From the NCBI GenBank assembly GCA_022650485.1, contig JALCPP010000002.1:124001-188000 (forward strand): 64,000 bases of DNA. Reading direction: 5' to 3'. Below the pieces are notes generated by a model. The model had not been told where the DNA came from and made no database searches. It saw only the letters and a list, made by a program, of their open reading frames with translations. Positions 1-64,000 of this stretch are shown piece by piece. Positions within the stretch are counted from its first letter, which is position 1; every line of letters starts with the position of its first letter. Both the position numbers and the translations under genes were made by a program. The stretch comes from Oscillospiraceae bacterium. Its GTDB lineage: Bacteria; Bacillota; Clostridia; Oscillospirales; Acutalibacteraceae.

Positions 1-1
1 T

Positions 2-247
2 GTCTGCCGGTGCGAATGTGTGACAGAGGGCGAGATTATCGATGCACTGCACCGCAATCCTCAGCCGACGACCGTGGATGCCGTTAAGCGCCGTACCCGC
101 GCGGGAATGGGACGCTGCCAGGGCGGCTTCTGCCAGCAGAAAGTTCTTGGCATTATGGCAAAGGAACTTGGGCGCAGCCCGACCCAAATCAACCTTGGCA
201 GGGCGGATTCGCAGATTGTTTATTCAAAGCTGAAGGAGGGCTGCTGA
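2..247 (+). CDS. C-terminal end of GlpA-like FAD dehydrogenase (BFD [2Fe-2S] domain), 5' partial
   Basis: The reading frame enters from the left edge and gives the last 81 residues. It opens with a CxC motif (VCRCECVTEGE) and has a second pair of cysteines in GRCQGGFC. This four-cysteine layout is that of the BFD-like [2Fe-2S] domain found at the end of GlpA-type glycerol-3-phosphate dehydrogenases and related FAD oxidoreductases. The stop lies one base before the ATG of the next FAD enzyme, so the two are cotranscribed. A GTG at 20 is only an internal valine, because it falls after the first two cysteines. The GlpA assignment rests on this domain plus the two following genes; the catalytic part is outside the window. 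Confidence 0.8.
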   Translation, partial: VCRCECVTEGEIIDALHRNPQPTTVDAVKRRTRAGMGRCQGGFCQQKVLGIMAKELGRSPTQINLGRADSQIVYSKLKEGC

Positions 248-248
248 T

Positions 249-1499
249 ATGAATGAATTCCATTTTGATGTTGCGGTCATTGGAGGCGGCCCGGCCGGCA
301 TGGGGGCGGCTCTGAAAGCGCAGCAAAACGGCGCGAGCGTCGCACTGATCGAGCGAAACCCGCGCCTGGGTGGAATCCTGCTGCAGTGTATTCACAGCGG
401 ATTTGGACTGAAATTTTTTAAAGAGGAATTGACGGGGCCGGAGTATGCCCAGCGGTTTGCCAACCGCATGGAAAAAACGGATGTCAAGGTTTTCCTTTCC
501 ACCATGGTGCTGCAGATTACCCCCGACAAAAAAGTAATCTGCATGAATGAAAATGGGATTACCGTGATTCACGCAAAAGCTGTTGTGCTGGCAATGGGAT
601 GCCGTGAACGCACCCGGGGGGAGATCAAAATTCCCGGGGACCGCTGCGCAGGCGTTCTGACCGCCGGGCAGGCCCAGCATTATATCAATATTGACAATTT
701 CTGCCCCGGGCATCGGTTCGTTATTCTCGGCTCAGGCGATATAGGGCTGATTATGGCGCGCCGTCTCAGCCTGGAGGGAATGAAAGTACAGGGCGTGTAT
801 GAGTTGATGCCGTATCCGAACGGCCTTGTCCGGAACCTGAAAAATTGTTTGGATGACTTTAAAATCCCTCTGCACCTTTCCACGACCGTAACCCGTGTGA
901 TTGGGAAAAACGGCCGCGTTTGCGCGGTCGAAGTGACGAAAGTCGACGACCACCTGCAGCCCGTCAAGGGCACGTCTGAAATCGTGCCGTGTGATACGCT
1001 GCTTCTTTCCGTCGGGCTGGTTCCGGAAAATGAGCTGTCGCTCGGAGCAGGGGTTCAGCTGAACCCGAAGACAAACGGTGCGGTTGTGGACGACCGCCTG
1101 CAGACCAATGTCCCCGGTATTTTTTCCTGCGGCAATGTTCTGCATGTGCATGACCTGGCGGATAATGTCACCATGGAAGCAGAGCATGCGGGAGAATCCG
1201 CCGCCGCTTATGCAAAAGGAATACAGAGCGAAAAGGCGGCCGCGGTATCGGTTCGCAGCGAAGAGCCGATTGGCTATACGGTCCCTTCGCAGATTCATTC
1301 GCTTCAAAATACTGCCGTGAAGTTTCGGGTGCGCCGTCCCTGCGAGCATGCAAGTCTGACGGTTGTTTCCGAAGGAAAGGTTTTGATGCGCGGTAAGCCG
1401 CGCAAATACATACCGAGCGTGATGGAACAGATGATCTTGCCGTCTGCGGTTTTGCAAAAAGCCGAAGGGGAAATCGTCCTGAAAATAGAATCGGAGTAA
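249..1499 (+). CDS. FAD/NAD(P)-dependent oxidoreductase, GlpB-like partner
   Basis: This 416-residue flavoprotein has an N-terminal FAD-binding GGGPAGMGAA motif (about residues 12-21) and a second dinucleotide fold near residue 160 (ILGSGDIGLIMARR). A C-terminal FAD contact follows (CGNVLHVHDLADN). ATG 249 is preceded by GGAGG at about 234-238. It sits between a BFD-domain protein and a DUF1667 protein, an arrangement known in clostridial glycerol-3-phosphate oxidation clusters. By that context it would pass electrons from the GlpA-like subunit. The last 90 residues after the FAD domain hold the conserved part shared with such GlpB-like enzymes. The substrate is inferred; a general pyridine-nucleotide disulfide-type reductase is the alternative. 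Confidence 0.8.
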   Translation: MNEFHFDVAVIGGGPAGMGAALKAQQNGASVALIERNPRLGGILLQCIHSGFGLKFFKEELTGPEYAQRFANRMEKTDVKVFLSTMVLQITPDKKVICMNENGITVIHAKAVVLAMGCRERTRGEIKIPGDRCAGVLTAGQAQHYINIDNFCPGHRFVILGSGDIGLIMARRLSLEGMKVQGVYELMPYPNGLVRNLKNCLDDFKIPLHLSTTVTRVIGKNGRVCAVEVTKVDDHLQPVKGTSEIVPCDTLLLSVGLVPENELSLGAGVQLNPKTNGAVVDDRLQTNVPGIFSCGNVLHVHDLADNVTMEAEHAGESAAAYAKGIQSEKAAAVSVRSEEPIGYTVPSQIHSLQNTAVKFRVRRPCEHASLTVVSEGKVLMRGKPRKYIPSVMEQMILPSAVLQKAEGEIVLKIESE

Positions 1500-1512
1500 G
1501 GAGGAATTCTGG

Positions 1513-1878
1513 GTGGATACAAAAAAACTTGTATGCACGGTCTGCCCGAACAGCTGCAGCGTGACCGTGGAACTGAATGAAAGCGGGGAGCCGGTGCGGG
1601 TGACGGGCAACCGCTGCCCGCGTGGGGAGGCTTTTGCCCGGCAGGAAATTACTTGCCCCGTGCGAGTCATTGCCAGCACGGTTCTGCTGCGAGGGGAAGA
1701 CGGTCAGGAAGCGCTTCTTCCGGTGCGGTCTTCTGCGGCTTTTGCGCTCAGCAAGCATGCGCAGACCATGGAACTGCTTCGGCATATCACGGTGCGGGCA
1801 CCTGTGAAAATGGGCGATGTGGTGATCCATAATCTGCTTGACACGGGCGTGGACGTGATTGCTTCCTGTAATTCCTGA
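1513..1878 (+). CDS. DUF1667 domain protein
   Basis: This 121-residue protein starts at GTG 1513 behind AAGGAGGAATT. It carries four cysteines in two pairs near the N-terminus (CTVCPNSC and NRCPRG), followed by a domain matching the DUF1667 family, which commonly follows GlpA/GlpB-like flavoproteins in Clostridia. The cysteines suggest a metal or Fe-S site. It is the last gene of this operon; only 32 bases separate its stop from the end of the convergent deoR gene, and I see no clear terminator hairpin between them. The molecular function of the family is not established; an accessory redox subunit is the reasonable inference. Confidence 0.85.
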   Translation: MDTKKLVCTVCPNSCSVTVELNESGEPVRVTGNRCPRGEAFARQEITCPVRVIASTVLLRGEDGQEALLPVRSSAAFALSKHAQTMELLRHITVRAPVKMGDVVIHNLLDTGVDVIASCNS

Positions 1879-1910
1879 TTTTTAGAAGCGCTGTTTCATG
1901 TCCCCAAGTC

Positions 1911-2732
1911 TTATTTTTTCTTTTTGGATTCTCTTTTTTTGTTTGTTTCGGCTGTTTTTGCCGCCTTTTCCGGTACGGCGTCATAAACGCTGCACCCGTA
2001 TTTTTGCAGGGATGTATGCCATTCCTGCGAAAGCGGTCGGTCGGTAATGACAGCGTTGAGACAATCATACCCGCAGATTGTGATAAACGAAGTCTCGTCG
2101 AATTTTGTGTAGTCCGCAACCAGATAGCATTCTTTGCTGCGCTGGATGATGGTCTTGCGAATCTGCGCCAGATCATCGTTGGAATCGGTGACTCCCTGTT
2201 CAATGGAGAGCGTGCGGCAGGAAAAGAAGGATTTGTCAACATAATATTCGTGCAGCGCTTTTTGGGCTTTGCTTCCGTAAAAGGCCAGTTCCTTTGGGGA
2301 GAAAAATCCACCGGTGCAGATCAGACGCATGTTATCTTTTTTTGACAGAAGATTAATGATGGCCAGCGAGTTGGTGATCAGGGTGAGTCTCATATCCTGC
2401 ACGGCCTTCGCAATTGCGTAGGTGGTTGTTGAATTGTCCAGAAAAATAACGTCGCCGTTTTGGATGATGCTCTTGCATTTTTCGGCAATGATGGCTTTTT
2501 CGTCCAGATAAACGGTGGAACGAATGCTGTAATCAATCAGGTTTTCCACGCCGGTCTGGACAAAAGCCCCTCCATAGGACCGCATCAGGACCCCTTCGGC
2601 TTCCAGACTTCTCAGGTCGCGCCGGATGGTTTCATCTGTGACAGAAAACATATGGGCAAGTTCCGTTACGGTGGCGCTTTTTCTTTCTAAAATAAAATCT
2701 TTGATTTTTTGTTTTCGAGTAACCGATAACAA
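1911..2732 (-). CDS. DeoR/GlpR-family transcriptional regulator
   Basis: This 273-residue regulator has a DeoR winged-helix domain in residues 1-60 (VTELAHMFSVTDETIRRDL). A sugar-phosphate sensing domain follows, with the family's IFLDNSTTTYA loop at about residue 95. The start is TTG 2732 behind AAAGGAG at about 2744-2750. The tail is unusually lysine-rich. It is divergent from the class II aldolase/PTS operon, so it is the likely repressor of that operon, with a phosphorylated sugar as inducer. It also faces the GlpA/GlpB-like operon end to end and could regulate it, but the divergent arrangement favours the PTS operon. Confidence 0.9.
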   Translation of the reverse strand: MLSVTRKQKIKDFILERKSATVTELAHMFSVTDETIRRDLRSLEAEGVLMRSYGGAFVQTGVENLIDYSIRSTVYLDEKAIIAEKCKSIIQNGDVIFLDNSTTTYAIAKAVQDMRLTLITNSLAIINLLSKKDNMRLICTGGFFSPKELAFYGSKAQKALHEYYVDKSFFSCRTLSIEQGVTDSNDDLAQIRKTIIQRSKECYLVADYTKFDETSFITICGYDCLNAVITDRPLSQEWHTSLQKYGCSVYDAVPEKAAKTAETNKKRESKKKK

Positions 2733-3122
2733 TCGGATCGAGCTCCTTTCGTGATAGCGGCTTTTTATGGAAGATATGAAAGAATTCCATTGAATTGCCG
2801 CTTTTCTGTACTTTTATTATGGTTTGTGAAGTTTGGGTATTGCATAACACCGGAGTTCCATGTACCTCCTTTCGTTCCTTTGAATTTCCACAGTTTGATG
2901 GAAAAATGATTGCAGAAGCCAAGCTAATCAACACAAACCAACATTACTAAACAGCGTGTTTGTGTAAATTATATAATATACACTTGCTTATGTAAAGAAC
3001 TTTAATGGAAAAAGTGTGGTTATATGCTCAAAAGTAATTGACAACCCAACATAATTATGCTATAATCCATCATAAATCAAGACGATATCAACAAAAACAA
3101 AAATGCAGAATGGAGCGATAAA
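2733..3122. promoter_or_regulatory. 390-bp divergent regulatory region between deoR-type gene and PTS operon
   Basis: No gene of convincing length lies here. The region contains an inverted repeat ACACAAAC (2931-2938) / GTTTGTGT (2958-2965), followed by the AT-rich, roughly symmetric stretch 2960-2985. These are candidate DeoR operator sequences. A consensus promoter for the rightward operon lies at 3038-3066. An ORF reading leftward from 2934 is only an upstream extension of the regulator frame and has no ribosome site. Confidence 0.5.
3038..3066 (+). promoter_or_regulatory. Consensus sigma-A promoter of the aldolase/PTS operon
   Basis: The -35 box TTGACA (3038-3043) and the -10 box TATAAT (3061-3066) are both perfect and separated by exactly 17 bases. 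Transcription would start near 3073, giving a 5' leader of about 50 bases before ATG 3123. So strong a promoter implies that control is exerted by a repressor, in keeping with the divergent DeoR gene. Confidence 0.85.
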
Positions 3123-3851
3123 ATGTTTGCCCAAGATAACTACCTGACCGACGACGCGGCAAAATCAGCAATCGTCAAATACGGACGCGGATTGTTTGAG
3201 CACGGCTATGTTGTGTCAAACGACGGGAATATTTCGGTAAAGGTTTCGGAAAATGAAATCTGGTGTACTCCTACAGATGTATCCAAGGGAGCCATGACGC
3301 CCGAAATGATGGTCAAGCTGGACTTGGACGGCAACACTATTGCGGGGGACGCAAAGCCGTCTTCCGAAGTGAAAATGCATTTGCGTGTATATAGGGAAAA
3401 TCCGACGGTCCGGGCGGTTGTACATGCCCATCCCGTTTATGCGACAACGTTTGCCATTGCCGGTGTAGCACTGGATGAGCCGACTTTGATGGAAGCGCTG
3501 ATGCAGCTCGGCTGTGTGCCGGTGGCCAAATACGCACAGCCCGGGGTAGAGGAAGTCCCCGACAGCATTGCACCTTTCTGCAAGGATTACAACGGGGTCC
3601 TTCTTTCCAACCACGGCGCGCTGACCTGGGGAAGCTCCATTTCCATGGCTTACCGCCGCATGGAGATCCTGGAGGATTACGCAAAAGTGACGTTTAACCT
3701 TCACATGCTCGGCAAAGCGCGCGGCTTGACCGACGAACAGCTTGCCGGTCTGGACCAGCGCCGCCGGGCGGGAGGATTTACCACGGGTCTTCTGCCGCGC
3801 GGAGTGAATCAGCCGCAGAATACAACCGATATTTTGCCCCAAATCAACTGA
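3123..3851 (+). CDS. Class II aldolase/adducin family protein
   Basis: This 242-residue protein is of the fuculose-phosphate aldolase class. Metal ligands are visible as HAHP at about residues 100-103 and a further histidine in LLSNHGALTWG at about 160-170. The N-terminal SNDGNISVKV corresponds to the phosphate-binding region. It is the first gene of an operon with a complete PTS, so it probably splits the phosphorylated ketose that the PTS and further enzymes produce. The actual sugar cannot be read from the sequence; L-fuculose-, L-rhamnulose- or related 1-phosphates are candidates. The start ATG follows GGAGCG at about 3112. Confidence 0.85.
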   Translation: MFAQDNYLTDDAAKSAIVKYGRGLFEHGYVVSNDGNISVKVSENEIWCTPTDVSKGAMTPEMMVKLDLDGNTIAGDAKPSSEVKMHLRVYRENPTVRAVVHAHPVYATTFAIAGVALDEPTLMEALMQLGCVPVAKYAQPGVEEVPDSIAPFCKDYNGVLLSNHGALTWGSSISMAYRRMEILEDYAKVTFNLHMLGKARGLTDEQLAGLDQRRRAGGFTTGLLPRGVNQPQNTTDILPQIN

Positions 3852-3901
3852 AACAGTCAGCAAAACACTTTAACCGCACAGAGAAGAGAGGATGCAAACT
3901 T

Positions 3902-4354
3902 ATGTTAAGCAAAGATTTAATTCGTTTGAATCTCGATGTGAAAAACAGAGAGGACGCCATCCGCACGCTGGCAGAAGATTTTGTGAAAGCCGGCGTTGTG
4001 AAGGAAAGTTTTGTGGATGCGGTGCTGGAACGCGAAAAGAAGTCGCCGACGGCTCTGCCCGCCGTTGCCTATGATGTCGCCATCCCGCATACCGTCAGTG
4101 CTCATGTCCTGACTCCCGCGATGAATGTCGCTGTGCTGAAACACCCGGTTGAATTTCAGCAGATGGGGTCTCCGGATATCACCCTTCATCCGCAGGTGCT
4201 GTTCATGCTTGCCATCAGCGACCCGAAAGATCAGCTGACGCTGCTGCGCCGCATTATGAAAATGCTGCAAAATAAAGAGCTGCTGAACCGGATTCGCGAT
4301 GCAAAGACCAAAGATGAAATTTATGATTTGCTCAAACCCGTTGTGGAAGAGTAA
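3902..4354 (+). CDS. PTS sugar transporter subunit IIA (fructose/Gat type)
   Basis: This 150-residue cytoplasmic PTS_EIIA_2-type domain has the phospho-accepting histidine most likely in the DVAIPHTVSAH segment around residue 62. It would take phosphate from HPr and pass it to the IIB protein encoded next. The start ATG has AGAGAGG about 10 bases upstream. Length and motif fit stand-alone GatA-like IIA proteins. It lies 50 bases after the aldolase and 77 before IIB on the same strand, in one operon. Confidence 0.9.
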   Translation: MLSKDLIRLNLDVKNREDAIRTLAEDFVKAGVVKESFVDAVLEREKKSPTALPAVAYDVAIPHTVSAHVLTPAMNVAVLKHPVEFQQMGSPDITLHPQVLFMLAISDPKDQLTLLRRIMKMLQNKELLNRIRDAKTKDEIYDLLKPVVEE

Positions 4355-4431
4355 CGCTTTTTTCAGGGATTAATATCAAAGCGCTGGCTGAGGTATTAAC
4401 ATAGATTATTATAATAAGGGAGTGTATTGTA

Positions 4432-4734
4432 ATGGCAACAAAAATCAGGATTCTGTCTATCTGTGGTTCAGGCGTAGTAACATCGAGCATGGTCGCAAGC
4501 AAGCTGAAGGACCTGTTTGAGGAAAAAGGTTATGACGCGGAAACCGTCGAAGCCAATTCCAGTGAGGTCGAAAGCTGCTGCAGCCGCCAGCAGTTCGATT
4601 TGATCGCGTATGCGAGCCCAATCAATGACAACTGCGGCATACCTGCTTTCAATGCGATTGGATTGATTACAGGAATGGGCGAGGATGAGTTTATGGAGGA
4701 GGCAATTGCGGCTCTGCATAAAGCTGGAAAGTAA
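4432..4734 (+). CDS. PTS sugar transporter subunit IIB (galactitol-type)
   Basis: This 100-residue IIB has the family P-loop ICGSGVVTSSMVASK at residues 9-23, where the cysteine is the phosphorylation site. The size and loop match the GatB/lactose-like IIB fold. Start ATG 4432 follows AAGGGAG at 4408-4414. It sits between IIA and IIC and would phosphorylate the sugar while it is bound to IIC. Confidence 0.9.
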   Translation: MATKIRILSICGSGVVTSSMVASKLKDLFEEKGYDAETVEANSSEVESCCSRQQFDLIAYASPINDNCGIPAFNAIGLITGMGEDEFMEEAIAALHKAGK

Positions 4735-4816
4735 ACCGGAAATTTTGAATTGACGGTGCTTGTGGGAAGAGAACAGTTAGGTTCTCTGTTTTAAAATGAA
4801 ATTGGGAGGATTCACA

Positions 4817-6241
4817 ATGTTCTTTACGGCAATTAAGACCTTCTTTGACACATTTGGACCGGTTGTATTTGTGCCAGTTGTCATTTTTATCATTGCGCTT
4901 TTCTTAAAGGTTCCTGTAAAAAAAGCTTTTATGTCCGGTTTGTCTGCAGGTGTCGGCCTGGAAGGCTTCAACCTGGTGATTGGTGCTTACAGCCCGATCA
5001 TTACGCCGGTTATCAACCAGCTTGTTAAGGATACCGGTGTTCACCTGAATGTCCTTGATATGGGCTGGCAGACCACTTCCATCATTGCTTATTCCACCAA
5101 TATCGGCATGGTTTATCTGGTGGTGGCAATTGTACTTCAGACCGTCTTGTTCCTGACGCATTACACCAATGTTTTCCAAGCGGGTGACCTTTGGAACAAC
5201 TACTCTTATATGGCATGGGGGTCCTGCCTGTTCCTTCTGACGCAGAACTTTACACTGGCTCTTTCCTGCATGATTATGCAGCAGCTGTTCACACTCTGCT
5301 TTACAGAAGTCATTGAAAAAAGATGGTCGACATATTATCATTATCCGAACTGCACCATCGCTTCGTTACATACTGCCACAGTCGGTGTTTATGCGGTTGC
5401 CATGAACTGGATTCTGAACCGTTTGGGGCTGTACAAAGTAAAAGCAGATCCTGACAGTTTCCGGAAGCGTTTCGGATTCCTCGGCGAACCGATGACGCTG
5501 GGACTTTTGCTCGGTTTGTTTATCGGCATCATCGGCAATATCAAACATCTGGGCGAACTCGCGTCCTGGGGCACGATTCTGGTTTGCGGCGTTGCGACGG
5601 CCTCCGTTATGGCGGTTTTCCCGAAAATTTCCGGTATTTTCGCCGGTTCTTTCGGCCCCATCACAGAAGCTTCCAAAAAGTCCGTAAAGGGAACCAAAGG
5701 GGAATGGTATCTGGCTGTTAACGATGCCTGCGGATACGGTGAAACCGCAACTCTGATTTCCGGTATTGTTCTGATGCCGATCATTCTTATTATTTCGTTT
5801 GTTCTTCCCGGTAACCAGACTTTGCCGATGCTCGACCTGGTTGCAATTCCTTATGTTATCCAGCCCTGTGTTGCCTGCTCAAACGGCAATATGCTGAAAT
5901 CCATTATCTCCGGCGGTATTTACTGCATTATATTCCTGTATTGCTGCACCATGACCGGCGGCGCTTTCACAGAGGTTGCCAAGAGTGTCGGCACCATTCA
6001 GATTCAGGCGGGAGTTATGATGGTTACCAGCTTTATTATCCTTGGCCAGCCCGTTGGCGCCATCATCTTCATGGCATTCCTTTCGAAGAATCCGATTGCG
6101 ATCGGTGCGGTTGTAGTTGCCTATATTTTCTGCTACATCTTCGTGCGCAAAAACCGCGCCAAGATTCATGCTTGGATTGAGCAGGAAGCGCTGAATCCCG
6201 GACATACTAACGACTCAGACGCTGCCGTGCCCGCAAATTAA
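4817..6241 (+). CDS. PTS sugar transporter subunit IIC (galactitol/Gat family)
   Basis: This integral membrane permease of 474 residues has about ten or more hydrophobic segments. The stretch containing LNVLDMGWQTTSIIAYS is characteristic of GatC-type IIC proteins. An ATG at 4796 is in frame, but GGGAGGA at 4804-4810 lies downstream of it and correctly spaced for ATG 4817, which is therefore the start. The C-terminal 20 residues are polar and cytoplasmic. It forms the sugar channel of the IIA/IIB/IIC set; the substrate is probably a polyol or ketose, not established here. Confidence 0.9.
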   Translation: MFFTAIKTFFDTFGPVVFVPVVIFIIALFLKVPVKKAFMSGLSAGVGLEGFNLVIGAYSPIITPVINQLVKDTGVHLNVLDMGWQTTSIIAYSTNIGMVYLVVAIVLQTVLFLTHYTNVFQAGDLWNNYSYMAWGSCLFLLTQNFTLALSCMIMQQLFTLCFTEVIEKRWSTYYHYPNCTIASLHTATVGVYAVAMNWILNRLGLYKVKADPDSFRKRFGFLGEPMTLGLLLGLFIGIIGNIKHLGELASWGTILVCGVATASVMAVFPKISGIFAGSFGPITEASKKSVKGTKGEWYLAVNDACGYGETATLISGIVLMPIILIISFVLPGNQTLPMLDLVAIPYVIQPCVACSNGNMLKSIISGGIYCIIFLYCCTMTGGAFTEVAKSVGTIQIQAGVMMVTSFIILGQPVGAIIFMAFLSKNPIAIGAVVVAYIFCYIFVRKNRAKIHAWIEQEALNPGHTNDSDAAVPAN

Positions 6242-6274
6242 ACGGAACCATAGAGTTTCAATGTAATTCCACAG

Positions 6275-6335
6275 AAAAGGAGAAAGGGGTGCCGCACTGT
6301 TTCGGCGGTGGGTTCCCTTTTCTTTCTTAAAACCG
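6275..6335 (+). terminator. Possible attenuator/terminator hairpin between IIC and Enzyme I
   Basis: A purine-rich arm (AAAAGGAGAAAGGGGTGCCG) is followed by a partly complementary arm containing GGTTCCCTTTTCTTTCTT, ending in a T-rich run. Pairing is imperfect and needs G-U pairs. It could lower expression of ptsI and HPr relative to the sugar-specific genes. Confidence 0.3.
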
Positions 6336-6387
6336 TAGAACCAAACAACTTCCAAAACGTCGGAAAGCATTCAAGGAGGAGTTCAAA

Positions 6388-8106
6388 TTGGTATATCAGG
6401 GGAATCCGGTGTCCGAAGGAATCGCAATGGGGAAGGTTATGCTGTACGAGCCGTTTGTCCCCGCGGTTGACGTTGCGACAATTGCCAAAGACGAAATCCC
6501 GGCAGCTGTCGATCATTATGAAAAGGCTCGTAATAGTGCGAAACAGGAACTGGAGGCCCTGCGAACCCGTCTGCAGCAGGACGACCCGCAAAAAGCCAAG
6601 ATTATCACGGCTCATATGGATATCCTGTTTGACGTAGCCATGGAAGAGGAGATTCACGACGCAATTTCCGACGGGAAAAGTACGGAAGCTGCGGTTGACA
6701 AGATCTTTAAAAAATACATTAAGATTATATCCAAAGCAGCGGACGAACGGATTCGCGAACGTGCTTCAGATTTGGAAGATGTGCGGTGCCGGCTGCTCAG
6801 GAACTGCATGGGGGTGCCGGAACGGAATCTGGCTTTTTTGACGGAGCCGGTTATTGTGGTAGCCAAAGACCTTTTTCCGTCGGACACCGCCTCGATGGAC
6901 CGCAAAAAGGTGCAGGCCATTGTGACGGAAGTCGGCGGACCGACTTCTCACACCGCGATTATTGCGCGCAGTTATGAAATTCCGGCATTACTTGGGGTTG
7001 AAAATGCGCTGTCGCTGCTGCATAATGGCCAATCCGTTGTTGTGGACGCTGTGGATGGACGTCTGATGACCGACCCGTCTGAAGAAGAGCTGAAAGAATA
7101 TGGAAAAAAAGCGGATTTGTTTCAGCTTCGGGCGGAAGAAACAAAAAAGTATCTTGACGGTGACGCCTTTACGAAGGACGGAACCAAAATTGAGGTGGAA
7201 CTGAATATCGGTTCTGCCAATGCGCAGGAAATTGACGGGATGCGTCACACAAACGGTGTGGGACTGTTTCGTTCCGAGTTTTTATACATGGGCAGAGATA
7301 CCCTGCCCACGGAAGAGGAGCAGTATAAGATTTACCGCAAGGTCCTGATGCAGGCGGGAGACGACCCCGTGATTTTGCGAACTCTGGATATTGGCGGTGA
7401 CAAAAAGCTGGATTGTCTGCAGTTGCCCAAGGAAGATAATCCTTTTTTAGGGAATCGTGCCCTTCGTCTTTGCCTGAGCCATCGTGATATTTTTAAGACC
7501 CAGCTGCGCGCCGCGCTGCGTGCCGGTACTGCCGGAAATCTTTGGCTGATGTTCCCTATGGTGGGAAGTCTGGACGATATCCGCAATGCCAAGGAAGTAG
7601 TGCGGGAAGTACAGCAGGAACTAGATTGTGAAAAGATTGAATATAGTAAGAAAATCAAAATCGGGATTATGATTGAAATCCCCGCCATTGCAATGATTGC
7701 GGATCTGGCGGTAAAAGAGGTGGATTTTGCAAGTATCGGAACGAACGACCTTTGCCAGTATACAACGGCGGTCGATCGGATGAATCAAAATATTGCAAAA
7801 TACTATCAAAGTTACCACCCGGCATTGCTCCGCCTGATCCGCTACGCGGTGGAACAGTTTCATAAGGCAGGAAAACCGATTTCCGTCTGCGGCGAACTGG
7901 GAGGAGACAGGCTGGCAATGCCGGTTTTGCTTGGATTTGGAATGCGCCGTGTCAGCATGGGTATTTCTGCGGTTGCGCGCGCGAAAAAAATTATCTCCCG
8001 CTTGGATTTAGGGGAAGCGCGTAACATGGCAGAACGTGTTTGCCAAATGGAAACAGCCGGAGATGTGGAAGCGTATCTGACGGATGCGCTGAAAGATATT
8101 TTATAA
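6388..8106 (+). CDS. ptsI: Phosphoenolpyruvate-protein phosphotransferase (PTS Enzyme I)
   Basis: This 572-residue protein is full length for Enzyme I. The phosphorylated histidine lies in GGPTSHTAIIARSYEIPAL near residue 190. The PEP-binding barrel shows GLFRSEFLYMGR at about 285-300 and the C-terminal SVCGELGGD near 500. The start is TTG 6388, fixed by AAGGAGGA at 6373-6380; no ATG fits. It transfers phosphate from PEP to HPr, encoded 12 bases downstream. Enzyme I is normally a single housekeeping gene, so finding it at the end of a sugar-specific operon is notable. Confidence 0.95.
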   Translation: MVYQGNPVSEGIAMGKVMLYEPFVPAVDVATIAKDEIPAAVDHYEKARNSAKQELEALRTRLQQDDPQKAKIITAHMDILFDVAMEEEIHDAISDGKSTEAAVDKIFKKYIKIISKAADERIRERASDLEDVRCRLLRNCMGVPERNLAFLTEPVIVVAKDLFPSDTASMDRKKVQAIVTEVGGPTSHTAIIARSYEIPALLGVENALSLLHNGQSVVVDAVDGRLMTDPSEEELKEYGKKADLFQLRAEETKKYLDGDAFTKDGTKIEVELNIGSANAQEIDGMRHTNGVGLFRSEFLYMGRDTLPTEEEQYKIYRKVLMQAGDDPVILRTLDIGGDKKLDCLQLPKEDNPFLGNRALRLCLSHRDIFKTQLRAALRAGTAGNLWLMFPMVGSLDDIRNAKEVVREVQQELDCEKIEYSKKIKIGIMIEIPAIAMIADLAVKEVDFASIGTNDLCQYTTAVDRMNQNIAKYYQSYHPALLRLIRYAVEQFHKAGKPISVCGELGGDRLAMPVLLGFGMRRVSMGISAVARAKKIISRLDLGEARNMAERVCQMETAGDVEAYLTDALKDIL

Positions 8107-8118
8107 GGAGATACGATT

Positions 8119-8397
8119 ATGTATTCAAAGAACACCGTGATTGCAAATCCAACAGGACTTCATGCCCGCCCGGCATCCGACTTTATCGCAGCGGCAGGCA
8201 AATTTAATTCGAAGATTAAGATTGGCCGCGTCGGGGGAGACCCGGACGAAGACGTGGCAAATGCTAAAAGTATTATCAATTTGCTCGCTTTGGGGCTTGC
8301 CCAGGGGGAAAAAGTGACCGTTTCAGCAGATGGTCCGGATGAAAATCAGGCGGTTGACACTTTGGTAGCACTGATTGATTCCAAGTTCGGGGAATAA
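8119..8397 (+). CDS. HPr-family phosphocarrier protein
   Basis: This 92-residue HPr has the active histidine in PTGLHARPASDF (residue about 15) and a serine in NAKSIINLLALG, at the place of the HPr-kinase Ser46 site. Compared with canonical HPr there are about three extra residues between strand and Ser-helix (GRVGGDPDEDVANAK). It is coupled to ptsI, with AAGGAGAT before ATG 8119. The operon carries both general PTS proteins and the sugar-specific ones, so it may be a dedicated HPr or the only one in the genome; the window cannot tell. Confidence 0.93.
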   Translation: MYSKNTVIANPTGLHARPASDFIAAAGKFNSKIKIGRVGGDPDEDVANAKSIINLLALGLAQGEKVTVSADGPDENQAVDTLVALIDSKFGE

Positions 8398-8444
8398 ATC
8401 TGATTTTCGGCGGTCTGCCGTAAACACCAGGGAGGATGGTTGAT

Positions 8445-9020
8445 ATGTATCCGATTGTTTATCAATTCAAATCGACGATGGATGATTTTCGGGAGATGAC
8501 TTTTTTCTCGACTTTTTCTTTTCGCAAGGGGCAGAATTTCGCAATTCTGATTGCCTGGATTGCGGGGACTGCGGCGTTCTTACTCGATTTGACCAATGTA
8601 ATCGAATTGACACAGACCATTCATCTCTGCGCGCTGATGGTCGCCGTTACCATGCCGATGCTTTTTGTCAGCTATTTGGTCCGTGTCCGCCGGTTTAAGA
8701 TCAACGGAGCCGCTTACCGTAAAAAGACGCATACGGTGCTTTTGAACCAGGATGCGCTGCAGTACCGGGAAAGCGGAAACAACCATACCGGAACGGACCG
8801 ATGGGATGACCTTGCATATGCTTTTGAAACGAGTCACCTCTTTTTAATTTTCCGCACACCCAATAATGCGGTTCTGCTTCCCAAACGATGTGTGACGGAA
8901 AAGCAGATTGAAGAAACACGCGTCTGCTTAAAGGAAAACCTCGGTGTTCGTTTTAAAATACGCTGCAGAGTGAAATCAAAGGGATGGAAAAGAAAACAAA
9001 ACTCCAGTACCACCATATAA
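8445..9020 (+). CDS. Membrane protein with YcxB-like C-terminal domain
   Basis: This is a 191-residue protein. Two hydrophobic helices (about residues 28-47 and 60-80) are followed by a soluble C-terminal domain that contains a repeated-strand pattern like the YcxB-like family. GGGAGG at 8430-8435 is directly against the in-frame ATG 8436 and correctly spaced for ATG 8445, so 8445 is chosen. The very end is basic. It follows HPr by 47 bases and may be read through from the PTS operon, but nothing ties it to sugar transport. The function is unknown and the family match is moderate. Confidence 0.65.
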   Translation: MYPIVYQFKSTMDDFREMTFFSTFSFRKGQNFAILIAWIAGTAAFLLDLTNVIELTQTIHLCALMVAVTMPMLFVSYLVRVRRFKINGAAYRKKTHTVLLNQDALQYRESGNNHTGTDRWDDLAYAFETSHLFLIFRTPNNAVLLPKRCVTEKQIEETRVCLKENLGVRFKIRCRVKSKGWKRKQNSSTTI

Positions 9021-9049
9021 TGGGTGAAATAAGAGTAAATGTTAAAGGG

Positions 9050-9087
9050 CATGCCGGCTTCTATTTTCAGAAGCCAGCATGTTTTTT
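9050..9087 (+). terminator. Intrinsic terminator after the PTS operon/YcxB-like gene
   Basis: The arms CATGCCGGCTTCT (9050-9062) and AGAAGCCAGCATG (9069-9081) pair around a 6-base loop and are followed by TTTTTT. One mismatch lies within the stem. Confidence 0.85.
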
Positions 9088-9318
9088 GTCCTTTACAGAG
9101 ATCGCTTCAATGGTTTTCGGCGGAACGTGTTGCTGATTCCCTATTTGATTATATTCTTTAAAAGCAGTTGTTTCAACAAAATCAGCTTCAAGGACACAAT
9201 TATTTCTGATAAGCAATTTCTGTTCACTGGCAGTTTATTAAAAAGTGACTAAATTACACCATATTTGTCGTATTTTGTAATATAATATTCACAAAGAATT
9301 TTATAGGAGGGCGGCAAC

Positions 9319-9489
9319 ATGACAGCAGACGATTTAAAACGATTAGATAAACGGATTCGGCAGATTCAGGACCCATTTGGAACAGGATTTCAATTACAGC
9401 GAAAGTTATGGCTCGATTGTGCCAAAACCAACGGAATCACGATTTGTGAAGTCAGGCGCCAGTATGACTCGTGGAAGCGAAAACGATAA
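9319..9489 (+). CDS. Small hypothetical protein, 56 aa
   Basis: The ORF starts at ATG 9319 behind TAGGAGGGCGG (spacing about 8). It encodes a basic 56-residue soluble protein with two helical-looking segments (residues 4-18 and 28-55) and ends at TAA 9487. It is followed 41 bases later by a strong terminator, and an AT-rich region with TATAAT (9281-9286) lies upstream, so it looks like a single-gene unit. No family is recognised. The clean ribosome site, the terminator and the helix-like composition support it as real. Confidence 0.65.
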   Translation: MTADDLKRLDKRIRQIQDPFGTGFQLQRKLWLDCAKTNGITICEVRRQYDSWKRKR

Positions 9490-9530
9490 AGATTGCCCGT
9501 ATGTTCCCGCAACCTTTGTTGGACTGCAAG

Positions 9531-9569
9531 ATTAAAAAGTCTTCGGAATTTTTCCGAAGACTTTTTAAT
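9531..9569. terminator. Bidirectional terminator hairpin
   Basis: The 18-base arms ATTAAAAAGTCTTCGGAA (9531-9548) and TTCCGAAGACTTTTTAAT (9552-9569) are perfectly complementary around a TTT loop. The A- and T-tracts in the stem allow it to stop transcription from either side: the 56-aa gene on the left and the ferredoxin gene on the right. Confidence 0.85.
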
Positions 9570-9658
9570 TCTGATATCAGATGAGCGGGAAGCCTCCGGC
9601 TTTAGTTTCATCGTGATGAAACTGCGCTGTTTTGGTGTGGCAGGCCAGCAAGAGAAAT

Positions 9659-10417
9659 CTAAATGTATCGTTCAAACCGGCATTGTTCGTATACTTCTTT
9701 CCCAAGAAGCGTAATCGCCTTTTGTGGGCAGCTGCTGATGCAGCGATAGCACATGGTGCAGTGATCCTTGGCGACAGGTTTGCCGTTACGCATGGTAATG
9801 TTCTTCATGGGGCAGAGCGACGCGCATAATCCACACCCAACACAGTTGGAATGAATCTTTAATTGGTTGGAATAATGCAGCGTCTTGCCGTAGAACCAGA
9901 GTCTTTGCCCCAGAAGTCCTGCAAGGTGACAGAAGAAGCCCAAGCCTTCTTTGGGATAATTGCCAGCTTTGATCTGTTTTGCTGCTGCCTCAATTTTCTG
10001 GTCTGCCTGAAGGACAATCCGCTGATTCGTTTCCAGCGATTTTTTCAGCAGCTTGCTGTCGCAGACAGAATCCGGCATATGAATCTGTAAACCGCCCATA
10101 ATGGCCGCACCGTGTTTTTTCAGCAGTCTTGCTGAACATCCGGTTCCATCCCCGCTAAACATGCCCATGGTTGCCATGCACAGCACCTGCTTTCCGTTCC
10201 AACAGGATGCGGCGTTTCGAATGAAATCACGAACCATGACCGGGATATTGGAGTATTGAACGGGATATGCCAGGATGATAAATGAATTTTCTTTGACCGC
10301 TTTTTGGGCGCGCTCATCTTCCATGGGGACGGCTTCCGCATTCTGATCAAGGAAAGAAAGAAGTTTTTCAATGCAGTGCTTTGTGTTTCCTGTACCACTG
10401 AAATAAATACCAATCAT
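9659..10417 (-). CDS. EFR1-type flavodoxin/ferredoxin fusion protein
   Basis: This 252-residue protein pairs an N-terminal flavodoxin-like domain with a C-terminal two-cluster ferredoxin domain. The FMN phosphate loop is FSGTGNTKHC at residues 6-15. The two [4Fe-4S] motifs are CVGCGLCASLCP and CTMCYRCISSCP, near residues 185 and 215. An in-frame start lies 13 codons upstream, but the GGAGGT at about 10430-10435 and the position of the flavodoxin strand favour ATG 10417. The architecture is that of the EFR1-family ferrodoxins common in anaerobes. It is a cytoplasmic electron carrier whose partner is unknown and is encoded alone. Confidence 0.88.
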   Translation of the reverse strand: MIGIYFSGTGNTKHCIEKLLSFLDQNAEAVPMEDERAQKAVKENSFIILAYPVQYSNIPVMVRDFIRNAASCWNGKQVLCMATMGMFSGDGTGCSARLLKKHGAAIMGGLQIHMPDSVCDSKLLKKSLETNQRIVLQADQKIEAAAKQIKAGNYPKEGLGFFCHLAGLLGQRLWFYGKTLHYSNQLKIHSNCVGCGLCASLCPMKNITMRNGKPVAKDHCTMCYRCISSCPQKAITLLGKEVYEQCRFERYI

Positions 10418-10456
10418 ATAGAGCTGAAACCTCCGCTTTTGTGTTTGATCCGTCAC

Positions 10457-10825
10457 TGTAAATGATGTTTTTCCAATTGTTGAATAAACCGCGAACTTTA
10501 TATGTTAAAGTGACTGCACCCGGGTGCAGCACGCCGCTCCGGCCTGCGCAAAAAGTACGGTGAAAATCGGCAGGGGGGTTGCTGTGATATGTATCGGTTT
10601 TTAGCCCTTACCGTTCTGCGCTGTTTGCTTTCGACAGGGTTGTTATTCCTACATCAGCTGCAGGTTGATGGTTACTAAGAGAAATATAGCAAACGTACGT
10701 TACAAATAGGTAAATTTCAGATTATAAAACGGTAAGCCTCTTAAAGCAGCCCCGAATAAACGGAGCTGCTTTAAGAGGCTCTATAATAAATGTTGGGGTA
10801 TATTGAATAGAGCCTGCGAAAAAAC
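10457..10825. other. Non-coding region with palindromes between ferredoxin gene and tRNAs
   Basis: No supported gene is present. There is a perfect 16-base palindrome CTGCACCCGGGTGCAG (10514-10529) in the upstream region of the ferredoxin gene, a possible operator. A hairpin has 15-base perfect arms (10736-10750 and 10765-10779). A second inverted repeat AGGCTCTAT / ATAGAGCCT (10776-10784 / 10807-10815) partly overlaps it. The hairpins have no T-run on either side, so they may form a structured RNA rather than a terminator. Confidence 0.4.
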
Positions 10826-10858
10826 AAAAAGGCCTTCGGATAAACCGAAGGCCTTTTT
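10826..10858 (-). terminator. Terminator of the tRNA-Gln/tRNA-Pro unit
   Basis: The arms AAAAAGGCCTTCGG (10826-10839) and CCGAAGGCCTTTTT (10845-10858) form a perfect 14-bp hairpin with a 5-base loop. It ends 5 bases before the 3' CCA of tRNA-Pro on the minus strand, with a T-rich continuation in that direction. Confidence 0.85.
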
Positions 10859-10862
10859 TCTA

Positions 10863-10939
<77 letters not shown>

Positions 10940-10970
10940 AAAGAAACGGCTCCGAAAAGCGCGGAGCCAA

Positions 10971-11044
10971 TGGCTGCGGAAGAAGGATTCGAACCCTCAC
11001 AAACAGAGTCAGAGTCTGTCGTGCTACCTTTACACAATTCCGCA
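10971..11044 (-). tRNA. tRNA-Gln (anticodon CTG)
   Basis: The reverse strand has the acceptor stem TGCGGAA/TTCCGCA with discriminator G and encoded CCA. The anticodon stem ACAGA/TCTGT encloses the loop CTCTGAC, giving anticodon CTG (glutamine CAG). The T-arm GGGTTCGAATCC is intact. It is the first gene of a two-tRNA unit read leftward. Confidence 0.95.
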
Positions 11045-11190
11045 AAATGTAAAATCCTGCATTGAAACAGCAAAATCTATTATAACAAATTCTGTGGTTT
11101 TGTCAATCCCTTTTCGGGATTATTTGCGAAATCACGACCAATTTTTTTACAAGATGTCTTTGAAGAACAAAAAGCCTCTGTGCGGGCAGA

Positions 11191-12186
11191 TTAGACGATA
11201 TACTGAATAGACGAAGTACCAAACCGCTTTTCAATTTCCAACCGAAGAAATTCTTCTGCTTCCGCTCGTATTTTCGGGCGGTAACAATATTTCCCTCTTC
11301 CACGGCCTGTCATCCGGTCAGGGTTGAACAAGTCGGCCTGCGGGGAAAATGCTTCGGTATTAATGGCGCGGTGAACATAGCTGTAGGTCATGAAGATCAC
11401 TTCAATTTTAAGACTGCGCTTTGCCTGTTCAGAAAGCTGTTCCGCCAGAATGTCCAACAGTTCCGCATATTGTCGTTCCCAGTCGTCCACCAGAATAACC
11501 GGGGCGACCAGCAGGCCGACGCGATAGCCGGCTTCGGCCATTTGGTTGACTGCGCGGATTCTTTGTTCCAGCGGAGAAGTCCCCAGCTCGACCGTTCGGA
11601 TGATCTGCTGTGGATTCATGCTCATGCGGAATATTACGCGTCCGCGGTGTTCCAAAGTCAGAAGCGGCTTGACCATGTTAAATTTTGTGGGAAAGGTAAG
11701 ATATCCCTTTTCCTGCTTTGCAAACCGCTCAATGGTCCATTCCAAATTATGTGTGATGGTGTTTTCCAGTACCAAGTCGCTGTTGCTGCCAATTTCAAAC
11801 GTGAGGTCGTCCGGTGCGCGCAGTGCGGCCTTTTTCAGCTTTTCGAGCATCTTTTCCCGGTTGACAAACAGCCGCAGATAAGAGCACTTGTTGTAGTTGC
11901 AGACTAAATAGCAGTACAGGCACATGGCGCTGCACCCGGAAGAAGTGTAGGGGACGAGAAAGTCTGAAATTTTTGCGTTTGGAACGTAGCGGTGTGTCTT
12001 TCGCACCCCGACGATCAGCAGGCGCTTCAGGTCACGGAAGGCCGCGTTCGGCTGTGTGCGCAGTTCGTCAATCCGGTTATGACTTTCAATCGGAATCCAT
12101 GGAACCGCAGAATACTTTTCTTTTAATCTTTGTCCCAGCTCATAGGAAAGTGAGTCCGGTTCATAATAAACTTTTTCCGGGAACAA
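11191..12186 (-). CDS. splB: Spore photoproduct lyase family radical SAM protein
   Basis: This 331-residue protein has the radical-SAM cluster motif CSAMCLYC (CxxxCxxC) near residue 85, preceded by the family's DFLVPYTSSG. The length fits SplB, which repairs the thymine dimer (spore photoproduct) in germinating spores using S-adenosylmethionine. The start is TTG 12186 with an AAAGGGG purine tract about 8 bases upstream. It is divergent from the pentapeptide gene and encoded alone. Presence of SpoIIE and this enzyme marks the host as a sporeformer. An SplB-like relative without proven lyase activity is the alternative. Confidence 0.88.
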   Translation of the reverse strand: MFPEKVYYEPDSLSYELGQRLKEKYSAVPWIPIESHNRIDELRTQPNAAFRDLKRLLIVGVRKTHRYVPNAKISDFLVPYTSSGCSAMCLYCYLVCNYNKCSYLRLFVNREKMLEKLKKAALRAPDDLTFEIGSNSDLVLENTITHNLEWTIERFAKQEKGYLTFPTKFNMVKPLLTLEHRGRVIFRMSMNPQQIIRTVELGTSPLEQRIRAVNQMAEAGYRVGLLVAPVILVDDWERQYAELLDILAEQLSEQAKRSLKIEVIFMTYSYVHRAINTEAFSPQADLFNPDRMTGRGRGKYCYRPKIRAEAEEFLRLEIEKRFGTSSIQYIV

Positions 12187-12312
12187 AAGCAGCGCCCCTT
12201 TCTTCCTTGTTAGTATCGTCGAAAAGCTGCGATTTATGACTGACTGCCCTTTACAGTAATCAGCACTTTTGCTAAACTGAAAAAGTTAAATCGGGAGAGG
12301 AAGTTTTTACGG

Positions 12313-12960
12313 GTGAAATCAAACACGAAGGAAAGTTCAGAATTGTTGAAAGATTCCGAAAACATGGAAACAGTGATCTTGAATGCTTTTCGGCAGGAAT
12401 CAGAATGTTCCGGATTCTCTTTTGAAGCGCAGTCGGCGGCGAACATTGCTTTTTCCGGCGTCGATTTTCGCAATTGCCGCTTTTCCGGCTGCCGTTTCTC
12501 CGGTTGTAAGGCGGAAAAGCTGTCATTTATCGACGTTGTGTTTACGTCCTGCGATTTTTCCAACGCGGTTCTTTCAGACAGCCTGTTCCGGCGCGTTACA
12601 TTTCAAAACTGCAAGCTGGTCGGCACTGATTTTTCCCGCTCCATTTGGGAGCAGGCGGCTTTGCAGGATTGTGCGGCTGGGTGGATCGGGCTGATGGAAT
12701 CTAAACTGCGCCATGTAAAGTTTCGGAACTGTACCATGGAGAACGGGTGCTTGCAGAGCTGTTCGATAAGCAAGGTCGAATTTGCAGGCTGCCGGCTGCA
12801 GAAAGCCGAATTTCTGCATACGCCGCTTGCGGGAATCGATCTGACCGACAATGAGATCGAGGGCCTTTCCGTGTCCGGGCCGGAACTGTGGGGCGCCGTG
12901 GTCACTTCACTGCAGGCCTGTGACCTGGCCCGGTACCTGGGGCTTGTCATCCGGCCATAG
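12313..12960 (+). CDS. Pentapeptide repeat-containing protein
   Basis: This 215-residue protein has consecutive A/C-x-F/L-x-x five-residue repeats across roughly residues 45-185 (for example FRNCRFSGCRFSGC). Such repeats fold into a right-handed quadrilateral beta-helix. Cysteine is unusually frequent at the central positions. The proposed start is GTG 12313 behind CGGGAGAGG at about 12292-12300; ATG 12364 is an alternative start. Family members range from gyrase-protecting proteins to proteins of unknown role, so no function is assigned. Confidence 0.8.
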   Translation: MKSNTKESSELLKDSENMETVILNAFRQESECSGFSFEAQSAANIAFSGVDFRNCRFSGCRFSGCKAEKLSFIDVVFTSCDFSNAVLSDSLFRRVTFQNCKLVGTDFSRSIWEQAALQDCAAGWIGLMESKLRHVKFRNCTMENGCLQSCSISKVEFAGCRLQKAEFLHTPLAGIDLTDNEIEGLSVSGPELWGAVVTSLQACDLARYLGLVIRP

Positions 12961-12965
12961 AAAAA

Positions 12966-12990
12966 CGGCCGGAGCAATTTGCTCCGGCCG
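12966..12990. terminator. Terminator between pentapeptide gene and tatD
   Basis: The hairpin CGGCCGGAGCAA / TTTGCTCCGGCCG is followed by A-rich and T-rich flanks. It serves the rightward pentapeptide gene and possibly the leftward tatD gene, since the genes converge here. Confidence 0.75.
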
Positions 12991-13015
12991 GAAAAATTCA
13001 ATTTCATGCAGCTAT

Positions 13016-13789
13016 TTATAAAATGCGGAACAGGGTTTCCGCATTTTTTTTTGCCTGATCCAGCACATGCTGCGGGTCGCTGCCGCGAATCTCCGCAATT
13101 TTTTGCGCGACATACGGAATCAGGGTGGAATCGTTGCGTTTGCCCCGGAAAGGCACGGGGGCAAGGTAGGGGCAGTCCGTTTCCAGCAGCAGACGATCCT
13201 TTGGCAGACTTTTGACCACCTCGACCGGCACGCGGGCGTTTTTAAAGGTTGCCGAGCCGCCGATGCCGATATAGAGCCCAAGCCGAATGGCTTCGGCCGC
13301 CATTTCCACACTGCCGGAAAAGCAGTGGATTACTCCTGTCGGCCGATGACGGCGCAGCAGTTCCATAGTGTCGCCGTGCGCATCGCGGTCGTGGACGATG
13401 ACGGGAAGCCCGTGCTTTTTTGCCAGAAGAATCTGCCGCTCAAACAGTTCCTTCTGCTTTTCACGCGGTGCGTTTTCCTTAAAATGATAGTCAAGGCCGA
13501 TTTCCCCGACTGCGACAATGTGAGGATCGGAAAGCAGCGGCTCCAGTTCCGCCTCCCAGCCGTTTGGGGCACTTTTCGCTTCTTCCGGATGAATTCCAGC
13601 GGCGGCGGAAAAGTAGCCGTACCGCTCCGCCAGGGCGATGGACGCACGGGAGGAAGAAAGGTCGGCGCCGCAGTTGACCACATGGCAGACGCCGCGTTCC
13701 GGGAGCGCTGCAAGCAGTTCTGCCCGGTCGGCGTCGAACGCCGTGTCATCGTAGTGTGCGTGACTGTCGAAAATATTGGAGTATTTCAT
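13016..13789 (-). CDS. tatD: TatD-family metal-dependent hydrolase
   Basis: This 257-residue protein begins with FDSHAHYDD, the HxH metal-binding motif of the TatD deoxyribonuclease family. Further conserved segments are EIGLDYHF (about residue 90), VIVHDRDA and LLETDCPYLAP near residue 205. Length is typical. It follows metG on the same strand after 140 bases with a hairpin between, a common gene neighbourhood in Firmicutes. Members act as 3'-5' DNA exonucleases. Confidence 0.93.
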   Translation of the reverse strand: MKYSNIFDSHAHYDDTAFDADRAELLAALPERGVCHVVNCGADLSSSRASIALAERYGYFSAAAGIHPEEAKSAPNGWEAELEPLLSDPHIVAVGEIGLDYHFKENAPREKQKELFERQILLAKKHGLPVIVHDRDAHGDTMELLRRHRPTGVIHCFSGSVEMAAEAIRLGLYIGIGGSATFKNARVPVEVVKSLPKDRLLLETDCPYLAPVPFRGKRNDSTLIPYVAQKIAEIRGSDPQHVLDQAKKNAETLFRIL

Positions 13790-13843
13790 AAGACCTCCGT
13801 AAAAATGAATTCAAACATGCCCATGCGGGATGAAGCATGGAAA

Positions 13844-13871
13844 ACAGGGAGAGTACAAAGACTCTCCCTGT
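13844..13871 (-). terminator. Hairpin between metG and tatD
   Basis: The perfect 11-bp arms ACAGGGAGAGT (13844-13854) and ACTCTCCCTGT (13861-13871) surround a 6-base loop. No long T-run follows in the leftward direction, so it may be a weak terminator or an RNA processing site that tunes tatD. Confidence 0.6.
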
Positions 13872-13929
13872 AGAATACGATGAAATCAAAGTGGTGCGAA
13901 ATGCGGGGCATGGGTGCATTTTTGGGTTG

Positions 13930-15891
13930 TTACCGAATTTTGCTGCCGGCGGGAACGCCGTCGACAAACACGACGCGGACATCGTTGTCCGCTGCGTCGG
14001 CGGCCAGAATCATTCCCTGACTTTCCACGCCGCAGAGCTTGGCGGGCTTTAGGTTGGAAACCACAATGACGGTGTGCCCGATCAGGTCTTCCGGCTTGTA
14101 CCACTGAGAAATACCGGAAGCGACCGTGCGACCGTTCATGCCGTCGTCCAGCGTCAGCTTTAACAGCTTTTTGGAACGCTTAATTGGTTCGCAGGCCGTT
14201 ATCTTCGCGGCGCGCAGGTCTACTTTTGAAAAGTCATCAATGCTGATTTGCGCAATTCCCTCCGGCTTTTCCGTTCTCTTTGTTTCCTGCGCTGGTTTTG
14301 CGTTGGCGGGGTCCGCCGGGTTTGGAATCAGCTTGTTCAGTTCTTCAATCTCTTTGTCCACATCGATGCGGGGGAACAGGGCCGCGCCCTTTTTTACCGC
14401 TGCATCCGCGGGGAATACCCCCCAGGTCCCGGCGGACTCATAGGTGACCGCTTCACCGGAGATGCCGAGCTGTTCCTGAATTTTAGGCGATGTTTCCGGC
14501 AGGAAAGGTTTTAACAGAACGGACACGATGCGCAGCGCTTCGCAAAGATTATACAGCACCGCCGCAAGACGTGCCTGCTTTGCTTCGTCTTTTCCAAGCA
14601 CCCAGGGCGCCGTTTCATCAATATATTTATTGGTCCTGGAAATCAGCTTCCAGATTTCTGCCAGAGCATTGGAAAATTGATATTTGTCAATCGCTTCGTC
14701 GCATTTGCCGCGCAGGGCGAGCGCCATGGCTTTCAGCTCGTCGTCGACCGGTGCCGCTTCTCGTTCAGTGGGAATTCTGCCGCCAAAGTATTTTTCCGTC
14801 ATGGCGGTTGTGCGGGACAAAAGGTTGCCCAGGTCGTTCGCAAGGTCGGAATTAATCCGGTTAATCAGGGCCTCGTTGGTGAACAGACCGTCTGAGCCGA
14901 ACGGAATTTCACGCAGAAGGAAGTAGCGGATAGCGTCCACGCCGTAGCGGGAGCAGAGAATCGTCGGGTCGACCACGTTGCCTTTGCTCTTGCTCATCTT
15001 GCTCCCGTCGCCGAACAGAAGCCAGCCGTGTCCGTAAACCTGCTTTGGAAGCGGAAGGTCCAGCGCCATCAGCATGGCGGGCCAGATGATGGTATGGAAG
15101 CGGACGATTTCTTTGCCGACAAAATGAACGTCTGCAGGCCAGAACTTTTTATAGTCTGAATCGTCATCCGAGCCGTAGCCGAGCGCGGTAATGTAGTTTG
15201 TCAGCGCGTCAAGCCAGACATATACCACGTGCTTGGGGTCGAATGTGACCGGGATTCCCCACGAAAAGCTGGTGCGCGAAACACACAGGTCCTCAAGGCC
15301 CTGCTTGATAAAGCTGATCATTTCGTGTTTGCGGCTTTCCGGCTGAATGAAATTCGGCTGGTCCTCATACAGCTTTAACAGCCTGTCCGCATAGTGGGAA
15401 AGGCGGAAGAAATACGCTTCTTCACTGACAATTTTGACTTTGCGCCCGCAGTCCGGGCACATGCCGTCTTTCAGCTGGGTTTCCGTCCAGAATGCTTCGC
15501 AGTCCGTGCAGTACCAGCCTTTATATTCGCCTTTGTAAATTTCGCCGCGCCTGTACAGTTCGTTAAAGATCTTCTGTACAGCTTTCACATGGTAATCGTC
15601 CGTTGTGCGGATAAAGCGGTCGTTTGAGATGTTCAGCAGTTTCCACAGATCCTTAAAAACCTGTGTGGTATGGTCTACGTACTGTTTTGGCGTAATGCCC
15701 TGCTGTTCTGCCTTTTGTTCAATTTTTAAACCGTGTTCGTCCGTCCCGGTCAGGAACATCACGTCGTACCCCTGCATTCGCTTGTAACGCGCGATGGCGT
15801 CGCTGGCCAGCGTGCAGTAGCTGTGTCCGATATGGGGCTTGCCGGACGGGTAATAGATGGGAGTCGTGATGTAAAAGGTCTTTTTGTCCAT
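13930..15891 (-). CDS. metG: Methionyl-tRNA synthetase
   Basis: This 653-residue enzyme has the class I signatures HIGH (KPHIGHSY, about residue 18) and KMSKSKGN (near residue 300). A zinc knuckle is formed by CTDCEAFW and CPDCGRKV around residues 125-150. A C-terminal EMAP/tRNA-binding domain (about residues 550-653, DLRAAKITACEPIKRSKKLL) completes the long bacterial form. The start ATG follows CCGGAGG. It loads methionine on tRNA-Met. No T-box leader was seen in the 136 bases upstream. Confidence 0.97.
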   Translation of the reverse strand: MDKKTFYITTPIYYPSGKPHIGHSYCTLASDAIARYKRMQGYDVMFLTGTDEHGLKIEQKAEQQGITPKQYVDHTTQVFKDLWKLLNISNDRFIRTTDDYHVKAVQKIFNELYRRGEIYKGEYKGWYCTDCEAFWTETQLKDGMCPDCGRKVKIVSEEAYFFRLSHYADRLLKLYEDQPNFIQPESRKHEMISFIKQGLEDLCVSRTSFSWGIPVTFDPKHVVYVWLDALTNYITALGYGSDDDSDYKKFWPADVHFVGKEIVRFHTIIWPAMLMALDLPLPKQVYGHGWLLFGDGSKMSKSKGNVVDPTILCSRYGVDAIRYFLLREIPFGSDGLFTNEALINRINSDLANDLGNLLSRTTAMTEKYFGGRIPTEREAAPVDDELKAMALALRGKCDEAIDKYQFSNALAEIWKLISRTNKYIDETAPWVLGKDEAKQARLAAVLYNLCEALRIVSVLLKPFLPETSPKIQEQLGISGEAVTYESAGTWGVFPADAAVKKGAALFPRIDVDKEIEELNKLIPNPADPANAKPAQETKRTEKPEGIAQISIDDFSKVDLRAAKITACEPIKRSKKLLKLTLDDGMNGRTVASGISQWYKPEDLIGHTVIVVSNLKPAKLCGVESQGMILAADAADNDVRVVFVDGVPAGSKIR

Positions 15892-16027
15892 TTTTTCAAC
15901 CTCCGGGAACTAAATTTTTATTGTGATTGTAATGATTCTATTATACCATTCTGTTCCATAAAATAAAAGAAATTTTCCTTGCCAATGCTATGAAAGCAGT
16001 GTGCTGCTGCAACGCTTGAAATCCGGG

Positions 16028-17206
16028 TCAGTCTGAACTGCTGCTGGAAGAAGCCGTTTCCCCATAAAGAAATTCACGCAGCAGGGCGCAGTTCTGTTCC
16101 AGGTCTATGTCAATCACAGAGCCGATGCCCGCAACGTGTTTTTGGTCGTTAAATGTATTCGGCGCGGGTGCTTGCTGGGTTTCTATTTTATAATCGGAAA
16201 GAGACGCGCCAATGGAGGCGAGGTACAGCAGCTGGCCGTCGCTCAGATTTGTTTTAACATACGGCAGGTAATCGTAGATGATTTTGCTGGAGTCTACCAG
16301 ACTCATGGATTTCATTTTCTGAATCATGAGTTCGATCACCTGGCGCTGACGGGCTGTGCGCCCGTAGTCGTTGCTTCCAAAGCTGTCGGTCGCGTAGCGG
16401 ATGCGCGCGTAATAAAGGCATTCTGTTCCGGGAAGGTGATTGATTCCGGCTTTCAGATGAGTGCCAATGCCCTCGTTCTCCGCTTTGCAGGCTGCGGCCG
16501 ACATCGGCACGTCCAGCCCGCCCATCTTATCAATTACGGTGGCGAAATTTTCGAAATTGACGGAAACGTACTGGTCGATATTGATTCGGTAGTTGTTTTC
16601 CAGTGTCTGCATGGTTAAGGCGACCCCGCCGTTCGAATAGGCGGCGTTCAGTTTGTTTTTGCCGACGGTGGGAATTTCCAGGTAAGAGTCCCGCAGAAAG
16701 GAAACCAGCCGGATTGTCTTGGCATCTTTGTCAATAGACATCAGCATGTTGGTGTCCGACCTGCCGTCTGAGCCGTCCTTGTTTTCATCTACGCCCAGCA
16801 GAAGAATATTGCACACGCCTTCGTCTTCCTTGACATTCCAGGCGGGTGCCGCGCTGGGCAGCTGCACATATTGTTCCAGCTTCGAGCTGGTTACGTCATC
16901 CGTGCGGTTCAGGCGGGATGCAAAAATTTTAAAATAGACAAAAGCACCGGCGCCTAAGATTAGACAAAAAACAAGGAGCAGGATGAACAGCCTTTTCAGG
17001 CATCCCCCTTTTTTTCGGCGGCGTGGCCCGGGACGGGGGCGCCTGGGGGGCTTGCTGTATCGATTACGGTCCACTACGTTGTAGCAGTCGATTTCCTGTG
17101 TGTTCCAGTTTGCTGAGCGTTGCGCCGGCTGATAATTTGTGCTGCTTTGCCCTCGACCGGCGGAAGCAGGGCGCCGCGTTGAACGGCCTGTGCTTTGTCT
17201 GTTCAT
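16028..17206 (-). CDS. LytR-CpsA-Psr (LCP) family cell-wall transferase
   Basis: This 392-residue protein has a basic, low-complexity N-terminal cytoplasmic tail, one membrane helix (about residues 70-90) and an extracellular LCP domain. The domain is recognised by LLLGVDENKDG, RSDTNMLMSID and the arginine-bearing SFLRDSYLEIP. Such enzymes attach teichoic acid or polysaccharide to peptidoglycan. An in-frame TTG start exists at 17233, but GAGGTG at 17211-17216 fits ATG 17206. A serine-rich tail ends the protein. Confidence 0.9.
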   Translation of the reverse strand: MNRQSTGRSTRRPASAGRGQSSTNYQPAQRSANWNTQEIDCYNVVDRNRYSKPPRRPRPGPRRRKKGGCLKRLFILLLVFCLILGAGAFVYFKIFASRLNRTDDVTSSKLEQYVQLPSAAPAWNVKEDEGVCNILLLGVDENKDGSDGRSDTNMLMSIDKDAKTIRLVSFLRDSYLEIPTVGKNKLNAAYSNGGVALTMQTLENNYRINIDQYVSVNFENFATVIDKMGGLDVPMSAAACKAENEGIGTHLKAGINHLPGTECLYYARIRYATDSFGSNDYGRTARQRQVIELMIQKMKSMSLVDSSKIIYDYLPYVKTNLSDGQLLYLASIGASLSDYKIETQQAPAPNTFNDQKHVAGIGSVIDIDLEQNCALLREFLYGETASSSSSSD

Positions 17207-17376
17207 ACTGCACCTCGAATTCTGTGGAATCAAACCAGTTTATTGTATTGCAAAGCGGGCGGATTGTCAACGTGGAGGCGGCGTGGGGAACCCATATGAA
17301 AATCCGGTGAAAACGCAGAAAACACTGTATTTTCACATTGCTCTTTGCTATAATAAAAGACTAAGGGGGACATGCC

Positions 17377-17490
17377 ATGAAGAAAAAACCGGAACCTGTA
17401 AAACCCCGCGCAATGTTTGTGCGTATCATTGCGGGTATCTGCGCGGTTTTAATTATTCTTTCCGCCTTCTTTTTTGCTTTCTTTTCCTGA
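17377..17490 (+). CDS. Small single-pass membrane protein, 37 aa
   Basis: The ORF starts at ATG 17377 behind AAGGGGGAC and ends at TGA 17488. The peptide has a basic N-terminus (MKKKPEPVKPR) and one hydrophobic helix filling the remainder. TATAAT at 17349-17354 would place a transcription start just upstream. Small lysine-headed membrane peptides of this shape are common and often unannotated in Firmicutes. No family is assigned. Confidence 0.6.
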   Translation: MKKKPEPVKPRAMFVRIIAGICAVLIILSAFFFAFFS

Positions 17491-17647
17491 CCTTTCACAT
17501 CGGCACAAAGCCTGAAACAAGGGATGCACGGCTGTCAACGGGCTTTGCGGAACGATTGGCTTTCTTACATGAATGGTACGACAAAACATAGGACAAAAAT
17601 AGATTCATCGAAATAAACCGATGAATGACAACGAGGGATTAATCAAA

Positions 17648-18139
17648 ATGGATCAATTGGTCACAACTCTGATCGATGCTTTCCGCGGGGCTCCGTCGGA
17701 ACTCATCGTCTTTTTAATTTCACTTCTGCCGCTGTTGGAACTGCGCGGCGGAATCCTGGCGGCAGGTTTGCTGCATGTCGATATGGTTCGGGCTTTTTTT
17801 CTATGCCTGGCTGGCACGCTGCTGCCGGTGCCGTTTATTCTGCTTTTTTTTCGGCGGATACTGGAATGGCTGCGCAACACGCGGTTTGTCCGCCTGGTGC
17901 GGCGGATTGAAGATAAAATGAACCGAAAAAGCAAACAGATTGAAAAGTACAAGACATTTGGCCTTTTGCTGTTTGTGGCGATTCCACTGCCCGGAACCGG
18001 CGCATGGACAGGTTCCGCTGCCGCCGCGCTGATTGGGATACGCTTTCGGTATGCAATGGTTTCCGTGGTACTTGGGAGCGTGATTGCGGATGTTATTATG
18101 TGTCTGCTTGCCTATGGCGTTCTGGGGGCAGTGTTGTGA
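17648..18139 (+). CDS. Small multidrug export protein family (COG2426)
   Basis: This 163-residue membrane protein contains the family hallmarks LLPLLELRGGI (about residue 25) and AIPLPGTGAWTGS (about residue 110), with four to five hydrophobic segments. The charged stretch between these (RRIEDKMNRKSKQ) is the cytoplasmic loop. ATG 17648 is preceded by CGAGGGA; an in-frame ATG nine codons upstream has no ribosome site. Its stop overlaps the GTG of the next FAD gene. The family name rests on weak functional evidence, so actual drug export is uncertain. Confidence 0.85.
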   Translation: MDQLVTTLIDAFRGAPSELIVFLISLLPLLELRGGILAAGLLHVDMVRAFFLCLAGTLLPVPFILLFFRRILEWLRNTRFVRLVRRIEDKMNRKSKQIEKYKTFGLLLFVAIPLPGTGAWTGSAAAALIGIRFRYAMVSVVLGSVIADVIMCLLAYGVLGAVL

Positions 18140-19392
18140 GAAAAGGCTCTGATTGTGTGCAGCAGGCGGCGCTTGCCGTTGTGGGCGGCGGTGCTTCCGG
18201 TTTGGCGGCGGCGCTTGCCGCATCGCGGAGAGCAGGCTTCAGACCCGGCTCTGTGGTTCTTCTGGAAAAGAATCCGCGTGTGGGCAAAAAACTGCTTTTA
18301 ACGGGCAACGGGCGCTGTAACCTGACAAACCGAAATGCGGGGGACCGTGCGCGTTACCACGGGGACACAGAGGCACGGGCGGTGCTGGACCGCTTTCCGC
18401 CCGAACAAATTTTGCGCCTGTTTCAAAAGGCGGGGCTGCTCTGCCGCGAACTGGACGGCGGAAGGATCTATCCTTATAGTTTGCAGGCGTCATCCGTTTT
18501 AAATATTCTGCGCAGAAATTTAGACCGTTCCGGGGTGCGGGTCCTTTGTGACTTTGATGTCAATCGAATCGAAAAATCAAAGGATGGATTCCGGCTGTCT
18601 TCCCCGGCGGGGGCGCTGTTTGCCCGGCGGGTGGTTCTTGCGGCGGGCGGTTCGGCCTGCCCGCGGACCGGGTCGGACGGCGGCGGTTTTTCGCTGGCAG
18701 GAAAACTTGGTCACACGCTGCGCCCGGTTTATCCTTCTTTGGTACAGGTGAAGACGGACCCCGCGCGGGTCCGCTCCCTGAAAGGCGTGCGCTGCCCGGC
18801 TTTGGTTTCGTTTCGCGCGGGCGGAAAAACCGTTCGCACCGCTACGGGGGAAGTGCAGTTTGCGGACGGAGCGCTTTCCGGCATCTGCGTTTTTGAGCTT
18901 TCCCGATGCTTTGGGGAACTGCATGCCCCGAAAGATGCCGAAATTGTATTGGACCTTTTTCCGGAGTACGAAACGGAACAACTCATTGAATTGCTGCGCA
19001 CCGCGGCGTGCGGTGAAACAGGGATTTCCGCGCCGCAGCTTTTGGAAGGATTTCTGCCGAAAGCGTTGGGCGCGGAGCTTTCTAAATACGCGCTGGGCGT
19101 TACACAGACAAAAACAGGACTGCGGAAAACGGAAGAGTTTCAGAAGCTGGCGCGCGCGGCGAAGGAGTACCGCTTCCCGGTGCGGGGGACTTTTTCCTGG
19201 GACCGCGCGCAGGTGACGGCGGGCGGGGTTCCTCTTTCGGAACTGACGGAAAATCTGGAATCAAAAAAGTGCAGGGGGCTGTACCTGTGCGGCGAACTGC
19301 TGGATGTGGACGGCGACTGCGGGGGCTTTAATCTGCACTGGGCGTGGGCCAGCGGCCTGACCGCCGGGAAGGCCGCGGCGGAGTCCTTGTGA
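18136..19392 (+). CDS. BaiN/HI0933-family NAD(P)/FAD-dependent oxidoreductase
   Basis: This flavoprotein is about 418 residues long. The FAD motif VVGGGASGLAAALAA lies near the start, followed by the hallmark LLLTGNGRCNLTN of the HI0933/BaiN family and a C-terminal CGELLDVDGDCGGFNLHWA. Start GTG 18136 overlaps the upstream TGA; a longer frame back to 18004 lies inside the upstream gene and is rejected. The biochemical role of most members is unknown; BaiN itself was linked to bile-acid metabolism in a gut Clostridium, which should not be assumed here. Confidence 0.88.
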   Translation: MRKGSDCVQQAALAVVGGGASGLAAALAASRRAGFRPGSVVLLEKNPRVGKKLLLTGNGRCNLTNRNAGDRARYHGDTEARAVLDRFPPEQILRLFQKAGLLCRELDGGRIYPYSLQASSVLNILRRNLDRSGVRVLCDFDVNRIEKSKDGFRLSSPAGALFARRVVLAAGGSACPRTGSDGGGFSLAGKLGHTLRPVYPSLVQVKTDPARVRSLKGVRCPALVSFRAGGKTVRTATGEVQFADGALSGICVFELSRCFGELHAPKDAEIVLDLFPEYETEQLIELLRTAACGETGISAPQLLEGFLPKALGAELSKYALGVTQTKTGLRKTEEFQKLARAAKEYRFPVRGTFSWDRAQVTAGGVPLSELTENLESKKCRGLYLCGELLDVDGDCGGFNLHWAWASGLTAGKAAAESL

Positions 19393-19449
19393 CAGCACTG
19401 ATTTTGACGGTGCAAAAGTCAGAATGTATCTAACGGAGGAATTTGTAAT

Positions 19450-21036
19450 TTGATTTATCGTATATCCGAACTTCGCATGGAACTGGATGGGACGGAGGAA
19501 GACCTGAAAGCACGGGCGGCAAAGCGTCTGCGCGTCGCACCGGGGGATATCCGTTCCCTGCGTTACTTCCGCAAATCGGTGGATGCGCGTAAAAAGAACG
19601 ACGTCCATTTTATCTGCACGGCAGAAGCCGACTGCCTTGCGGCAAGGGTGGCACATGACCGTCGGGTGACGAAAGCCAAGCCTTACCGGTATGAACTGCC
19701 CGTATGCCGTCCTTTGGAACAACGGCCCGTGGTCGTTGGGTTTGGCCCTGCCGGTATGTTTGCGGCGCTGATTCTGGCGCAGGCGGGGCAGAAGCCCGTT
19801 GTGTTGGAACGCGGTTCGAGCGTGGAAGAGCGGGGCAGACGGGTTACCCGCTTCTGGCAGGACGGCACACTGGACCCGGAGTGCAACGTGCAGTTCGGCG
19901 AAGGGGGCGCGGGTACTTTTTCAGACGGAAAGCTGAACACCGGAACCAAGGACCCGCGCATCCGCAAGGTGCTGGAAGAATTTGTTTCTGCCGGCGCGCC
20001 GCGTGAAATCCTGTATGAAGCAAAGCCGCATATCGGTACGGACCGGCTGCCGCAGACCGTTCGAGGAATTCGGGAACAGATTGTGTCATTGGGCGGAACA
20101 ATTCGATTCGACACGCAGATGACCGCTTTGCGGCATAAAGATGGGCATGTGGCCGGTGTGGAATTTTGCACGCGGGGCGGTGCGCCGGAACGGTTTGACA
20201 CGGCCCATGTGATTCTGGCGGTGGGGCACAGTGCAAGAGATACGTTTGAACAACTGCTTGCTGCCGATATTCCAATGCAAGCAAAACCGTTTGCCGTCGG
20301 CGCGCGGATTGAGCATCCGCAGGGGTTGATTGACACCGCGCAGTACGGAAAATTTGCAGGTCACCCCGCGCTGGGTGCGGCGGATTATAAACTTGCCGTT
20401 CACCTGGAAAATGGGCGGGGTGTGTATACGTTCTGCATGTGCCCGGGCGGGCAGGTCGTCGCGGCGGCAAGCGAATCGGGGCGCCTTGCGACCAATGGGA
20501 TGAGCCGTTTTGCGCGTAACGGCGAAAATGCCAATGCCGCGCTGCTGGTCGGTGTGGGACCAGAGGACTTTGGTTCGGAAGGTCCGCTTGCGGGCGTTGA
20601 ATTTCAGCGGAAGCTGGAAGAGGCTGCGTTTCGCTTGGGCGGCGCAAATTACTGCGCGCCCGTGCAGCGCGTGGAAGATTTTCTGGCGCGCCGCGCTTCC
20701 AATTGCCTGGGAAGCGTTGCGCCGACGTATCGTCCCGGCGTGACGCCCTGCTCGCTGGACGGCTGCCTGCCGGAATTTATCGCCGATTCCATGCGCGAGG
20801 GAATCCGGCGGATGGGTGGCCGGCTGCACGGCTTTGCCTTCCCGGATGCGGTTTTGACGGCGGTGGAGACCCGGTCGTCTTCTCCGGTGAGGATTTTGCG
20901 CGGGGACGACGGTCAGTCCCCTGCCCTTGCGGGAATGTATCCCTGCGGGGAAGGGGCCGGTTACGCGGGCGGTATCGTTTCCGCAGCGGTGGACGGTATC
21001 AAATGTGCGGAGCAGATTCTCAAACAGAACTCATAA
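19450..21036 (+). CDS. FAD-dependent dehydrogenase, COG2509 type
   Basis: This 528-residue protein has an N-terminal domain of about 80 residues ending in a basic segment. The FAD-binding VGFGPAGMFAALILAQAG follows at about 96-113, then QFGEGGAGTFSDGKL, which is typical of the family. The C-terminal GEGAGYAGGIVSAAVDG closes the cofactor site. The start is TTG 19450, set by CGGAGGA at 19434-19440. It lies 57 bases after the BaiN-like gene, probably cotranscribed. The substrate is unknown. Confidence 0.88.
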   Translation: MIYRISELRMELDGTEEDLKARAAKRLRVAPGDIRSLRYFRKSVDARKKNDVHFICTAEADCLAARVAHDRRVTKAKPYRYELPVCRPLEQRPVVVGFGPAGMFAALILAQAGQKPVVLERGSSVEERGRRVTRFWQDGTLDPECNVQFGEGGAGTFSDGKLNTGTKDPRIRKVLEEFVSAGAPREILYEAKPHIGTDRLPQTVRGIREQIVSLGGTIRFDTQMTALRHKDGHVAGVEFCTRGGAPERFDTAHVILAVGHSARDTFEQLLAADIPMQAKPFAVGARIEHPQGLIDTAQYGKFAGHPALGAADYKLAVHLENGRGVYTFCMCPGGQVVAAASESGRLATNGMSRFARNGENANAALLVGVGPEDFGSEGPLAGVEFQRKLEEAAFRLGGANYCAPVQRVEDFLARRASNCLGSVAPTYRPGVTPCSLDGCLPEFIADSMREGIRRMGGRLHGFAFPDAVLTAVETRSSSPVRILRGDDGQSPALAGMYPCGEGAGYAGGIVSAAVDGIKCAEQILKQNS

Positions 21037-21075
21037 AACGATGGGAGCTGGAATTTTCCGGCTCCCATCGTTTTA
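21034..21075. terminator. Bidirectional terminator between FAD gene and TetR gene
   Basis: The 15-base arms TAAAACGATGGGAGC (21034-21048) and GCTCCCATCGTTTTA (21061-21075) are perfectly complementary with A/T-tracts at the base, between convergent genes. The hairpin includes the last base of the upstream stop. Confidence 0.9.
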
Positions 21076-21088
21076 TGATAAGCACGTG

Positions 21089-21667
21089 TCAGGCTTTCAT
21101 TAAATCGACCAGCCAGTCCGCTTTCGGCAGCGGGACCGATGGAAAACACACGGCATTTTCCGCTGCGCTTTCCATTGCGGAAAAAAAACAGAGCGCAAGG
21201 CTTTTCGGGTCTCCTTTCCGGATTTCACCGGCCTTTTGCCCGGCAAGGACGGTTGGCGCAAACCGGTCTGCAATGTTCATTTTTAAAACGGTTTGTTCCA
21301 TTTCTTCTGTCAGATAATCGGCGGTCAGGGCTTGTTTTGCAAGAAGAAAAACCTTTGCCGTTGCCGGCGAAATTGTGAAGTAAGAGAGCGCGGATTCTGC
21401 AACCTCGTGGAAAATCTGAAGGGGGCTTAAAGGCAGAAGAAGGTATTCCTCCATCATGCGGATTCCATCCAGGGCGGTTTTTAAATGCTCGAGGTACAGC
21501 TGTTCCTTTGTGCTGTAATAGTGAAACAGCAGCCCGGAACTGATGCCGAGCATGCGGGAAATCTGGCGGGTGCTGGTGCCTGCGTAGCCGTGACGGATAA
21601 AAAGGTCAAGGCTGACGTCCAGAATTTTTCTGCGGCGGTCCTCTTTCTGCTTTTGCCGAATGCCCAT
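21089..21667 (-). CDS. TetR/AcrR-family transcriptional regulator
   Basis: This 192-residue protein has an N-terminal TetR helix-turn-helix (RRRKILDVSLDLFIRHGYAG, then STRQISRMLGISSGLLFHYY). A divergent C-terminal ligand-binding domain follows. A perfect inverted repeat lies 25-40 bases upstream of its start and is a likely autoregulatory operator. It is divergent from the aminotransferase gene, so it could control that as well as itself. The ligand is unknown. Confidence 0.9.
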   Translation of the reverse strand: MGIRQKQKEDRRRKILDVSLDLFIRHGYAGTSTRQISRMLGISSGLLFHYYSTKEQLYLEHLKTALDGIRMMEEYLLLPLSPLQIFHEVAESALSYFTISPATAKVFLLAKQALTADYLTEEMEQTVLKMNIADRFAPTVLAGQKAGEIRKGDPKSLALCFFSAMESAAENAVCFPSVPLPKADWLVDLMKA

Positions 21668-21691
21668 GAGAAAGGTCCCCTTCCCCTTGCT

Positions 21692-21707
21692 TTAAGCAGG
21701 TGCTTAA
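21692..21707. promoter_or_regulatory. Candidate TetR operator palindrome
   Basis: The sequence TTAAGCAGGTGCTTAA is a 7-bp perfect inverted repeat around GG. It sits just upstream of the TetR start in the divergent region with the aminotransferase, a standard place for TetR autorepression. Confidence 0.55.
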
Positions 21708-21869
21708 TTTTTTTTCAGCATAACAGATTGATTGAATTATGTCAAATTATGGCTTTTATCACGCGCGATTCGACGTAAAAATTTATTTTTAATTCAATTT
21801 CTCCCTCTTCCTATTTGAAACGTGGTGTGCTACAATCTTTTTAAAACAGTAGAATGGGAAGTGTTCTTT

Positions 21870-23042
21870 TTGGAGTTTTCCAAGCGGATGCGTCATTTTG
21901 AGACCGGCATCTTCTGCACGCTGTCTCAAATGAAAAGGGAAAAACTGGAGAAAGGGGAACCGGTTATTGATTTCAGTATCGGTTCGCCGAACATTCCTCC
22001 GGCACAGCATATTATAGATACACTGGCGCAGGGCGCCGCAGACAAAGAAAATTATGAGTATGCCATTACTGATACCCGGGAACTGCAAAATGCGGTGCGC
22101 ACGTGGTATCAGCGCAGGTATGATGTGGAGCTGGACTGTGATTCTGAAATGACGTCGCTTTTGGGGTCCCAGGATGGGCTGGCGCATCTTTCCCTTGCGA
22201 TTGCAGACCCGGGGGACCTGGTTTTGGTACCGGACCCCGGCTACCCGATTTTCGGGGATGGTCCGCTTCTGGCCGGCGCCGAGCTGTACCGGATGCCGCA
22301 GAAAGCGGAAAATGACTGGCTGATTGATTTAAAGGCTGTGCCGGAGCAGGCCGCCAGGCGGGCAAAGCTGATGGTGGTGTCTTACCCGAACAACCCAGTG
22401 ACCAGCATTGCGCCGCCCTCTTTTTACCGGGAACTGGTGGATTTTGCAAAAACCTATGATATCATTGTGCTGCACGACAATGCTTACAGTGAGCTGGCAT
22501 TCGACGGCGCCCGGTGCGGCAGCTTTTTGCAGACCCCCGGGGCCAAGGAAGTCGGCATCGAATTTAATTCGCTTTCTAAAACTTACGGGCTGGCCGGTGC
22601 GAGAATCGGGTTTGCCGTTGGAAACCGGAACGTGATTTCCATGCTGAAGACGCTCAAGTCCAACATGGATTACGGGATGTTTTTACCGGTGCAGAAAGCC
22701 GCGGTCGCGGCGCTGACAGGGCCGCAGGACTGTGTCGAACAGACAAGAGCTGCCTATGAACGCCGCAGGAACGTGCTGGTGGAAGGTCTGAACGGGATCG
22801 GCTGGAAGATTCGAAAACCGATGGCAACGATGTTTGTCTGGGCGAAGATACCGGCTCCGTATTCCGACAGCGTTTCGTTTGTAAAGGATTTATTTGCAAG
22901 GACCGGTGTTCTGGTGACTCCCGGTTCGGCATTCGGACCGTCAGGGGAAGGATATGTGCGCATGGCGCTGGTTCGCAGTGAGAAGGAAATGAATCAGGCA
23001 ATTTGTGCAATAGACCAAAGCAAGATTCTAAAACAGAGTTAA
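21870..23042 (+). CDS. Class I/II pyridoxal-phosphate aminotransferase
   Basis: This 390-residue PLP enzyme has the Schiff-base lysine in FNSLSKTYGLAGARIGF near residue 234, with IDFSIGSPNIPP, VVSYPNNPVTS and the final arginine segment typical of fold type I aminotransferases. The start is chosen as TTG 21870, because the family usually begins with the FSKR..FETGIF segment and GGGAAG lies upstream; the longer frame to 21822 has no family counterpart. It resembles LL-diaminopimelate/alanine-type enzymes, but the amino acid cannot be named. The flanking TetR gene is divergent. Confidence 0.85.
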   Translation: MEFSKRMRHFETGIFCTLSQMKREKLEKGEPVIDFSIGSPNIPPAQHIIDTLAQGAADKENYEYAITDTRELQNAVRTWYQRRYDVELDCDSEMTSLLGSQDGLAHLSLAIADPGDLVLVPDPGYPIFGDGPLLAGAELYRMPQKAENDWLIDLKAVPEQAARRAKLMVVSYPNNPVTSIAPPSFYRELVDFAKTYDIIVLHDNAYSELAFDGARCGSFLQTPGAKEVGIEFNSLSKTYGLAGARIGFAVGNRNVISMLKTLKSNMDYGMFLPVQKAAVAALTGPQDCVEQTRAAYERRRNVLVEGLNGIGWKIRKPMATMFVWAKIPAPYSDSVSFVKDLFARTGVLVTPGSAFGPSGEGYVRMALVRSEKEMNQAICAIDQSKILKQS

Positions 23043-23049
23043 TTTTTTA

Positions 23050-23089
23050 GTCAACACAGGCCTCCCGTTTTCGGGAGGCCTGTGTTGAC
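23050..23089. terminator. Terminator between aminotransferase and ABC permease genes
   Basis: The long perfect hairpin GTCAACACAGGCCTCCCG / CGGGAGGCCTGTGTTGAC has a 4-base loop, between convergent genes. There is a T-run before it (leftward terminator) and a weaker T-content after it. Confidence 0.9.
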
Positions 23090-23116
23090 TTAACAGAATA
23101 TTGATTTAATGGGTTC

Positions 23117-24391
23117 TTATTCGTAGCGCAGTGCCTCGATCGGGTCGAGCTGGCTTGCTTTTTTGGCGGGATAATACCCGAAGAAAATACCGATCAGCAT
23201 TGAGAATCCAACACTGATAAAGATGACCGGCAGCGAAATGACCAGCTTCATTTTCAGCAGGGCCACCCCCGCGGCTGCAAGCCCGATTCCGGTAATAATG
23301 CCGATGATTCCCCCGATGACGCAGATGATGACCGACTCGACAATGAATTGCATTCGAATGTAGCTGCTGCGTGCACCAAGCGCTTTGCGCGTGCCGATTT
23401 CGCGTGTGCGTTCGGTTACGGAAACCAGCATGATATTCATAACGCCGATGCCGCCGACGATCAGCGCGATGGCCGCGATGGCCGCAATGGCAATGGAGAT
23501 GGTGCCCATCATCGATGTGACGGAGGAGAGCATATTTTCCATGTTATAAGCTGTGCAGGTGTATTTGGGGTTGTTTTCATACAGATGCTTCATGTATGCT
23601 TCAATCCGGTCCGTAAACGCGTGGGTGTCGTTGACGTGTTTCAGCTTGATTTCAAACGTGGAATAGTTCTGATTTTCAGACGTTTCTTTTGCCACGGTGA
23701 CGGGAATATACATCGTGGTGGTAATATCTTTGTCGGCAACCCCCATACCCATGCCCGCCATGCCCTGCTGGACATATTTGTAAACGCCTACAATTGTGTA
23801 GGTGTTGACTCCGTCGGCTGTATCCACGTTGATTTTTTTCCCGAGCGGATCGGTTCCTTCTTCGAACATGTTGGAAACCAGTTTGTCAGAAACCACCGCG
23901 ACCCGGCGGCTCCCGTTAATGTCGCGGTCCTGCAGAAATCTTCCGCGCTGTACGTCGACATTTTGAACCGAACCAAAGCCCGGGTTGGCTCCGTAGATGG
24001 AAACGTTGGCATACAGATGTCCGTCCTGTGCCTTCCCGCTGCCGGCGGATTCATAAATGGCGACGTCACTGATTTCGTTGGAAAATTTCTTCTGCACCCG
24101 CTCGATCTGCTCGATGGTGAGCAGGTCGCTGTCGTCCATTTTCTGTGTGCCGGAGCCATCCATCTGGCCGTAAATGCTGTCATTCTCATTCGGCGCAACG
24201 TAAACGTAGATATTGTTTGCACCAAGGCCTGCCATGGTGTCAGAAACATTGTTGGTTACTGCGTCCCCGATGGACACAATCGCAATAACGGAACCGATGC
24301 CGATAATGATGCCGAGCATCGTTAAAAAGGCTCGCATTTTGTTCGATCTCAGTCCCGAAATTGCGAGAATGATGTTTTCTTTTAGAAACAT
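23117..24391 (-). CDS. MacB-type ABC transporter permease
   Basis: This 424-residue protein has one N-terminal membrane helix (IILAISGLRSNKMRAFLTML is the usual entry). A large extracytoplasmic MacB core domain fills about residues 45-290, and three helices of the FtsX domain follow at the C-terminus (IGVMNIMLVSVTERTREIG). It begins 1 base after the ATPase gene ends and is the last gene of a four-gene exporter operon. It would couple ATP hydrolysis to export of a peptide, lipid or drug. Confidence 0.93.
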   Translation of the reverse strand: MFLKENIILAISGLRSNKMRAFLTMLGIIIGIGSVIAIVSIGDAVTNNVSDTMAGLGANNIYVYVAPNENDSIYGQMDGSGTQKMDDSDLLTIEQIERVQKKFSNEISDVAIYESAGSGKAQDGHLYANVSIYGANPGFGSVQNVDVQRGRFLQDRDINGSRRVAVVSDKLVSNMFEEGTDPLGKKINVDTADGVNTYTIVGVYKYVQQGMAGMGMGVADKDITTTMYIPVTVAKETSENQNYSTFEIKLKHVNDTHAFTDRIEAYMKHLYENNPKYTCTAYNMENMLSSVTSMMGTISIAIAAIAAIALIVGGIGVMNIMLVSVTERTREIGTRKALGARSSYIRMQFIVESVIICVIGGIIGIITGIGLAAAGVALLKMKLVISLPVIFISVGFSMLIGIFFGYYPAKKASQLDPIEALRYE

Positions 24392-24392
24392 G

Positions 24393-25103
24393 TTATTCCG
24401 CCGCCTTTCCGGAACCGGGCCTGTCGTCTACAATCATGCCGTCGTGCAGTGTTACAACTCGGTTGGTTTCCTCCGCCAGCTCCGGGTTGTGCGTAATCAG
24501 TACGATCGTTTTCCCGTCCTGTTCGTGTACTTTGTGGAACAGGTCCATGACCAGGCGCCCCGTGGAGGAATCCAGTGCACCCGTCGGTTCGTCCGCCAGC
24601 AGGATGGCGGGGTCGTTTGCCAGTGCGCGGGCAATTGCCACCCGCTGTTTCTGCCCGCCGGAAAGCTCGTTCGGCTGGTGATCCATACGGTCCCCCATGC
24701 CGACCAGAGTCAGCAGCTCTTTGGCGCGCTCCAGACGCTTTTTGCGTTCCACCCCCGCGTAAAGCATCGGCAGCTCTACATTCTTCAGCGCGTTGTTGCG
24801 TGGAATCAGGTTAAAAGTCTGAAAGACAAAACCGATTTTTTTATTTCGAACATCGGAAAGCTGATTGTCATTCATTTTCCGAATGGGGATGCCGTCCAGA
24901 ACATATTCCCCGGAAGTCGGGCGGTCCAGTACGCCGATCATGTTCATCAGGGTGCTTTTACCGGAACCGGAAGCACCGACGATGGAGACAAAGTCCCCTT
25001 CCTCCACTTCCAGCGAAATATCCTTGAGAATATGAAGTTCGTTCGGAGTTCCGATATAATAATTTTTTACGATGGAATGCATCTCAATAATCTTGCGGCT
25101 CAT
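24393..25103 (-). CDS. MacB/LolD-type ABC transporter ATP-binding protein
   Basis: This 236-residue nucleotide-binding domain has Walker A GASGSGKSTL (about residue 42), the Q-loop, signature LSGGQKQRVAIARAL and Walker B ILLADEPTGALD. It belongs to the MacB/LolD/YknY group by its RNNALKNVELPMLYAG segment. Its start overlaps the end of the adaptor gene by four bases (ATGA-type coupling). Confidence 0.95.
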   Translation of the reverse strand: MSRKIIEMHSIVKNYYIGTPNELHILKDISLEVEEGDFVSIVGASGSGKSTLMNMIGVLDRPTSGEYVLDGIPIRKMNDNQLSDVRNKKIGFVFQTFNLIPRNNALKNVELPMLYAGVERKKRLERAKELLTLVGMGDRMDHQPNELSGGQKQRVAIARALANDPAILLADEPTGALDSSTGRLVMDLFHKVHEQDGKTIVLITHNPELAEETNRVVTLHDGMIVDDRPGSGKAAE

Positions 25104-26404
25104 TCCTGGGCCTCCCCGATTTGAACCGTATCACCCGAGCTGATTCCGTCCGGATTTCCGATTACCAGCAGCCCGTCTTTCAGGTCGGAACCGGAGATTT
25201 CAACGGAAACATCGGTTTCAAGTCCCGGTGTGACCGAAAGTTCTTTTGCCTTGTAAAATGCTCCGGATTTTTCCGCCACCATAATAATACTGCCGCCGTC
25301 TTTTTTCAGGATAGCGTCGTATGGCACGACAAAAACGTTTTTCTTTTCCTGAAGGACTATATCCATGCGTGCCTTCATGCCGATGCGCAGGGAAGAATTC
25401 TTTTCGTCAATCTTTACTTTAGCGGCATATGTAACATTTCCCGTTCCTTCTGTCGTTGCGGTCGCCGCAGGAGCGATGCTTGTGACCGTCCCTTTCATCT
25501 TATCATCGCCGCTTGCGTCGGTCTGGATTGTGACAGCATTGCCCGGCTTAACCGCAACCGCATCCATTTCTTTTACTTCGGTATCAACCATGAGGTCGTC
25601 TGTGTCTGCAATGACGAAGAGAATGCCGCTCGGCATGGCCCCGACCGATATGTTTTTCACTGTAACGGTGCCGTCTGCCGGCGCAGTAATGATGGAATCT
25701 TCCAGACTTTCTTTCAGCTTTTCCAACCCCACATCGGTGCTTTTGTCTGCGGCTTTCGCCAGTGCGGCATCATAGGCGTCCTTTGCGGCTTTCAGATCCT
25801 GCTCTGCCTGATTCTGCGCAGCGGTCAGCGCTTTCTGTGCTTGGTCGTAGTCCCTTTTGGCCTGGTCAAATTCTGTTTTTGCCACTTGGCCGTTTTCATA
25901 CAGCAGTTTTTTATAATTGTATGCGTTTTCCGCAGTTTCCAAAGCCGCTTCTGCCGAAACCACACTGCTGACGAGATCGTTGTTCTGAAGATACAGGACA
26001 TTTTCATAGGCCCGTTTTGCCTGCGACAGGTTGAGCGCGGTGCTTTTGTTGGAATCCTGCACGGCGTATTCCTGTTGTTTAATGTCCTTTTCCAGAGAGG
26101 CTGTGTCCAGCACCGCCAAAACGTCTCCCTTTTTCACCTGATCGCCGACTTCCACGCCGATCGTTTTTACCGGATAGGACAGAGTGGTATAAACGTTGTG
26201 GGAGTCATTGCTGTGAATTGTGCCGGATACGGCAGCTGTGTTCTGAAGTGTTGATTTTTTCAGCTCCAGAGTGGTAACGTTGGTGTGCATCGATTTGCTT
26301 TTGGCACGAATCGAGCAGGAATATGCTCCAAATCCAAGGACTAGCGCCGCAACTACAATAACCGCAGCCACTTTTTTTGTAAATTTAAATTTCTTCAACT
26401 TCAT
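25100..26404 (-). CDS. HlyD/MacA-type periplasmic-adaptor-like protein
   Basis: This 434-residue protein has an N-terminal membrane anchor (about residues 9-27), then a lipoyl-like half-motif (KTIGVEVGDQVKKGDVLAVLD). A long alanine/glutamine-rich coiled coil fills about residues 105-215, followed by the second lipoyl half (ITAPADGTVTVKNISVG) and beta-barrel domains. This is the MacA/YknX design. ATG 26404 fits GGGAG at about 26413-26417 better than the in-frame TTG at 26407. It links the ABC pump to further components in the envelope. Confidence 0.9.
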   Translation of the reverse strand: MKLKKFKFTKKVAAVIVVAALVLGFGAYSCSIRAKSKSMHTNVTTLELKKSTLQNTAAVSGTIHSNDSHNVYTTLSYPVKTIGVEVGDQVKKGDVLAVLDTASLEKDIKQQEYAVQDSNKSTALNLSQAKRAYENVLYLQNNDLVSSVVSAEAALETAENAYNYKKLLYENGQVAKTEFDQAKRDYDQAQKALTAAQNQAEQDLKAAKDAYDAALAKAADKSTDVGLEKLKESLEDSIITAPADGTVTVKNISVGAMPSGILFVIADTDDLMVDTEVKEMDAVAVKPGNAVTIQTDASGDDKMKGTVTSIAPAATATTEGTGNVTYAAKVKIDEKNSSLRIGMKARMDIVLQEKKNVFVVPYDAILKKDGGSIIMVAEKSGAFYKAKELSVTPGLETDVSVEISGSDLKDGLLVIGNPDGISSGDTVQIGEAQE

Positions 26405-26408
26405 CAAT

Positions 26409-27455
26409 TCAGCTCCCTGTCGACAATCCGTTTTTCATATTGATATAACTTAAATAGCTGGTAAACAGGGTATTTCGGTCGACGGCGAGCGTACTTTGCA
26501 AGGCTTTTAGTTCACTTGTTTTATCATCCATCGACTTTTGGCTGGAATATCCCAGTTCCAGTGCTTTCTTGGTCACGGTGAGTTCCTGCTGCTTGCGATT
26601 CACCTGATCGAGGTCCTGCTGATAGACCGTGTACGCGTTGTTCATGGCATAGTACAGCCTTTTAAATGTAGATTCTTCCGATTCCCTGGCCTGCTGCAAT
26701 GCAATATAGGCATTTTGAATGGAACGGGAATTAAAGTCGTCATCCGTGTCTTCTTGGTAGTCATAGGCCAGTTTCGCCTGTTTGATTTTAGAGCTGAGCC
26801 CCCGCATCACAATCAAATCTGCACCGTAGCGGATGGCTGGAATTTTGCTGAAATCAACGTCGTCCGCCGTGACTGGCTTGATGCTCATGCTGACGTTGGA
26901 CGGAAGATTTAAAAGCGTGCGCAGAGCGGCTCTTTCCTGTGTGAGCTGCGAATCCAGCTGGGTCAGCGAATTCTGTGCCTGATTGTACCGGTCTTTCAGT
27001 CCATCGCATTCCTGCTGTGAAATAAATCCGGCGGACAGCGAAGCGAGGGCGGTGCCGTACGATTTCTGTGCGTTTTCAGCGGCTGTTTTCGCGGCGGCAT
27101 AGCGGTCGTTGTCCGCGCAGTAAGCCAGATAACTTTGCTTTGCGCTCAGAATGGTATTGGCAACATTTTCATCATATTGTATTTTGGCGCTGTCATACTG
27201 ATTTTCATAATAGAGCGCTGTATCCGAGTCGTCTGCATCTTCAAAATTTTCTTTGTTGTCCCTGGCCGTTTTCAGGTTGTTCAGGTAGGTTTTGATATTC
27301 AGGTTATAGCTGGACATCAGGTCTTCAATGTTGTTCAGAGAAACTTCTACCGTCGTATGCTGGCGGGAAGTCTGGTCCACATCCTCTGCGTAAGCGGGGA
27401 TCGAAACGCCTGCCATCAATGCAAGCGTCAGAATCAAGGCAATCCCTTTTTTCAT
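26409..27455 (-). CDS. TolC-family-like secreted coiled-coil protein
   Basis: This 348-residue protein has a clear signal peptide (cut near residue 23, AYA) and then long alpha-helical, coiled-coil-rich sequence with the repeat-like heptads seen in outer membrane efflux proteins (TolC/OEP family). It is the first gene of the exporter operon and lies 4 bases before the adaptor gene; RBS AAAGGAG precedes ATG 27455. In a single-membrane cell there is no outer membrane, so its role is unclear: a wall-spanning extension of the adaptor or a structural spacer. The OEP assignment is moderate and rests on shape and operon position. Confidence 0.7.
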   Translation of the reverse strand: MKKGIALILTLALMAGVSIPAYAEDVDQTSRQHTTVEVSLNNIEDLMSSYNLNIKTYLNNLKTARDNKENFEDADDSDTALYYENQYDSAKIQYDENVANTILSAKQSYLAYCADNDRYAAAKTAAENAQKSYGTALASLSAGFISQQECDGLKDRYNQAQNSLTQLDSQLTQERAALRTLLNLPSNVSMSIKPVTADDVDFSKIPAIRYGADLIVMRGLSSKIKQAKLAYDYQEDTDDDFNSRSIQNAYIALQQARESEESTFKRLYYAMNNAYTVYQQDLDQVNRKQQELTVTKKALELGYSSQKSMDDKTSELKALQSTLAVDRNTLFTSYLSYINMKNGLSTGS

Positions 27456-27597
27456 CTTTTTGCTCCTTTCCGATCATACCATTTTGGGCTTGAAACGCTT
27501 AAGCTAAATATACCGCTGATTCTGTTTCACTAATTGCAGATGGATCATTAAAAATGAATTCCTTAGTGAAAGGAAGAAGATGGAATAGCGGCAAAAC

Positions 27598-27645
27598 TGT
27601 ATTAACTGATTAATACAATAATATACCAATTTACATTTTTGTCAA
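27598..27645 (-). promoter_or_regulatory. Promoter and palindromic operator of the exporter operon
   Basis: On the minus strand TTGACA (27645-27640) and TATTAT (27623-27618) are separated by 16 bases. Immediately downstream, covering the expected transcription start, lies TGTATTAACTGATTAATACA (27598-27617), a perfect inverted repeat with 8-base arms and a 4-base centre. A repressor bound there would block initiation; its identity is not known. Confidence 0.7.
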
Positions 27646-27746
27646 CTCTTTTTTGGCAATTCTGCAATTTTGATGCGAATTTAATAAATTCCATTTTACA
27701 AAATTAAATAAATTTGTGATTTTTGCAGATGAGAAAATAAAGACAT

Positions 27747-27787
27747 AAAAAACGAGTCCGGGTGCATTGTCTGCACCGGACTCGTTT
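27747..27787 (-). terminator. Terminator downstream of spoIIE
   Basis: The arm AAAACGAGTCCGGGTGCA pairs with TGCACCGGACTCGTTTT, with one bulged G, around a short loop. On the minus strand it is followed by a T-rich run. It lies 29 bases beyond the spoIIE stop. Confidence 0.85.
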
Positions 27788-27815
27788 TGAACAAAAAAGG
27801 ACATTCTGCCGTGAG

Positions 27816-30140
27816 TTATTCCAGTTTGGACAGCATCAGGACCAGAACCGTGATATCGTCATCGTGACCATCCGCACGGTTTGAGATCGCGTGGGAAACA
27901 ATGTTTTCCGCGAACTCCTGCGGCAGGCGCCCGTCCCATGCTTCCGCCTCCCTGCAGATCCACTCCGCGCCGGAGGAGAGCGCCCCGTCCGTCATCAGGA
28001 TGAGCAGGTCACCGTCCGACAAAGTGTCGGAGGATTTGGCAAATCGGGTTTCGTTCAGAATGCCGACCGGCAGGCTGGGCGTATCAATGACGACCGCGCG
28101 CCCGCTTTGACGCAGAATCGCGCAGGGAGCCCCGGCTTTGAACAGGTCGACGCTTCCGCTGAACAAGTCAATTGCGGCAATGTCCATGGTGGCGAGTGAC
28201 TCGTCCCCGGATTTGACCAGAAGTGCTGAATTTACAATTTTCAGTGCTGCGTCGAATCCAATCCCCGCTTTAATCAGGCGCGTCATAATGCCGCAGGCCA
28301 TTGCTCCATCCACGGCGGCACGTCCGCCCGTTCCCATCCCGTCGCTGAGCAGGGCGATCTGGCGGCCGTTGCCGTCGGCAAATGTTTCAAAGCTGTCGCC
28401 GCAGAGTTTTCCGTTTCCACAGATATGCTGGGCACATCCGGATTTGATGCGGAAGGTTGGGTGTTCCGACATCTGGATGCGGCATTTTCCGCCCGCAGCG
28501 GAGACACACGGCGGCTGGAATGTGCGGGAACACGCGTGGGAAATTTCCGCCGTCAGTTCGGCTTTGTTCAGGCGGGCGCAGTCCACAGGCCCGGAGACGA
28601 TCTCGATGGACATGCGTCCGAAACGGTCCGTCCGGCAGCTGACGTCAAACGGCTGGATTCCGGCCAGGCGGAGGGTTTCCTCCACTTTCTGAGCCGACAC
28701 ACAGTCAAACCGGTCATAAAGTTCCAGTTCAGAGGCCATTTCTTCCAGCATGCTGCTGGTTGTTTCAAATTGCCCCGCAACGACGTCGCGCACCTGCTGG
28801 GCGCGGCCTTCTGCCGTAGCGCGGACGACGAATTCACTGTAACTGCGGTTGATGGCGTCCGTCATCAGGTTGAGGCGGCTGCAGTGGGACGAAAGCGGCT
28901 GACCGAAGTCTTCGCGCTGGAGCTGTCCCTTTTGTTTCAGCTTGTCCGTCAGATTATTAAAAGCGTTCATGCTGTCTGTAAAATTCCGGTCCCAGCAATA
29001 GGAGTTCAGCCCGCAGGCCCTGCAGACTTCATCCGCCGCTTTGTGGTAGACACTGCTGATGTCCGGTGCGCAGGTGATTCGCAGCTTTTTGGATACTTCC
29101 TCTACGGATTCGGAAACACTGCCGAGCGCCTTTGCGGCAAAGTCCAGTTTCATAATAACCGACCGGCGCAGTCCCTCTGTTCGGGGTGTGTCGTCGCTAC
29201 GTGAAAAAATGCCCACCAGACTGCTGCCTGTTTTCGCCGGAAGCAGCATATAGATCACCGTTGCAGCCATCACTTCGTACAGGCCGTACATTACCGCGGA
29301 TTGATTTCCAACCTGAAGCGAAGCGACCGTATTGGCCGCGACAAAGGCGCAGGCGGAAGCAAGACGGCCGACGGGGGAGAACAGCCCCGCCATCAGCCCG
29401 CCCAGCGCATAGGCCCCGGAAAGGTAACTCAGTCCCGCGGTGGAAAGACTGAACGCGACCCCGGCCGCTACCCCGGCAACACTGCCGCCGCTGATCCCAC
29501 CGTACCGCGCCGCAAACAAAATGGCCAGCACCGCCAGCACCCGCCCGGCGGAAATTTCCCAGACCGTCAGGCCGGACAGGGAAAGAATCAGAATCCCCAC
29601 CGAAAAGGCGGCACAGGTAATTTCCTGCGAACTCCACTCACCGGGATTTCGGTCGGAAGCCTGTGCAGCTGCTGTTCGGCTGAAGAAATAGGCTGCGGCG
29701 CCGGCCAGCATGGATTCCGCCACATACATGGCGGTTGTCGCCGTGCCGGAACCGTTGACCAGTGCCACGGACATTCCGGTTGCCAGTACCGGCAGAAACG
29801 CAACGATGGGTGCGAACGCAGGATGTGACCGAAGCCGAATCAGGTCGTTAAGTGTCCAGCGAATGGCCGCCGCTGCCAGCAGTGCGGCCAGGTAGCGCAC
29901 CGGTACCGTAATTGCGGAAGGAAGCAGATACCCCACGGCACTGCCCAGCAGGGTGCTCCACAGGACCGAATAGGGCATGGCAGCCGCCGCCGCGACCCCG
30001 AAAGGAGCGTACTGTCCGAAAACGGTACCCCGTGCCAGAAGCAGCCCTGCCGTAAAGGCCGCAAGATGCCGGGCGGCCGTCCGGGCCGGAGCAGACACCG
30101 CTGATGAAAAACGAATCCGCCGGATATTTTCCTTTGCCAT
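27816..30140 (-). CDS. spoIIE: Stage II sporulation protein E (SpoIIE phosphatase)
   Basis: This 774-residue protein has about ten N-terminal membrane segments (residues 20-310), a central regulatory region with cysteines, and a C-terminal PP2C phosphatase domain. The metal-binding aspartates lie in LLSDGMGTGGRAAVDG and LILMTDGALSSG. SpoIIE dephosphorylates SpoIIAA-P to release sigma-F in the forespore. ATG 30140 is preceded by GGCGGTGAT; the frame extends further upstream but without a ribosome site. The upstream region carries Spo0A-type control elements. Confidence 0.96.
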   Translation of the reverse strand: MAKENIRRIRFSSAVSAPARTAARHLAAFTAGLLLARGTVFGQYAPFGVAAAAAMPYSVLWSTLLGSAVGYLLPSAITVPVRYLAALLAAAAIRWTLNDLIRLRSHPAFAPIVAFLPVLATGMSVALVNGSGTATTAMYVAESMLAGAAAYFFSRTAAAQASDRNPGEWSSQEITCAAFSVGILILSLSGLTVWEISAGRVLAVLAILFAARYGGISGGSVAGVAAGVAFSLSTAGLSYLSGAYALGGLMAGLFSPVGRLASACAFVAANTVASLQVGNQSAVMYGLYEVMAATVIYMLLPAKTGSSLVGIFSRSDDTPRTEGLRRSVIMKLDFAAKALGSVSESVEEVSKKLRITCAPDISSVYHKAADEVCRACGLNSYCWDRNFTDSMNAFNNLTDKLKQKGQLQREDFGQPLSSHCSRLNLMTDAINRSYSEFVVRATAEGRAQQVRDVVAGQFETTSSMLEEMASELELYDRFDCVSAQKVEETLRLAGIQPFDVSCRTDRFGRMSIEIVSGPVDCARLNKAELTAEISHACSRTFQPPCVSAAGGKCRIQMSEHPTFRIKSGCAQHICGNGKLCGDSFETFADGNGRQIALLSDGMGTGGRAAVDGAMACGIMTRLIKAGIGFDAALKIVNSALLVKSGDESLATMDIAAIDLFSGSVDLFKAGAPCAILRQSGRAVVIDTPSLPVGILNETRFAKSSDTLSDGDLLILMTDGALSSGAEWICREAEAWDGRLPQEFAENIVSHAISNRADGHDDDITVLVLMLSKLE

Positions 30141-30197
30141 GTGTTGATCACCGCCATTGTTTATTGGAACAACTTGTCCCCAAATTGACCTAAGTCT

Positions 30198-30254
30198 ATT
30201 ATACGATTTGTATTTAGCCCATCTTGTCATAACATGGCGTAGAATAATGGCGAA
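30198..30254 (-). promoter_or_regulatory. Putative Spo0A-dependent sigma-A promoter of spoIIE
   Basis: On the minus strand the -10 box TATAAT (30203-30198) is paired with a -35-like ATGACA (30230-30225) at an abnormally long 21-base spacing. This matches known Spo0A-activated sigma-A promoters such as Bacillus spoIIG/spoIIE. Just upstream, two tandem boxes, TGGCGTA (30235-30241) and TGGCGAA (30248-30254), resemble the 0A box TGNCGAA; the second matches it fully. Confidence 0.65.
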
Positions 30255-30361
30255 ACAAATCGCAAAGGAACAAATTTTCATTTATTAGGATTTTTATGGC
30301 AACGGAATGGAAACTGTGATAAAATAAGAACTAAAATAAGTCAGAAGAAAGGTCAATCATT

Positions 30362-31552
30362 ATGGAATACCAATTTTCCAGGCGTGTGCTGGAATTAAAG
30401 CCCTCGGCCATCCGGGAAATCTTTAAGTATGCCGCGGACCCGCAGGTGATCTCGCTTTCTGCCGGGAATCCCGCTCCAGAAGCCTTTCCGACCAGTGAGA
30501 TCTCGAAGATTTCCGCGCAGATTCTGGCGGAACGGCCCATCGACGCCCTGCAGTACGGCACAACGGAAGGGTACACCCCTCTGCGCCGTCATCTGACGGA
30601 ATATCTGAAAGAAAAGTCTGGCATTGGAACAGAGCGTGACGACCTGATTATTACAAGCGGTGCGCAGCAGATCATGGACCTGTTCGCAAAGTCTGTTATC
30701 GATACGGGGGATACCGTTTTATGTGAATCCCCAAGCTTTCTCGGTGCCTTGAATACCTACCGTTCTTACCGTGCGAAGCTGCGCGGGGTTCCGATGGAAG
30801 CAGACGGTATGAGCCTTGAGGGGTTGGAGCAGGCATTAAAAGAAGAGAAACGGACAAAATTTATTTATACGATTCCAAACTTTCAAAACCCGACCGGCGC
30901 GACCATGAGCCTCGCCAAGCGGCATGGCATGTATGAACTTGCGAAAAAATACGGCGTGATGATTCTGGAGGATAATCCGTACGGGGATCTTCGGTTTGCC
31001 GGGGAAGCACTTCCCGCCATCAAGTCCTTTGATACGGAGGGAATCGTCCTTTATGCCGGAACTTTTTCCAAGGTTGTGGCACCCGGAATCCGTGTCGGTT
31101 TTGCCGTTGGACCAAAGCCGGTTCTGCAGAAGATGATCGTCTGCAAACAGGGCGAGGACGTTCATACCAACAACTGGGCGCAGATCTTGTGTGACGAGCT
31201 GCTCACAAACTACGATTTTGATTCCCACCTGAACCGCCTGCGCGGGGTTTACCGCAAGAAGTCGAAGGTCGCCGTTGATGCGATGAACCGATGGCTTCTG
31301 CCTAAAATCACCTATCAGCCGATTGAAGGCGGTTTGTTCTTCTGGTGTACCCTTCCGGAAGGAAGCAATATGCTGGAGTTTGTCAAACGATCGATTGAAC
31401 ATAAGGTGTGTGTCGTTCCCGGCAATGCTTTTTTGACCGACGACACCAAGCCGTCCCAGTCGTTCCGCATCAACTACACCACGCCGACCGATGAAAATCT
31501 TGTGCGTGGCATTCAGCTCTTAGGGGAAGTCGCCTGTGACATGATCCCCTGA
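30362..31552 (+). CDS. PLP-dependent aminotransferase (2-aminoadipate/LysN-like)
   Basis: This 396-residue fold-type-I aminotransferase has IYTIPNFQNPTGATMS (about residue 165), the ILEDNPYGDLRF segment that contacts PLP, and the lysine in YAGTFSKVVAPGIRVGF near residue 238. It matches the MocR-type catalytic domain without a DNA-binding domain, as in 2-aminoadipate transaminases. The ATG follows AGAAAGG. It is 29 bases ahead of trpS on the same strand. The true substrate is uncertain. Confidence 0.88.
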   Translation: MEYQFSRRVLELKPSAIREIFKYAADPQVISLSAGNPAPEAFPTSEISKISAQILAERPIDALQYGTTEGYTPLRRHLTEYLKEKSGIGTERDDLIITSGAQQIMDLFAKSVIDTGDTVLCESPSFLGALNTYRSYRAKLRGVPMEADGMSLEGLEQALKEEKRTKFIYTIPNFQNPTGATMSLAKRHGMYELAKKYGVMILEDNPYGDLRFAGEALPAIKSFDTEGIVLYAGTFSKVVAPGIRVGFAVGPKPVLQKMIVCKQGEDVHTNNWAQILCDELLTNYDFDSHLNRLRGVYRKKSKVAVDAMNRWLLPKITYQPIEGGLFFWCTLPEGSNMLEFVKRSIEHKVCVVPGNAFLTDDTKPSQSFRINYTTPTDENLVRGIQLLGEVACDMIP

Positions 31553-31581
31553 GCGCCATTATATGGAGGCATCAGTTTTAA

Positions 31582-32601
31582 ATGGAACCGGAGAAAACCC
31601 AAAACGCAAAAAAAGTGATTTTCAGCGCCATACAGCCAAGCGGCACCATTACGCTCGGCAACTATCTTGGAGCGCTGAAAAATTGGATTGGCCTGCAGGA
31701 CGAATATGACTGCATCTACGCGCTGGCAGATCTGCACACCATTACGGTGCGGCAGGAACCGGCTAAATTCCGCCGCAATGCACTGGAAGCCTACGCTTTG
31801 CTGCTTGCCTGCGGAATTGACCCGCAGAAAAGCCCGTTCTTTGTTCAGAGCCAGGTGTCGGAACACGCGCAGCTGGCATGGATTTTAAACTGCTATACCC
31901 AGTTTGGTGAATTGCAGCGCATGACACAGTTTAAGGATAAATCCCAGAAGCACCCTGATAATATCAATGCAGGGCTGTTTACCTACCCGAGCCTGATGGC
32001 CGCCGATATTCTTCTGTACCAGGCCGATCTGGTGCCGGTTGGGGTTGACCAGAAACAGCATATTGAATTGACCCGCAATATCGCCGAGCGTTTTAACGGC
32101 CTGTACGGTCAGACCTTTAAGCTGCCGGACGGCTATATTCCGAAAACGGGCGCAAAGATTATGTCTTTGCAGGACCCGACTCACAAGATGAGTAAATCCG
32201 ATGAGAATGTCAACGCTTCCATCGCGGTTCTTGATCGTCCGGAGGACATTATGCGCAAATTCAAACGCGCCGTGACGGACAGCGAAGCCTGTGTCCGCCG
32301 TGCGCCCGGAAAAGACGGAGTCAACAACCTGATGGGTATCTATACTTGTGTTACAGGACGCACTGATGAGCAGATTGAAGCAGAATTTGCCGGTAAGGGA
32401 TACGGCGATTTCAAAGCAGCGGTCGGCGAAGCGGTTGTGGAGCATCTGCGTCCGATCCATGAGAAGTTTGACGAGTATATTAAAAACAAGGATTACCTTG
32501 AAGCATGCTATGCCCAGGGCGCGCAGAAAGCGGAAGCGATTGCACGCAAAACACTGCGCAAGGTTATGAAAAAAGTTGGATTTCTTCAACAGAAATTTTA
32601 A
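31582..32601 (+). CDS. trpS: Tryptophanyl-tRNA synthetase
   Basis: This 339-residue enzyme has the class I HIGH-like segment QPSGTITLGNYLGAL at residues 14-28 and the KMSKS loop HKMSKSDENVN near residue 206. The length is that of the standard bacterial enzyme. Start ATG 31582 follows TGGAGG at about 31563, at a somewhat wide spacing. It charges tRNA-Trp. No T-box was found in the short upstream gap, so it may share the aminotransferase transcript. Confidence 0.97.
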   Translation: MEPEKTQNAKKVIFSAIQPSGTITLGNYLGALKNWIGLQDEYDCIYALADLHTITVRQEPAKFRRNALEAYALLLACGIDPQKSPFFVQSQVSEHAQLAWILNCYTQFGELQRMTQFKDKSQKHPDNINAGLFTYPSLMAADILLYQADLVPVGVDQKQHIELTRNIAERFNGLYGQTFKLPDGYIPKTGAKIMSLQDPTHKMSKSDENVNASIAVLDRPEDIMRKFKRAVTDSEACVRRAPGKDGVNNLMGIYTCVTGRTDEQIEAEFAGKGYGDFKAAVGEAVVEHLRPIHEKFDEYIKNKDYLEACYAQGAQKAEAIARKTLRKVMKKVGFLQQKF

Positions 32602-32617
32602 AATGGAAAACAGTTAA

Positions 32618-32661
32618 AAAAAGACCTCCCAGTTCGGCGATGCCGGCTGGGAGGTCTTTTT
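32618..32661. terminator. Terminator downstream of trpS
   Basis: The perfect 15-bp arms AAAAAGACCTCCCAG (32618-32632) and CTGGGAGGTCTTTTT (32647-32661) sit between the convergent trpS and the small membrane gene, and can serve both. Confidence 0.92.
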
Positions 32662-32670
32662 GGGTTGTCT

Positions 32671-32847
32671 TTAGTGTTTATTATGTTTCAGAGTCTGTAC
32701 ATAAAAATACTGGAGGAAAAGAGAAGCGGTAATGAGAACGGCGCATATAGTGGAGCCTGTTCCCGAAACGGCGTTATGAATCGCCGCGGCGATTGCTGCG
32801 GCTGAAAACGCCCATGCCAGAATCATCAACATTTTGTTTCTCTGCAT
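32671..32847 (-). CDS. Small membrane protein, 58 aa
   Basis: The minus-strand ORF starts at ATG 32847 behind GGGGAGGAATATC and ends at TAA 32671. It encodes 58 residues with two hydrophobic segments (about residues 6-25 and 30-46) separated by a short polar turn, and a basic C-terminus (TLKHNKH). It lies 18 bases beyond the alr stop on the same strand, so it is likely read from the purL/alr direction. No family is recognised. Confidence 0.7.
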   Translation of the reverse strand: MQRNKMLMILAWAFSAAAIAAAIHNAVSGTGSTICAVLITASLFLQYFYVQTLKHNKH

Positions 32848-32865
32848 GATATTCCTCCCCGGCCG

Positions 32866-34044
32866 TTACCGCCTGAGATAATCAAGGGTGCCCGCCGTTT
32901 GATCGTTTTGACGGTAAACGCGGGGAACCCGTTTGGACACGCCGCATACCAGTTCGTAGTTGATGGTCCCCAGCTGGGAAGCCAGTTCATCCACCGGCAA
33001 AACGGCACTGCCGTCTCTTCCGAATACCGTCACTTCGTCCCCGGTGCGTATGTCCGGAATTTTCGTCACATCAAGCATCAGCTGGTCCATGCAGACCCGT
33101 CCGCATATTTTTGCCCTTTGCCCGTGAACCAGCATTTGTGCAGACTGAAACAGCGCTCTGGGGTATCCGTCCGCATATCCGATTGGAACGGTCGCAATTT
33201 TCATGTCTTTGTCTGCGGTGAATTTTCGGCCGTAGCTGACGCAGGTTTGGGCAGGAATTGTCTTAACCAGCGCAACAACGCTTTTAAGCTGCATGACGGG
33301 AACCAGCGGGGCGGGATTTTGAATGAGGTCCGACGGCATCAGGCCGTAAAGAATCACGCCGGGGCGCGCCATGTCCAGCTGCATTTCCGGGTAGTCGAAA
33401 ATTGCGGCGGAATTTGCGCAGTGGCGGATGCGGAACCGGATGCCGCGTTGTTCCAGAATATCGATTGCACCGCAGAAATTTTGGTACTGCATCTGTGTGT
33501 AGCCGCGTCCGTTTTCCCCTTCGTCCGCCACTGAGAAATGAGTAAAAATTCCCTCTGGGTCCAGACCGGACAGCGAGCAGATACGCTCGATTTCGTCCAG
33601 AGACTGCATGTCGCGTTCCGGCTGCTGGTACAGAAACCCGATCCGGCTCATTCCGGTGTCCAGTGAAATGTGAACTTTTACCGTGACGCCTGCCTTTACG
33701 GCCTGCTCGTTCAGCTTTGCGCCGTATTCACTGCCGACCAGAGCCTGTGCGATGTTCAGCCGGGCAAGTTCCGCCGCCGCTTCCGGCGGCGTATAGCCCA
33801 GAATCAGGATAGGAAGGGCTGCGCCGGCGCGCCGCAGCTGCCGCGCTTCTTCCAGGTTGGAGACCGCGAACCAGTCCGCGCCGAGTTTTTCATACTGCCG
33901 TGCCAGCCGTTCGGCACCGTGACCGTACGCGTCCGCTTTAACCACACAGCAGACCTTTGTTTCAGGCCGAAGCCTTTTTTTAATTTCTTTATAGTTGTGT
34001 TCGACGGCATCCAGGCTGATCTCAGCCCATGTCCGCCTTAAAAT
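32866..34044 (-). CDS. alr: Alanine racemase with a non-standard start codon
   Basis: This PLP enzyme makes D-alanine for peptidoglycan. The lysine is in VVKADAYGHG, and the second catalytic tyrosine region is in the C-terminal domain (SYGRKF and IGYADGYPR). The conserved N-terminal segment RRTWAEISLDAVEHN is encoded in frame upstream of the lysine, back to a TGA at 34069-34071. No ATG, GTG or TTG lies between that stop and GTG 33945, which would remove the N-terminal strand. ATT 34044 or CTG 34065 are the only plausible starts. I give 34044, with the 5' end uncertain. The stop-to-start gap to purL is short, so the two are probably cotranscribed. Confidence 0.85.
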   Translation of the reverse strand: MLRRTWAEISLDAVEHNYKEIKKRLRPETKVCCVVKADAYGHGAERLARQYEKLGADWFAVSNLEEARQLRRAGAALPILILGYTPPEAAAELARLNIAQALVGSEYGAKLNEQAVKAGVTVKVHISLDTGMSRIGFLYQQPERDMQSLDEIERICSLSGLDPEGIFTHFSVADEGENGRGYTQMQYQNFCGAIDILEQRGIRFRIRHCANSAAIFDYPEMQLDMARPGVILYGLMPSDLIQNPAPLVPVMQLKSVVALVKTIPAQTCVSYGRKFTADKDMKIATVPIGYADGYPRALFQSAQMLVHGQRAKICGRVCMDQLMLDVTKIPDIRTGDEVTVFGRDGSAVLPVDELASQLGTINYELVCGVSKRVPRVYRQNDQTAGTLDYLRR

Positions 34045-34081
34045 GTTTTCCGTTGCAACCGCCAGCTTTCAGTGCGTTGAA

Positions 34082-37000
34082 TTATTTAAAATATTTGACG
34101 CCGGATTCAAACAGCTTCTGGTCTTTTTCACCCGGTACGTTTTTGTAAAGATTTTTTCCCATCCGTTCGGAGTGGCTCATTTTGCCTAGAATCCGACCAT
34201 CCGGACTGGTGATGCCTTCCACCGCGCAGACAGAACCGTTCGGGCTCCATTCGGCGCTGCCGCTCGGGGTTCCGTCCGGGGTGCAGTACTGGGTGGCAAT
34301 CTGCCCGTTTGCAATTAGGGAATCCATCGTTTCTTTGTCTGCAACAAAACGACCTTCTCCGTGGGAAATTGGAACGGTGAATACATCGCCAGCTTTGATG
34401 CCGGAAAGCCACGGCGATTTTACAGAAGTCACGCGGGTGTAGACCATGCGCGAAATATGTCTGCCGATGCTGTTGAATGTCAGGGTGGGAGCATGCTCAG
34501 ACGGGGGTGTAATGTTTCCGTATGGAACAAGTCCCAGTTTAATCAGCGCCTGGAATCCGTTGCAGATGCCGAGCATCAGCCCATCCCTTTCAGTAAGCAG
34601 GTGCTTAACAGACTCTGCCATGTGGGGATTGCGGAAAGCGGTCGCGATAAACTTTCCGGAGCCGTCCGGTTCGTCGCCGCCGGAAAATCCGCCCGGGATC
34701 ATGATGATTTGGGAGCGGGAAATGGCCTGAGCCATGTGGGAAATGCTCTCTTCAATGTCTTCCGGGGTCCGGTTGCGAACCACGAAAACTTCAGGAAGCG
34801 CGCCGGCTTTTTCAAACGCGCGGGCGGTGTCATATTCGCAGTTTGTTCCTGGAAATACAGGAATAAACACGCGTGGTTTCGCGGCTTTGATAGCAGGAGC
34901 CGTCTGATTGCGGTCTGTGAAAAGCGGAACTTCGCGGATTTCAACATTCGGGGCCGCCGTCGGGAAGATCTTATTCAGTGTGCCGTTCCATGCGGCGATG
35001 AGCCGGTCCAGATCAACAGCATGTTCGCCAAGTTCGATCTGCGGTTTCTTTATCGTATGCCCCAGTGTGATAAACGCCAGATCCGATACCGCCGTTTCTT
35101 CGTCAAGCTCTACGACGATCGCACCGGACGATGGAGCGAACAGGCACTGGTGATTCATGACGGTGGGATTGAACCGGAAACCCATTTTATTGCCAAAGCA
35201 CATGCGCGCGACCGCAGCCGCCGTGCCGCCTTCTCTGACCACAGATGCGGAACGCACGCCCTTTTCTTTAATCAGTTTGGTAACGGCGGCGTAATACGTC
35301 TTTAGTTTTCGCCAGTTTGGAAGCAGAGTATCCGGGTCTTCCGGCAGGGGCAGCAGCAGAACACGCGAAGCGGATTTTTGGAATGCCGCGGAAATAGTTT
35401 TGCTCTTTTTGGTCATTGCAACCGCAAAGCTGACCAGTGTGGGGGGGACATGAATGTCTTCAAAGGTTCCGCTCATGCTGTCTTTTCCGCCGATAGCCGG
35501 GATGCCGAGACCGATCTGCGCGGAAATTGCCCCGAGAAGGGCCGCTGTTGGTTTGCCCCAGGTTTTGGGGTCCTCCGTCATGCGTTCAAAGTATTCCTGA
35601 AACGTAAGCCGCGCGGAAAGCGGGTTTGCGCCGACCGCCGCCAGTTTCGACAGGCTTTCCACCACTGCGTAGGCCGCGCCGTGGAACGGGGAAAAGCGCG
35701 AAATGCCCGGAATAAAGCCGTAGCTCATCGCGGTTGCGTCATCACTTTCCCCGGAAACCGGTAGCCCCGCAACCATGGCGTCTTCCGGTGTCAGCTGATA
35801 CGTTCCAGCGAACGGCATCAGAACGGTTTCTGCGCCGATGCTTGCATCGAAACGCTCGGAAAGACCTTTCTGGCCGCAGACTTCCAGCCGGGACAGATTC
35901 TTTTCAAAGGCTTGTTCCAAAGGCAGCTGTGCAAGGCACGGCGGAACTTTTTCCCGGTAATTGTCCTTCGGGTCGACCGCGGAAATCAGTGCATCCGCGT
36001 TTTGGGTCACGCCGTTTGTGTCCAAAAATGAGCGGGCAAGGTCGACGATGCGGTCGCCGCGCCAAGTCATGCACAGACGGGCGTTTTCGGTTACTTGAGC
36101 AACGACGGTTGCAGTCAGGTTTTCCTGTGCCGCCGCCGCAATAAAGGCATTGCAGTCTTTCGGGTCCAGCACGACCGCCATGCGTTCCTGCGATTCTGAA
36201 ATTGCCAGTTCCGTTCCGTCCAGCCCTTCATACTTTTTCGGAACTTTGTCGAGGCTGATCTTCAGTCCTTCCGCCAGTTCGCCGATGGCGACACTCACGC
36301 CGCCTGCGCCGAAATCATTGCAGCGCTTAATCATGTGCGCAACGTTCTGATTGCGGAACAAGCGCTGAATCTTGCGCTCGGTGGGGGGATTTCCCTTTTG
36401 CACTTCCGCTCCGCAGACTTCAATGGACTGTTCCGTGTGTGCTTTGGAAGAACCGGTGGCACCGCCGCAGCCGTCACGCCCGGTTGCGCCGCCAAGCAGG
36501 ACGATTACATCGCCGGGCTTGGGAATGTCGCGAACCACGTTTTCTTTCGGGGAAGCGCCGATGACCGCTCCGATTTCCATGCGCTTTGCCACATAACCCG
36601 GGTCGTACAGTTCTGTTACCTGACCGGTTGCAAGGCCGATCTGGTTGCCGTAGGAGCTGTAACCCTGCGCTGCGCCGGTGGTGATTTTGCGTGTTGGCAG
36701 CTTGCCGTGTTTTGTCTTTTCAAACGGGATGCGAGGGTCGCCTGAACCGGTCACGCGCATGGCCTGATACACATAGGCTCTTCCGGAAAGGGGGTCGCGG
36801 ATTGCACCGCCCAGGCAGGTGGCCGCGCCGCCGAACGGTTCAATTTCCGTCGGGTGATTATGGGTTTCGTTTTTAAACTGAACCAGCCATTTCTGCACCT
36901 GCCCGTCCACAGTGACGGGTACTTCGACAGAGCAGGCGTTAATTTCTTCGCTGAGATCCAGGTCTGGAATCAGGCCGCGCTTTCTGAGCAGCTTCATTCC

Positions 37001-37837
37001 GATGACCGCCATGTCCATCAGGGAAACCGGGCGGTCTGTTCTGCCGTAAACCTCATCGCGGGCATGACAGTATGCGGCGAGCGCGTCCTCAATGACCGTA
37101 CTCAAAGCGGACCGTTCTACCGTGATTCGGTTCAGCCGGGTCAGAAATGTGGTGTGGCGGCAGTGATCGCTCCAGTAAGTGTCAATTACGCGCAGTTCCG
37201 TTACGCTTGGGTCCCGTTTCTCCGCGTCGCGAAAATAGTCACGGCAGAACAGAAGGTCCTCTCGGCTCATGGCAAACCCCATGGAACGGTGGTAGTCGGA
37301 AAGCTGCTCCTGATCCCAGGCGGTGAAGCCTTCCACACGGGCGACATTTTCCGGAATGTTTGCTTCGGAGTCGAGTGTTTCCGGTTTGCTCATGGAAGCC
37401 AATCGGCTTTCAACCGGATTAATCAGATAAGTTTCCACTTTAAGAAGGTTTTCCGGCGAAAGACCCTTGACCGCAACGACTTTCGCCGTAGCAACCTGGG
37501 GCCGTTCTCCCTGCGTCAGCAGCTGCACGCACTGGGCGGCGGAATCCGCCCGCTGGTCATACTGCCCCGGCAGGTATTCTGTTGCAAAGGCTTCATAGCC
37601 TTGGGGCAGCGGATAGCTTTCCTCATACACAAGATCCACATTTGGTTCCGAAAGGATTGTATCCCTTGCCGCGGCGTATTCTTTTCCGGAAATTCCGGAA
37701 AGATCGTAGCGGTTAATGATTTTCACATCTTCTACGGTGGTAAGCCCCAGGTTTTCGATCAAATCTGCCCTGAGTTGCTGTGCTTCCCCATCAAACCCCG
37801 GTCGTTTCTCTACAAAAACACGGATGACTTCTGACAT
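34082..37837 (-). CDS. purL: Phosphoribosylformylglycinamidine synthase, single-chain form
   Basis: This 1251-residue purine enzyme combines the FGAM synthetase core with a C-terminal glutaminase. The core shows HNHPTEIEPFGGAATCLGG (about residue 330), the duplicated ATP-binding region and KDSMSGTF. The glutaminase domain has the nucleophile cysteine in LGICNGFQALIKLG near residue 1090, with PGGFSGGDEPDGSG before it. It converts FGAR to FGAM with glutamine and ATP. The long form rather than PurLQS is common in Clostridia. A GGGGG tract precedes ATG 37837. alr follows closely on the same strand. Confidence 0.97.
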   Translation of the reverse strand: MSEVIRVFVEKRPGFDGEAQQLRADLIENLGLTTVEDVKIINRYDLSGISGKEYAAARDTILSEPNVDLVYEESYPLPQGYEAFATEYLPGQYDQRADSAAQCVQLLTQGERPQVATAKVVAVKGLSPENLLKVETYLINPVESRLASMSKPETLDSEANIPENVARVEGFTAWDQEQLSDYHRSMGFAMSREDLLFCRDYFRDAEKRDPSVTELRVIDTYWSDHCRHTTFLTRLNRITVERSALSTVIEDALAAYCHARDEVYGRTDRPVSLMDMAVIGMKLLRKRGLIPDLDLSEEINACSVEVPVTVDGQVQKWLVQFKNETHNHPTEIEPFGGAATCLGGAIRDPLSGRAYVYQAMRVTGSGDPRIPFEKTKHGKLPTRKITTGAAQGYSSYGNQIGLATGQVTELYDPGYVAKRMEIGAVIGASPKENVVRDIPKPGDVIVLLGGATGRDGCGGATGSSKAHTEQSIEVCGAEVQKGNPPTERKIQRLFRNQNVAHMIKRCNDFGAGGVSVAIGELAEGLKISLDKVPKKYEGLDGTELAISESQERMAVVLDPKDCNAFIAAAAQENLTATVVAQVTENARLCMTWRGDRIVDLARSFLDTNGVTQNADALISAVDPKDNYREKVPPCLAQLPLEQAFEKNLSRLEVCGQKGLSERFDASIGAETVLMPFAGTYQLTPEDAMVAGLPVSGESDDATAMSYGFIPGISRFSPFHGAAYAVVESLSKLAAVGANPLSARLTFQEYFERMTEDPKTWGKPTAALLGAISAQIGLGIPAIGGKDSMSGTFEDIHVPPTLVSFAVAMTKKSKTISAAFQKSASRVLLLPLPEDPDTLLPNWRKLKTYYAAVTKLIKEKGVRSASVVREGGTAAAVARMCFGNKMGFRFNPTVMNHQCLFAPSSGAIVVELDEETAVSDLAFITLGHTIKKPQIELGEHAVDLDRLIAAWNGTLNKIFPTAAPNVEIREVPLFTDRNQTAPAIKAAKPRVFIPVFPGTNCEYDTARAFEKAGALPEVFVVRNRTPEDIEESISHMAQAISRSQIIMIPGGFSGGDEPDGSGKFIATAFRNPHMAESVKHLLTERDGLMLGICNGFQALIKLGLVPYGNITPPSEHAPTLTFNSIGRHISRMVYTRVTSVKSPWLSGIKAGDVFTVPISHGEGRFVADKETMDSLIANGQIATQYCTPDGTPSGSAEWSPNGSVCAVEGITSPDGRILGKMSHSERMGKNLYKNVPGEKDQKLFESGVKYFK

Positions 37838-38008
37838 TTTTTCCCCCAGTCCGCCGGCTGTCCGGCTGATTTCCGATCTGATTTCTTATTCAGATTTTAT
37901 CCAGTTTATTTTATCATAACCGGAGAAGATAAAAAAGGGCGAAATGCACCAATTTTTGGGGATTGATGCCGAAAGGGTTGGCGGGTTCAAACCCATGGGA
38001 GATCTGAT

Positions 38009-39391
38009 TCATGCGGCCTTTTGCGCGGCTTTCATCAAAGCGGAGGCAATTCTGCCGGCGGAAGCAATACTGGAAGATTCGTTTTCTACCACAACCGCAA
38101 ATGCAAACGGAGTTGATTCACTGGAGGAGAAGCCCACCAGCCAGCAGTTCGGCTTGCGGTTCTTGCCGACCTCTGCCGTTCCGGTTTTGGCACACACCTG
38201 CATACCCGGAAACAGCGAATCGCCGTATTGAGCGGTGACATTGTAGCGCATATAAGCGGTCAGTTTTTCGGCGGTTGTGGGATTGAGCAGCGGCTCGCCT
38301 TCCTGCGCCGCACCGGTTTTTGTCCGGATGCCGAGCGGATTGTTAATACTTTGGATCAGATACGGCTGAATATAAGTTCCGCCGTTTGCTACCGCGCCCA
38401 TCAGAATCATCATGTGGTACGGGTTCGCAAGGTCGGTGAACTGCCCTACACCGGACCAGCCAAGCTCCTGCGGCTGGGCGCCGTTTACGTTGTAAATGCT
38501 TTTGGCGGCAGAAATTCCTTCCAGCGAAAACGAGTGGTTAAATCCCATTTGATTTGCCATGGAAGTCATCGTGTTTGCGCCCAGCTCGATGGCAATCTGC
38601 GAAAACGCTACGTTGGAGGATTTGGCAAGCGCGTTTTTAAAGCTGAGCTTTCCGTATGCCCTGACATCCGTAATCTGGTTTCCGTTAATGGTAACGCTGC
38701 CATTGCAGTTCCAGGTGCGCTCATCCAGATCTGAAATCTGTTCAATGGCGGCGGCGGAAGTGACCAGTTTGAAAATAGAGCCGGGTGTCAGGGAAGAGGA
38801 GAGGACCTTGTTGACAAAGACACCGCTGTATTTGCCCGTTGTATCGGTCGTTAAGTCTTTTGGTGGATTTTCAGGGTCGTAGTCCGGGGTGCTGACCATG
38901 CACAGCAGTTCGCCGGTCCTGTAGTTATACAGAGCCGCCGCGCCGTTCCGGCTGCCCAGCTGCTGCCGTGCCAGTTTGCACAGGCTGCTGTCCAGAGTGA
39001 GGCGGATGTCACTGCCCGCCGCTTTGCCAGTCGGAGTAACCAGCCCCGTAATCGGATTGTAGCCGGAAAGTTCTGAACGAAAGTTATACTGTACGCCGGT
39101 GGAAATATATCCTACCGTGTCGCCAACTGTGTGCAGCATGGCGCGGCGGACCGATTCGTCTTCGTTGTAGACCCGTTTGCCGTTTTCACTTTTTGCCAGC
39201 ACAATGCCGTTTCGGTCGAGAATCCGCCCTTCGGCCGCAACCGAGCCTTCTCCTGAAATATGTTTGTTGAACGGCTGTACGGCCCAATCACCCCCGTTGA
39301 CAAAAAGACTGTAAAGGAAAAAACACAGGCCTGCGAGAAAGCCGATGCCCAGAATATACAGGATAAACGAACGTGTTCCGGTTGTTCTCAT
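38009..39391 (-). CDS. Penicillin-binding protein (transpeptidase, PBP2/PbpA type)
   Basis: This 460-residue protein has an N-terminal membrane anchor (about residues 9-27), a dimerisation-type domain, and a transpeptidase domain. The active serine is in TPGSIFKLV (SxxK) near residue 200, the SSN motif in AKSSNVAFSQ, and the KTG motif in CAKTGTAEVG. It crosslinks peptidoglycan outside the membrane. Its start overlaps the upstream FHA-FtsW gene by four bases, a glycosyltransferase-transpeptidase pair. It is shorter than typical SpoVD/FtsI because it lacks PASTA domains. Confidence 0.92.
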   Translation of the reverse strand: MRTTGTRSFILYILGIGFLAGLCFFLYSLFVNGGDWAVQPFNKHISGEGSVAAEGRILDRNGIVLAKSENGKRVYNEDESVRRAMLHTVGDTVGYISTGVQYNFRSELSGYNPITGLVTPTGKAAGSDIRLTLDSSLCKLARQQLGSRNGAAALYNYRTGELLCMVSTPDYDPENPPKDLTTDTTGKYSGVFVNKVLSSSLTPGSIFKLVTSAAAIEQISDLDERTWNCNGSVTINGNQITDVRAYGKLSFKNALAKSSNVAFSQIAIELGANTMTSMANQMGFNHSFSLEGISAAKSIYNVNGAQPQELGWSGVGQFTDLANPYHMMILMGAVANGGTYIQPYLIQSINNPLGIRTKTGAAQEGEPLLNPTTAEKLTAYMRYNVTAQYGDSLFPGMQVCAKTGTAEVGKNRKPNCWLVGFSSSESTPFAFAVVVENESSSIASAGRIASALMKAAQKAA

Positions 39392-41070
39392 ACTCGTTTC
39401 CTCCTTCGTGCCGCATAAGTGCGTTCATCGCCGGCTTTGAGCAGTGCAAGCAGCCCCCAGACGGAGACCATGCTGGAACCGCCCATGCTGATGAACGGAA
39501 GCGTTACTCCGGTCATGGGAAGCACGTCCGTTGCGCCAAAAATATTCAGGCAGGTCTGAAACAGCAGCATTCCCGCCGCCGCGCAGGAGGAGATGGAATA
39601 GAGCGCCGACCGGCTTCGGGTTGCGTCGGAGCGCGCGTAAAGCAAAAGCCCCGCGATGGACAATACCGAAATCAGTGCAAGTATCAGCCCAAGTTCTTCG
39701 CACAGCATACCAAACACCAGGTCGCTTTGGGCGGCAAACACCGATTTCAGACTGCCGCGGCCCAGGCCGACCCCAAATAATCCCCCAGAAGCGGAATAAC
39801 TTAAAACCCGGGTCTGCTGATAGCCCGTATCGCTTGCGTATTCCCACACATGCCGCCAGACTGCAAAGCGCTGTGCAATATAGGGACGGAATTTTAAAAT
39901 CAGGAGTGCCCCAAGTCCGGCGACCGCGCAAATCAGCGCAATGGTTCGCACGCTGCCGGAGCGCATGAAAGCGATAATTAAAAAAGTGACAAAGAAGATA
40001 CAGGCTGTGCCGAAGTCTTTCATCAAGAACAGCGCACCCATGCACGCGGCGGAAAACGCGATAAATCCAGTCAGGTTCTGCGCGGTCTGCAGCCTGTCCA
40101 ATGTGGAGGCTCCGACAAAAATGAAAGCAATTTTAATCAGTTCTGACGGCTGTACGGTGACCGGTCCAAGTTCAATCCAGTTTTTGGCCCCGTTGTACTC
40201 TTTTCCCAGCACCAGATTGGCCGCAAAAAGCAGAAGGGCCAGTACGGCAATTGCGGCGCGCCAGCGCATGGCTCGGTCCAGATCGCCCAGAAACCAGATA
40301 ATCAGGCAGAACAGCATCAATCCGGCTGCCAGAGCCGCCAGCTGGACCCAGGTGTTTTTCAACCCTGTTCCAGAAAGCAGAAGAATTCCCACACCGGTGT
40401 TGAAAAAGGCGATGGTTTCCAGCTCAAAGCTGACGCGATTCAATACTGTCATTGAAAAAAGATAGAGCCCCCATTCCAGAAACAGCAGAATTCCCAGCGG
40501 GATGAGAGGCAGAATGCTCGGCTTTGTACCGGCAAGACAGGCTTGTCCGGCCAAAAGAAGCTGGGAGACCGTTACCGCAAACAGCAGAGAAAAAGGGGAG
40601 GCAGCGGCTCTGTGCGGCCGTTTGGAAGGCTTCAGTCCGCCCACATCCGCAGTGCGCTTGAGCCTTAGGGCGGTGGACCCCATCGCGATGGAATCCCCGG
40701 GCAGAACCGGGGCGTTTTGCCTCACTTTTTTCCCGTTAATAAACGTGCCGGACTTGGAATGGGTATCCGTTACGAGCCATCCGCTTTCCCGGCGGAACAG
40801 TACGGCTTGCGCCCGGCTGACGGTATCGTCGTCTAAAACAATGTCACAGCTTTTGCTGCGGCCAATGGAATTTTCCCAGTACAGGACCGGAATCACATGA
40901 TGTGTTACCATATCTTCCAAAACTACGACGGGGTCCTCGCGCCTGCGGCCGTTGCGCAGGGAAGAAAAGCAGCGCAGAACAACCACGCCGCCGATGAGCG
41001 CGACGGCCACACGAGCCGCAAACAGCAGAATGGATTCGACGCTTCCGAGAGCGGTGATAATTGAGTTCAA
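39388..41070 (-). CDS. FHA-domain-containing FtsW/RodA/SpoVE family protein
   Basis: This protein of about 560 residues has a membrane helix at the N-terminus, an FHA domain (about residues 60-140, with GRSKSCDIVLDDDTVSRAQA and the phosphothreonine-binding SKSGTFINGKKV), and then the ten-helix SEDS glycosyltransferase core. The core holds the conserved charged loop KEYNGAKNWIELG and the C-terminal LPFISMGGSS motif. A longer in-frame ORF reaches 41178, but AAAGGAGG at about 41078-41085 fits TTG 41070. FHA domains bind phosphothreonine, so it may respond to a Ser/Thr kinase. The partner PBP is encoded next. Confidence 0.92.
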   Translation of the reverse strand: MNSIITALGSVESILLFAARVAVALIGGVVVLRCFSSLRNGRRREDPVVVLEDMVTHHVIPVLYWENSIGRSKSCDIVLDDDTVSRAQAVLFRRESGWLVTDTHSKSGTFINGKKVRQNAPVLPGDSIAMGSTALRLKRTADVGGLKPSKRPHRAAASPFSLLFAVTVSQLLLAGQACLAGTKPSILPLIPLGILLFLEWGLYLFSMTVLNRVSFELETIAFFNTGVGILLLSGTGLKNTWVQLAALAAGLMLFCLIIWFLGDLDRAMRWRAAIAVLALLLFAANLVLGKEYNGAKNWIELGPVTVQPSELIKIAFIFVGASTLDRLQTAQNLTGFIAFSAACMGALFLMKDFGTACIFFVTFLIIAFMRSGSVRTIALICAVAGLGALLILKFRPYIAQRFAVWRHVWEYASDTGYQQTRVLSYSASGGLFGVGLGRGSLKSVFAAQSDLVFGMLCEELGLILALISVLSIAGLLLYARSDATRSRSALYSISSCAAAGMLLFQTCLNIFGATDVLPMTGVTLPFISMGGSSMVSVWGLLALLKAGDERTYAARRRKRV

Positions 41071-41387
41071 GAAAGGACCTCCTTTCAGTTCATGAAATAT
41101 TATAGCCACATTCAGGCATAAAGTAAACGGGGCTGTCTGAATCCGGAAATAAAGATTCCAGCTTACCGGAAAATCCACCGGAATGTACTGAAAAAACTTA
41201 TGTTCCGGCTTTCAGACAGCCGCTGTATTTTCCTGTTTCAGCTCGCCGAGCTGGCCCTCGGCAGTTTGCTGCCGATCCGCGCGTTATCCGCGCGTTATAC
41301 GATTACAATAGTCGGACGGAAAAAGAAATGCAAGGAGAAATATGCAGAATGAAAAAAGAAAACAGCCGCCGTAAGGCGGCCGTTACG
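41071..41387. other. 317-bp intergenic region with structured elements
   Basis: It contains a terminator-like hairpin (41362-41385) for the leftward gene that ends at 41388. An inverted repeat GGCTGTCTGAA (41131-41141) / TTCAGACAGCC (41211-41221) has a second complementary pair nested inside it. A GC-rich stretch with short palindromic segments (GCGCGTTA, CGAG/CTCG) lies at 41240-41300. No coding sequence is seen. The inverted repeat lies in the 5' leader region of the FHA-FtsW gene. Confidence 0.4.
41362..41387 (-). terminator. Terminator downstream of the hexapeptide-repeat gene
   Basis: GCCGCC and GGCGGC arms (AACAGCCGCC...GGCGGCCGTT, 41360-41385) pair around TTAC. On the minus strand the hairpin is followed by TGTTTTCTTTTTT. 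Confidence 0.8.
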
Positions 41388-42056
41388 TTATGTTCGCGGT
41401 ACGATTTCACCTGCATGTTTGTAAATGCTTTGCGGCGGAACAAATCCCCGCACCATAGACAGCGGATAAATCGTGGTTTCTTTGCCGATGATTGTGCCAG
41501 GATTTAGTACGGAATTGCATCCGACTTCTACATGGTCGCCCAGAACGGCGCCGATTTTGCGCAGCCCCGTTTCTATTCGTTCACTGCCGGTACTGATACG
41601 TACGTTGGTCTTGTCGGACTTGATGTTGGAAGTGATGGATCCAGCACCCATGTGAGCTTTGTAGCCTAGAATGGAATCCCCGACATAGTTGTAATGCGGC
41701 ACCTGGACTCCGTCAAATAAAATAACATTTTTCAATTCCGTGGAGTTGCCAACCACGCAGTCGGCACCGACCAGTGCTTTTCCACGAATAAACGCGCACT
41801 GGCGAACTTCGGTCCGCGGGCCGATAATCACAGGCCCGTGCAGATAGGCAGAGTCGAACACAACGGCGGTTCGGTGGACCCAGACCGTTTCACTCCGGCG
41901 CTCATACTCATCTTCAGGCAGTGTGCTGCCAATCTGTAAAATCAGTTTTTCAATTTCAGGCAGTGCTTCCCACGGGTAATGCAAGGTGCGCAGAAGGGGC
42001 GCTGCCATAGTATGGGATAGATCAAACAGGCTGGAAATTTCAGCGGGTTTAAACAT
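41388..42056 (-). CDS. Left-handed beta-helix (hexapeptide) protein, GlmU-C-like
   Basis: This 222-residue protein has repeated hexapeptides forming a left-handed beta-helix (about residues 80-205: RKIGAVLGDHVEVGCNSVLNPGT and similar). It resembles the acyltransferase half of GlmU and is often named UDP-N-acetylglucosamine pyrophosphorylase-like in Clostridia, but it lacks the N-terminal nucleotidyl domain, so that enzyme name should not be taken literally. In-frame ATGs exist at 42086 and 42062. AAAGGAG correctly spaced for ATG 42056 sets the start. A role in an acyl or sugar-phosphate pathway is inferred. Confidence 0.75.
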   Translation of the reverse strand: MFKPAEISSLFDLSHTMAAPLLRTLHYPWEALPEIEKLILQIGSTLPEDEYERRSETVWVHRTAVVFDSAYLHGPVIIGPRTEVRQCAFIRGKALVGADCVVGNSTELKNVILFDGVQVPHYNYVGDSILGYKAHMGAGSITSNIKSDKTNVRISTGSERIETGLRKIGAVLGDHVEVGCNSVLNPGTIIGKETTIYPLSMVRGFVPPQSIYKHAGEIVPRT

Positions 42057-42122
42057 ATGCATAATCTCCTTTATTTCTCGATCCATCCCTTATTATATTC
42101 ATTTTCTTCCGCCGGTCAATCC

Positions 42123-43052
42123 TTAAAGCCCCTCTTCGGTCAGCAATTTTTTTAATGCAAGAAGATCGCTTGTGGTAATGTCGGTGTCCCCGTTCAAATC
42201 CGCGGCGCGGCGAAGATCTGTTTTCAGCGTGACGGAACCGGTTAGATAATCGTAGAGGATTCGGCAGGCTGACTTGTTCGGGGAGCCACAGCGTGTCAGG
42301 TCGCCGGGAATCACCGCAGTAATGCGGTTTTGCAGGGCTCCGTCCTGATTTTCTACAGTCAGAATGTCCCCTGTACAGACGGCTCCGCTCTGCCGGATCA
42401 TGCCGGAACGGGTGAAAATTGTCAGCTGAGACCCGGGTACCCCTTGTTCCAAAAGCTGGTTTTGCAGGTCGGATACGGATACAGGCCCGTTAAATTTGTA
42501 GTAGCGGCCGTCTTTAGAAAAAAATTTCACAGACGGTTCAGAAGGGGATTCCGGTGAACTTTGGGGCGGTACAGGCTGCGAATTTTCCTTTTCGGATTCG
42601 GAAGAATAATCTGCTGGCTTCTCTGACGCCGGAGTTTCTGAACTTTCCGGGTCGACGCTCGATGAGGGAACCTCCGACACACTTTGAGACGGTTCAGACA
42701 GATTTTCATCATTTTCAGAAGAGCTCTCCGGATTAATATTGATAAAACACTGATACAGTTTCCCCGAACGGTCGCGTATGGTGATAAGATCGCCTTCTGC
42801 CAGCGGCCCGGTCGTTCTGGGGTTGCCGTCTTTGTCTGTTATGGTTACGGTGATGTCGGGACTGACTTTCAGCAGTTCCTGGGTGACCGATTCCACTGTT
42901 GCGCCGTCACCAAACCAGCGTTCGGTATATGGGCAGGAATCACTTGAATTTGCAGTTTGCTGTGCCTGAATTGCAGCGGTTGGAATTGCGGCCAAAAGGA
43001 GCAGAACCAGTAAAATGGATAAAACAATCCTTCTTTTGATTATATTTTCCAA
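42123..43052 (-). CDS. Secreted two-module protein with a dockerin-like C-terminal repeat
   Basis: This 309-residue protein has an N-terminal signal segment (about residues 1-30). A first module (about 45-100) and a second similar one (about 180-240) are separated by a long Ser/Glu/Pro-rich linker. Both modules contain the pattern L-x-x-G-D-x-x-T-I/V-x-[DN]-[RQ]-[SD]-G. The end carries one Ca-binding dockerin-like repeat (DLNGDTDITTSDLLALKKLL). TTG 43052 has AAAGGA upstream at about 43065-43070; the longer frame to 43121 has none. Function is unknown; a wall-exposed or scaffold-bound protein is likely. Confidence 0.6.
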   Translation of the reverse strand: MENIIKRRIVLSILLVLLLLAAIPTAAIQAQQTANSSDSCPYTERWFGDGATVESVTQELLKVSPDITVTITDKDGNPRTTGPLAEGDLITIRDRSGKLYQCFININPESSSENDENLSEPSQSVSEVPSSSVDPESSETPASEKPADYSSESEKENSQPVPPQSSPESPSEPSVKFFSKDGRYYKFNGPVSVSDLQNQLLEQGVPGSQLTIFTRSGMIRQSGAVCTGDILTVENQDGALQNRITAVIPGDLTRCGSPNKSACRILYDYLTGSVTLKTDLRRAADLNGDTDITTSDLLALKKLLTEEGL

Positions 43053-43709
43053 AATTCCCCATCCTTTCTGAATTGATCCTACCACTTTTTTCTTATTTGA
43101 ACTAAAATCCGTGGAATACATTCACAATAAGAAATATACAATGAATAATTAAACAATAGATTATGCAAAAGAGGAAAACAAATTTTTGCTAAACCGCAGT
43201 GAAAATATGAAAATGGCTTGGTGTGTTTTCTGATTTTTCGAACGGAAAGATAGATGAATTTTTAAAATGAAATGTCTTCAAAAATTTCTATAAGGGGGAA
43301 ATAGAAGACATTTAAAACCACAAAGGAAACAAAAAGGCAAAAACCGGCATTTGCCGGTTTTTGCCTTTTTGGGGAGGAGTTGTATTGAAAAGGTGTGGCA
43401 TAATATGCCACGAGACTTGTAATCAAATTAGAGTATGAATTTGCAAAATGAATGTATAAACATATCATCTTTCATTTCTATGGTTACAGTGTAACACTGC
43501 ATATCTTTGATGTCAACGCATTTAACAGATTCTATATTAGAATCTACTCTTTGTATAAAACGTAGGAATAAATGAAATGTTTTTAGTCATGATTCACGAT
43601 AAATGGCATTTTGGCGGAATGGGTTCAGCCCGATTTGCAGGGGTATCTTGTATTGTGCGGCTTGCAATGGTAAACTGAAACGAATAGAAAAGAAAGAACG
43701 GAGTAAAGA
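43053..43709. other. Long non-coding region upstream of rlmD with strong hairpins
   Basis: The region is AT-rich and contains no convincing gene. A 17-base palindrome GTGGCATAATATGCCAC lies at 43395-43411. A 19-bp perfect hairpin lies at 43331-43370, and an inverted repeat AAATGTCTTC / GAAGACATTT at 43268-43315. A minus-strand ORF (43262-43468) runs through these and is rejected as coding. Confidence 0.5.
43331..43370. terminator. Strong bidirectional hairpin terminator
   Basis: The 19-base arms (left 43331-43349, right 43352-43370) are perfectly complementary around a 2-base loop, with A- and T-runs at the base. It has all the features of an intrinsic terminator but sits far from any annotated gene, in mid-region. 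Confidence 0.7.
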
Positions 43710-45089
43710 ATGGAACTGAAAAAGAATCAGATGATTGAACTTGATATAACAGGCTATACTGCGGAAGGCAGCGGTGTGGGGCGGTACGACGGAATTGCGG
43801 TTTTTGTTCCCATGGCGGCTGCGGGCGACCGCCTATCGGTTAAAATCTTAAAAACTGCCAAACGCTATGCATTCGGGAAAGTAGAACGGATTCTTTCCCC
43901 TTCGGCGGACCGGATTCCTTCGGATTGCCCCCAGTTTTCCCGATGCGGGGGATGCACATACCGGCATATTGGCTACGAGGCGGAATGCAAAGCCAAACAG
44001 CAGCGTGTCCAGGCTGCGATAGAGCGGATTGCCGGCTTTCATTTTGCCGTTTTAAACCCGATTGTGTGTGCAGAAGAGGCAAATCATTATCGTAATAAGG
44101 CGCAGCTGCCGATCGGCGGAGGGCAGGGCGGAGAAATCGACCTTGGGTTTTACGCTTCTCACAGTCATCGTATCATTGACTGCAGTCAATGCCTTTTGCA
44201 GCCGGATGTGTTTGCCGCGGCGATGGATGCGTTCCGTGAATGGCAAAGCCACACCCATGAGGATATTTATGATGAAAAAACCGGGCGCGGCCATCTCAGA
44301 CACTTTTTTCTGCGCTTGGCGGAAGCGACCGGAGAAGTCATGGTGTGCATTGTCGTCAACGGAAATGGTGTGCATCATGAGCCAGAACTGGTCGAATTGC
44401 TGAAAAAAAAGGTTCCCGGGCTGAAAAGCGTCGTAATCAACAGCAACCGTGAGCGCACCAATGTAATTCTTGGGCCGAAATGCAGAACGGTCTGGGGGCA
44501 GGATACCATCACGGACGAGCTGTGCGGCTTAAAGTTCCGCATTTCTCCGCTCTCCTTTTATCAGGTTAACCGCCGGCAGGCGGAGCGGCTTTATGGACTG
44601 GCGGCGGAGTACGCGGGATTAAGCGGAGGGGAAACCGTTCTGGACCTTTACTGCGGCACGGGGACGATCGGCCTTTCCATGGCGAAAAAGGCTGGAAAAA
44701 TCATCGGGGTGGAAATTGTGCCGCAGGCGGTGGAAGACGCAAAACGCAATGCGGAAGAAAATGGAATTCGCAATGCCGAATTTCTCTGCATGGATGCCGC
44801 AAAGGCTGCGGATATGCTGAAGAACCGCGGGGAAAAGCCGGATGTCGTCATTATCGATCCGCCGCGCAAGGGCTGTGAAGAAGCACTGATTCATTGCATT
44901 GCGAAAATGGCGCCGCCGCGTGTGGTTTATGTTTCCTGCGGGCCTGAAACGCTGGCGCGTGATTTAAAGCGCTTTGCACTTCTTGGGTATAAAACCATGC
45001 AGGTTACGCCTGTCGATTTATTTCCCCGAACCGCGCACGTTGAAACGATAATAATGATGACGTATTGTGGTGACAAGGGTAAAAAGTAG
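43710..45089 (+). CDS. rlmD: 23S rRNA (uracil-C5) methyltransferase
   Basis: This 459-residue protein has an N-terminal TRAM domain. Fe-S cysteines lie in CPQFSRCGGCTYRH plus one later C. The SAM-binding segment is DLYCGTGTIGLSMAK, the IDPPRKGCEEAL motif follows, and the catalytic cysteine is in VSCGPETLARDL. It methylates a uracil of 23S rRNA. The conserved C-terminal FPRTAHVETI is followed by an unusual short basic tail, MMTYCGDKGKK. Base composition then changes abruptly. That fits this gene being the attachment gene of an integrated element that supplies its last codons. Confidence 0.93.
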   Translation: MELKKNQMIELDITGYTAEGSGVGRYDGIAVFVPMAAAGDRLSVKILKTAKRYAFGKVERILSPSADRIPSDCPQFSRCGGCTYRHIGYEAECKAKQQRVQAAIERIAGFHFAVLNPIVCAEEANHYRNKAQLPIGGGQGGEIDLGFYASHSHRIIDCSQCLLQPDVFAAAMDAFREWQSHTHEDIYDEKTGRGHLRHFFLRLAEATGEVMVCIVVNGNGVHHEPELVELLKKKVPGLKSVVINSNRERTNVILGPKCRTVWGQDTITDELCGLKFRISPLSFYQVNRRQAERLYGLAAEYAGLSGGETVLDLYCGTGTIGLSMAKKAGKIIGVEIVPQAVEDAKRNAEENGIRNAEFLCMDAAKAADMLKNRGEKPDVVIIDPPRKGCEEALIHCIAKMAPPRVVYVSCGPETLARDLKRFALLGYKTMQVTPVDLFPRTAHVETIIMMTYCGDKGKK

Positions 45090-45095
45090 ACTTTG

Positions 45096-45172
45096 ACCAC
45101 AACATGTTGTGGTTTTGGAGCAATTTTGAGGCTTGAAAATGGGCAAAAAAGTGCCGTTTTTGAGCCTCAAAA
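45096..45172. other. Palindrome and hairpin at the rlmD-element junction (candidate attL region)
   Basis: A perfect 18-base palindrome ACCACAACATGTTGTGGT (45096-45113) follows the rlmD stop by six bases. It is followed by an imperfect hairpin between TTTTGAGGCTT (45124-45134) and TGAGCCTCAAAA (45161-45172). These mark the start of the AT-rich element. They could be recombinase-binding sites, a terminator for rlmD, or both. Confidence 0.4.
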
Positions 45173-45229
45173 AATAGTAAAAATATAGATGACATAGGTA
45201 ATTTTTGATAGATTACAAGGTGAAACACA

Positions 45230-45925
45230 ATGGGTAAAGGTAAAAAGAAGAAAAAAGCTGAATTAAAGAAGAAACGATTGCAAAAAATAAAATTAGGAAA
45301 GAATGTTCCTTTTACTTTATCTAATTGTCCTAAAAATTTAAAAGGAATAAAGAATAGATATGAGTACAAGATAAATGTACATCATTGTCAATTTAATCAA
45401 GCAAAGTTTTTTAATATTAGATACAGAAGTGGGCATATCACACAGTCAACGTTTAAAAATGCTAATTTAGATTGCGTTGACTTTATTTCAGTAAACTTAA
45501 AAAATTCTAAGTTTAAAGGAACGCAATTTAAAAACTGTGTTTTTATGAATTGTAATCTAACAGATGCAGATTTTGAAAATGCGAAGTTTGAAAATACTTA
45601 TTTTATAAGTTGCAAATTGGAAAATCTAAAAAATTTCTTTGTATCAAGAGGGGTATATATATTATCTCATTATCCACAAGAACAAATATCAAATTGCTTG
45701 CTAGAAAAAATAATACTTATGAGTAAAAATGAGAAATTAGAAAAATTTTATATACTTACAACTGAAAGCAAACGTGTAAATTTTTGGCTGCTACATTTAT
45801 TATTAAGAAAATATAGTGAAGATGAACTTACGAAATTTTTTCACAAATTGCTTTATAGTAATAGAAAGCAATTCTATACTCTAAATGATTATTTTTTATC
45901 ACTTCAAAATTATTATAAAAAGTGA
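45230..45925 (+). CDS. Low-GC pentapeptide-like repeat protein (element cargo)
   Basis: This 231-residue protein has an N-terminal lysine run (GKGKKKKKAELKKKR). A pentapeptide-like repeat region fills about residues 45-130 (for example CVDFISVNLKNSKFKGTQF), followed by a helical C-terminal part with no repeats. It is markedly more AT-rich than every neighbour, even the rest of the element, suggesting separate acquisition. RBS before ATG 45230 is weak (AAGGTG). Its function is unknown. Confidence 0.7.
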   Translation: MGKGKKKKKAELKKKRLQKIKLGKNVPFTLSNCPKNLKGIKNRYEYKINVHHCQFNQAKFFNIRYRSGHITQSTFKNANLDCVDFISVNLKNSKFKGTQFKNCVFMNCNLTDADFENAKFENTYFISCKLENLKNFFVSRGVYILSHYPQEQISNCLLEKIILMSKNEKLEKFYILTTESKRVNFWLLHLLLRKYSEDELTKFFHKLLYSNRKQFYTLNDYFLSLQNYYKK

Positions 45926-46024
45926 TATACTAATTATGTCCTGCCTCGGATAAGAGAAATCTTTGAATTCCACGTCGGAAATTGGGGACTAGTATGTGTG
46001 GATAGTATTCAGGAGGTGTTGCCT

Positions 46025-46135
46025 ATGATAAATGATTTTGTCACGGTTACAGGTTTTATTCTTTTTTGTTTTCAAAAAATTATCGAAATCATCCCTCCTC
46101 GATTACTCGAGGTTTCAAAGTTAATAATCGAATAA
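46025..46135 (+). CDS. 36-aa peptide (leader or small hydrophobic peptide candidate)
   Basis: The ORF starts at ATG 46025 behind AGGAGGTG (spacing about 6) and ends at TAA 46133. It has a central hydrophobic run (VTVTGFILFCFQKIIEII). A terminator-like hairpin follows immediately. The size and hydrophobicity resemble small type I toxins or regulatory leaders in mobile elements, but no known family matches. A regulatory leader for the gene at 46209 is an alternative. The good ribosome site is the main evidence. Confidence 0.5.
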   Translation: MINDFVTVTGFILFCFQKIIEIIPPRLLEVSKLIIE

Positions 46136-46146
46136 TTAATAGTTAC

Positions 46147-46175
46147 AGGCGTTCAATAATGAGCGTCTTTTTTTA
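46147..46175 (+). terminator. Terminator after the 36-aa ORF
   Basis: AGGCGTTCA and TGAGCGTCT arms (46147-46168) pair with two G-U positions and are followed by seven Ts. It separates the small ORF from the next gene. Confidence 0.65.
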
Positions 46176-46208
46176 TACCCAAAAACAAAAAGAAAGGAAC
46201 TGGTGAAA

Positions 46209-46895
46209 ATGTCAAAATTATTTATGTACGGTACAAGGTTACAGGAGTTTGAGCAGATGATGATGCTTGTACCAAACTTTAGTAAGCGAGGGAAAGGATT
46301 AATTGTATTAAAAGGATTTCCGTTTACCGAAGAAGATGTTTCCTGTCGGTTTTGTACTGAATATCCAAAATGCAAGAATGATGAAAGCAAGTGCTTAGTC
46401 TTATCCGAAAGATTGAAAGCGAACGCAGTTTGTTATGAAAGCATTGTAAAAAATACTTTTAAAGATTTCAAAACATACAATCTTAAAAAAAGATTGAGTA
46501 AACTGATTTTAGAGTTTAACGGCGATTTCTTTTGCGACAGCAGTCACCAACAGCGATTTGAAAATATTATCAAAACAAAAGACAGAGTGGTAAAGAACAA
46601 TGATCAATTTCTTGCCACTCTGTTTTTGCTTACAGCGGATCATGAACTATGGGAATGGTCTAAGTCACATATTTATTTAACTAAAGTTGATTTCAAATCA
46701 ATCCATTTAAAAGGAATTGATACCAACAGATATGCTGTGTATCAAACAGCAAAGACAATATTTACAGGAAAAGAATATATTAAGCTGAATGAAATTGCCG
46801 ATGAAAGCCTTATTGATGAAAAAACCTTTCAAGCTATCATTCATGCTATACTCCTTGCCAAGTATGGAACAGAGATATTGGGTATCTGCAAATAA
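46209..46895 (+). CDS. Hypothetical element protein with a cysteine cluster
   Basis: This 228-residue protein has a cysteine cluster in its first half (CRFCTEYPKCKNDESKC, about residues 50-66), suggesting a zinc site. A helical C-terminal half includes DHELWEWSKSHIYLTK and a motif-rich tail (LNEIADESLIDEKTFQ). GTG 46203 is in frame but too close to AAAGGA; ATG 46209 is better. I recognise no named family. Its position next to the repressor/SLOG module is typical of element backbone genes. Confidence 0.65.
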   Translation: MSKLFMYGTRLQEFEQMMMLVPNFSKRGKGLIVLKGFPFTEEDVSCRFCTEYPKCKNDESKCLVLSERLKANAVCYESIVKNTFKDFKTYNLKKRLSKLILEFNGDFFCDSSHQQRFENIIKTKDRVVKNNDQFLATLFLLTADHELWEWSKSHIYLTKVDFKSIHLKGIDTNRYAVYQTAKTIFTGKEYIKLNEIADESLIDEKTFQAIIHAILLAKYGTEILGICK

Positions 46896-46897
46896 AA

Positions 46898-46919
46898 AGA
46901 GCCTGTAAAAACAGACTCT
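46898..46919. terminator. Weak hairpin between converging genes
   Basis: AGAGCCTGT and ACAGACTCT pair around AAAA with one mismatch. It lies between the 46209 gene and the minus-strand regulator. Confidence 0.35.
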
Positions 46920-46932
46920 GTATCAGCTAGAT

Positions 46933-47175
46933 TTACTTTTCATAGGTCATTAAATCGGAAATCTTGCAATCCAAAACAAAGCAGATACGAGTAAGCACAT
47001 CAATATCCATGCGCTCAATATTTCCGTTGTACCATTTGTCAGCTACTTCAAAACGAATATTGGCAAGTTTAGCAAGCTTGCTTCTGGTCATATCTTTGTT
47101 GTCCATGATTTCTTTTACATGAAAGCTAACTTTCCCATAATCCTTAATTTCAAAAATCGAGTTGCTGTTGTTCAT
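46933..47175 (-). CDS. XRE-family transcriptional regulator
   Basis: This 80-residue protein is a single helix-turn-helix domain (KLAKLANIRFEVADKWYNG, then IDVLTRICFVLDCKISDL), like Cro/CI-type repressors. ATG 47175 follows GAGAGGTGG; the GTG at 47184 lies inside that ribosome site. It is divergent from the SLOG gene, and the space between them carries a perfect inverted repeat overlapping a promoter. It is therefore a likely repressor of its own and the rightward operon. Confidence 0.88.
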   Translation of the reverse strand: MNNSNSIFEIKDYGKVSFHVKEIMDNKDMTRSKLAKLANIRFEVADKWYNGNIERMDIDVLTRICFVLDCKISDLMTYEK

Positions 47176-47218
47176 ATTAACCACCTCTCTATATCTATTC
47201 TATATGCAACATTACATA

Positions 47219-47256
47219 TTGACTATATACATATAAATAGATACTATGTATATAGT
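47219..47256 (+). promoter_or_regulatory. Promoter with 11-bp inverted-repeat operator for the SLOG/ArdA operon
   Basis: TTGACT (47219-47224) and TACTAT (47242-47247) are separated by 17 bases. The inverted repeat ACTATATACAT (47222-47232) / ATGTATATAGT (47246-47256) overlaps both boxes. The rightward genes would be switched off when a protein, probably the divergent XRE regulator, binds. TSS is expected near 47254. Confidence 0.7.
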
Positions 47257-47278
47257 ATTATAAAGGAGGCATAAAACT

Positions 47279-47785
47279 ATGCAGAAAAAAGAAAACGCTC
47301 TATGCTTTAGCGGTCATCGGAGTGAAAAGCTACCGCAAAGCAAAGAGCAAATTGAAAAACTTAAGGTAAGACTATGGGAAGAAATCGATGAGGCAATCGC
47401 AAATGGAGCAAACACATTCTATTTCGGAGCGTGTTATGGATTCGACTTACTATGTGCAGATGTTGTGCTAAAGCGAAGAAAGGTTATTAAACCCAATGAT
47501 CCAAAAGCAATTACATTAATTGCTGTAATCCCATTCGAAGAACAAGCAAAAAATTGGGATGAGAAAAATCGAGACAAGTATTATGACATACTTGAACAGT
47601 GTGATGAAGCGTTAATGCTGAATACATATTATCGCCCAGGTTGTTATAATCAAAGAAACCGATACATGGTAGACCATAGCAGTAAAATGATATGCTACTA
47701 TGATGGCAGTAAAGGTGGTACAGCGTATACCGTAAAATATGCCGAACAAAAAAATCTGCAAATTACAAACCTATATGAAAATTAA
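47279..47785 (+). CDS. SLOG-fold protein (DUF1273/YpsA-like)
   Basis: This 168-residue Rossmann-like protein has the family's CFSGHRSEKLP at the N-terminus, YFGACYGFDLLCADVVL and the C-terminal SKGGTAYTVKYAEQ. SLOG-family proteins bind nucleotide-derived ligands and occur in element and defence contexts. RBS AAAGGAGG precedes ATG 47279. The promoter with an operator lies immediately upstream and a terminator lies 7 bases downstream. The ligand is unknown. Confidence 0.85.
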   Translation: MQKKENALCFSGHRSEKLPQSKEQIEKLKVRLWEEIDEAIANGANTFYFGACYGFDLLCADVVLKRRKVIKPNDPKAITLIAVIPFEEQAKNWDEKNRDKYYDILEQCDEALMLNTYYRPGCYNQRNRYMVDHSSKMICYYDGSKGGTAYTVKYAEQKNLQITNLYEN

Positions 47786-47791
47786 CGAATC

Positions 47792-47820
47792 TGAGCCACT
47801 TTAAAAGGTGGCTCATTTTT
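47792..47820 (+). terminator. Terminator downstream of the SLOG gene
   Basis: TGAGCCAC (47792-47799) and GTGGCTCA (47808-47815) form a stem around a small loop, followed by TTTTT. Confidence 0.8.
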
Positions 47821-47851
47821 AATGTCAGAAACAAGAATTGGAGGAATGAAT

Positions 47852-49510
47852 TTGAGAAATACAATCAAGAACCCTATAAACGAAAAAGTCGAAACCTTAT
47901 GGTTTCCTTGGAACGCTGAGGATTTTGAAAAAGTTTGTCTTGACTTAGAAATCGTGCCAAGCACAGAACCCAACTGTATCATTGTTGATGTATCCGATGA
48001 AAGGCTATCGACTTTTCTGAAAGATAAGGCTTGCAACATTGATGAATTAGATTACCTAATGAAAAGATTGGATAGTTTTGATAACGATGAACTGCAGACA
48101 TTTTATGCAGTGGCATATACAGAAAAGGCAGAAACTACAGCAGACCTCATCAATATCACCTATAACACCTACTGCTACAGCCTTGTCGCCGATTTCAGCG
48201 ACCTTGATGCAGTAGGAAAGAAAATGTACCTAACAGAGCAAGGAGCGGTTAGTGAGAAAGAATTACAAAGCTTTGACGGCAGAGCATATTTTGAAAAACT
48301 GCTTGCTCAAAACCAAATTCCAAGGGTTACTCCTTACGGAATTCTTTATCAAAACAAAAACCCCATACAGACAATTTATGACGGAATGCACTTTCCCCTG
48401 TATCATTGGCAAGATGAAATTGCAGAGTTAGAAGTCGTAAAGGACGGATATAGTCAATCTCTCTATCTGCCTTGTACTCAAATGCAAATAGAATATGCCT
48501 TGCTGAGATTGGATGCCGATTCTCTTTCGGAATGCAGTCTAAGCCTTACAAGTGACCACTTTTCAGACAGAATGCTTGATATCATAACTTCCGCTAAACC
48601 ACTGTGCGAAAACATGGATGATATTAATTACTTTGCAAGTAAGTTTCGAGAGATTGGCACACAAGAAGAAAGCTATTTTGAAAAGCTGATGGAGTTTGTT
48701 AAGCCAAATAATCAAAAGGACTCAAAAGCATTACTCGACAGTATGTATGAGTTTGAACTCTTCCCTAATATCCATACTGCTGAGGAATACGGAAAGTACA
48801 TAATCTGCGACAGCGGTCATTTTGAGTATGACGAAAACCTTCAAGAATATATAGACTTTAATGGATATGGACAGCAGAAAATTGCAAACGAGAATGGTGC
48901 ATTTACAGAAAAAGGATACATTCTCTATCACGGCTATAATGCAGAACTTACCCAGGTTTTATCGGAACATCTTGGAATAGAAATCCCAAAGCAAGATTCA
49001 CAAGAATTAAAACTGTATATGCCACTTCGTGCGACCACATATTATGATGAAAACAACTATGGTGACCTTTATCAAGTAGACTTTGAAATTGAGGTTTATC
49101 CTGATGAACTGGCGGAATATATAGATGAAATTTTGCAAGCGATTGAGAAAAATGCTTTGCCCGAAGAAAGGGAACATGGATTGATGAAATACTACAGCGA
49201 ACAGGACAGCATCAATGCAAAGGTAAAAAGATATGATTTCTCTGTAGAAGAGATAAATGGTGAACTAATGGGAGTAGCCAATCTTATACTTAATGCTCCC
49301 CTTGAGGATAGTGAACTTGCCAAAATAAAGGTCGAAATTACAGGTCAAGCGAGTGACGGCTGGGGCGAGGGTTTTGAGCAAAGAGAAATTAAATGCAACG
49401 GTAAAGAAGTATATGTCAGCTTTTGGGGAGCAAAAAACTGGAGTTTGCAGACGGCTGAAGAACTTGGTATAAAGCAGCAAAATCATGATATGAAATTTGG
49501 AGGGATGTAA
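47852..49510 (+). CDS. Antirestriction protein, ArdA family
   Basis: This protein of about 552 residues has the ArdA-type modular content, with the acidic repeat architecture (YGKYIICDSGHFEYDENLQEYIDFNGYG) characteristic of clostridial ArdA. ArdA proteins mimic the shape and charge of DNA and inhibit type I restriction enzymes. GGAGGA at 47840-47845 lies directly against ATG 47846 and is better spaced for TTG 47852; the start is uncertain by two codons. The C-terminus (MKFGGM) encodes the ribosome site for the next gene. Confidence 0.85.
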   Translation: MRNTIKNPINEKVETLWFPWNAEDFEKVCLDLEIVPSTEPNCIIVDVSDERLSTFLKDKACNIDELDYLMKRLDSFDNDELQTFYAVAYTEKAETTADLINITYNTYCYSLVADFSDLDAVGKKMYLTEQGAVSEKELQSFDGRAYFEKLLAQNQIPRVTPYGILYQNKNPIQTIYDGMHFPLYHWQDEIAELEVVKDGYSQSLYLPCTQMQIEYALLRLDADSLSECSLSLTSDHFSDRMLDIITSAKPLCENMDDINYFASKFREIGTQEESYFEKLMEFVKPNNQKDSKALLDSMYEFELFPNIHTAEEYGKYIICDSGHFEYDENLQEYIDFNGYGQQKIANENGAFTEKGYILYHGYNAELTQVLSEHLGIEIPKQDSQELKLYMPLRATTYYDENNYGDLYQVDFEIEVYPDELAEYIDEILQAIEKNALPEEREHGLMKYYSEQDSINAKVKRYDFSVEEINGELMGVANLILNAPLEDSELAKIKVEITGQASDGWGEGFEQREIKCNGKEVYVSFWGAKNWSLQTAEELGIKQQNHDMKFGGM

Positions 49511-49511
49511 A

Positions 49512-50198
49512 ATGCAAAAGAAAGCAAAAGAAACCAGTGAATTTGGTTTCACAAAAGAAGGTTTAGCGGTACTGAAAAGAGCATCTGACTCAACAGTTTC
49601 CCATACCTATCGTTGGTTCGTATTGAAAAACTTAGGACTGAAAAATGAGGTATTGGAATATTCATCTTCCTTAGAAGATGCCATCAACCGATATCAAGCC
49701 TCAAACAGTGATAACAAGCGATTGGGTGTAACAAAGGATGAAATTGCAACAGTAGATATTCTTATAAAAGAAAATGGTAACGAAAGAATCCATTGTGGAT
49801 ACAACGACTCGAAAAGCTTCAACCATGACACAGTTATATTACAGGCTGTTTCAAAACTGGAACAGGTTGTGCAAAACAATCAACCAAGACAAGAACTAAT
49901 ACGGGAGGATTTTAGAATGAGAAATTTTTCAAAAGAATTTATAGAAAAAATCAAAGAACAGTACCCTGTGGGCACAAGGCTTGAGCTTATTTCAGATATG
50001 GATGATTCATATGCCCCAGTACTTGCAGGTACACAAGGAGAAGTAACTTCAGTTGATGATATGGGAACTCTGCACATGAAGTGGGATAATGGTCGCTCCC
50101 TTGGTGTGGTAGTAGGTGAAGATAGTTTCAAGATGATTTCAAAGCCACAGGAAGAACAAACAATTGATTCACCTAAGATGGGAGGAATGAGCCTATAA
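49512..50198 (+). CDS. DUF4314 domain-containing protein with internal start
   Basis: This 228-residue protein has an N-terminal domain of about 130 residues of unknown type and a C-terminal DUF4314 domain (about 140-228, VGTRLELISDMDDSYAP). ATG 49512 follows GGAGGG. A second strong site, CGGGAGGAT, precedes an in-frame ATG at 49917, which would make the DUF4314 domain alone (93 residues). The last residues (MGGMSL) are encoded by a further SD-like sequence. DUF4314 proteins are common in conjugative elements; the function is unknown. Confidence 0.75.
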   Translation: MQKKAKETSEFGFTKEGLAVLKRASDSTVSHTYRWFVLKNLGLKNEVLEYSSSLEDAINRYQASNSDNKRLGVTKDEIATVDILIKENGNERIHCGYNDSKSFNHDTVILQAVSKLEQVVQNNQPRQELIREDFRMRNFSKEFIEKIKEQYPVGTRLELISDMDDSYAPVLAGTQGEVTSVDDMGTLHMKWDNGRSLGVVVGEDSFKMISKPQEEQTIDSPKMGGMSL

Positions 50199-50232
50199 TA
50201 TGACAATGGAAATGAAATGAATATAAAGCAAT

Positions 50233-50279
50233 AACGGCCGACAGGAAGATGTGAAAGCATCAACTTGCCGGCCTTTTTT
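50233..50279 (+). terminator. Terminator downstream of the DUF4314 gene
   Basis: The GGCCG(A)CAGGAAGATG arm pairs with CATCAACTTGCCGGCC around a short loop, with a few mismatches, and is followed by TTTTTTG. Confidence 0.75.
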
Positions 50280-50304
50280 GTTTGTACGGAAAGGAAGAAT
50301 GTGA

Positions 50305-51042
50305 ATGCATGAACTAAAGATTTTTCAAAACGAGGAATTTGGGCAGATTAGAACAACCCTTGATGAAAACGGCAATGTGATGTTTTGTGGAAATGACGTG
50401 GCACAAGCTCTGGGATATTCCAGACCAAGGGACGCTGTTTCTGCACACGCAAAGGGGGCGGTAAAATACCGCTCCCTTACAAACGGTGGGATTCAAGATC
50501 TGACTTTTATTCCCGAGCCCGATGTATACCGCTTAATTGTAAAAAGCAAATTGCCCTCTGCCGAGAAATTTGAAAAATGGGTATTTGAGGAAGTCCTACC
50601 TACCATCAGAGCTTATGGTGGATATATTACCAAAGCAAAGCTTGAAGATATTTTCCACAATCCCGAAAACTTGTCGGTGTTTTTAAGACAGATGTTAAAG
50701 GTAGCAGAAGAAAACGAAAGACTGAAAGATGAAATTGACGCTTTAGAACCCAAAGCAGATTACTTTGATACTTTGGTAGACAACAACTTACTTATTAATT
50801 TCCGTACTACCGCAAAAGAGCTTGGAATTAAACCAATGAGATTTACTCAGTTTCTGCTTGATAAAAAGTTTGTGTTTCGTGATACAAAGCAAGTCATTCA
50901 CCCGATGCAGCCATTTGTTCATAGTGGACTTTTTGAAATCAAAGAGTTTTGTAGAAACGGGCACAGTGGCACACAAACCCTCATCACTCCAAAAGGCAGA
51001 CAGTATTTTATGGAACTGCTTATTGAGTGTGAAATTATATGA
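50305..51042 (+). CDS. Bro-N/KilAC-type antirepressor
   Basis: This 245-residue protein has an N-terminal Bro-N DNA-binding domain (residues 5-105; MFCGNDVAQALGYSRPRDAV). A C-terminal KilAC-like domain follows at about 145-245 (FDTLVDNNLLINFRTTAKELG). Such proteins are phage or element antirepressors. RBS AAGGAAG precedes ATG 50305. It may counteract the XRE repressor of this element, but that is inference. Confidence 0.88.
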   Translation: MHELKIFQNEEFGQIRTTLDENGNVMFCGNDVAQALGYSRPRDAVSAHAKGAVKYRSLTNGGIQDLTFIPEPDVYRLIVKSKLPSAEKFEKWVFEEVLPTIRAYGGYITKAKLEDIFHNPENLSVFLRQMLKVAEENERLKDEIDALEPKADYFDTLVDNNLLINFRTTAKELGIKPMRFTQFLLDKKFVFRDTKQVIHPMQPFVHSGLFEIKEFCRNGHSGTQTLITPKGRQYFMELLIECEII

Positions 51043-51054
51043 TTACCGCAGACT

Positions 51055-51104
51055 AAAAGGCTGATTGTTTCACTGCAAATGCAGTAAAGCAGTCGGCCTT
51101 TTTT
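51055..51104 (+). terminator. Terminator downstream of the antirepressor gene
   Basis: The arms AAGGCTGATTG...CACTGC and GCAGT...CAGTCGGCCTT pair imperfectly around AAAT, ending in a run of Ts. Confidence 0.7.
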
Positions 51105-51132
51105 GTTTCTTCAGAAAGAAGGTGATAGAAAA

Positions 51133-52095
51133 GTGAATAGCTTTATTTCATGGATTGGCGGAAAAAAGGCTCTAAGGAAGTTGTTATATAAGCTGTTTCC
51201 TAAAAAACATACTCGATATATAGAAGTGTTTGGTGGTGGCGGTTGGGTACTCTTTGGCAAAAGACAGAGAAAAAACTGTATGGAGGTTTACAACGATTTT
51301 AATTCAAATCTTGTAAACCTTTTTTTATGTGTGAAAGAACGTCCACTTGCTTTTTTAAAAGAACTTGGATTTTTGCCTCTGTGTTCAAGAGATGAATTTG
51401 GAGTGCTGAAAAGTTTTATTGAGCAGGAAGAGTTTACTGACGCATATATGGCTGAGGAACTGGAGCTGGCAGAAAAATATATTACTCCACCGTCTGCTGA
51501 AGAAATGAAACTTCTATATGAAAAGAAAACAGAACTATATGAAGTAAAAAGAGCAGCAGCCTTTTTCAAGCTTATCAAGTACAGCTATGGCAGCAGTACA
51601 ACATCCTTTGGCGGTCAACCCTGTGACATCCGAAAGTGTTTCAGAATTATATGGGAAGCCTCTGAAAGATTAAAAGATGTTGTTATAGAAAACAAGGACT
51701 TTGAGGACTTAATCAAGCAGTATGACAGAGAGGGTGCATTCATCTATTGTGATCCGCCTTACTTTGGAACAGAAGGGCATTATGCTGTGGGATTTGCAAA
51801 AGAAAACCATGTAAGACTTCGGGATACTCTTTCGGAGTGCAAGGGGTTATGGATGGTGTCGTATAACGATTGCGAGTACATCAGAGAACTTTATAAGGAT
51901 TTTTATATTCGCTCTGCTGTTCGTATCAATAATTTGGCTCAGCGTTATGAAGGAGGTGCGGAGTACAGTGAATTGATTATTACAAATTATGATCCAAAGA
52001 AGATGATTATGGAGGATTTGAGCTTTCAAATGAACCTTTTCTCTAATTTGGAAGACGAGGACGAACAGTTTGAATATTACTTAAAAGAGGATTAG
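51133..52095 (+). CDS. DNA adenine methylase (Dam/D12 class)
   Basis: This 320-residue protein has FISWIGGKKALRKLL at the N-terminus (SAM-binding GG) and the catalytic DPPY in YCDPPYFGTEGHY near residue 205, the D12-class organisation. GTG 51133 follows AAGGTG at the right distance; a TTG-type extension to 51103 lacks a ribosome site. It would methylate adenine in DNA and may protect the element from restriction in a new host. The target sequence is unknown. Confidence 0.88.
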   Translation: MNSFISWIGGKKALRKLLYKLFPKKHTRYIEVFGGGGWVLFGKRQRKNCMEVYNDFNSNLVNLFLCVKERPLAFLKELGFLPLCSRDEFGVLKSFIEQEEFTDAYMAEELELAEKYITPPSAEEMKLLYEKKTELYEVKRAAAFFKLIKYSYGSSTTSFGGQPCDIRKCFRIIWEASERLKDVVIENKDFEDLIKQYDREGAFIYCDPPYFGTEGHYAVGFAKENHVRLRDTLSECKGLWMVSYNDCEYIRELYKDFYIRSAVRINNLAQRYEGGAEYSELIITNYDPKKMIMEDLSFQMNLFSNLEDEDEQFEYYLKED

Positions 52096-52108
52096 GAGGA
52101 AAATGTAC

Positions 52109-52588
52109 ATGAAAAAATTAAATGAACAGCAAGGCTTGGTTGTTGAAAATGAAATGATAAAATTTGCAAACTTGGGTGATGAAGTAGTTCTTACCGCAGT
52201 AGACCGCCTTATTATACTGACAAAGGCAAAGATGACGGCAATGGATATGGTGAAAACCATTGGAACGCTTACGGATATCACTCAAAATCTGCTCGAAGTC
52301 TTAGCAAAAAATTGCGGTACTTGTGAGGATTGCGGCCATTGTGAAGAAATGGATACGGATAATATTAAACTTCCTAGCTATATGCTCGAAACCGCAGGAA
52401 TTCCAAAAGATGCAAAGCTGACTGCCTATGCTGAGGAAGACAGCGGAATTGTGCGTGTGGAACAAGCAGAATACGACCATGACATTGCAGATATTCCCGA
52501 AGAAATTCGTGAATTACTTTATAACTATGGAATTTGTATGGGCGAACTTGATGCTTTGCTTGTAAAGGGGGAACTTCTTCATGGATAA
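52109..52588 (+). CDS. Element protein with CxxCxxCxxC and AbrB-like segment
   Basis: This 159-residue protein has a tight cysteine motif (CGTCEDCGHCEE, about residues 72-83). It is followed by a strand-rich segment (IKLPSYMLETAGIPKDAKL) like SpoVT/AbrB-type DNA-binding folds. ATG 52109 fits AGGAGGA at 52094-52100; ATG 52103 is too close. It overlaps the DUF3849 gene by eight bases. Both assignments are by motif only; the function is unknown. Confidence 0.6.
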   Translation: MKKLNEQQGLVVENEMIKFANLGDEVVLTAVDRLIILTKAKMTAMDMVKTIGTLTDITQNLLEVLAKNCGTCEDCGHCEEMDTDNIKLPSYMLETAGIPKDAKLTAYAEEDSGIVRVEQAEYDHDIADIPEEIRELLYNYGICMGELDALLVKGELLHG

Positions 52589-53318
52589 GAATTATGTATA
52601 TCCTTACAGCTTTCAGTTTGCAAAGGAAAATCAAGAACTTGATTTATATAAGGAATCCTATAAAGCAAATGTAGAGTGTAAAAATGCCATTGAAAAAGTC
52701 ATTGCCCAGAATTTTGATGGCTTAAGGCTTGGAAAAAACACAGCAGAACAAGTGATTTCACAGTTTGGATATGACAGAGTTAATTTTGTTCTTACCAACT
52801 CTGTACAGCAAAAAAGTCATGACGGCAGATTTTCTCGTGAAAATAAGGAATGGGCAAAAAGCTTTTATATTTCTCCCGATAAGATTCAAGGATTTGATAA
52901 GCGGTTGGAGTTTGCAGTGGGCAGCCACCCTGCTGTACTGGATGGATTTATCAACCAGGCAAGACGAGCCTACCAAGCTTTAAATTTATGGGAGCCAAAA
53001 CACTGCAATGATCCGACAGGGCTTAACTTTGAGGGTAAGGTGATGGTACTTCGTCCTACAAACCTCAAAGATGAGTATAAAAATCCTCGTGACCAGCTTG
53101 TTTTGTGTGAGGGTGGTTTTGGCTGTTCTCCTACGGCAAGTGGAAGAAAGGTGTTCGGCAGATTTCTTTCCGATGGCGAAAAGTGCCAATATGAACGCAG
53201 CGACTTTATCGGAGAGTTGAAAACCGAGCACCTCCCAGATTGGGCATTGAAAAAGCTAAATGAGATGGGAGTGAACATGGAGGAGAATCAAGATGTGGGA
53301 GGAATAAAAATGCAGTAA
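52581..53318 (+). CDS. DUF3849 domain protein
   Basis: This 245-residue protein has an N-terminal helical DUF3849 domain (YPYSFQFAKENQELDLYKES) and a second domain from about residue 75. AAGGGGG lies 9 bases before ATG 52581. The C-terminus (DVGGIKMQ) encodes a Shine-Dalgarno-like GGAGGA, although the next gene has its own site too. The family is typical of Firmicute conjugative elements; its role is unknown. Confidence 0.75.
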   Translation: MDKNYVYPYSFQFAKENQELDLYKESYKANVECKNAIEKVIAQNFDGLRLGKNTAEQVISQFGYDRVNFVLTNSVQQKSHDGRFSRENKEWAKSFYISPDKIQGFDKRLEFAVGSHPAVLDGFINQARRAYQALNLWEPKHCNDPTGLNFEGKVMVLRPTNLKDEYKNPRDQLVLCEGGFGCSPTASGRKVFGRFLSDGEKCQYERSDFIGELKTEHLPDWALKKLNEMGVNMEENQDVGGIKMQ

Positions 53319-53331
53319 TGAGGAGGTTTTT

Positions 53332-53889
53332 ATGGATAGCATTAAACTGAAAAACGGCTGTATTTATTACTTTGGCAGTCCTGCAGGATATATAAAGGAC
53401 GGCAAAGCGTCAGTAGATACCATGTTTGATTGCGAGGAGCTGAAAGCATGGTGCGAAAAGAGAAATTATCAAATCAATGTTATGGAGGGCATCTTTGATA
53501 AGTTTTCAAATGGTGAAAAGATTGCAGAGTTAAACGAAGATTACAAGCCACTTAAAAAAGTCCGAATTTGGCAGTTAAATGCTGATTCGGATTTTTCTAT
53601 GCGTTTTATCTCATTGGAGGAATTTCAAAAAAAGTTCGGTGAGCCCACTGCTCATCATTACAAAGCTGTATTTGATGGTGAACTCGATACAAATGATTTG
53701 GAATCTATCTATACCATATGCAACATAGATCATCCCAAAGGCTACAATGGGCATTCTCTTTCCATGTCTGATGTAGTGGAGCTTTACGATGATACAAGCA
53801 GTAGTTTTTATTATGTGGACAGGTTTGGATTTAAAGAAATAGGCTTTATGGAGCCAAACTTACAACGAGAAATGGGAATGCAGATGTAA
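53332..53889 (+). CDS. YodL-domain-like element protein
   Basis: This 185-residue protein has a C-terminal segment (about 105-170, IDHPKGYNGHSLSMSDVVE) that matches the YodL-like domain often encoded in conjugative elements. The N-terminal half is unassigned. ATG 53332 follows GAGGAGG. It is in the row of small element genes between DUF3849 and SpoVG-like. Confidence 0.7.
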   Translation: MDSIKLKNGCIYYFGSPAGYIKDGKASVDTMFDCEELKAWCEKRNYQINVMEGIFDKFSNGEKIAELNEDYKPLKKVRIWQLNADSDFSMRFISLEEFQKKFGEPTAHHYKAVFDGELDTNDLESIYTICNIDHPKGYNGHSLSMSDVVELYDDTSSSFYYVDRFGFKEIGFMEPNLQREMGMQM

Positions 53890-53937
53890 AAACTGTATTC
53901 CTTTTTCTAATGACTAAAAAACAGGAGGAACTAGAAT

Positions 53938-54279
53938 ATGAAAGAAAACAACGCACTTCGCTATGATGTGAAAATTGGAAGTATTAAACCAGAGGGTGCA
54001 CTTAAAGCGATTGCATCGGTAAATATTAACGGCGCATTTGCAATTCGTGGAATTAAGCTTATGGAAGGTCAAAAGGGATTGTTTGTATCTATGCCAAATT
54101 ACAAAACACAACGTGGTGAGTATATTGACATCTGCTTTCCTATTACTGCAGAAGCGAGAAATGACTTGAAGAATGCAGTTATTGAAGCTTATGAAATTAC
54201 TCTTACTCAAGGGCAGAAACAAAAAGAAGAACAATCAGTAGAACAGGAGCAAAATTCCGTTCCAACAATGACAATGTAA
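53938..54279 (+). CDS. SpoVG-family protein
   Basis: This 113-residue protein matches the SpoVG fold, with IGSIKPEGALKAIASVNIN at the N-terminus, AIRGIKLMEGQKGLFVSMP and a helical end. SpoVG-like proteins bind DNA/RNA and regulate sporulation or septation; copies on mobile elements are known. A glutamine-rich tail follows. AGGAGG precedes ATG 53938. Confidence 0.85.
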   Translation: MKENNALRYDVKIGSIKPEGALKAIASVNINGAFAIRGIKLMEGQKGLFVSMPNYKTQRGEYIDICFPITAEARNDLKNAVIEAYEITLTQGQKQKEEQSVEQEQNSVPTMTM

Positions 54280-54296
54280 ATTAGGAGGATTTGATT

Positions 54297-54548
54297 ATGA
54301 AGAAAATTATTTGTTTTACAAATGAAAAGATGGATAAGACAAAAGCATTTTTTATGGTTCAGACAATGAAAATGAAAACTGCCGTTTTAAATAACAGCGG
54401 TGAAAATTATGTGGATAGTGCAGTGAAAATCTTGATTGCAGTTGTACTTGGCGGACTGCTTCTTGCAGGACTGTATGCTTTATTCGGAGATGTTGTAATG
54501 CCGACACTCAAAAGCAAAATCCAAGAAATGTTTAACTACCAAGGTTAA
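54297..54548 (+). CDS. Pilin-like small membrane protein
   Basis: This 83-residue protein has an N-terminal segment of about 38 residues, then SGENYVDSAVKILIAVVLGG: a possible prepilin cleavage region (G followed by ENYVD), and a single hydrophobic helix. The DUF4320 protein at 63653 has the same G-E-x-Y-[VI]-D motif. A prepilin peptidase gene follows 3.7 kb downstream. It may be a Flp-type major or minor pilin. AGGAGG fits ATG 54297 (the ORF can be read from TTG 54291). Confidence 0.65.
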   Translation: MKKIICFTNEKMDKTKAFFMVQTMKMKTAVLNNSGENYVDSAVKILIAVVLGGLLLAGLYALFGDVVMPTLKSKIQEMFNYQG

Positions 54549-54560
54549 CGGAGGGATAAT

Positions 54561-57500
54561 ATGAATCAGAAATTTAAAAGGACTTCTTCTTTACTGCTCA
54601 TTGTCTGCCTTATCGTTTCAATGTTTGCAGGCAGTGCCTATGCTATGCATTTATACTTTGAGGATGCCAAAGGTCACTGGGCAGAAGAAGCAATTCAAAA
54701 ACTTACAGAGCAAGGTATTGTTACTGGTTTTCCCGATGGCCTTTGCCATCCCGATGAAACCATTACCCGTGGAGAATTTACAGCACTTCTTGCAAGAACG
54801 TTAAAGATATCTGAGAATAAGGAATATCCAGACTCTTCTTTTTCGGATATTGAAAGTCATTGGTCAGAGAGTAATATCTTATTTCTTGTAAGCAAAGACA
54901 TTATTGAAGAATCTGATTACAAAGAGAATTTATTTAAACCCGATGAACCTATTACAAGAATGGAAATTGTAAAGATGTTAGTACGTACATTAGGTACGAA
55001 CTGCCACAGCGAAGATTGTACTTGTAATCTTGATTTTACAGACATTCAGCTTTTGAACAAAGAGGATAAGCTGTATCTATGCATTGGTGAAAAGTATTAC
55101 ATTATCCATGGCTATCCTGATAAAACAGTAAAACCAAATGATACAGCGACTCGTGCGGAAGCCTTTCAAATGCTTGTAAAGGAAGAAAAAGCAAAAGAAC
55201 AGATAAATAAAGAGGGACAAAAGCCGCCTGTTGTAAAACCGGATGAAAAACCTTCCCATGGAAATAGCAGTGGCAGTAGTTCCTCCTATGTTCCTGAACC
55301 ACAGTTTAGCTTTATTCTTCCAAAAACAATCTATGTAGGAGAATCTATTACCGTTGTACCGCAAAGCAAATATGTAAATTCTGTCGTTTGGTCTGTCAGC
55401 AAGAATGGTATTCCCATTGAATTTTCAAAGATTTTTGAGGGTGAACTGAAACCTGACGGAGGTACGATCAAAGCAAAAGATACAGGTATTTATGGTATTA
55501 CCGCAACAGCTAAGAACAGCCGTGGAAGAGAAATTACATGTAAACAGATTATATCCGTCTACCCTGTTATAACAGCTGATTTTAGTTTGCCGAATACAGC
55601 ACATACCGATACAAGTATTGCAGTAGATTTAAAAGCTGAAAATCTTGGCAGTAACTCTGTTGTATGGACTCTTACGAAAGATGGTAAATCTACAGAAATA
55701 GCAAATTCCTTTGTAGGCGAGCTTAGTAATACTGGTGGAACAGTGCAATTTAAAGAGAAAGGCAATTACACTTTAACCGCCACTATTACTGATGAAATCG
55801 GAAAAGCTGTGACGGTTTCTCATGAAATCACGGTCTATCCTGTGGCTGAGGTAAAACTAAATTTACTGAATGTTACACATACCGATAAAGCAATTATTCT
55901 TACGACAGAGATTAAAAACAGTGAGAATTTATCGGCATCATGGAGCCTTACAAAAGACGGAAAAGAAGTTGAGATTGCAAAATATATCAAAGGAAACCTT
56001 ACTTTGAGTGACAGCGACATTGGTTTCACAGAAAAAGGTGTCTATCAGCTGACGATTACATTAACCGATAAAGCAGGCAGAAAATTCACCGATACTGCAA
56101 AAGTTACGGTTTATCCCGTAGGCTCTGTAGGATTTTATCTTCCGACTATTCTGCATACTGATGATACGGTTAAGGTGGAAACCACTTTAGACGAAATCGG
56201 GGATAAAACTGCCATATGGACACTCTCAAAAGATGGACATAAAGTTGCTCTTGCTGATTGTATAAGTGGCAGCTTGACAAATGATGGCGGCAATATCCGT
56301 TTTAAAGGAAAAGGAAACTATGTTTTAACAGCCTCATTTACTGATGATGGCGGCAGGAGTTATTCCTATGAGCAAAATGTCAAAGTATACCCTGTGCCGA
56401 CTGTGGCTTTTTCAGTACCGAAGTATGCTCATACCGATACGGAGATTGAGATTGCGGTAACCAGTACAGATTTAGACGGTCTTAACTTGGAGTGGCTTGT
56501 AGATAATACCTTTGGTTATCAAGATTGGAACACTTTTGTCAATGGAAAACTTAATAATAACGGTGGTTTAATCTATTTCAAAAGAGCAGGCATTTATGAA
56601 CTTGTGTTCCGAGTTACCGATGAAACAGGCAGAGTATTTCTTTTTGAACCAAAGAAAACTACAGAGGTTCTGCCTGTTCTTGCAATTGGCTTTGAACCGC
56701 CAAGGGTGGCCTATACCGATACGGAAATAGATCTTCGCACAAGTGGTCATAACAACACACTTCCCGTGGAATGGACAGTAACGAAAAACGGTGAAAAGAA
56801 ATCTATTGAAACTGTTCTTGACGGTAAACTCAATGCTCTTGGCGGTAAGGTAAGATTTAAAGAGCATGGAGAATTTGTATTAACCGCAGACATGATAGAT
56901 TTACTTGGCAGAAAGTATTCCCATAGTGAAAGCATTACGATTATGCCTGTATTGAATTTTGGTTTTACCACGCCAAATGAAATTCATTATGGCAAGGAGT
57001 TTAATGTAAAAGTTAACAAATCAGAACATATGGAAAACGCGAAGATCACATGGATACTTAGCAAAAACGGTGTTCCTTTAAGTTATACCGGAGTGCTGAC
57101 AGATAAGGGTGGCTCAATCTCGATTTCCGATACAGGTGAATTTATTCTTACTTCTGTTGCAACCGACCGTTTAGGAAGAGAAATCAGATGCACACAGAAA
57201 ATTACCGTAACCAATACAGCTCCCAAAATTTCTGAGTTTACAGTAACCCAAACAAGAACTGTAAATGAAGGAAAGTTTCTTGTAAACATCACTGCCACGG
57301 CAAGTGATCCAGATGAAGATGCTACCGTGCTTGAATGGCAAGGTAAAAATGCAGACGGCTACTATGCGGTAGGAACATATACGGTTAAAGTTCGTGCAAA
57401 GGATACAGCGGGGACTTATTCCCAATGGGTAGAAAAGTCATTTACAGTTGCAAACTCAGCACCTAATATCACAAACTTTACAGCAACTCCAACAAGAACT

Positions 57501-58268
57501 GCAAAAGATGGTAAGTTTCTTGTAAATATCTCTGCTACAGCAAGCGATGCAGATGGAGATGAAATCATCCTTGAATGGCAAGGCAAAAATGTAGACGGTT
57601 ACTACGTGGTGGGAACATATACGGTTAAAGTTCGTGCAAAGGATACGGCAGGGGCTTATTCCGAATGGGTAGAAAAGTCATTTACAGTTGCAAACTCAGC
57701 ACCTACAAGACCTGTCATTACCAGAACGCCAAATGGTAACAGTGTAGCACCGGGTACACCAGTTACTATTACAGCACAAAGCACTGACCCAGATGGTGAT
57801 AATATTACCTATGTATGGGAGAACAGACCCAGCGAAACAAGTACATATCCTCTTGGGAAAAATGTAGTGAGAGTAAAGGCGGTTGACAGCACTGGTGCTG
57901 AATCCCCTTGGTCAGCCATCGTGTTCTTTGTTGCTGATTCAAACGGATCAGGAGGAATGACATTAACAGGCCCCGACTCTACTATCTTGGAAAACGGAAT
58001 TGAGGGTGCAACCATCACCAAATATACGTTTACTGTTCCGCCTGTCAGTGGACATAGCGGCAATGACTTTGGTAGAGTAAAAGGGTACAACATTCTAACA
58101 AAGCAGTGGGAACAGCTTGATTACGGAACTACAAGCAATGGAATCACCTTTGAGCGAAGCTTAACAAGTGGACTTTATTCCAAACTGGAGTTCTACTACT
58201 ATACCAATCACAATTGCATGTACAACAAATCAAACATCACATATAGCGTGGAATATTTCTTCGAATAA
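54561..58268 (+). CDS. S-layer-homology repeat protein (giant adhesin-like)
   Basis: This 1235-residue secreted protein has a signal peptide (about 1-28). Three S-layer homology domains (about 33-208) fix it to the cell wall, followed by a Ser-rich linker (about 213-246). Then come at least seven Ig-like repeats of 90-95 residues, most with the pattern 'TD' near the start and 'G.L...GG...F' in the middle. Two to three PKD/Fn3-like repeats (about 890-1130) and a unique C-terminal domain end it. The last two of the second type are near-identical at DNA level. It sits inside the Tad-type operon and is the likely adhesin or stalk on the cell surface. Confidence 0.85.
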   Translation: MNQKFKRTSSLLLIVCLIVSMFAGSAYAMHLYFEDAKGHWAEEAIQKLTEQGIVTGFPDGLCHPDETITRGEFTALLARTLKISENKEYPDSSFSDIESHWSESNILFLVSKDIIEESDYKENLFKPDEPITRMEIVKMLVRTLGTNCHSEDCTCNLDFTDIQLLNKEDKLYLCIGEKYYIIHGYPDKTVKPNDTATRAEAFQMLVKEEKAKEQINKEGQKPPVVKPDEKPSHGNSSGSSSSYVPEPQFSFILPKTIYVGESITVVPQSKYVNSVVWSVSKNGIPIEFSKIFEGELKPDGGTIKAKDTGIYGITATAKNSRGREITCKQIISVYPVITADFSLPNTAHTDTSIAVDLKAENLGSNSVVWTLTKDGKSTEIANSFVGELSNTGGTVQFKEKGNYTLTATITDEIGKAVTVSHEITVYPVAEVKLNLLNVTHTDKAIILTTEIKNSENLSASWSLTKDGKEVEIAKYIKGNLTLSDSDIGFTEKGVYQLTITLTDKAGRKFTDTAKVTVYPVGSVGFYLPTILHTDDTVKVETTLDEIGDKTAIWTLSKDGHKVALADCISGSLTNDGGNIRFKGKGNYVLTASFTDDGGRSYSYEQNVKVYPVPTVAFSVPKYAHTDTEIEIAVTSTDLDGLNLEWLVDNTFGYQDWNTFVNGKLNNNGGLIYFKRAGIYELVFRVTDETGRVFLFEPKKTTEVLPVLAIGFEPPRVAYTDTEIDLRTSGHNNTLPVEWTVTKNGEKKSIETVLDGKLNALGGKVRFKEHGEFVLTADMIDLLGRKYSHSESITIMPVLNFGFTTPNEIHYGKEFNVKVNKSEHMENAKITWILSKNGVPLSYTGVLTDKGGSISISDTGEFILTSVATDRLGREIRCTQKITVTNTAPKISEFTVTQTRTVNEGKFLVNITATASDPDEDATVLEWQGKNADGYYAVGTYTVKVRAKDTAGTYSQWVEKSFTVANSAPNITNFTATPTRTAKDGKFLVNISATASDADGDEIILEWQGKNVDGYYVVGTYTVKVRAKDTAGAYSEWVEKSFTVANSAPTRPVITRTPNGNSVAPGTPVTITAQSTDPDGDNITYVWENRPSETSTYPLGKNVVRVKAVDSTGAESPWSAIVFFVADSNGSGGMTLTGPDSTILENGIEGATITKYTFTVPPVSGHSGNDFGRVKGYNILTKQWEQLDYGTTSNGITFERSLTSGLYSKLEFYYYTNHNCMYNKSNITYSVEYFFE
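57225..57704 (+). repeat. Tandem 240-bp direct repeat inside the SLH gene
   Basis: Two adjacent 240-bp (80-codon) units at 57225-57464 and 57465-57704 are very similar; their last 99 bases (57366-57464 and 57606-57704) are nearly identical. The exact codon-length period and the high similarity point to a recent tandem duplication, able to expand or contract. Confidence 0.85.
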
Positions 58269-58279
58269 TGGAGGTTACA

Positions 58280-58726
58280 GTGACACTTCATTGCATTATA
58301 CAAGCTATCTTATTTAGCATTTTGCTTATAATCATTTCCGTTATTGATGTTAAAAAGCGAGAAATCCCGCCTATTTATTGTGTGACTGTTGCACTTTGTG
58401 GGGTGTTCGATTTTAAGACGGAAAATCTGTTGGGATTAGGCATTGCTCTTATTTTATGGGTATGTGCAGCATTTATATGTCCCAATATGCTTGGCGGCGG
58501 TGACATTAAACTCACCGCCGCTGTAAGTCTTGTTCTTGGATTTACAGCCACGGCTTACGGAATCATTATTGGCTTTACACTGGAACTCATTTGTTTTTCA
58601 GTGATAAAGCATCAAAAGAAGCTATCAGAGCAAGAGGCAAAGAATTACTCCATGCCCCTTGCTCCTTTTTTATCCATCGGTTTTTTAACCACATATTTTA
58701 TGCATTTAGGAGGACTTAGTATATGA
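58280..58726 (+). CDS. Prepilin peptidase, A24 family (TadV/CpaA-like)
   Basis: This membrane aspartyl protease of about 148 residues has the first catalytic aspartate in the cytoplasmic loop VIDVKKREIPPIY and the second in GGGDIKLTAA (about residues 75-85). It cleaves pilin precursors. The frame can begin at ATG 58268, overlapping the upstream stop, but GGAGG at 58270-58274 is placed for GTG 58280. It is shorter than classical PilD, as in Tad systems. Confidence 0.85.
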   Translation: MTLHCIIQAILFSILLIIISVIDVKKREIPPIYCVTVALCGVFDFKTENLLGLGIALILWVCAAFICPNMLGGGDIKLTAAVSLVLGFTATAYGIIIGFTLELICFSVIKHQKKLSEQEAKNYSMPLAPFLSIGFLTTYFMHLGGLSI

Positions 58727-59511
58727 AGATTTTCAAAAACAGAACAACACTTGGTATTCTCAGCATTGTAATATCTTTGCTTATCTGCTTTGGAATTACA
58801 CCGCTTTTCAATAAAACAATCAGTCAGAAGACAGAAATTGTGAGAGTTGCAAAGGAAATCAAGTTAGGCGATAAAATAACAAAGGATATGGTGCAGATTG
58901 TGGAAGTAGGCGGATATAACCTACCCGAAAATGTTATTAAAAACAAAGATACAGTTGTTGGCACGTTTGCAACAGCTGATTTATCTGTTGGTGATTATAT
59001 CTTAAACACAAAGATATCCAAAACACCCGAACAAGATAATGCATATCTGTATCGGTTAAATGGTGAGAAACAGGCAATTTCGCTGACACTGAAAACCTTT
59101 GCAAGCGGTCTTTCGGGCAAACTTCAAAGCGGAGATATTGTTTCAGTGATTGCTCCCGATTACAAAAAACAAGGACTTACCGTTATCCCACCCGAACTGA
59201 AATATGTGGAAGTGATTTCGGTTACTGCACCAAGCGGTTATGATGCCAACCAGCGTGACGCTGGACCCAATTCGCCTTCGGCGGAGGACGAAAAGGAGCT
59301 ACCTACCACTGTTACTCTTCTTGCTACAGCAGAACAAAGTAATATCTTAGCAGAACTTGAGTCAGACGGAAAAAGCCATGTTTCTCTTGTTTATCGTGGT
59401 GATTTAAAGCAAGCAGAAAAGTTTATTTCTATCCAAGAAGAAGTACTTAATAAACTATATCACTCAGAGATCAGCACAGAGTCTACGCAAGAAAACGAGG
59501 TGGTGCAGTAA
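58723..59511 (+). CDS. CpaB-like pilus assembly protein
   Basis: This 262-residue protein has a membrane anchor (about residues 10-28). A SAF-type domain (KEIKLGDKITKDMVQI) is followed by the CpaB beta-rich C-terminal domain (VSVIAPDYKKQGL). CpaB proteins are Tad/Flp pilus assembly proteins, found with TadA and the prepilin peptidase. It overlaps the prepilin peptidase end by four bases and the next gene by one. Confidence 0.85.
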   Translation: MKIFKNRTTLGILSIVISLLICFGITPLFNKTISQKTEIVRVAKEIKLGDKITKDMVQIVEVGGYNLPENVIKNKDTVVGTFATADLSVGDYILNTKISKTPEQDNAYLYRLNGEKQAISLTLKTFASGLSGKLQSGDIVSVIAPDYKKQGLTVIPPELKYVEVISVTAPSGYDANQRDAGPNSPSAEDEKELPTTVTLLATAEQSNILAELESDGKSHVSLVYRGDLKQAEKFISIQEEVLNKLYHSEISTESTQENEVVQ

Positions 59512-60320
59512 TGAATTTTATGAAAGGCTCTATTTTTTCACGAGGTCAAACGCAGAAAGTACCAAAAGAACAGGCATTGCATGGCGGTGTTCTTGCTGTT
59601 TGGGGAAGTCCTTCAAGTGGTAAAACAACTGTTGCTGTAAAGATTGCAAAATACCTTGCAGATAAAAAGAAAAATGTAGTACTGGTACTTTGTGATACGA
59701 CTGCACCCATGCTCCCCTGTATCTGCCCGCCATCAGATTTGGAATGCGAAAAATCACTGGGAAGCATCTTAGCCGCACAGCACGTTACCGAATCATTAGT
59801 GAAGTACCATATGATTACCCATAAGAAGATGAACTACCTCACCATTCTTGGCATGCTAAAGGGAGAAAATGAATATTCCTATGCGCCATATAACGAAACA
59901 CAGGCAAAAGAACTGATTGCAAGTCTTAGAAAAATCGCTCCCTTTGTCATAATTGACTGTGGAAGTTATATTGCAAGTGATATTCTCTCTGCTGTTGCCC
60001 TGCTGAATTGTGATTCCATGTTAAGGCTTGCAAATTGTGATTTAAAATCCATCAGTTATTTATCCAGTCAGCTATCTATTTTGCAAACTACAGGACTTGA
60101 CTTTGAAAAACAGTATAAATGTGCATCAAATGTGAAATCAAATCACGGTATCGAACATATGGCGGGTGCTATGGGAAGTCTTACTTTTCAAATTCCACAT
60201 TCCGATGAGGTGGAACAGCAGTACTTGGAAGGCAATCTCTTTGCAGATTTGACCTTAAAAGACAGCCGAGAATTTCGCAAAGAGATTGAAAAAATCGTAA
60301 AGGAGGTGTTCAGATGTTGA
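59511..60320 (+). CDS. TadZ/CpaE-like P-loop ATPase
   Basis: This 269-residue ATPase has Walker A WGSPSSGKTTVAVKI near residue 30 and an aspartate-containing strand FVIIDCGSYIASD near 150. It lacks the deviant ParA lysine before the first glycine. In position it is the TadZ/CpaE-type localisation ATPase of a Tad operon. It overlaps tadA by seven bases. Confidence 0.7.
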   Translation: MNFMKGSIFSRGQTQKVPKEQALHGGVLAVWGSPSSGKTTVAVKIAKYLADKKKNVVLVLCDTTAPMLPCICPPSDLECEKSLGSILAAQHVTESLVKYHMITHKKMNYLTILGMLKGENEYSYAPYNETQAKELIASLRKIAPFVIIDCGSYIASDILSAVALLNCDSMLRLANCDLKSISYLSSQLSILQTTGLDFEKQYKCASNVKSNHGIEHMAGAMGSLTFQIPHSDEVEQQYLEGNLFADLTLKDSREFRKEIEKIVKEVFRC

Positions 60321-61831
60321 AAAAGATTATAGACTTCTTTTTTAAAAGGAAAGAGAAAAATTCAAAGAATGATGTTTATGAAGAAGACAATAAAACTACC
60401 TCGATATGTAATAGAGCAAATCAACTGCTTGCAGTACCAAATGAAATAACAATTCCTGTGGAGCTGGGTGTTAAGAAGAACACTCACTCTTTATTTTTTG
60501 CTCAAGAGTGCGAGTATAGGGAGTTTTCACAAGTACTAAAACAGGTACAGGAGTATATATCGGAAAACTATGCAAATCTCATTACCGACAGCAATTTAGA
60601 AGATGCCAAAGAACAAATGAAACGCTATATTGGCAAGTTTGTTATGGATGAAAAAATTGCGGTAAAGTCAATGAATAAAAATGAGTTAATTGATGCTCTC
60701 TATACTGAAATGGCGGAGTATGGTTTTTTAACGAAATACATCTTCGGAAAAAACATTGAGGAAATAGATATCAACTCTTGGCAAGACATTGAGGTACAGT
60801 ATTCTGACGGCAGAACGGTAAAGCTTGATGAGCATTTTGATTCACCAGAACATGCTGTCAATGTGGTTCGGAGAATGCTCCATGTATCGAGGATGGTTTT
60901 GGATAATGCAAGTCCTGCAGTTCTCGGTCACCTTTCAAAAAATATTCGTATTGCAGCCTTAAAGACACCTCTTGTGGATGAAGATGTTGGCATTTCGGCA
61001 TCTATTCGTATTGTAAATCCACAGAGTATGAAGAAAGAGGATTTTGTACAAGGTGGAACGGCTACCGATGAAATGCTGAATATGCTGTCACAGCTTGTTC
61101 GATATGGTATTTCCGTTTGTATTGCAGGGGCAACTTCAAGCGGTAAAACCACAGTGCTTGGATGGCTGTTGACAACAATCCCAAACGGAAAACGAATTTA
61201 TACCATTGAAAACGGTTCAAGAGAGCTTGATCTTGCACGATATGAAAATGGTAAAGCTTTGAATTCGGTTATTCACACGATTACAAGAGATAGTGATAAT
61301 GATAAGCAAAAAATTGACCAGATCACACTTCTTGATATGGCACTTCGTTTTAATCCTGATATTGCAGTAATCGGAGAAATGCGAGGTCCCGAAGCCAATG
61401 CGGGACAAGAGGCGGCAAGAACAGGTATTGCTGTTATAACAACTCTTCATGCAAATTCAGCTGTTGCAGTTTATCCAAGAATGGTATCCCTTTGCAAACG
61501 TGCAGTGGATATGGATGATAAGACATTATACGGATATGTAACAGAGGCATATCCAATCGTGGTATTCTGTAAACAGCTTGAAAACAAGCAAAGGCGCATG
61601 ATGGAGATTATGGAATGTGAAATTATGCCCGATGGAACAAGGAATTTCCGCAGCTTATATCAGTATATTGTTACAGAAAATGAAATTGATGAAAACGGTA
61701 ATTTTATCATTGAAGGGCATCACAAACGAATACATGGTATTTCCGACAGCTTAGCAAAACGACTGCTGGAAAACGGTATGCCTCTTGAAATGATTAACAC
61801 CTTACAGAAAGCTGAGGTGAGTAACAATTGA
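60314..61831 (+). CDS. TadA/CpaF-type secretion ATPase
   Basis: This 505-residue GspE-family ATPase has Walker A IAGATSSGKTTVLGWLL (about residue 275) and Walker B-like DIAVIGEMRGPEANAGQEA. N-terminal helical and beta-sheet domains are typical of CpaF. It drives pilus assembly in the inner membrane. RBS AAAGGAGG lies before ATG 60314. Confidence 0.92.
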   Translation: MLKKIIDFFFKRKEKNSKNDVYEEDNKTTSICNRANQLLAVPNEITIPVELGVKKNTHSLFFAQECEYREFSQVLKQVQEYISENYANLITDSNLEDAKEQMKRYIGKFVMDEKIAVKSMNKNELIDALYTEMAEYGFLTKYIFGKNIEEIDINSWQDIEVQYSDGRTVKLDEHFDSPEHAVNVVRRMLHVSRMVLDNASPAVLGHLSKNIRIAALKTPLVDEDVGISASIRIVNPQSMKKEDFVQGGTATDEMLNMLSQLVRYGISVCIAGATSSGKTTVLGWLLTTIPNGKRIYTIENGSRELDLARYENGKALNSVIHTITRDSDNDKQKIDQITLLDMALRFNPDIAVIGEMRGPEANAGQEAARTGIAVITTLHANSAVAVYPRMVSLCKRAVDMDDKTLYGYVTEAYPIVVFCKQLENKQRRMMEIMECEIMPDGTRNFRSLYQYIVTENEIDENGNFIIEGHHKRIHGISDSLAKRLLENGMPLEMINTLQKAEVSNN

Positions 61832-62757
61832 ATATAATCTTATTAACTGCCTGTATCGGAATGATAACAGGCTTTTTTATTTTATTTTCCCTATCTCTAT
61901 CGGAGTTTACAGATGGAGTTTTTAAATCCTTTTTAAATGGACCCAAAAGCCTAAAAGAAGAAATCAATGAAACAACGGATAGAAAAAAGGTTGGTTTCTT
62001 TAAACGAGAGATAAAAGAGGTACAGGAAATTTTAAAAATAACTGGTAGAGCAAGCCGTTTTCCAATGCTTTGTATGCTTTCACTTGCTTTGTTTACAGTT
62101 GGAACATCCGTAGCGATTATGATGGGCAACTTCTTCCTTGTGCCGGTTCTTGCAGTGGGAATGATGCTTTTGCCTTTTTGGTATGTTCGACTTACTCAAA
62201 CTCATTTTAAAAAGGATATTGCCGCAGAACTTGAAACAGCACTGTCTATCATTACCACCTCATATCTAAGAAATGAGGACATTTTGACAGCGGTGGAGGA
62301 AAATATAAACTACTTAAATCCGCCGGTACTTTCCGTATTCAAAGGTTTTGTTTATCGAATTAAGATGATCAATCCAGACATTAATACAGGGTTGCAAAGC
62401 ATAAGAAAGCAGATAGACAACGCTGTCTTTCGAGAATGGTGCGATGCGTTGATTGCGTGTCAGCAGGATAGAAGTCTTAAAAGCACATTGACACCAATTG
62501 TATCAAAACTTTCTGATATGCGGGTAGTAAACGGTGAACTTGAAAACTTGGTATTTGAGCCGAGAAAAGAGTTTATTACAATGCAGATGTTGGTGCTTTG
62601 CAATATTCCTCTGCTGTATTTTTTAAACAAAGACTGGTATCACACTCTAATGCACACAATCCCAGGACAGATTGTACTTGCGGTTTGTTTTATCATCATG
62701 TTTGTATCTATGGCATTTGTGATTAAGCTAACACAACCCGTTGAGTACAGGAGGTGA
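61828..62757 (+). CDS. TadB-like inner-membrane platform protein
   Basis: This 309-residue membrane protein has four hydrophobic segments (about residues 1-22, 90-135 and the final 45) and a cytoplasmic GspF-like helix region between them. It is the first of a TadB/TadC pair. TTG 61828 overlaps the tadA stop; TGAGGTGA lies before it. Confidence 0.82.
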   Translation: MNIILLTACIGMITGFFILFSLSLSEFTDGVFKSFLNGPKSLKEEINETTDRKKVGFFKREIKEVQEILKITGRASRFPMLCMLSLALFTVGTSVAIMMGNFFLVPVLAVGMMLLPFWYVRLTQTHFKKDIAAELETALSIITTSYLRNEDILTAVEENINYLNPPVLSVFKGFVYRIKMINPDINTGLQSIRKQIDNAVFREWCDALIACQQDRSLKSTLTPIVSKLSDMRVVNGELENLVFEPRKEFITMQMLVLCNIPLLYFLNKDWYHTLMHTIPGQIVLAVCFIIMFVSMAFVIKLTQPVEYRR

Positions 62758-62765
62758 AAAGTTAT

Positions 62766-63638
62766 ATGCAAATTTTAATGATGCTTTTTGCTGTTTTCTT
62801 TGCAATGGGATTATTCTTTATCCTTGCAGATCTTCTAAAAATCCCAAGCTTAGCCGCAGAAAAAGCAATGCTTTCTGCTGTTAAGGAAAGTAGTCAAAAA
62901 ACTAAAAACATAGAAGTTTTGCTTAACGGATTTGCAGTAAGGATTGCAAAATATCTGCCAATAGATGAGTACAAGAAAATCCGTATGAGAAACACTTTAA
63001 ATGCCGCAGGAATGAAAGAAACCCCCGAAGAATTTATGGCAAACGCATTTGTAAAATCAGGTGCAGTTCTCCTTGGGGTTATTCCTGCTCTTGTATTTTT
63101 CCCTTTGCTTGCTCCTGTAGTTTTAATTCTTGCCGTGATTGTTTATTTTAAAGAAATCCGCAGGGCTGATGAAAAGCTAAATGCAAAGAGAGAAAAAATC
63201 GAAATAGAACTTCCAAGGTTTGTGGCAACTGTTACACAGGAGCTAAAGGCAAGCCGTGACGTGCTTTCAATCCTTGAAAACTTTAAGAAAAATGCAGGTG
63301 CAGACTTTGCTAAAGAGCTGGATATTGTAACAGCGGACATGCGGTCATCATCTTATGAGGCGGCACTTACAAGGTTTGAGGCGAGAATCAATTCAACAAT
63401 GCTGTCGGATATTACTCGTGGACTAATTGGTGTGCTGCGTGGTGATGATGGTGCGATGTATTTTCAAATGCTGAGTCATGACATGAAACAGTTGGAGTTG
63501 CAAAGGCTGAAAGCACAGGCGATGAAGATACCTTCAAAAATCCGTATATTCAGCTTTTTGATGCTCATGTGTTTTCTAATGACTTATATCGTCATTATCA
63601 TTTCTGAAATCATTCATTCACTCAGCACAATGTTATAA
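62766..63638 (+). CDS. TadC-like inner-membrane platform protein
   Basis: This 290-residue membrane protein has N-terminal and C-terminal hydrophobic segments and a central GspF-like helical domain (FVATVTQELKASRDVLSILE). ATG 62766 fits AGGAGGTG at 62749-62756; GTG 62754 lies inside it. It forms the platform with TadB on which the TadA ATPase acts. Confidence 0.82.
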   Translation: MQILMMLFAVFFAMGLFFILADLLKIPSLAAEKAMLSAVKESSQKTKNIEVLLNGFAVRIAKYLPIDEYKKIRMRNTLNAAGMKETPEEFMANAFVKSGAVLLGVIPALVFFPLLAPVVLILAVIVYFKEIRRADEKLNAKREKIEIELPRFVATVTQELKASRDVLSILENFKKNAGADFAKELDIVTADMRSSSYEAALTRFEARINSTMLSDITRGLIGVLRGDDGAMYFQMLSHDMKQLELQRLKAQAMKIPSKIRIFSFLMLMCFLMTYIVIIISEIIHSLSTML

Positions 63639-63652
63639 GGGAGGTGCTTTTT

Positions 63653-64000
63653 ATGCATAAAATGCTGAAATTTCTCCGGAACAATCGTGGTGAGGGATAC
63701 ATTGATGTAGTAGTGCTAGTCCTTTGTGCAATGCTTATAATTGCAGTAGCAGTTAAGGTGTTCCCTGCTTATATTGCCAAACAGCAGGTTGATACTTTCG
63801 CGACAGAACTTATTCGTGAAGCAGAAATTGCAGGTCGGGTAGGCACAGAAACTGAAAGACGAGAGCAAGTTCTTATTGAAAAAACAGGACTTCATCCAGA
63901 GATTAACTGGTCAACAACAGGAAAAATACAGCTAAACGAAGAAGTCTCTGTTGTAGTCACCTATGATATGGATATCGGGTTGTTTGGTGGTTTTGGTTCA
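63653..64000 (+). CDS. DUF4320-family pilin-like protein, 3' partial
   Basis: It is cut by the window edge after 116 codons. ATG 63653 follows AAGGGAGGTG. A short basic N-terminus is followed by NNRGEGYIDVVVLVLCAMLI, a prepilin-like cleavage region and hydrophobic helix. The G-E-x-Y-[VI]-D motif is shared with the small protein at 54297. DUF4320 is a family from Firmicute conjugative elements. It is probably a pseudopilin exported by the Tad machine. Confidence 0.78.
   Translation, partial: MHKMLKFLRNNRGEGYIDVVVLVLCAMLIIAVAVKVFPAYIAKQQVDTFATELIREAEIAGRVGTETERREQVLIEKTGLHPEINWSTTGKIQLNEEVSVVVTYDMDIGLFGGFGS

Follow-up and report, generated by a model that had tools for sequence, protein, structure and literature searches.

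We describe an alr gene whose conserved N-terminal region is preceded by no ATG, GTG or TTG start, an absence that is real. We lean, with somewhat better than even confidence, toward the view that this intact and needed gene is translated from an ACG codon (34053-34051) by fMet-tRNA. The gene lies in a window of 64,000 nucleotides (the whole stretch of DNA that was analysed; G000:C2:124001-188000) taken from a 2.55-Mb draft genome of 18 contigs, hereafter G000, for which the closest named genome among those found is Caproicibacter fermentans EA1 (L003). Three members of the genus were compared with it, G001 (assembled as a single contig), G002 and G003; G001 and C. fermentans were the congeners whose alr was used in alignments, and G002, which is 56% complete, gave no alr match. 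The gene and its immediate surroundings are as follows.

32866 to 34068, minus strand: open frame of alr, beginning immediately past the in-frame TGA and ending with the stop codon at 32866-32868, recognized by TIGR00492 and Pfam.
33943 to 33945, minus strand: GTG, the first standard in-frame start (AAGG, -3.8 kcal/mol); starting here would cost the protein its conserved N-terminus as far as the motif of the catalytic lysine.
34082 to 37837, minus strand: the upstream gene, of 1251 amino acids and aligned in both congeners, which we take to be purL-like.

The alr frame opens after the TGA at 34071-34069 and stays open for 400 codons to its stop; its first 41 codons, read on the minus strand as KLAVATENILRRTWAEISLDAVEHNYKEIKKRLRPETKVCC, contain no ATG, GTG or TTG, and the first in-frame standard start is GTG 33945-33943, the codon for the first V of VVKADAYGHG. 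The first-pass annotation had claimed both this gap of 41 codons between TGA and VVKADAYGHG and its identity as the Alr N-terminus, and both claims were borne out: TIGR00492 scored 379.9 bits against a cut-off of 168, covered model positions 1-367 of 369 and aligned its position 1 at frame residue 11, such that by the curated cut-off the predicted product is a full-length member of the Alr family. Pfam Ala_racemase_N and Ala_racemase_C (173.4 bits) both matched, and all matched solved sequences (49/49) aligned starting from frame residue 7 to 17. The translation contains both VVKADAYGHG, presumably the PLP-lysine motif, and VSYG, which we take to carry the second catalytic Tyr in the C-terminal domain. 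Because the TAA of the upstream gene comes just before alr, the two genes likely share one mRNA.

By our own arithmetic, 41 sense codons would lack a standard start with a probability of about 0.13 under random expectation; judged by chance such a stretch is not rare, and judged against homologues it is. Among 36 alr loci surveyed for starts (own gene included, with L003 and L012 being one C. fermentans gene), a subset given that 55 genomes gave an alr match, only our gene and L037 had no standard start at or near the N-terminus, and L037 is truncated by its contig end. The first-pass annotation had held that relatives with an ATG at this site would count against a rare start, and its two checks, this one and that for a missing base, gave a mixed outcome: relatives do use ATG, GTG or TTG nearby, so the lack is specific to G000.

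Around the N-terminus, six further elements bear on where translation may begin.

34051 to 34053, minus strand: ACG, the proposed start (protein MENILRRTWAEISLDAVEHN...), on the basis of the start column, the genus alignment and the Shine-Dalgarno (SD) spacing.
34054 to 34056, minus strand: GCA; the congeners have one more codon between GCA and ACG, absent here.
34058 to 34063, minus strand: GGCGGT, a Shine-Dalgarno-like element (-6.0 kcal/mol) that matches the C. fermentans element and spacing.
34042 to 34044, minus strand: ATT, a candidate of the first-pass annotation, 14 nt after GGCGG.
34063 to 34065, minus strand: CTG, its second candidate, without SD pairing upstream.
34018 to 34020, minus strand: ATC, a weak rival that would remove TWAE, with AAGGCGG about 11 nt upstream (-6.6 kcal/mol).

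ATT and CTG had been correctly located in the first-pass annotation, and ACG was absent from its candidates; as first choice, both give way to ACG, which better fits the commonest start column of the relatives and the SD spacing. We aligned 31 relatives outside the genus on the TWAE tryptophan (L037, which has no such column, was dropped, L009 was unused, and in L008 and L035 the tryptophan is replaced by Y and R), revealing ATG or TTG exactly 8 codons before that tryptophan in 21 of the 31; the same column is ACG in G000, G001 and C. fermentans. The remaining 10 of 31 start in other columns, so the ACG column is the commonest and not a universal one. Within the genus the codons read GTT GCA ACG GAA AAC ATT TTA in G000, ATC GCT ATG ACG GAT GAT ATT CTG in G001 and GTC GGT GTG ACG GAA AAT ATT TTG in C. 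fermentans, and codon alignment places an extra codon before ACG that is ATG in G001, GTG in C. fermentans and missing from G000. The arrangement GGCGG-5 nt-ACG in G000 equals GGCGG-5 nt-GTG in C. fermentans. With spacings counted on the sequence and pairing energies computed against an assumed 16S tail, the SD of alr (GGCGGT) reached -6.0 kcal/mol, that of the G001 alr ATG -3.8 kcal/mol and that of infC -12.9 kcal/mol. Against ACG, its SD is mediocre, and ATC 34020 scores higher at -6.6 kcal/mol, at about 11 nt. Lying both in the start column of the relatives and in SD register, ACG looks as a non-standard start should, and by these comparisons it is the best candidate start, with ATT second.

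If so, GGCGGT would position the 30S subunit at ACG, and fMet-tRNA (anticodon CAU) would pair with it at positions 1 and 3 across a central C.A mismatch, giving a full-length Alr product beginning MENILRRTWAEI, probably at low efficiency; in E. coli, ACG is a very weak start. Most likely the family's ordinary ATG became ACG, which would have taken a T-to-C change in the genus ancestor or earlier; the use of ACG, its efficiency and this order of events are what we infer. Nearly saturated dS values hint at G000 as the basal branch, and if G000 is basal, an ancestral ACG with later gain of ATG or GTG needs two events versus three for a loss here.

The N-terminal segment bears marks of having been translated. 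Against the congeners, dN/dS was about 0.02 to 0.05 for the N-terminal 36 codons and 0.11 to 0.12 for the whole of alr, with high dS. Lineage-specific changes numbered 6 synonymous and 1 non-synonymous in this segment and 47 and 26 in the rest of the gene, a difference in ratio that is non-significant (p = 0.41). These values argue that the segment has been translated for much of the lineage's history, and they are unable to date the loss of the standard start. A PF01168 search of G000 returned alr and one shorter frame, presumably YggS-like, leaving a single full alr in the genome. A PF01063 search of G000 found one enzyme, a branched-chain aminotransferase, and no D-amino-acid transaminase (dat); each congener (G001, G003) has two, the second of which (L054, L055) is best matched by D-amino-acid transaminase models, as scored on 214-aa fragments and below the model cut-off. 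D-Ala-D-Ala ligase is present in G000. Since neither dat nor a second alr was found in G000, alr looks like its only D-alanine route and should be expressed; D-alanine would then have to come from Alr, an enzyme that is probably indispensable.

A non-standard start in a housekeeping gene is an arrangement also seen in this genus in infC (IF3), which reads GGAGG, 9 nt, ATT AGC AAC in G000, G001 and G003 (L051, L052, L053), with an in-frame GTG upstream of its SD. From this SD and from infC elsewhere we infer that infC starts at ATT in the genus, and a non-standard start would therefore be tolerated here. The comparison with infC drawn by the first-pass annotation is thus apt for the genus; its further suggestion, that a rare start serves tight control, found no backing, as nothing at this alr speaks for regulation. 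In E. coli, infC is autoregulated by IF3. The two genes also differ in that the infC ATT has a near-perfect SD, whereas the alr ACG has a modest one and no known loop.

Beyond alr, start codons compared across the genus yielded one further case and one lead.

G000:C2:249412-250158, minus strand, outside the window: TrmB-type regulator (PF01978; L158, L077:1512-2258).
G000:C2:270118-270990, plus strand: ABC permease (BPD_transp_1; L078:2218-3090), with GGAGG, 7 nt, ACG and without an SD-supported standard start.

At the start of the TrmB-type regulator stands ACG in G000 (ACG GAC GCA) and G001 (ACG GAA TCG) and ATG in five other homologues, namely the two G002 copies (ATG GAT GTA, ATG GAC GCC), G003 (ATG GAT TCC), G028 (ATG GAT CTG) and G040 (ATG GAT AAA); the homologue loci are L159-L163 and L165, L160 being one with ATG. 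All seven align gap-free before the start codon; the G040 alignment has a single gap a few codons further on, and that of G003 starts two codons before the ACG/ATG codon. An eighth homologue, L164, is a weak match (32% identity) that lacks a start in that column. In the G001 gene, no ATG, GTG or TTG occurs in frame until codon 61, which lies within the conserved domain; the G000 gene does have a TTG in frame, six codons ahead of ACG, with little SD pairing. Between G000 and G001 this gene has a dN/dS of 0.08 and a dS of 1.22, and G000 is more distant from G001 than G002 and G003 are, so its ACG arose twice or was reverted.

Screening 108 conserved genes on contig C2 flagged two G000 genes, alr and one that retains a congener-shared ATG 11 codons further in, and two on the congener side, one with a shared ATG further in and the other the TrmB-type regulator. 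Wider screens covered 368 and up to 510 genes, against G001 and part of G003: the 368-pair screen gave 18 flags in both directions, and in the 510-gene screen, which made 949 comparisons, a standard start stood opposite a standard start in 892, and 21 of the 949 rows had no SD-supported standard start nearby. The TrmB gene was flagged in the 108- and 368-gene screens and unflagged in the 510-gene screen. Remaining flagged rows were judged to be internal sites, alignment errors at the ends, antisense frames or cases with close standard starts. Three more rows of the 510-gene screen pair ACG with ATG; in two of them an ATG follows within one or two codons, and the third lies 19 codons inside the alignment. 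For the ABC permease, G001 has an ATG one codon on from the G000 ACG, an in-frame TTG eight codons after the ACG yields a plausible protein, and, G001 apart, no match covering most of the protein exceeded 33% identity in the nine genomes searched, making it an ambiguous case and a lead only. These screens of up to 510 genes found no further clear ACG start, and by our reading of the rows the probable real cases are alr, the TrmB gene and perhaps the ABC permease; ACG starts, if real, are rare in this genome.

A broader proposal, that ACG is a stable inherited start of the Caproicibacter lineage (genus-ancestral in alr, the sole start here, and arisen or persisting in the TrmB-type regulator of two species), is tentative and in our estimate rather doubtful. 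Were it true, the ribosomes or initiation factors of the genus would tolerate the middle-position mismatch; alternatively, some step such as C-to-U mRNA editing would make AUG, although editing of that kind is not known to us from bacteria of this group. An altered initiator tRNA was considered as a cause and dropped. The sequence GGGCTCATAACCC occurs once in G001, once in G003 and nowhere in G000, and the G001 initiator tRNA finds no full match in the G000 assembly; that assembly has 44 tRNA matches (43 named by ARAGORN) and is likewise missing tRNA-Ile(GAT) and tRNA-Ala(TGC). Because these two are missing as well, we draw nothing from the lack of the initiator tRNA and read it as an assembly gap, the missing tRNAs probably being collapsed repeats or gaps.

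Other explanations of the alr start have to be weighed against ACG. Translation from ATT 34044-34042, giving MLRRTWAEI, would follow the example of infC, whose ATT starts are established (PMC5472188) and whose start in this genus is an SD-supported ATT; the codon is in frame and retains the conserved core. We nevertheless consider it unlikely. The alr ATT is 14 nt from GGCGG, against a spacing of 9 nt from GGAGG and a pairing energy of -12.9 kcal/mol for the infC ATT. Outside the genus, only L004 and L035 among the 31 relatives have a standard start in the ATT column; L004 has another in the ACG column, and for L035 no other is listed. In G001 and C. fermentans this ATT simply encodes an Ile downstream of the start. 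Similarly unlikely, to the same degree, is an error of sequence or assembly, the true sequence having the congeners' extra ATG or GTG codon and not GGCGGTTGCAACGG. Only one codon at the start differs from both congeners, and the assembly is a draft of 18 contigs without the initiator tRNA and two other tRNAs; yet 34 frames chosen from the window (one of which overlies tRNAs) each match a congener along most of their length, and the ACG itself is common to all three genomes. No single-base loss, which the first-pass annotation had asked about, explains the lack, the difference being one of a whole codon. Sequencing error alone is also hard to credit because two unrelated genes show ACG in the start column of their relatives, one of them in two separate assemblies. 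A recent loss of the start that put alr of this strain on course to become a pseudogene, with D-alanine coming from outside or from another enzyme, strikes us as more improbable still: start loss is a usual first step in gene decay and external D-alanine is possible, but the 400 codons hold no stops or frameshifts, constraint is strong (dN/dS about 0.11), and the search found neither dat nor a second alr. By its frame and its constraint, alr does not look like a pseudogene.

Moving the start elsewhere in the frame fares worse. GTG 33945-33943, the first standard start in frame, has a weak SD (AAGG, -3.8 kcal/mol) and is presumably what annotation restricted to ATG, GTG and TTG would pick, for a protein of 359 amino acids; it would, however, remove the part before the catalytic lysine from which the solved sequences align, a conserved segment, and the 34 other loci with a complete N-terminus (33 genes) all have an earlier standard start, so we give this reading very little credence. 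We give just as little to a different in-frame codon such as CTG 34065-34063 or ATC 34020-34018. CTG, which both congeners also carry, is known to initiate weakly (at 0.86% of AUG, a figure cited in PMC11497404), but lacks SD pairing upstream; ATC has the strongest SD score among the codons tested (-6.6 kcal/mol), but the SD is distant at about 11 nt and TWAE would be lost. Least probable of all is initiation at the out-of-frame TTG (34058), which opens a six-codon mini-frame visible in the sequence (34038-34058, minus strand; MQRKTF, stop TAA 34040-34038 overlapping ATT TTA), followed by a restart or slip into alr. That TTG comes immediately after GGCGG and is absent from the sequences of both congeners, and no classical slippery heptamer was seen on this route.

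A start at ACG would have few parallels. Such starts are almost never seen in bacteria, and by title, the matches listed in our search of the ACG-start literature concern plant organelles, viruses, yeast, insects, human and animal genes and, in one case, synthetic cells, with no chromosomal bacterial gene among them. In Streptomyces, sigR starts at GTC and is repressed by IF3 (PMC5472188); like alr here it is a single chromosomal gene whose rare start automatic annotation overlooked, and it differs in being a sigma factor with a GTC start and demonstrated regulation, where alr encodes a metabolic enzyme and has a candidate ACG. Plant organelle genes likewise have ACG where ATG is expected, but in fern organelles C-to-U editing is described as creating start codons (PMC12548569). 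E. coli carbohydrate regulators with GTG or TTG starts illustrate that the choice of start codon can set protein level (PMC11445065), though GTG and TTG are standard in bacteria and ACG is not. As gene prediction relies on ATG, GTG and TTG (PMC5472188), genes like this alr will be shortened or called broken. If alr does start at ACG, a bacterium in nature can sustain a housekeeping function despite a mismatch at the middle position of the start codon, and alr and the TrmB-type regulator would together form a natural series of standard versus ACG starts among the orthologues of one genus, suited to measuring how ACG starts arise and are tolerated, and whether they respond to IF3 or to D-alanine demand.

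Two minor observations concern the local sequence around the alr start. The mean unpaired probability there was 0.60 in G000, 0.56 in G001 and 0.39 in C. fermentans, values that were unused in the argument above. Positions 34052-34059, where the start codon is missing, form a perfect 8-nt palindrome, GTTGCAAC, which may be chance.
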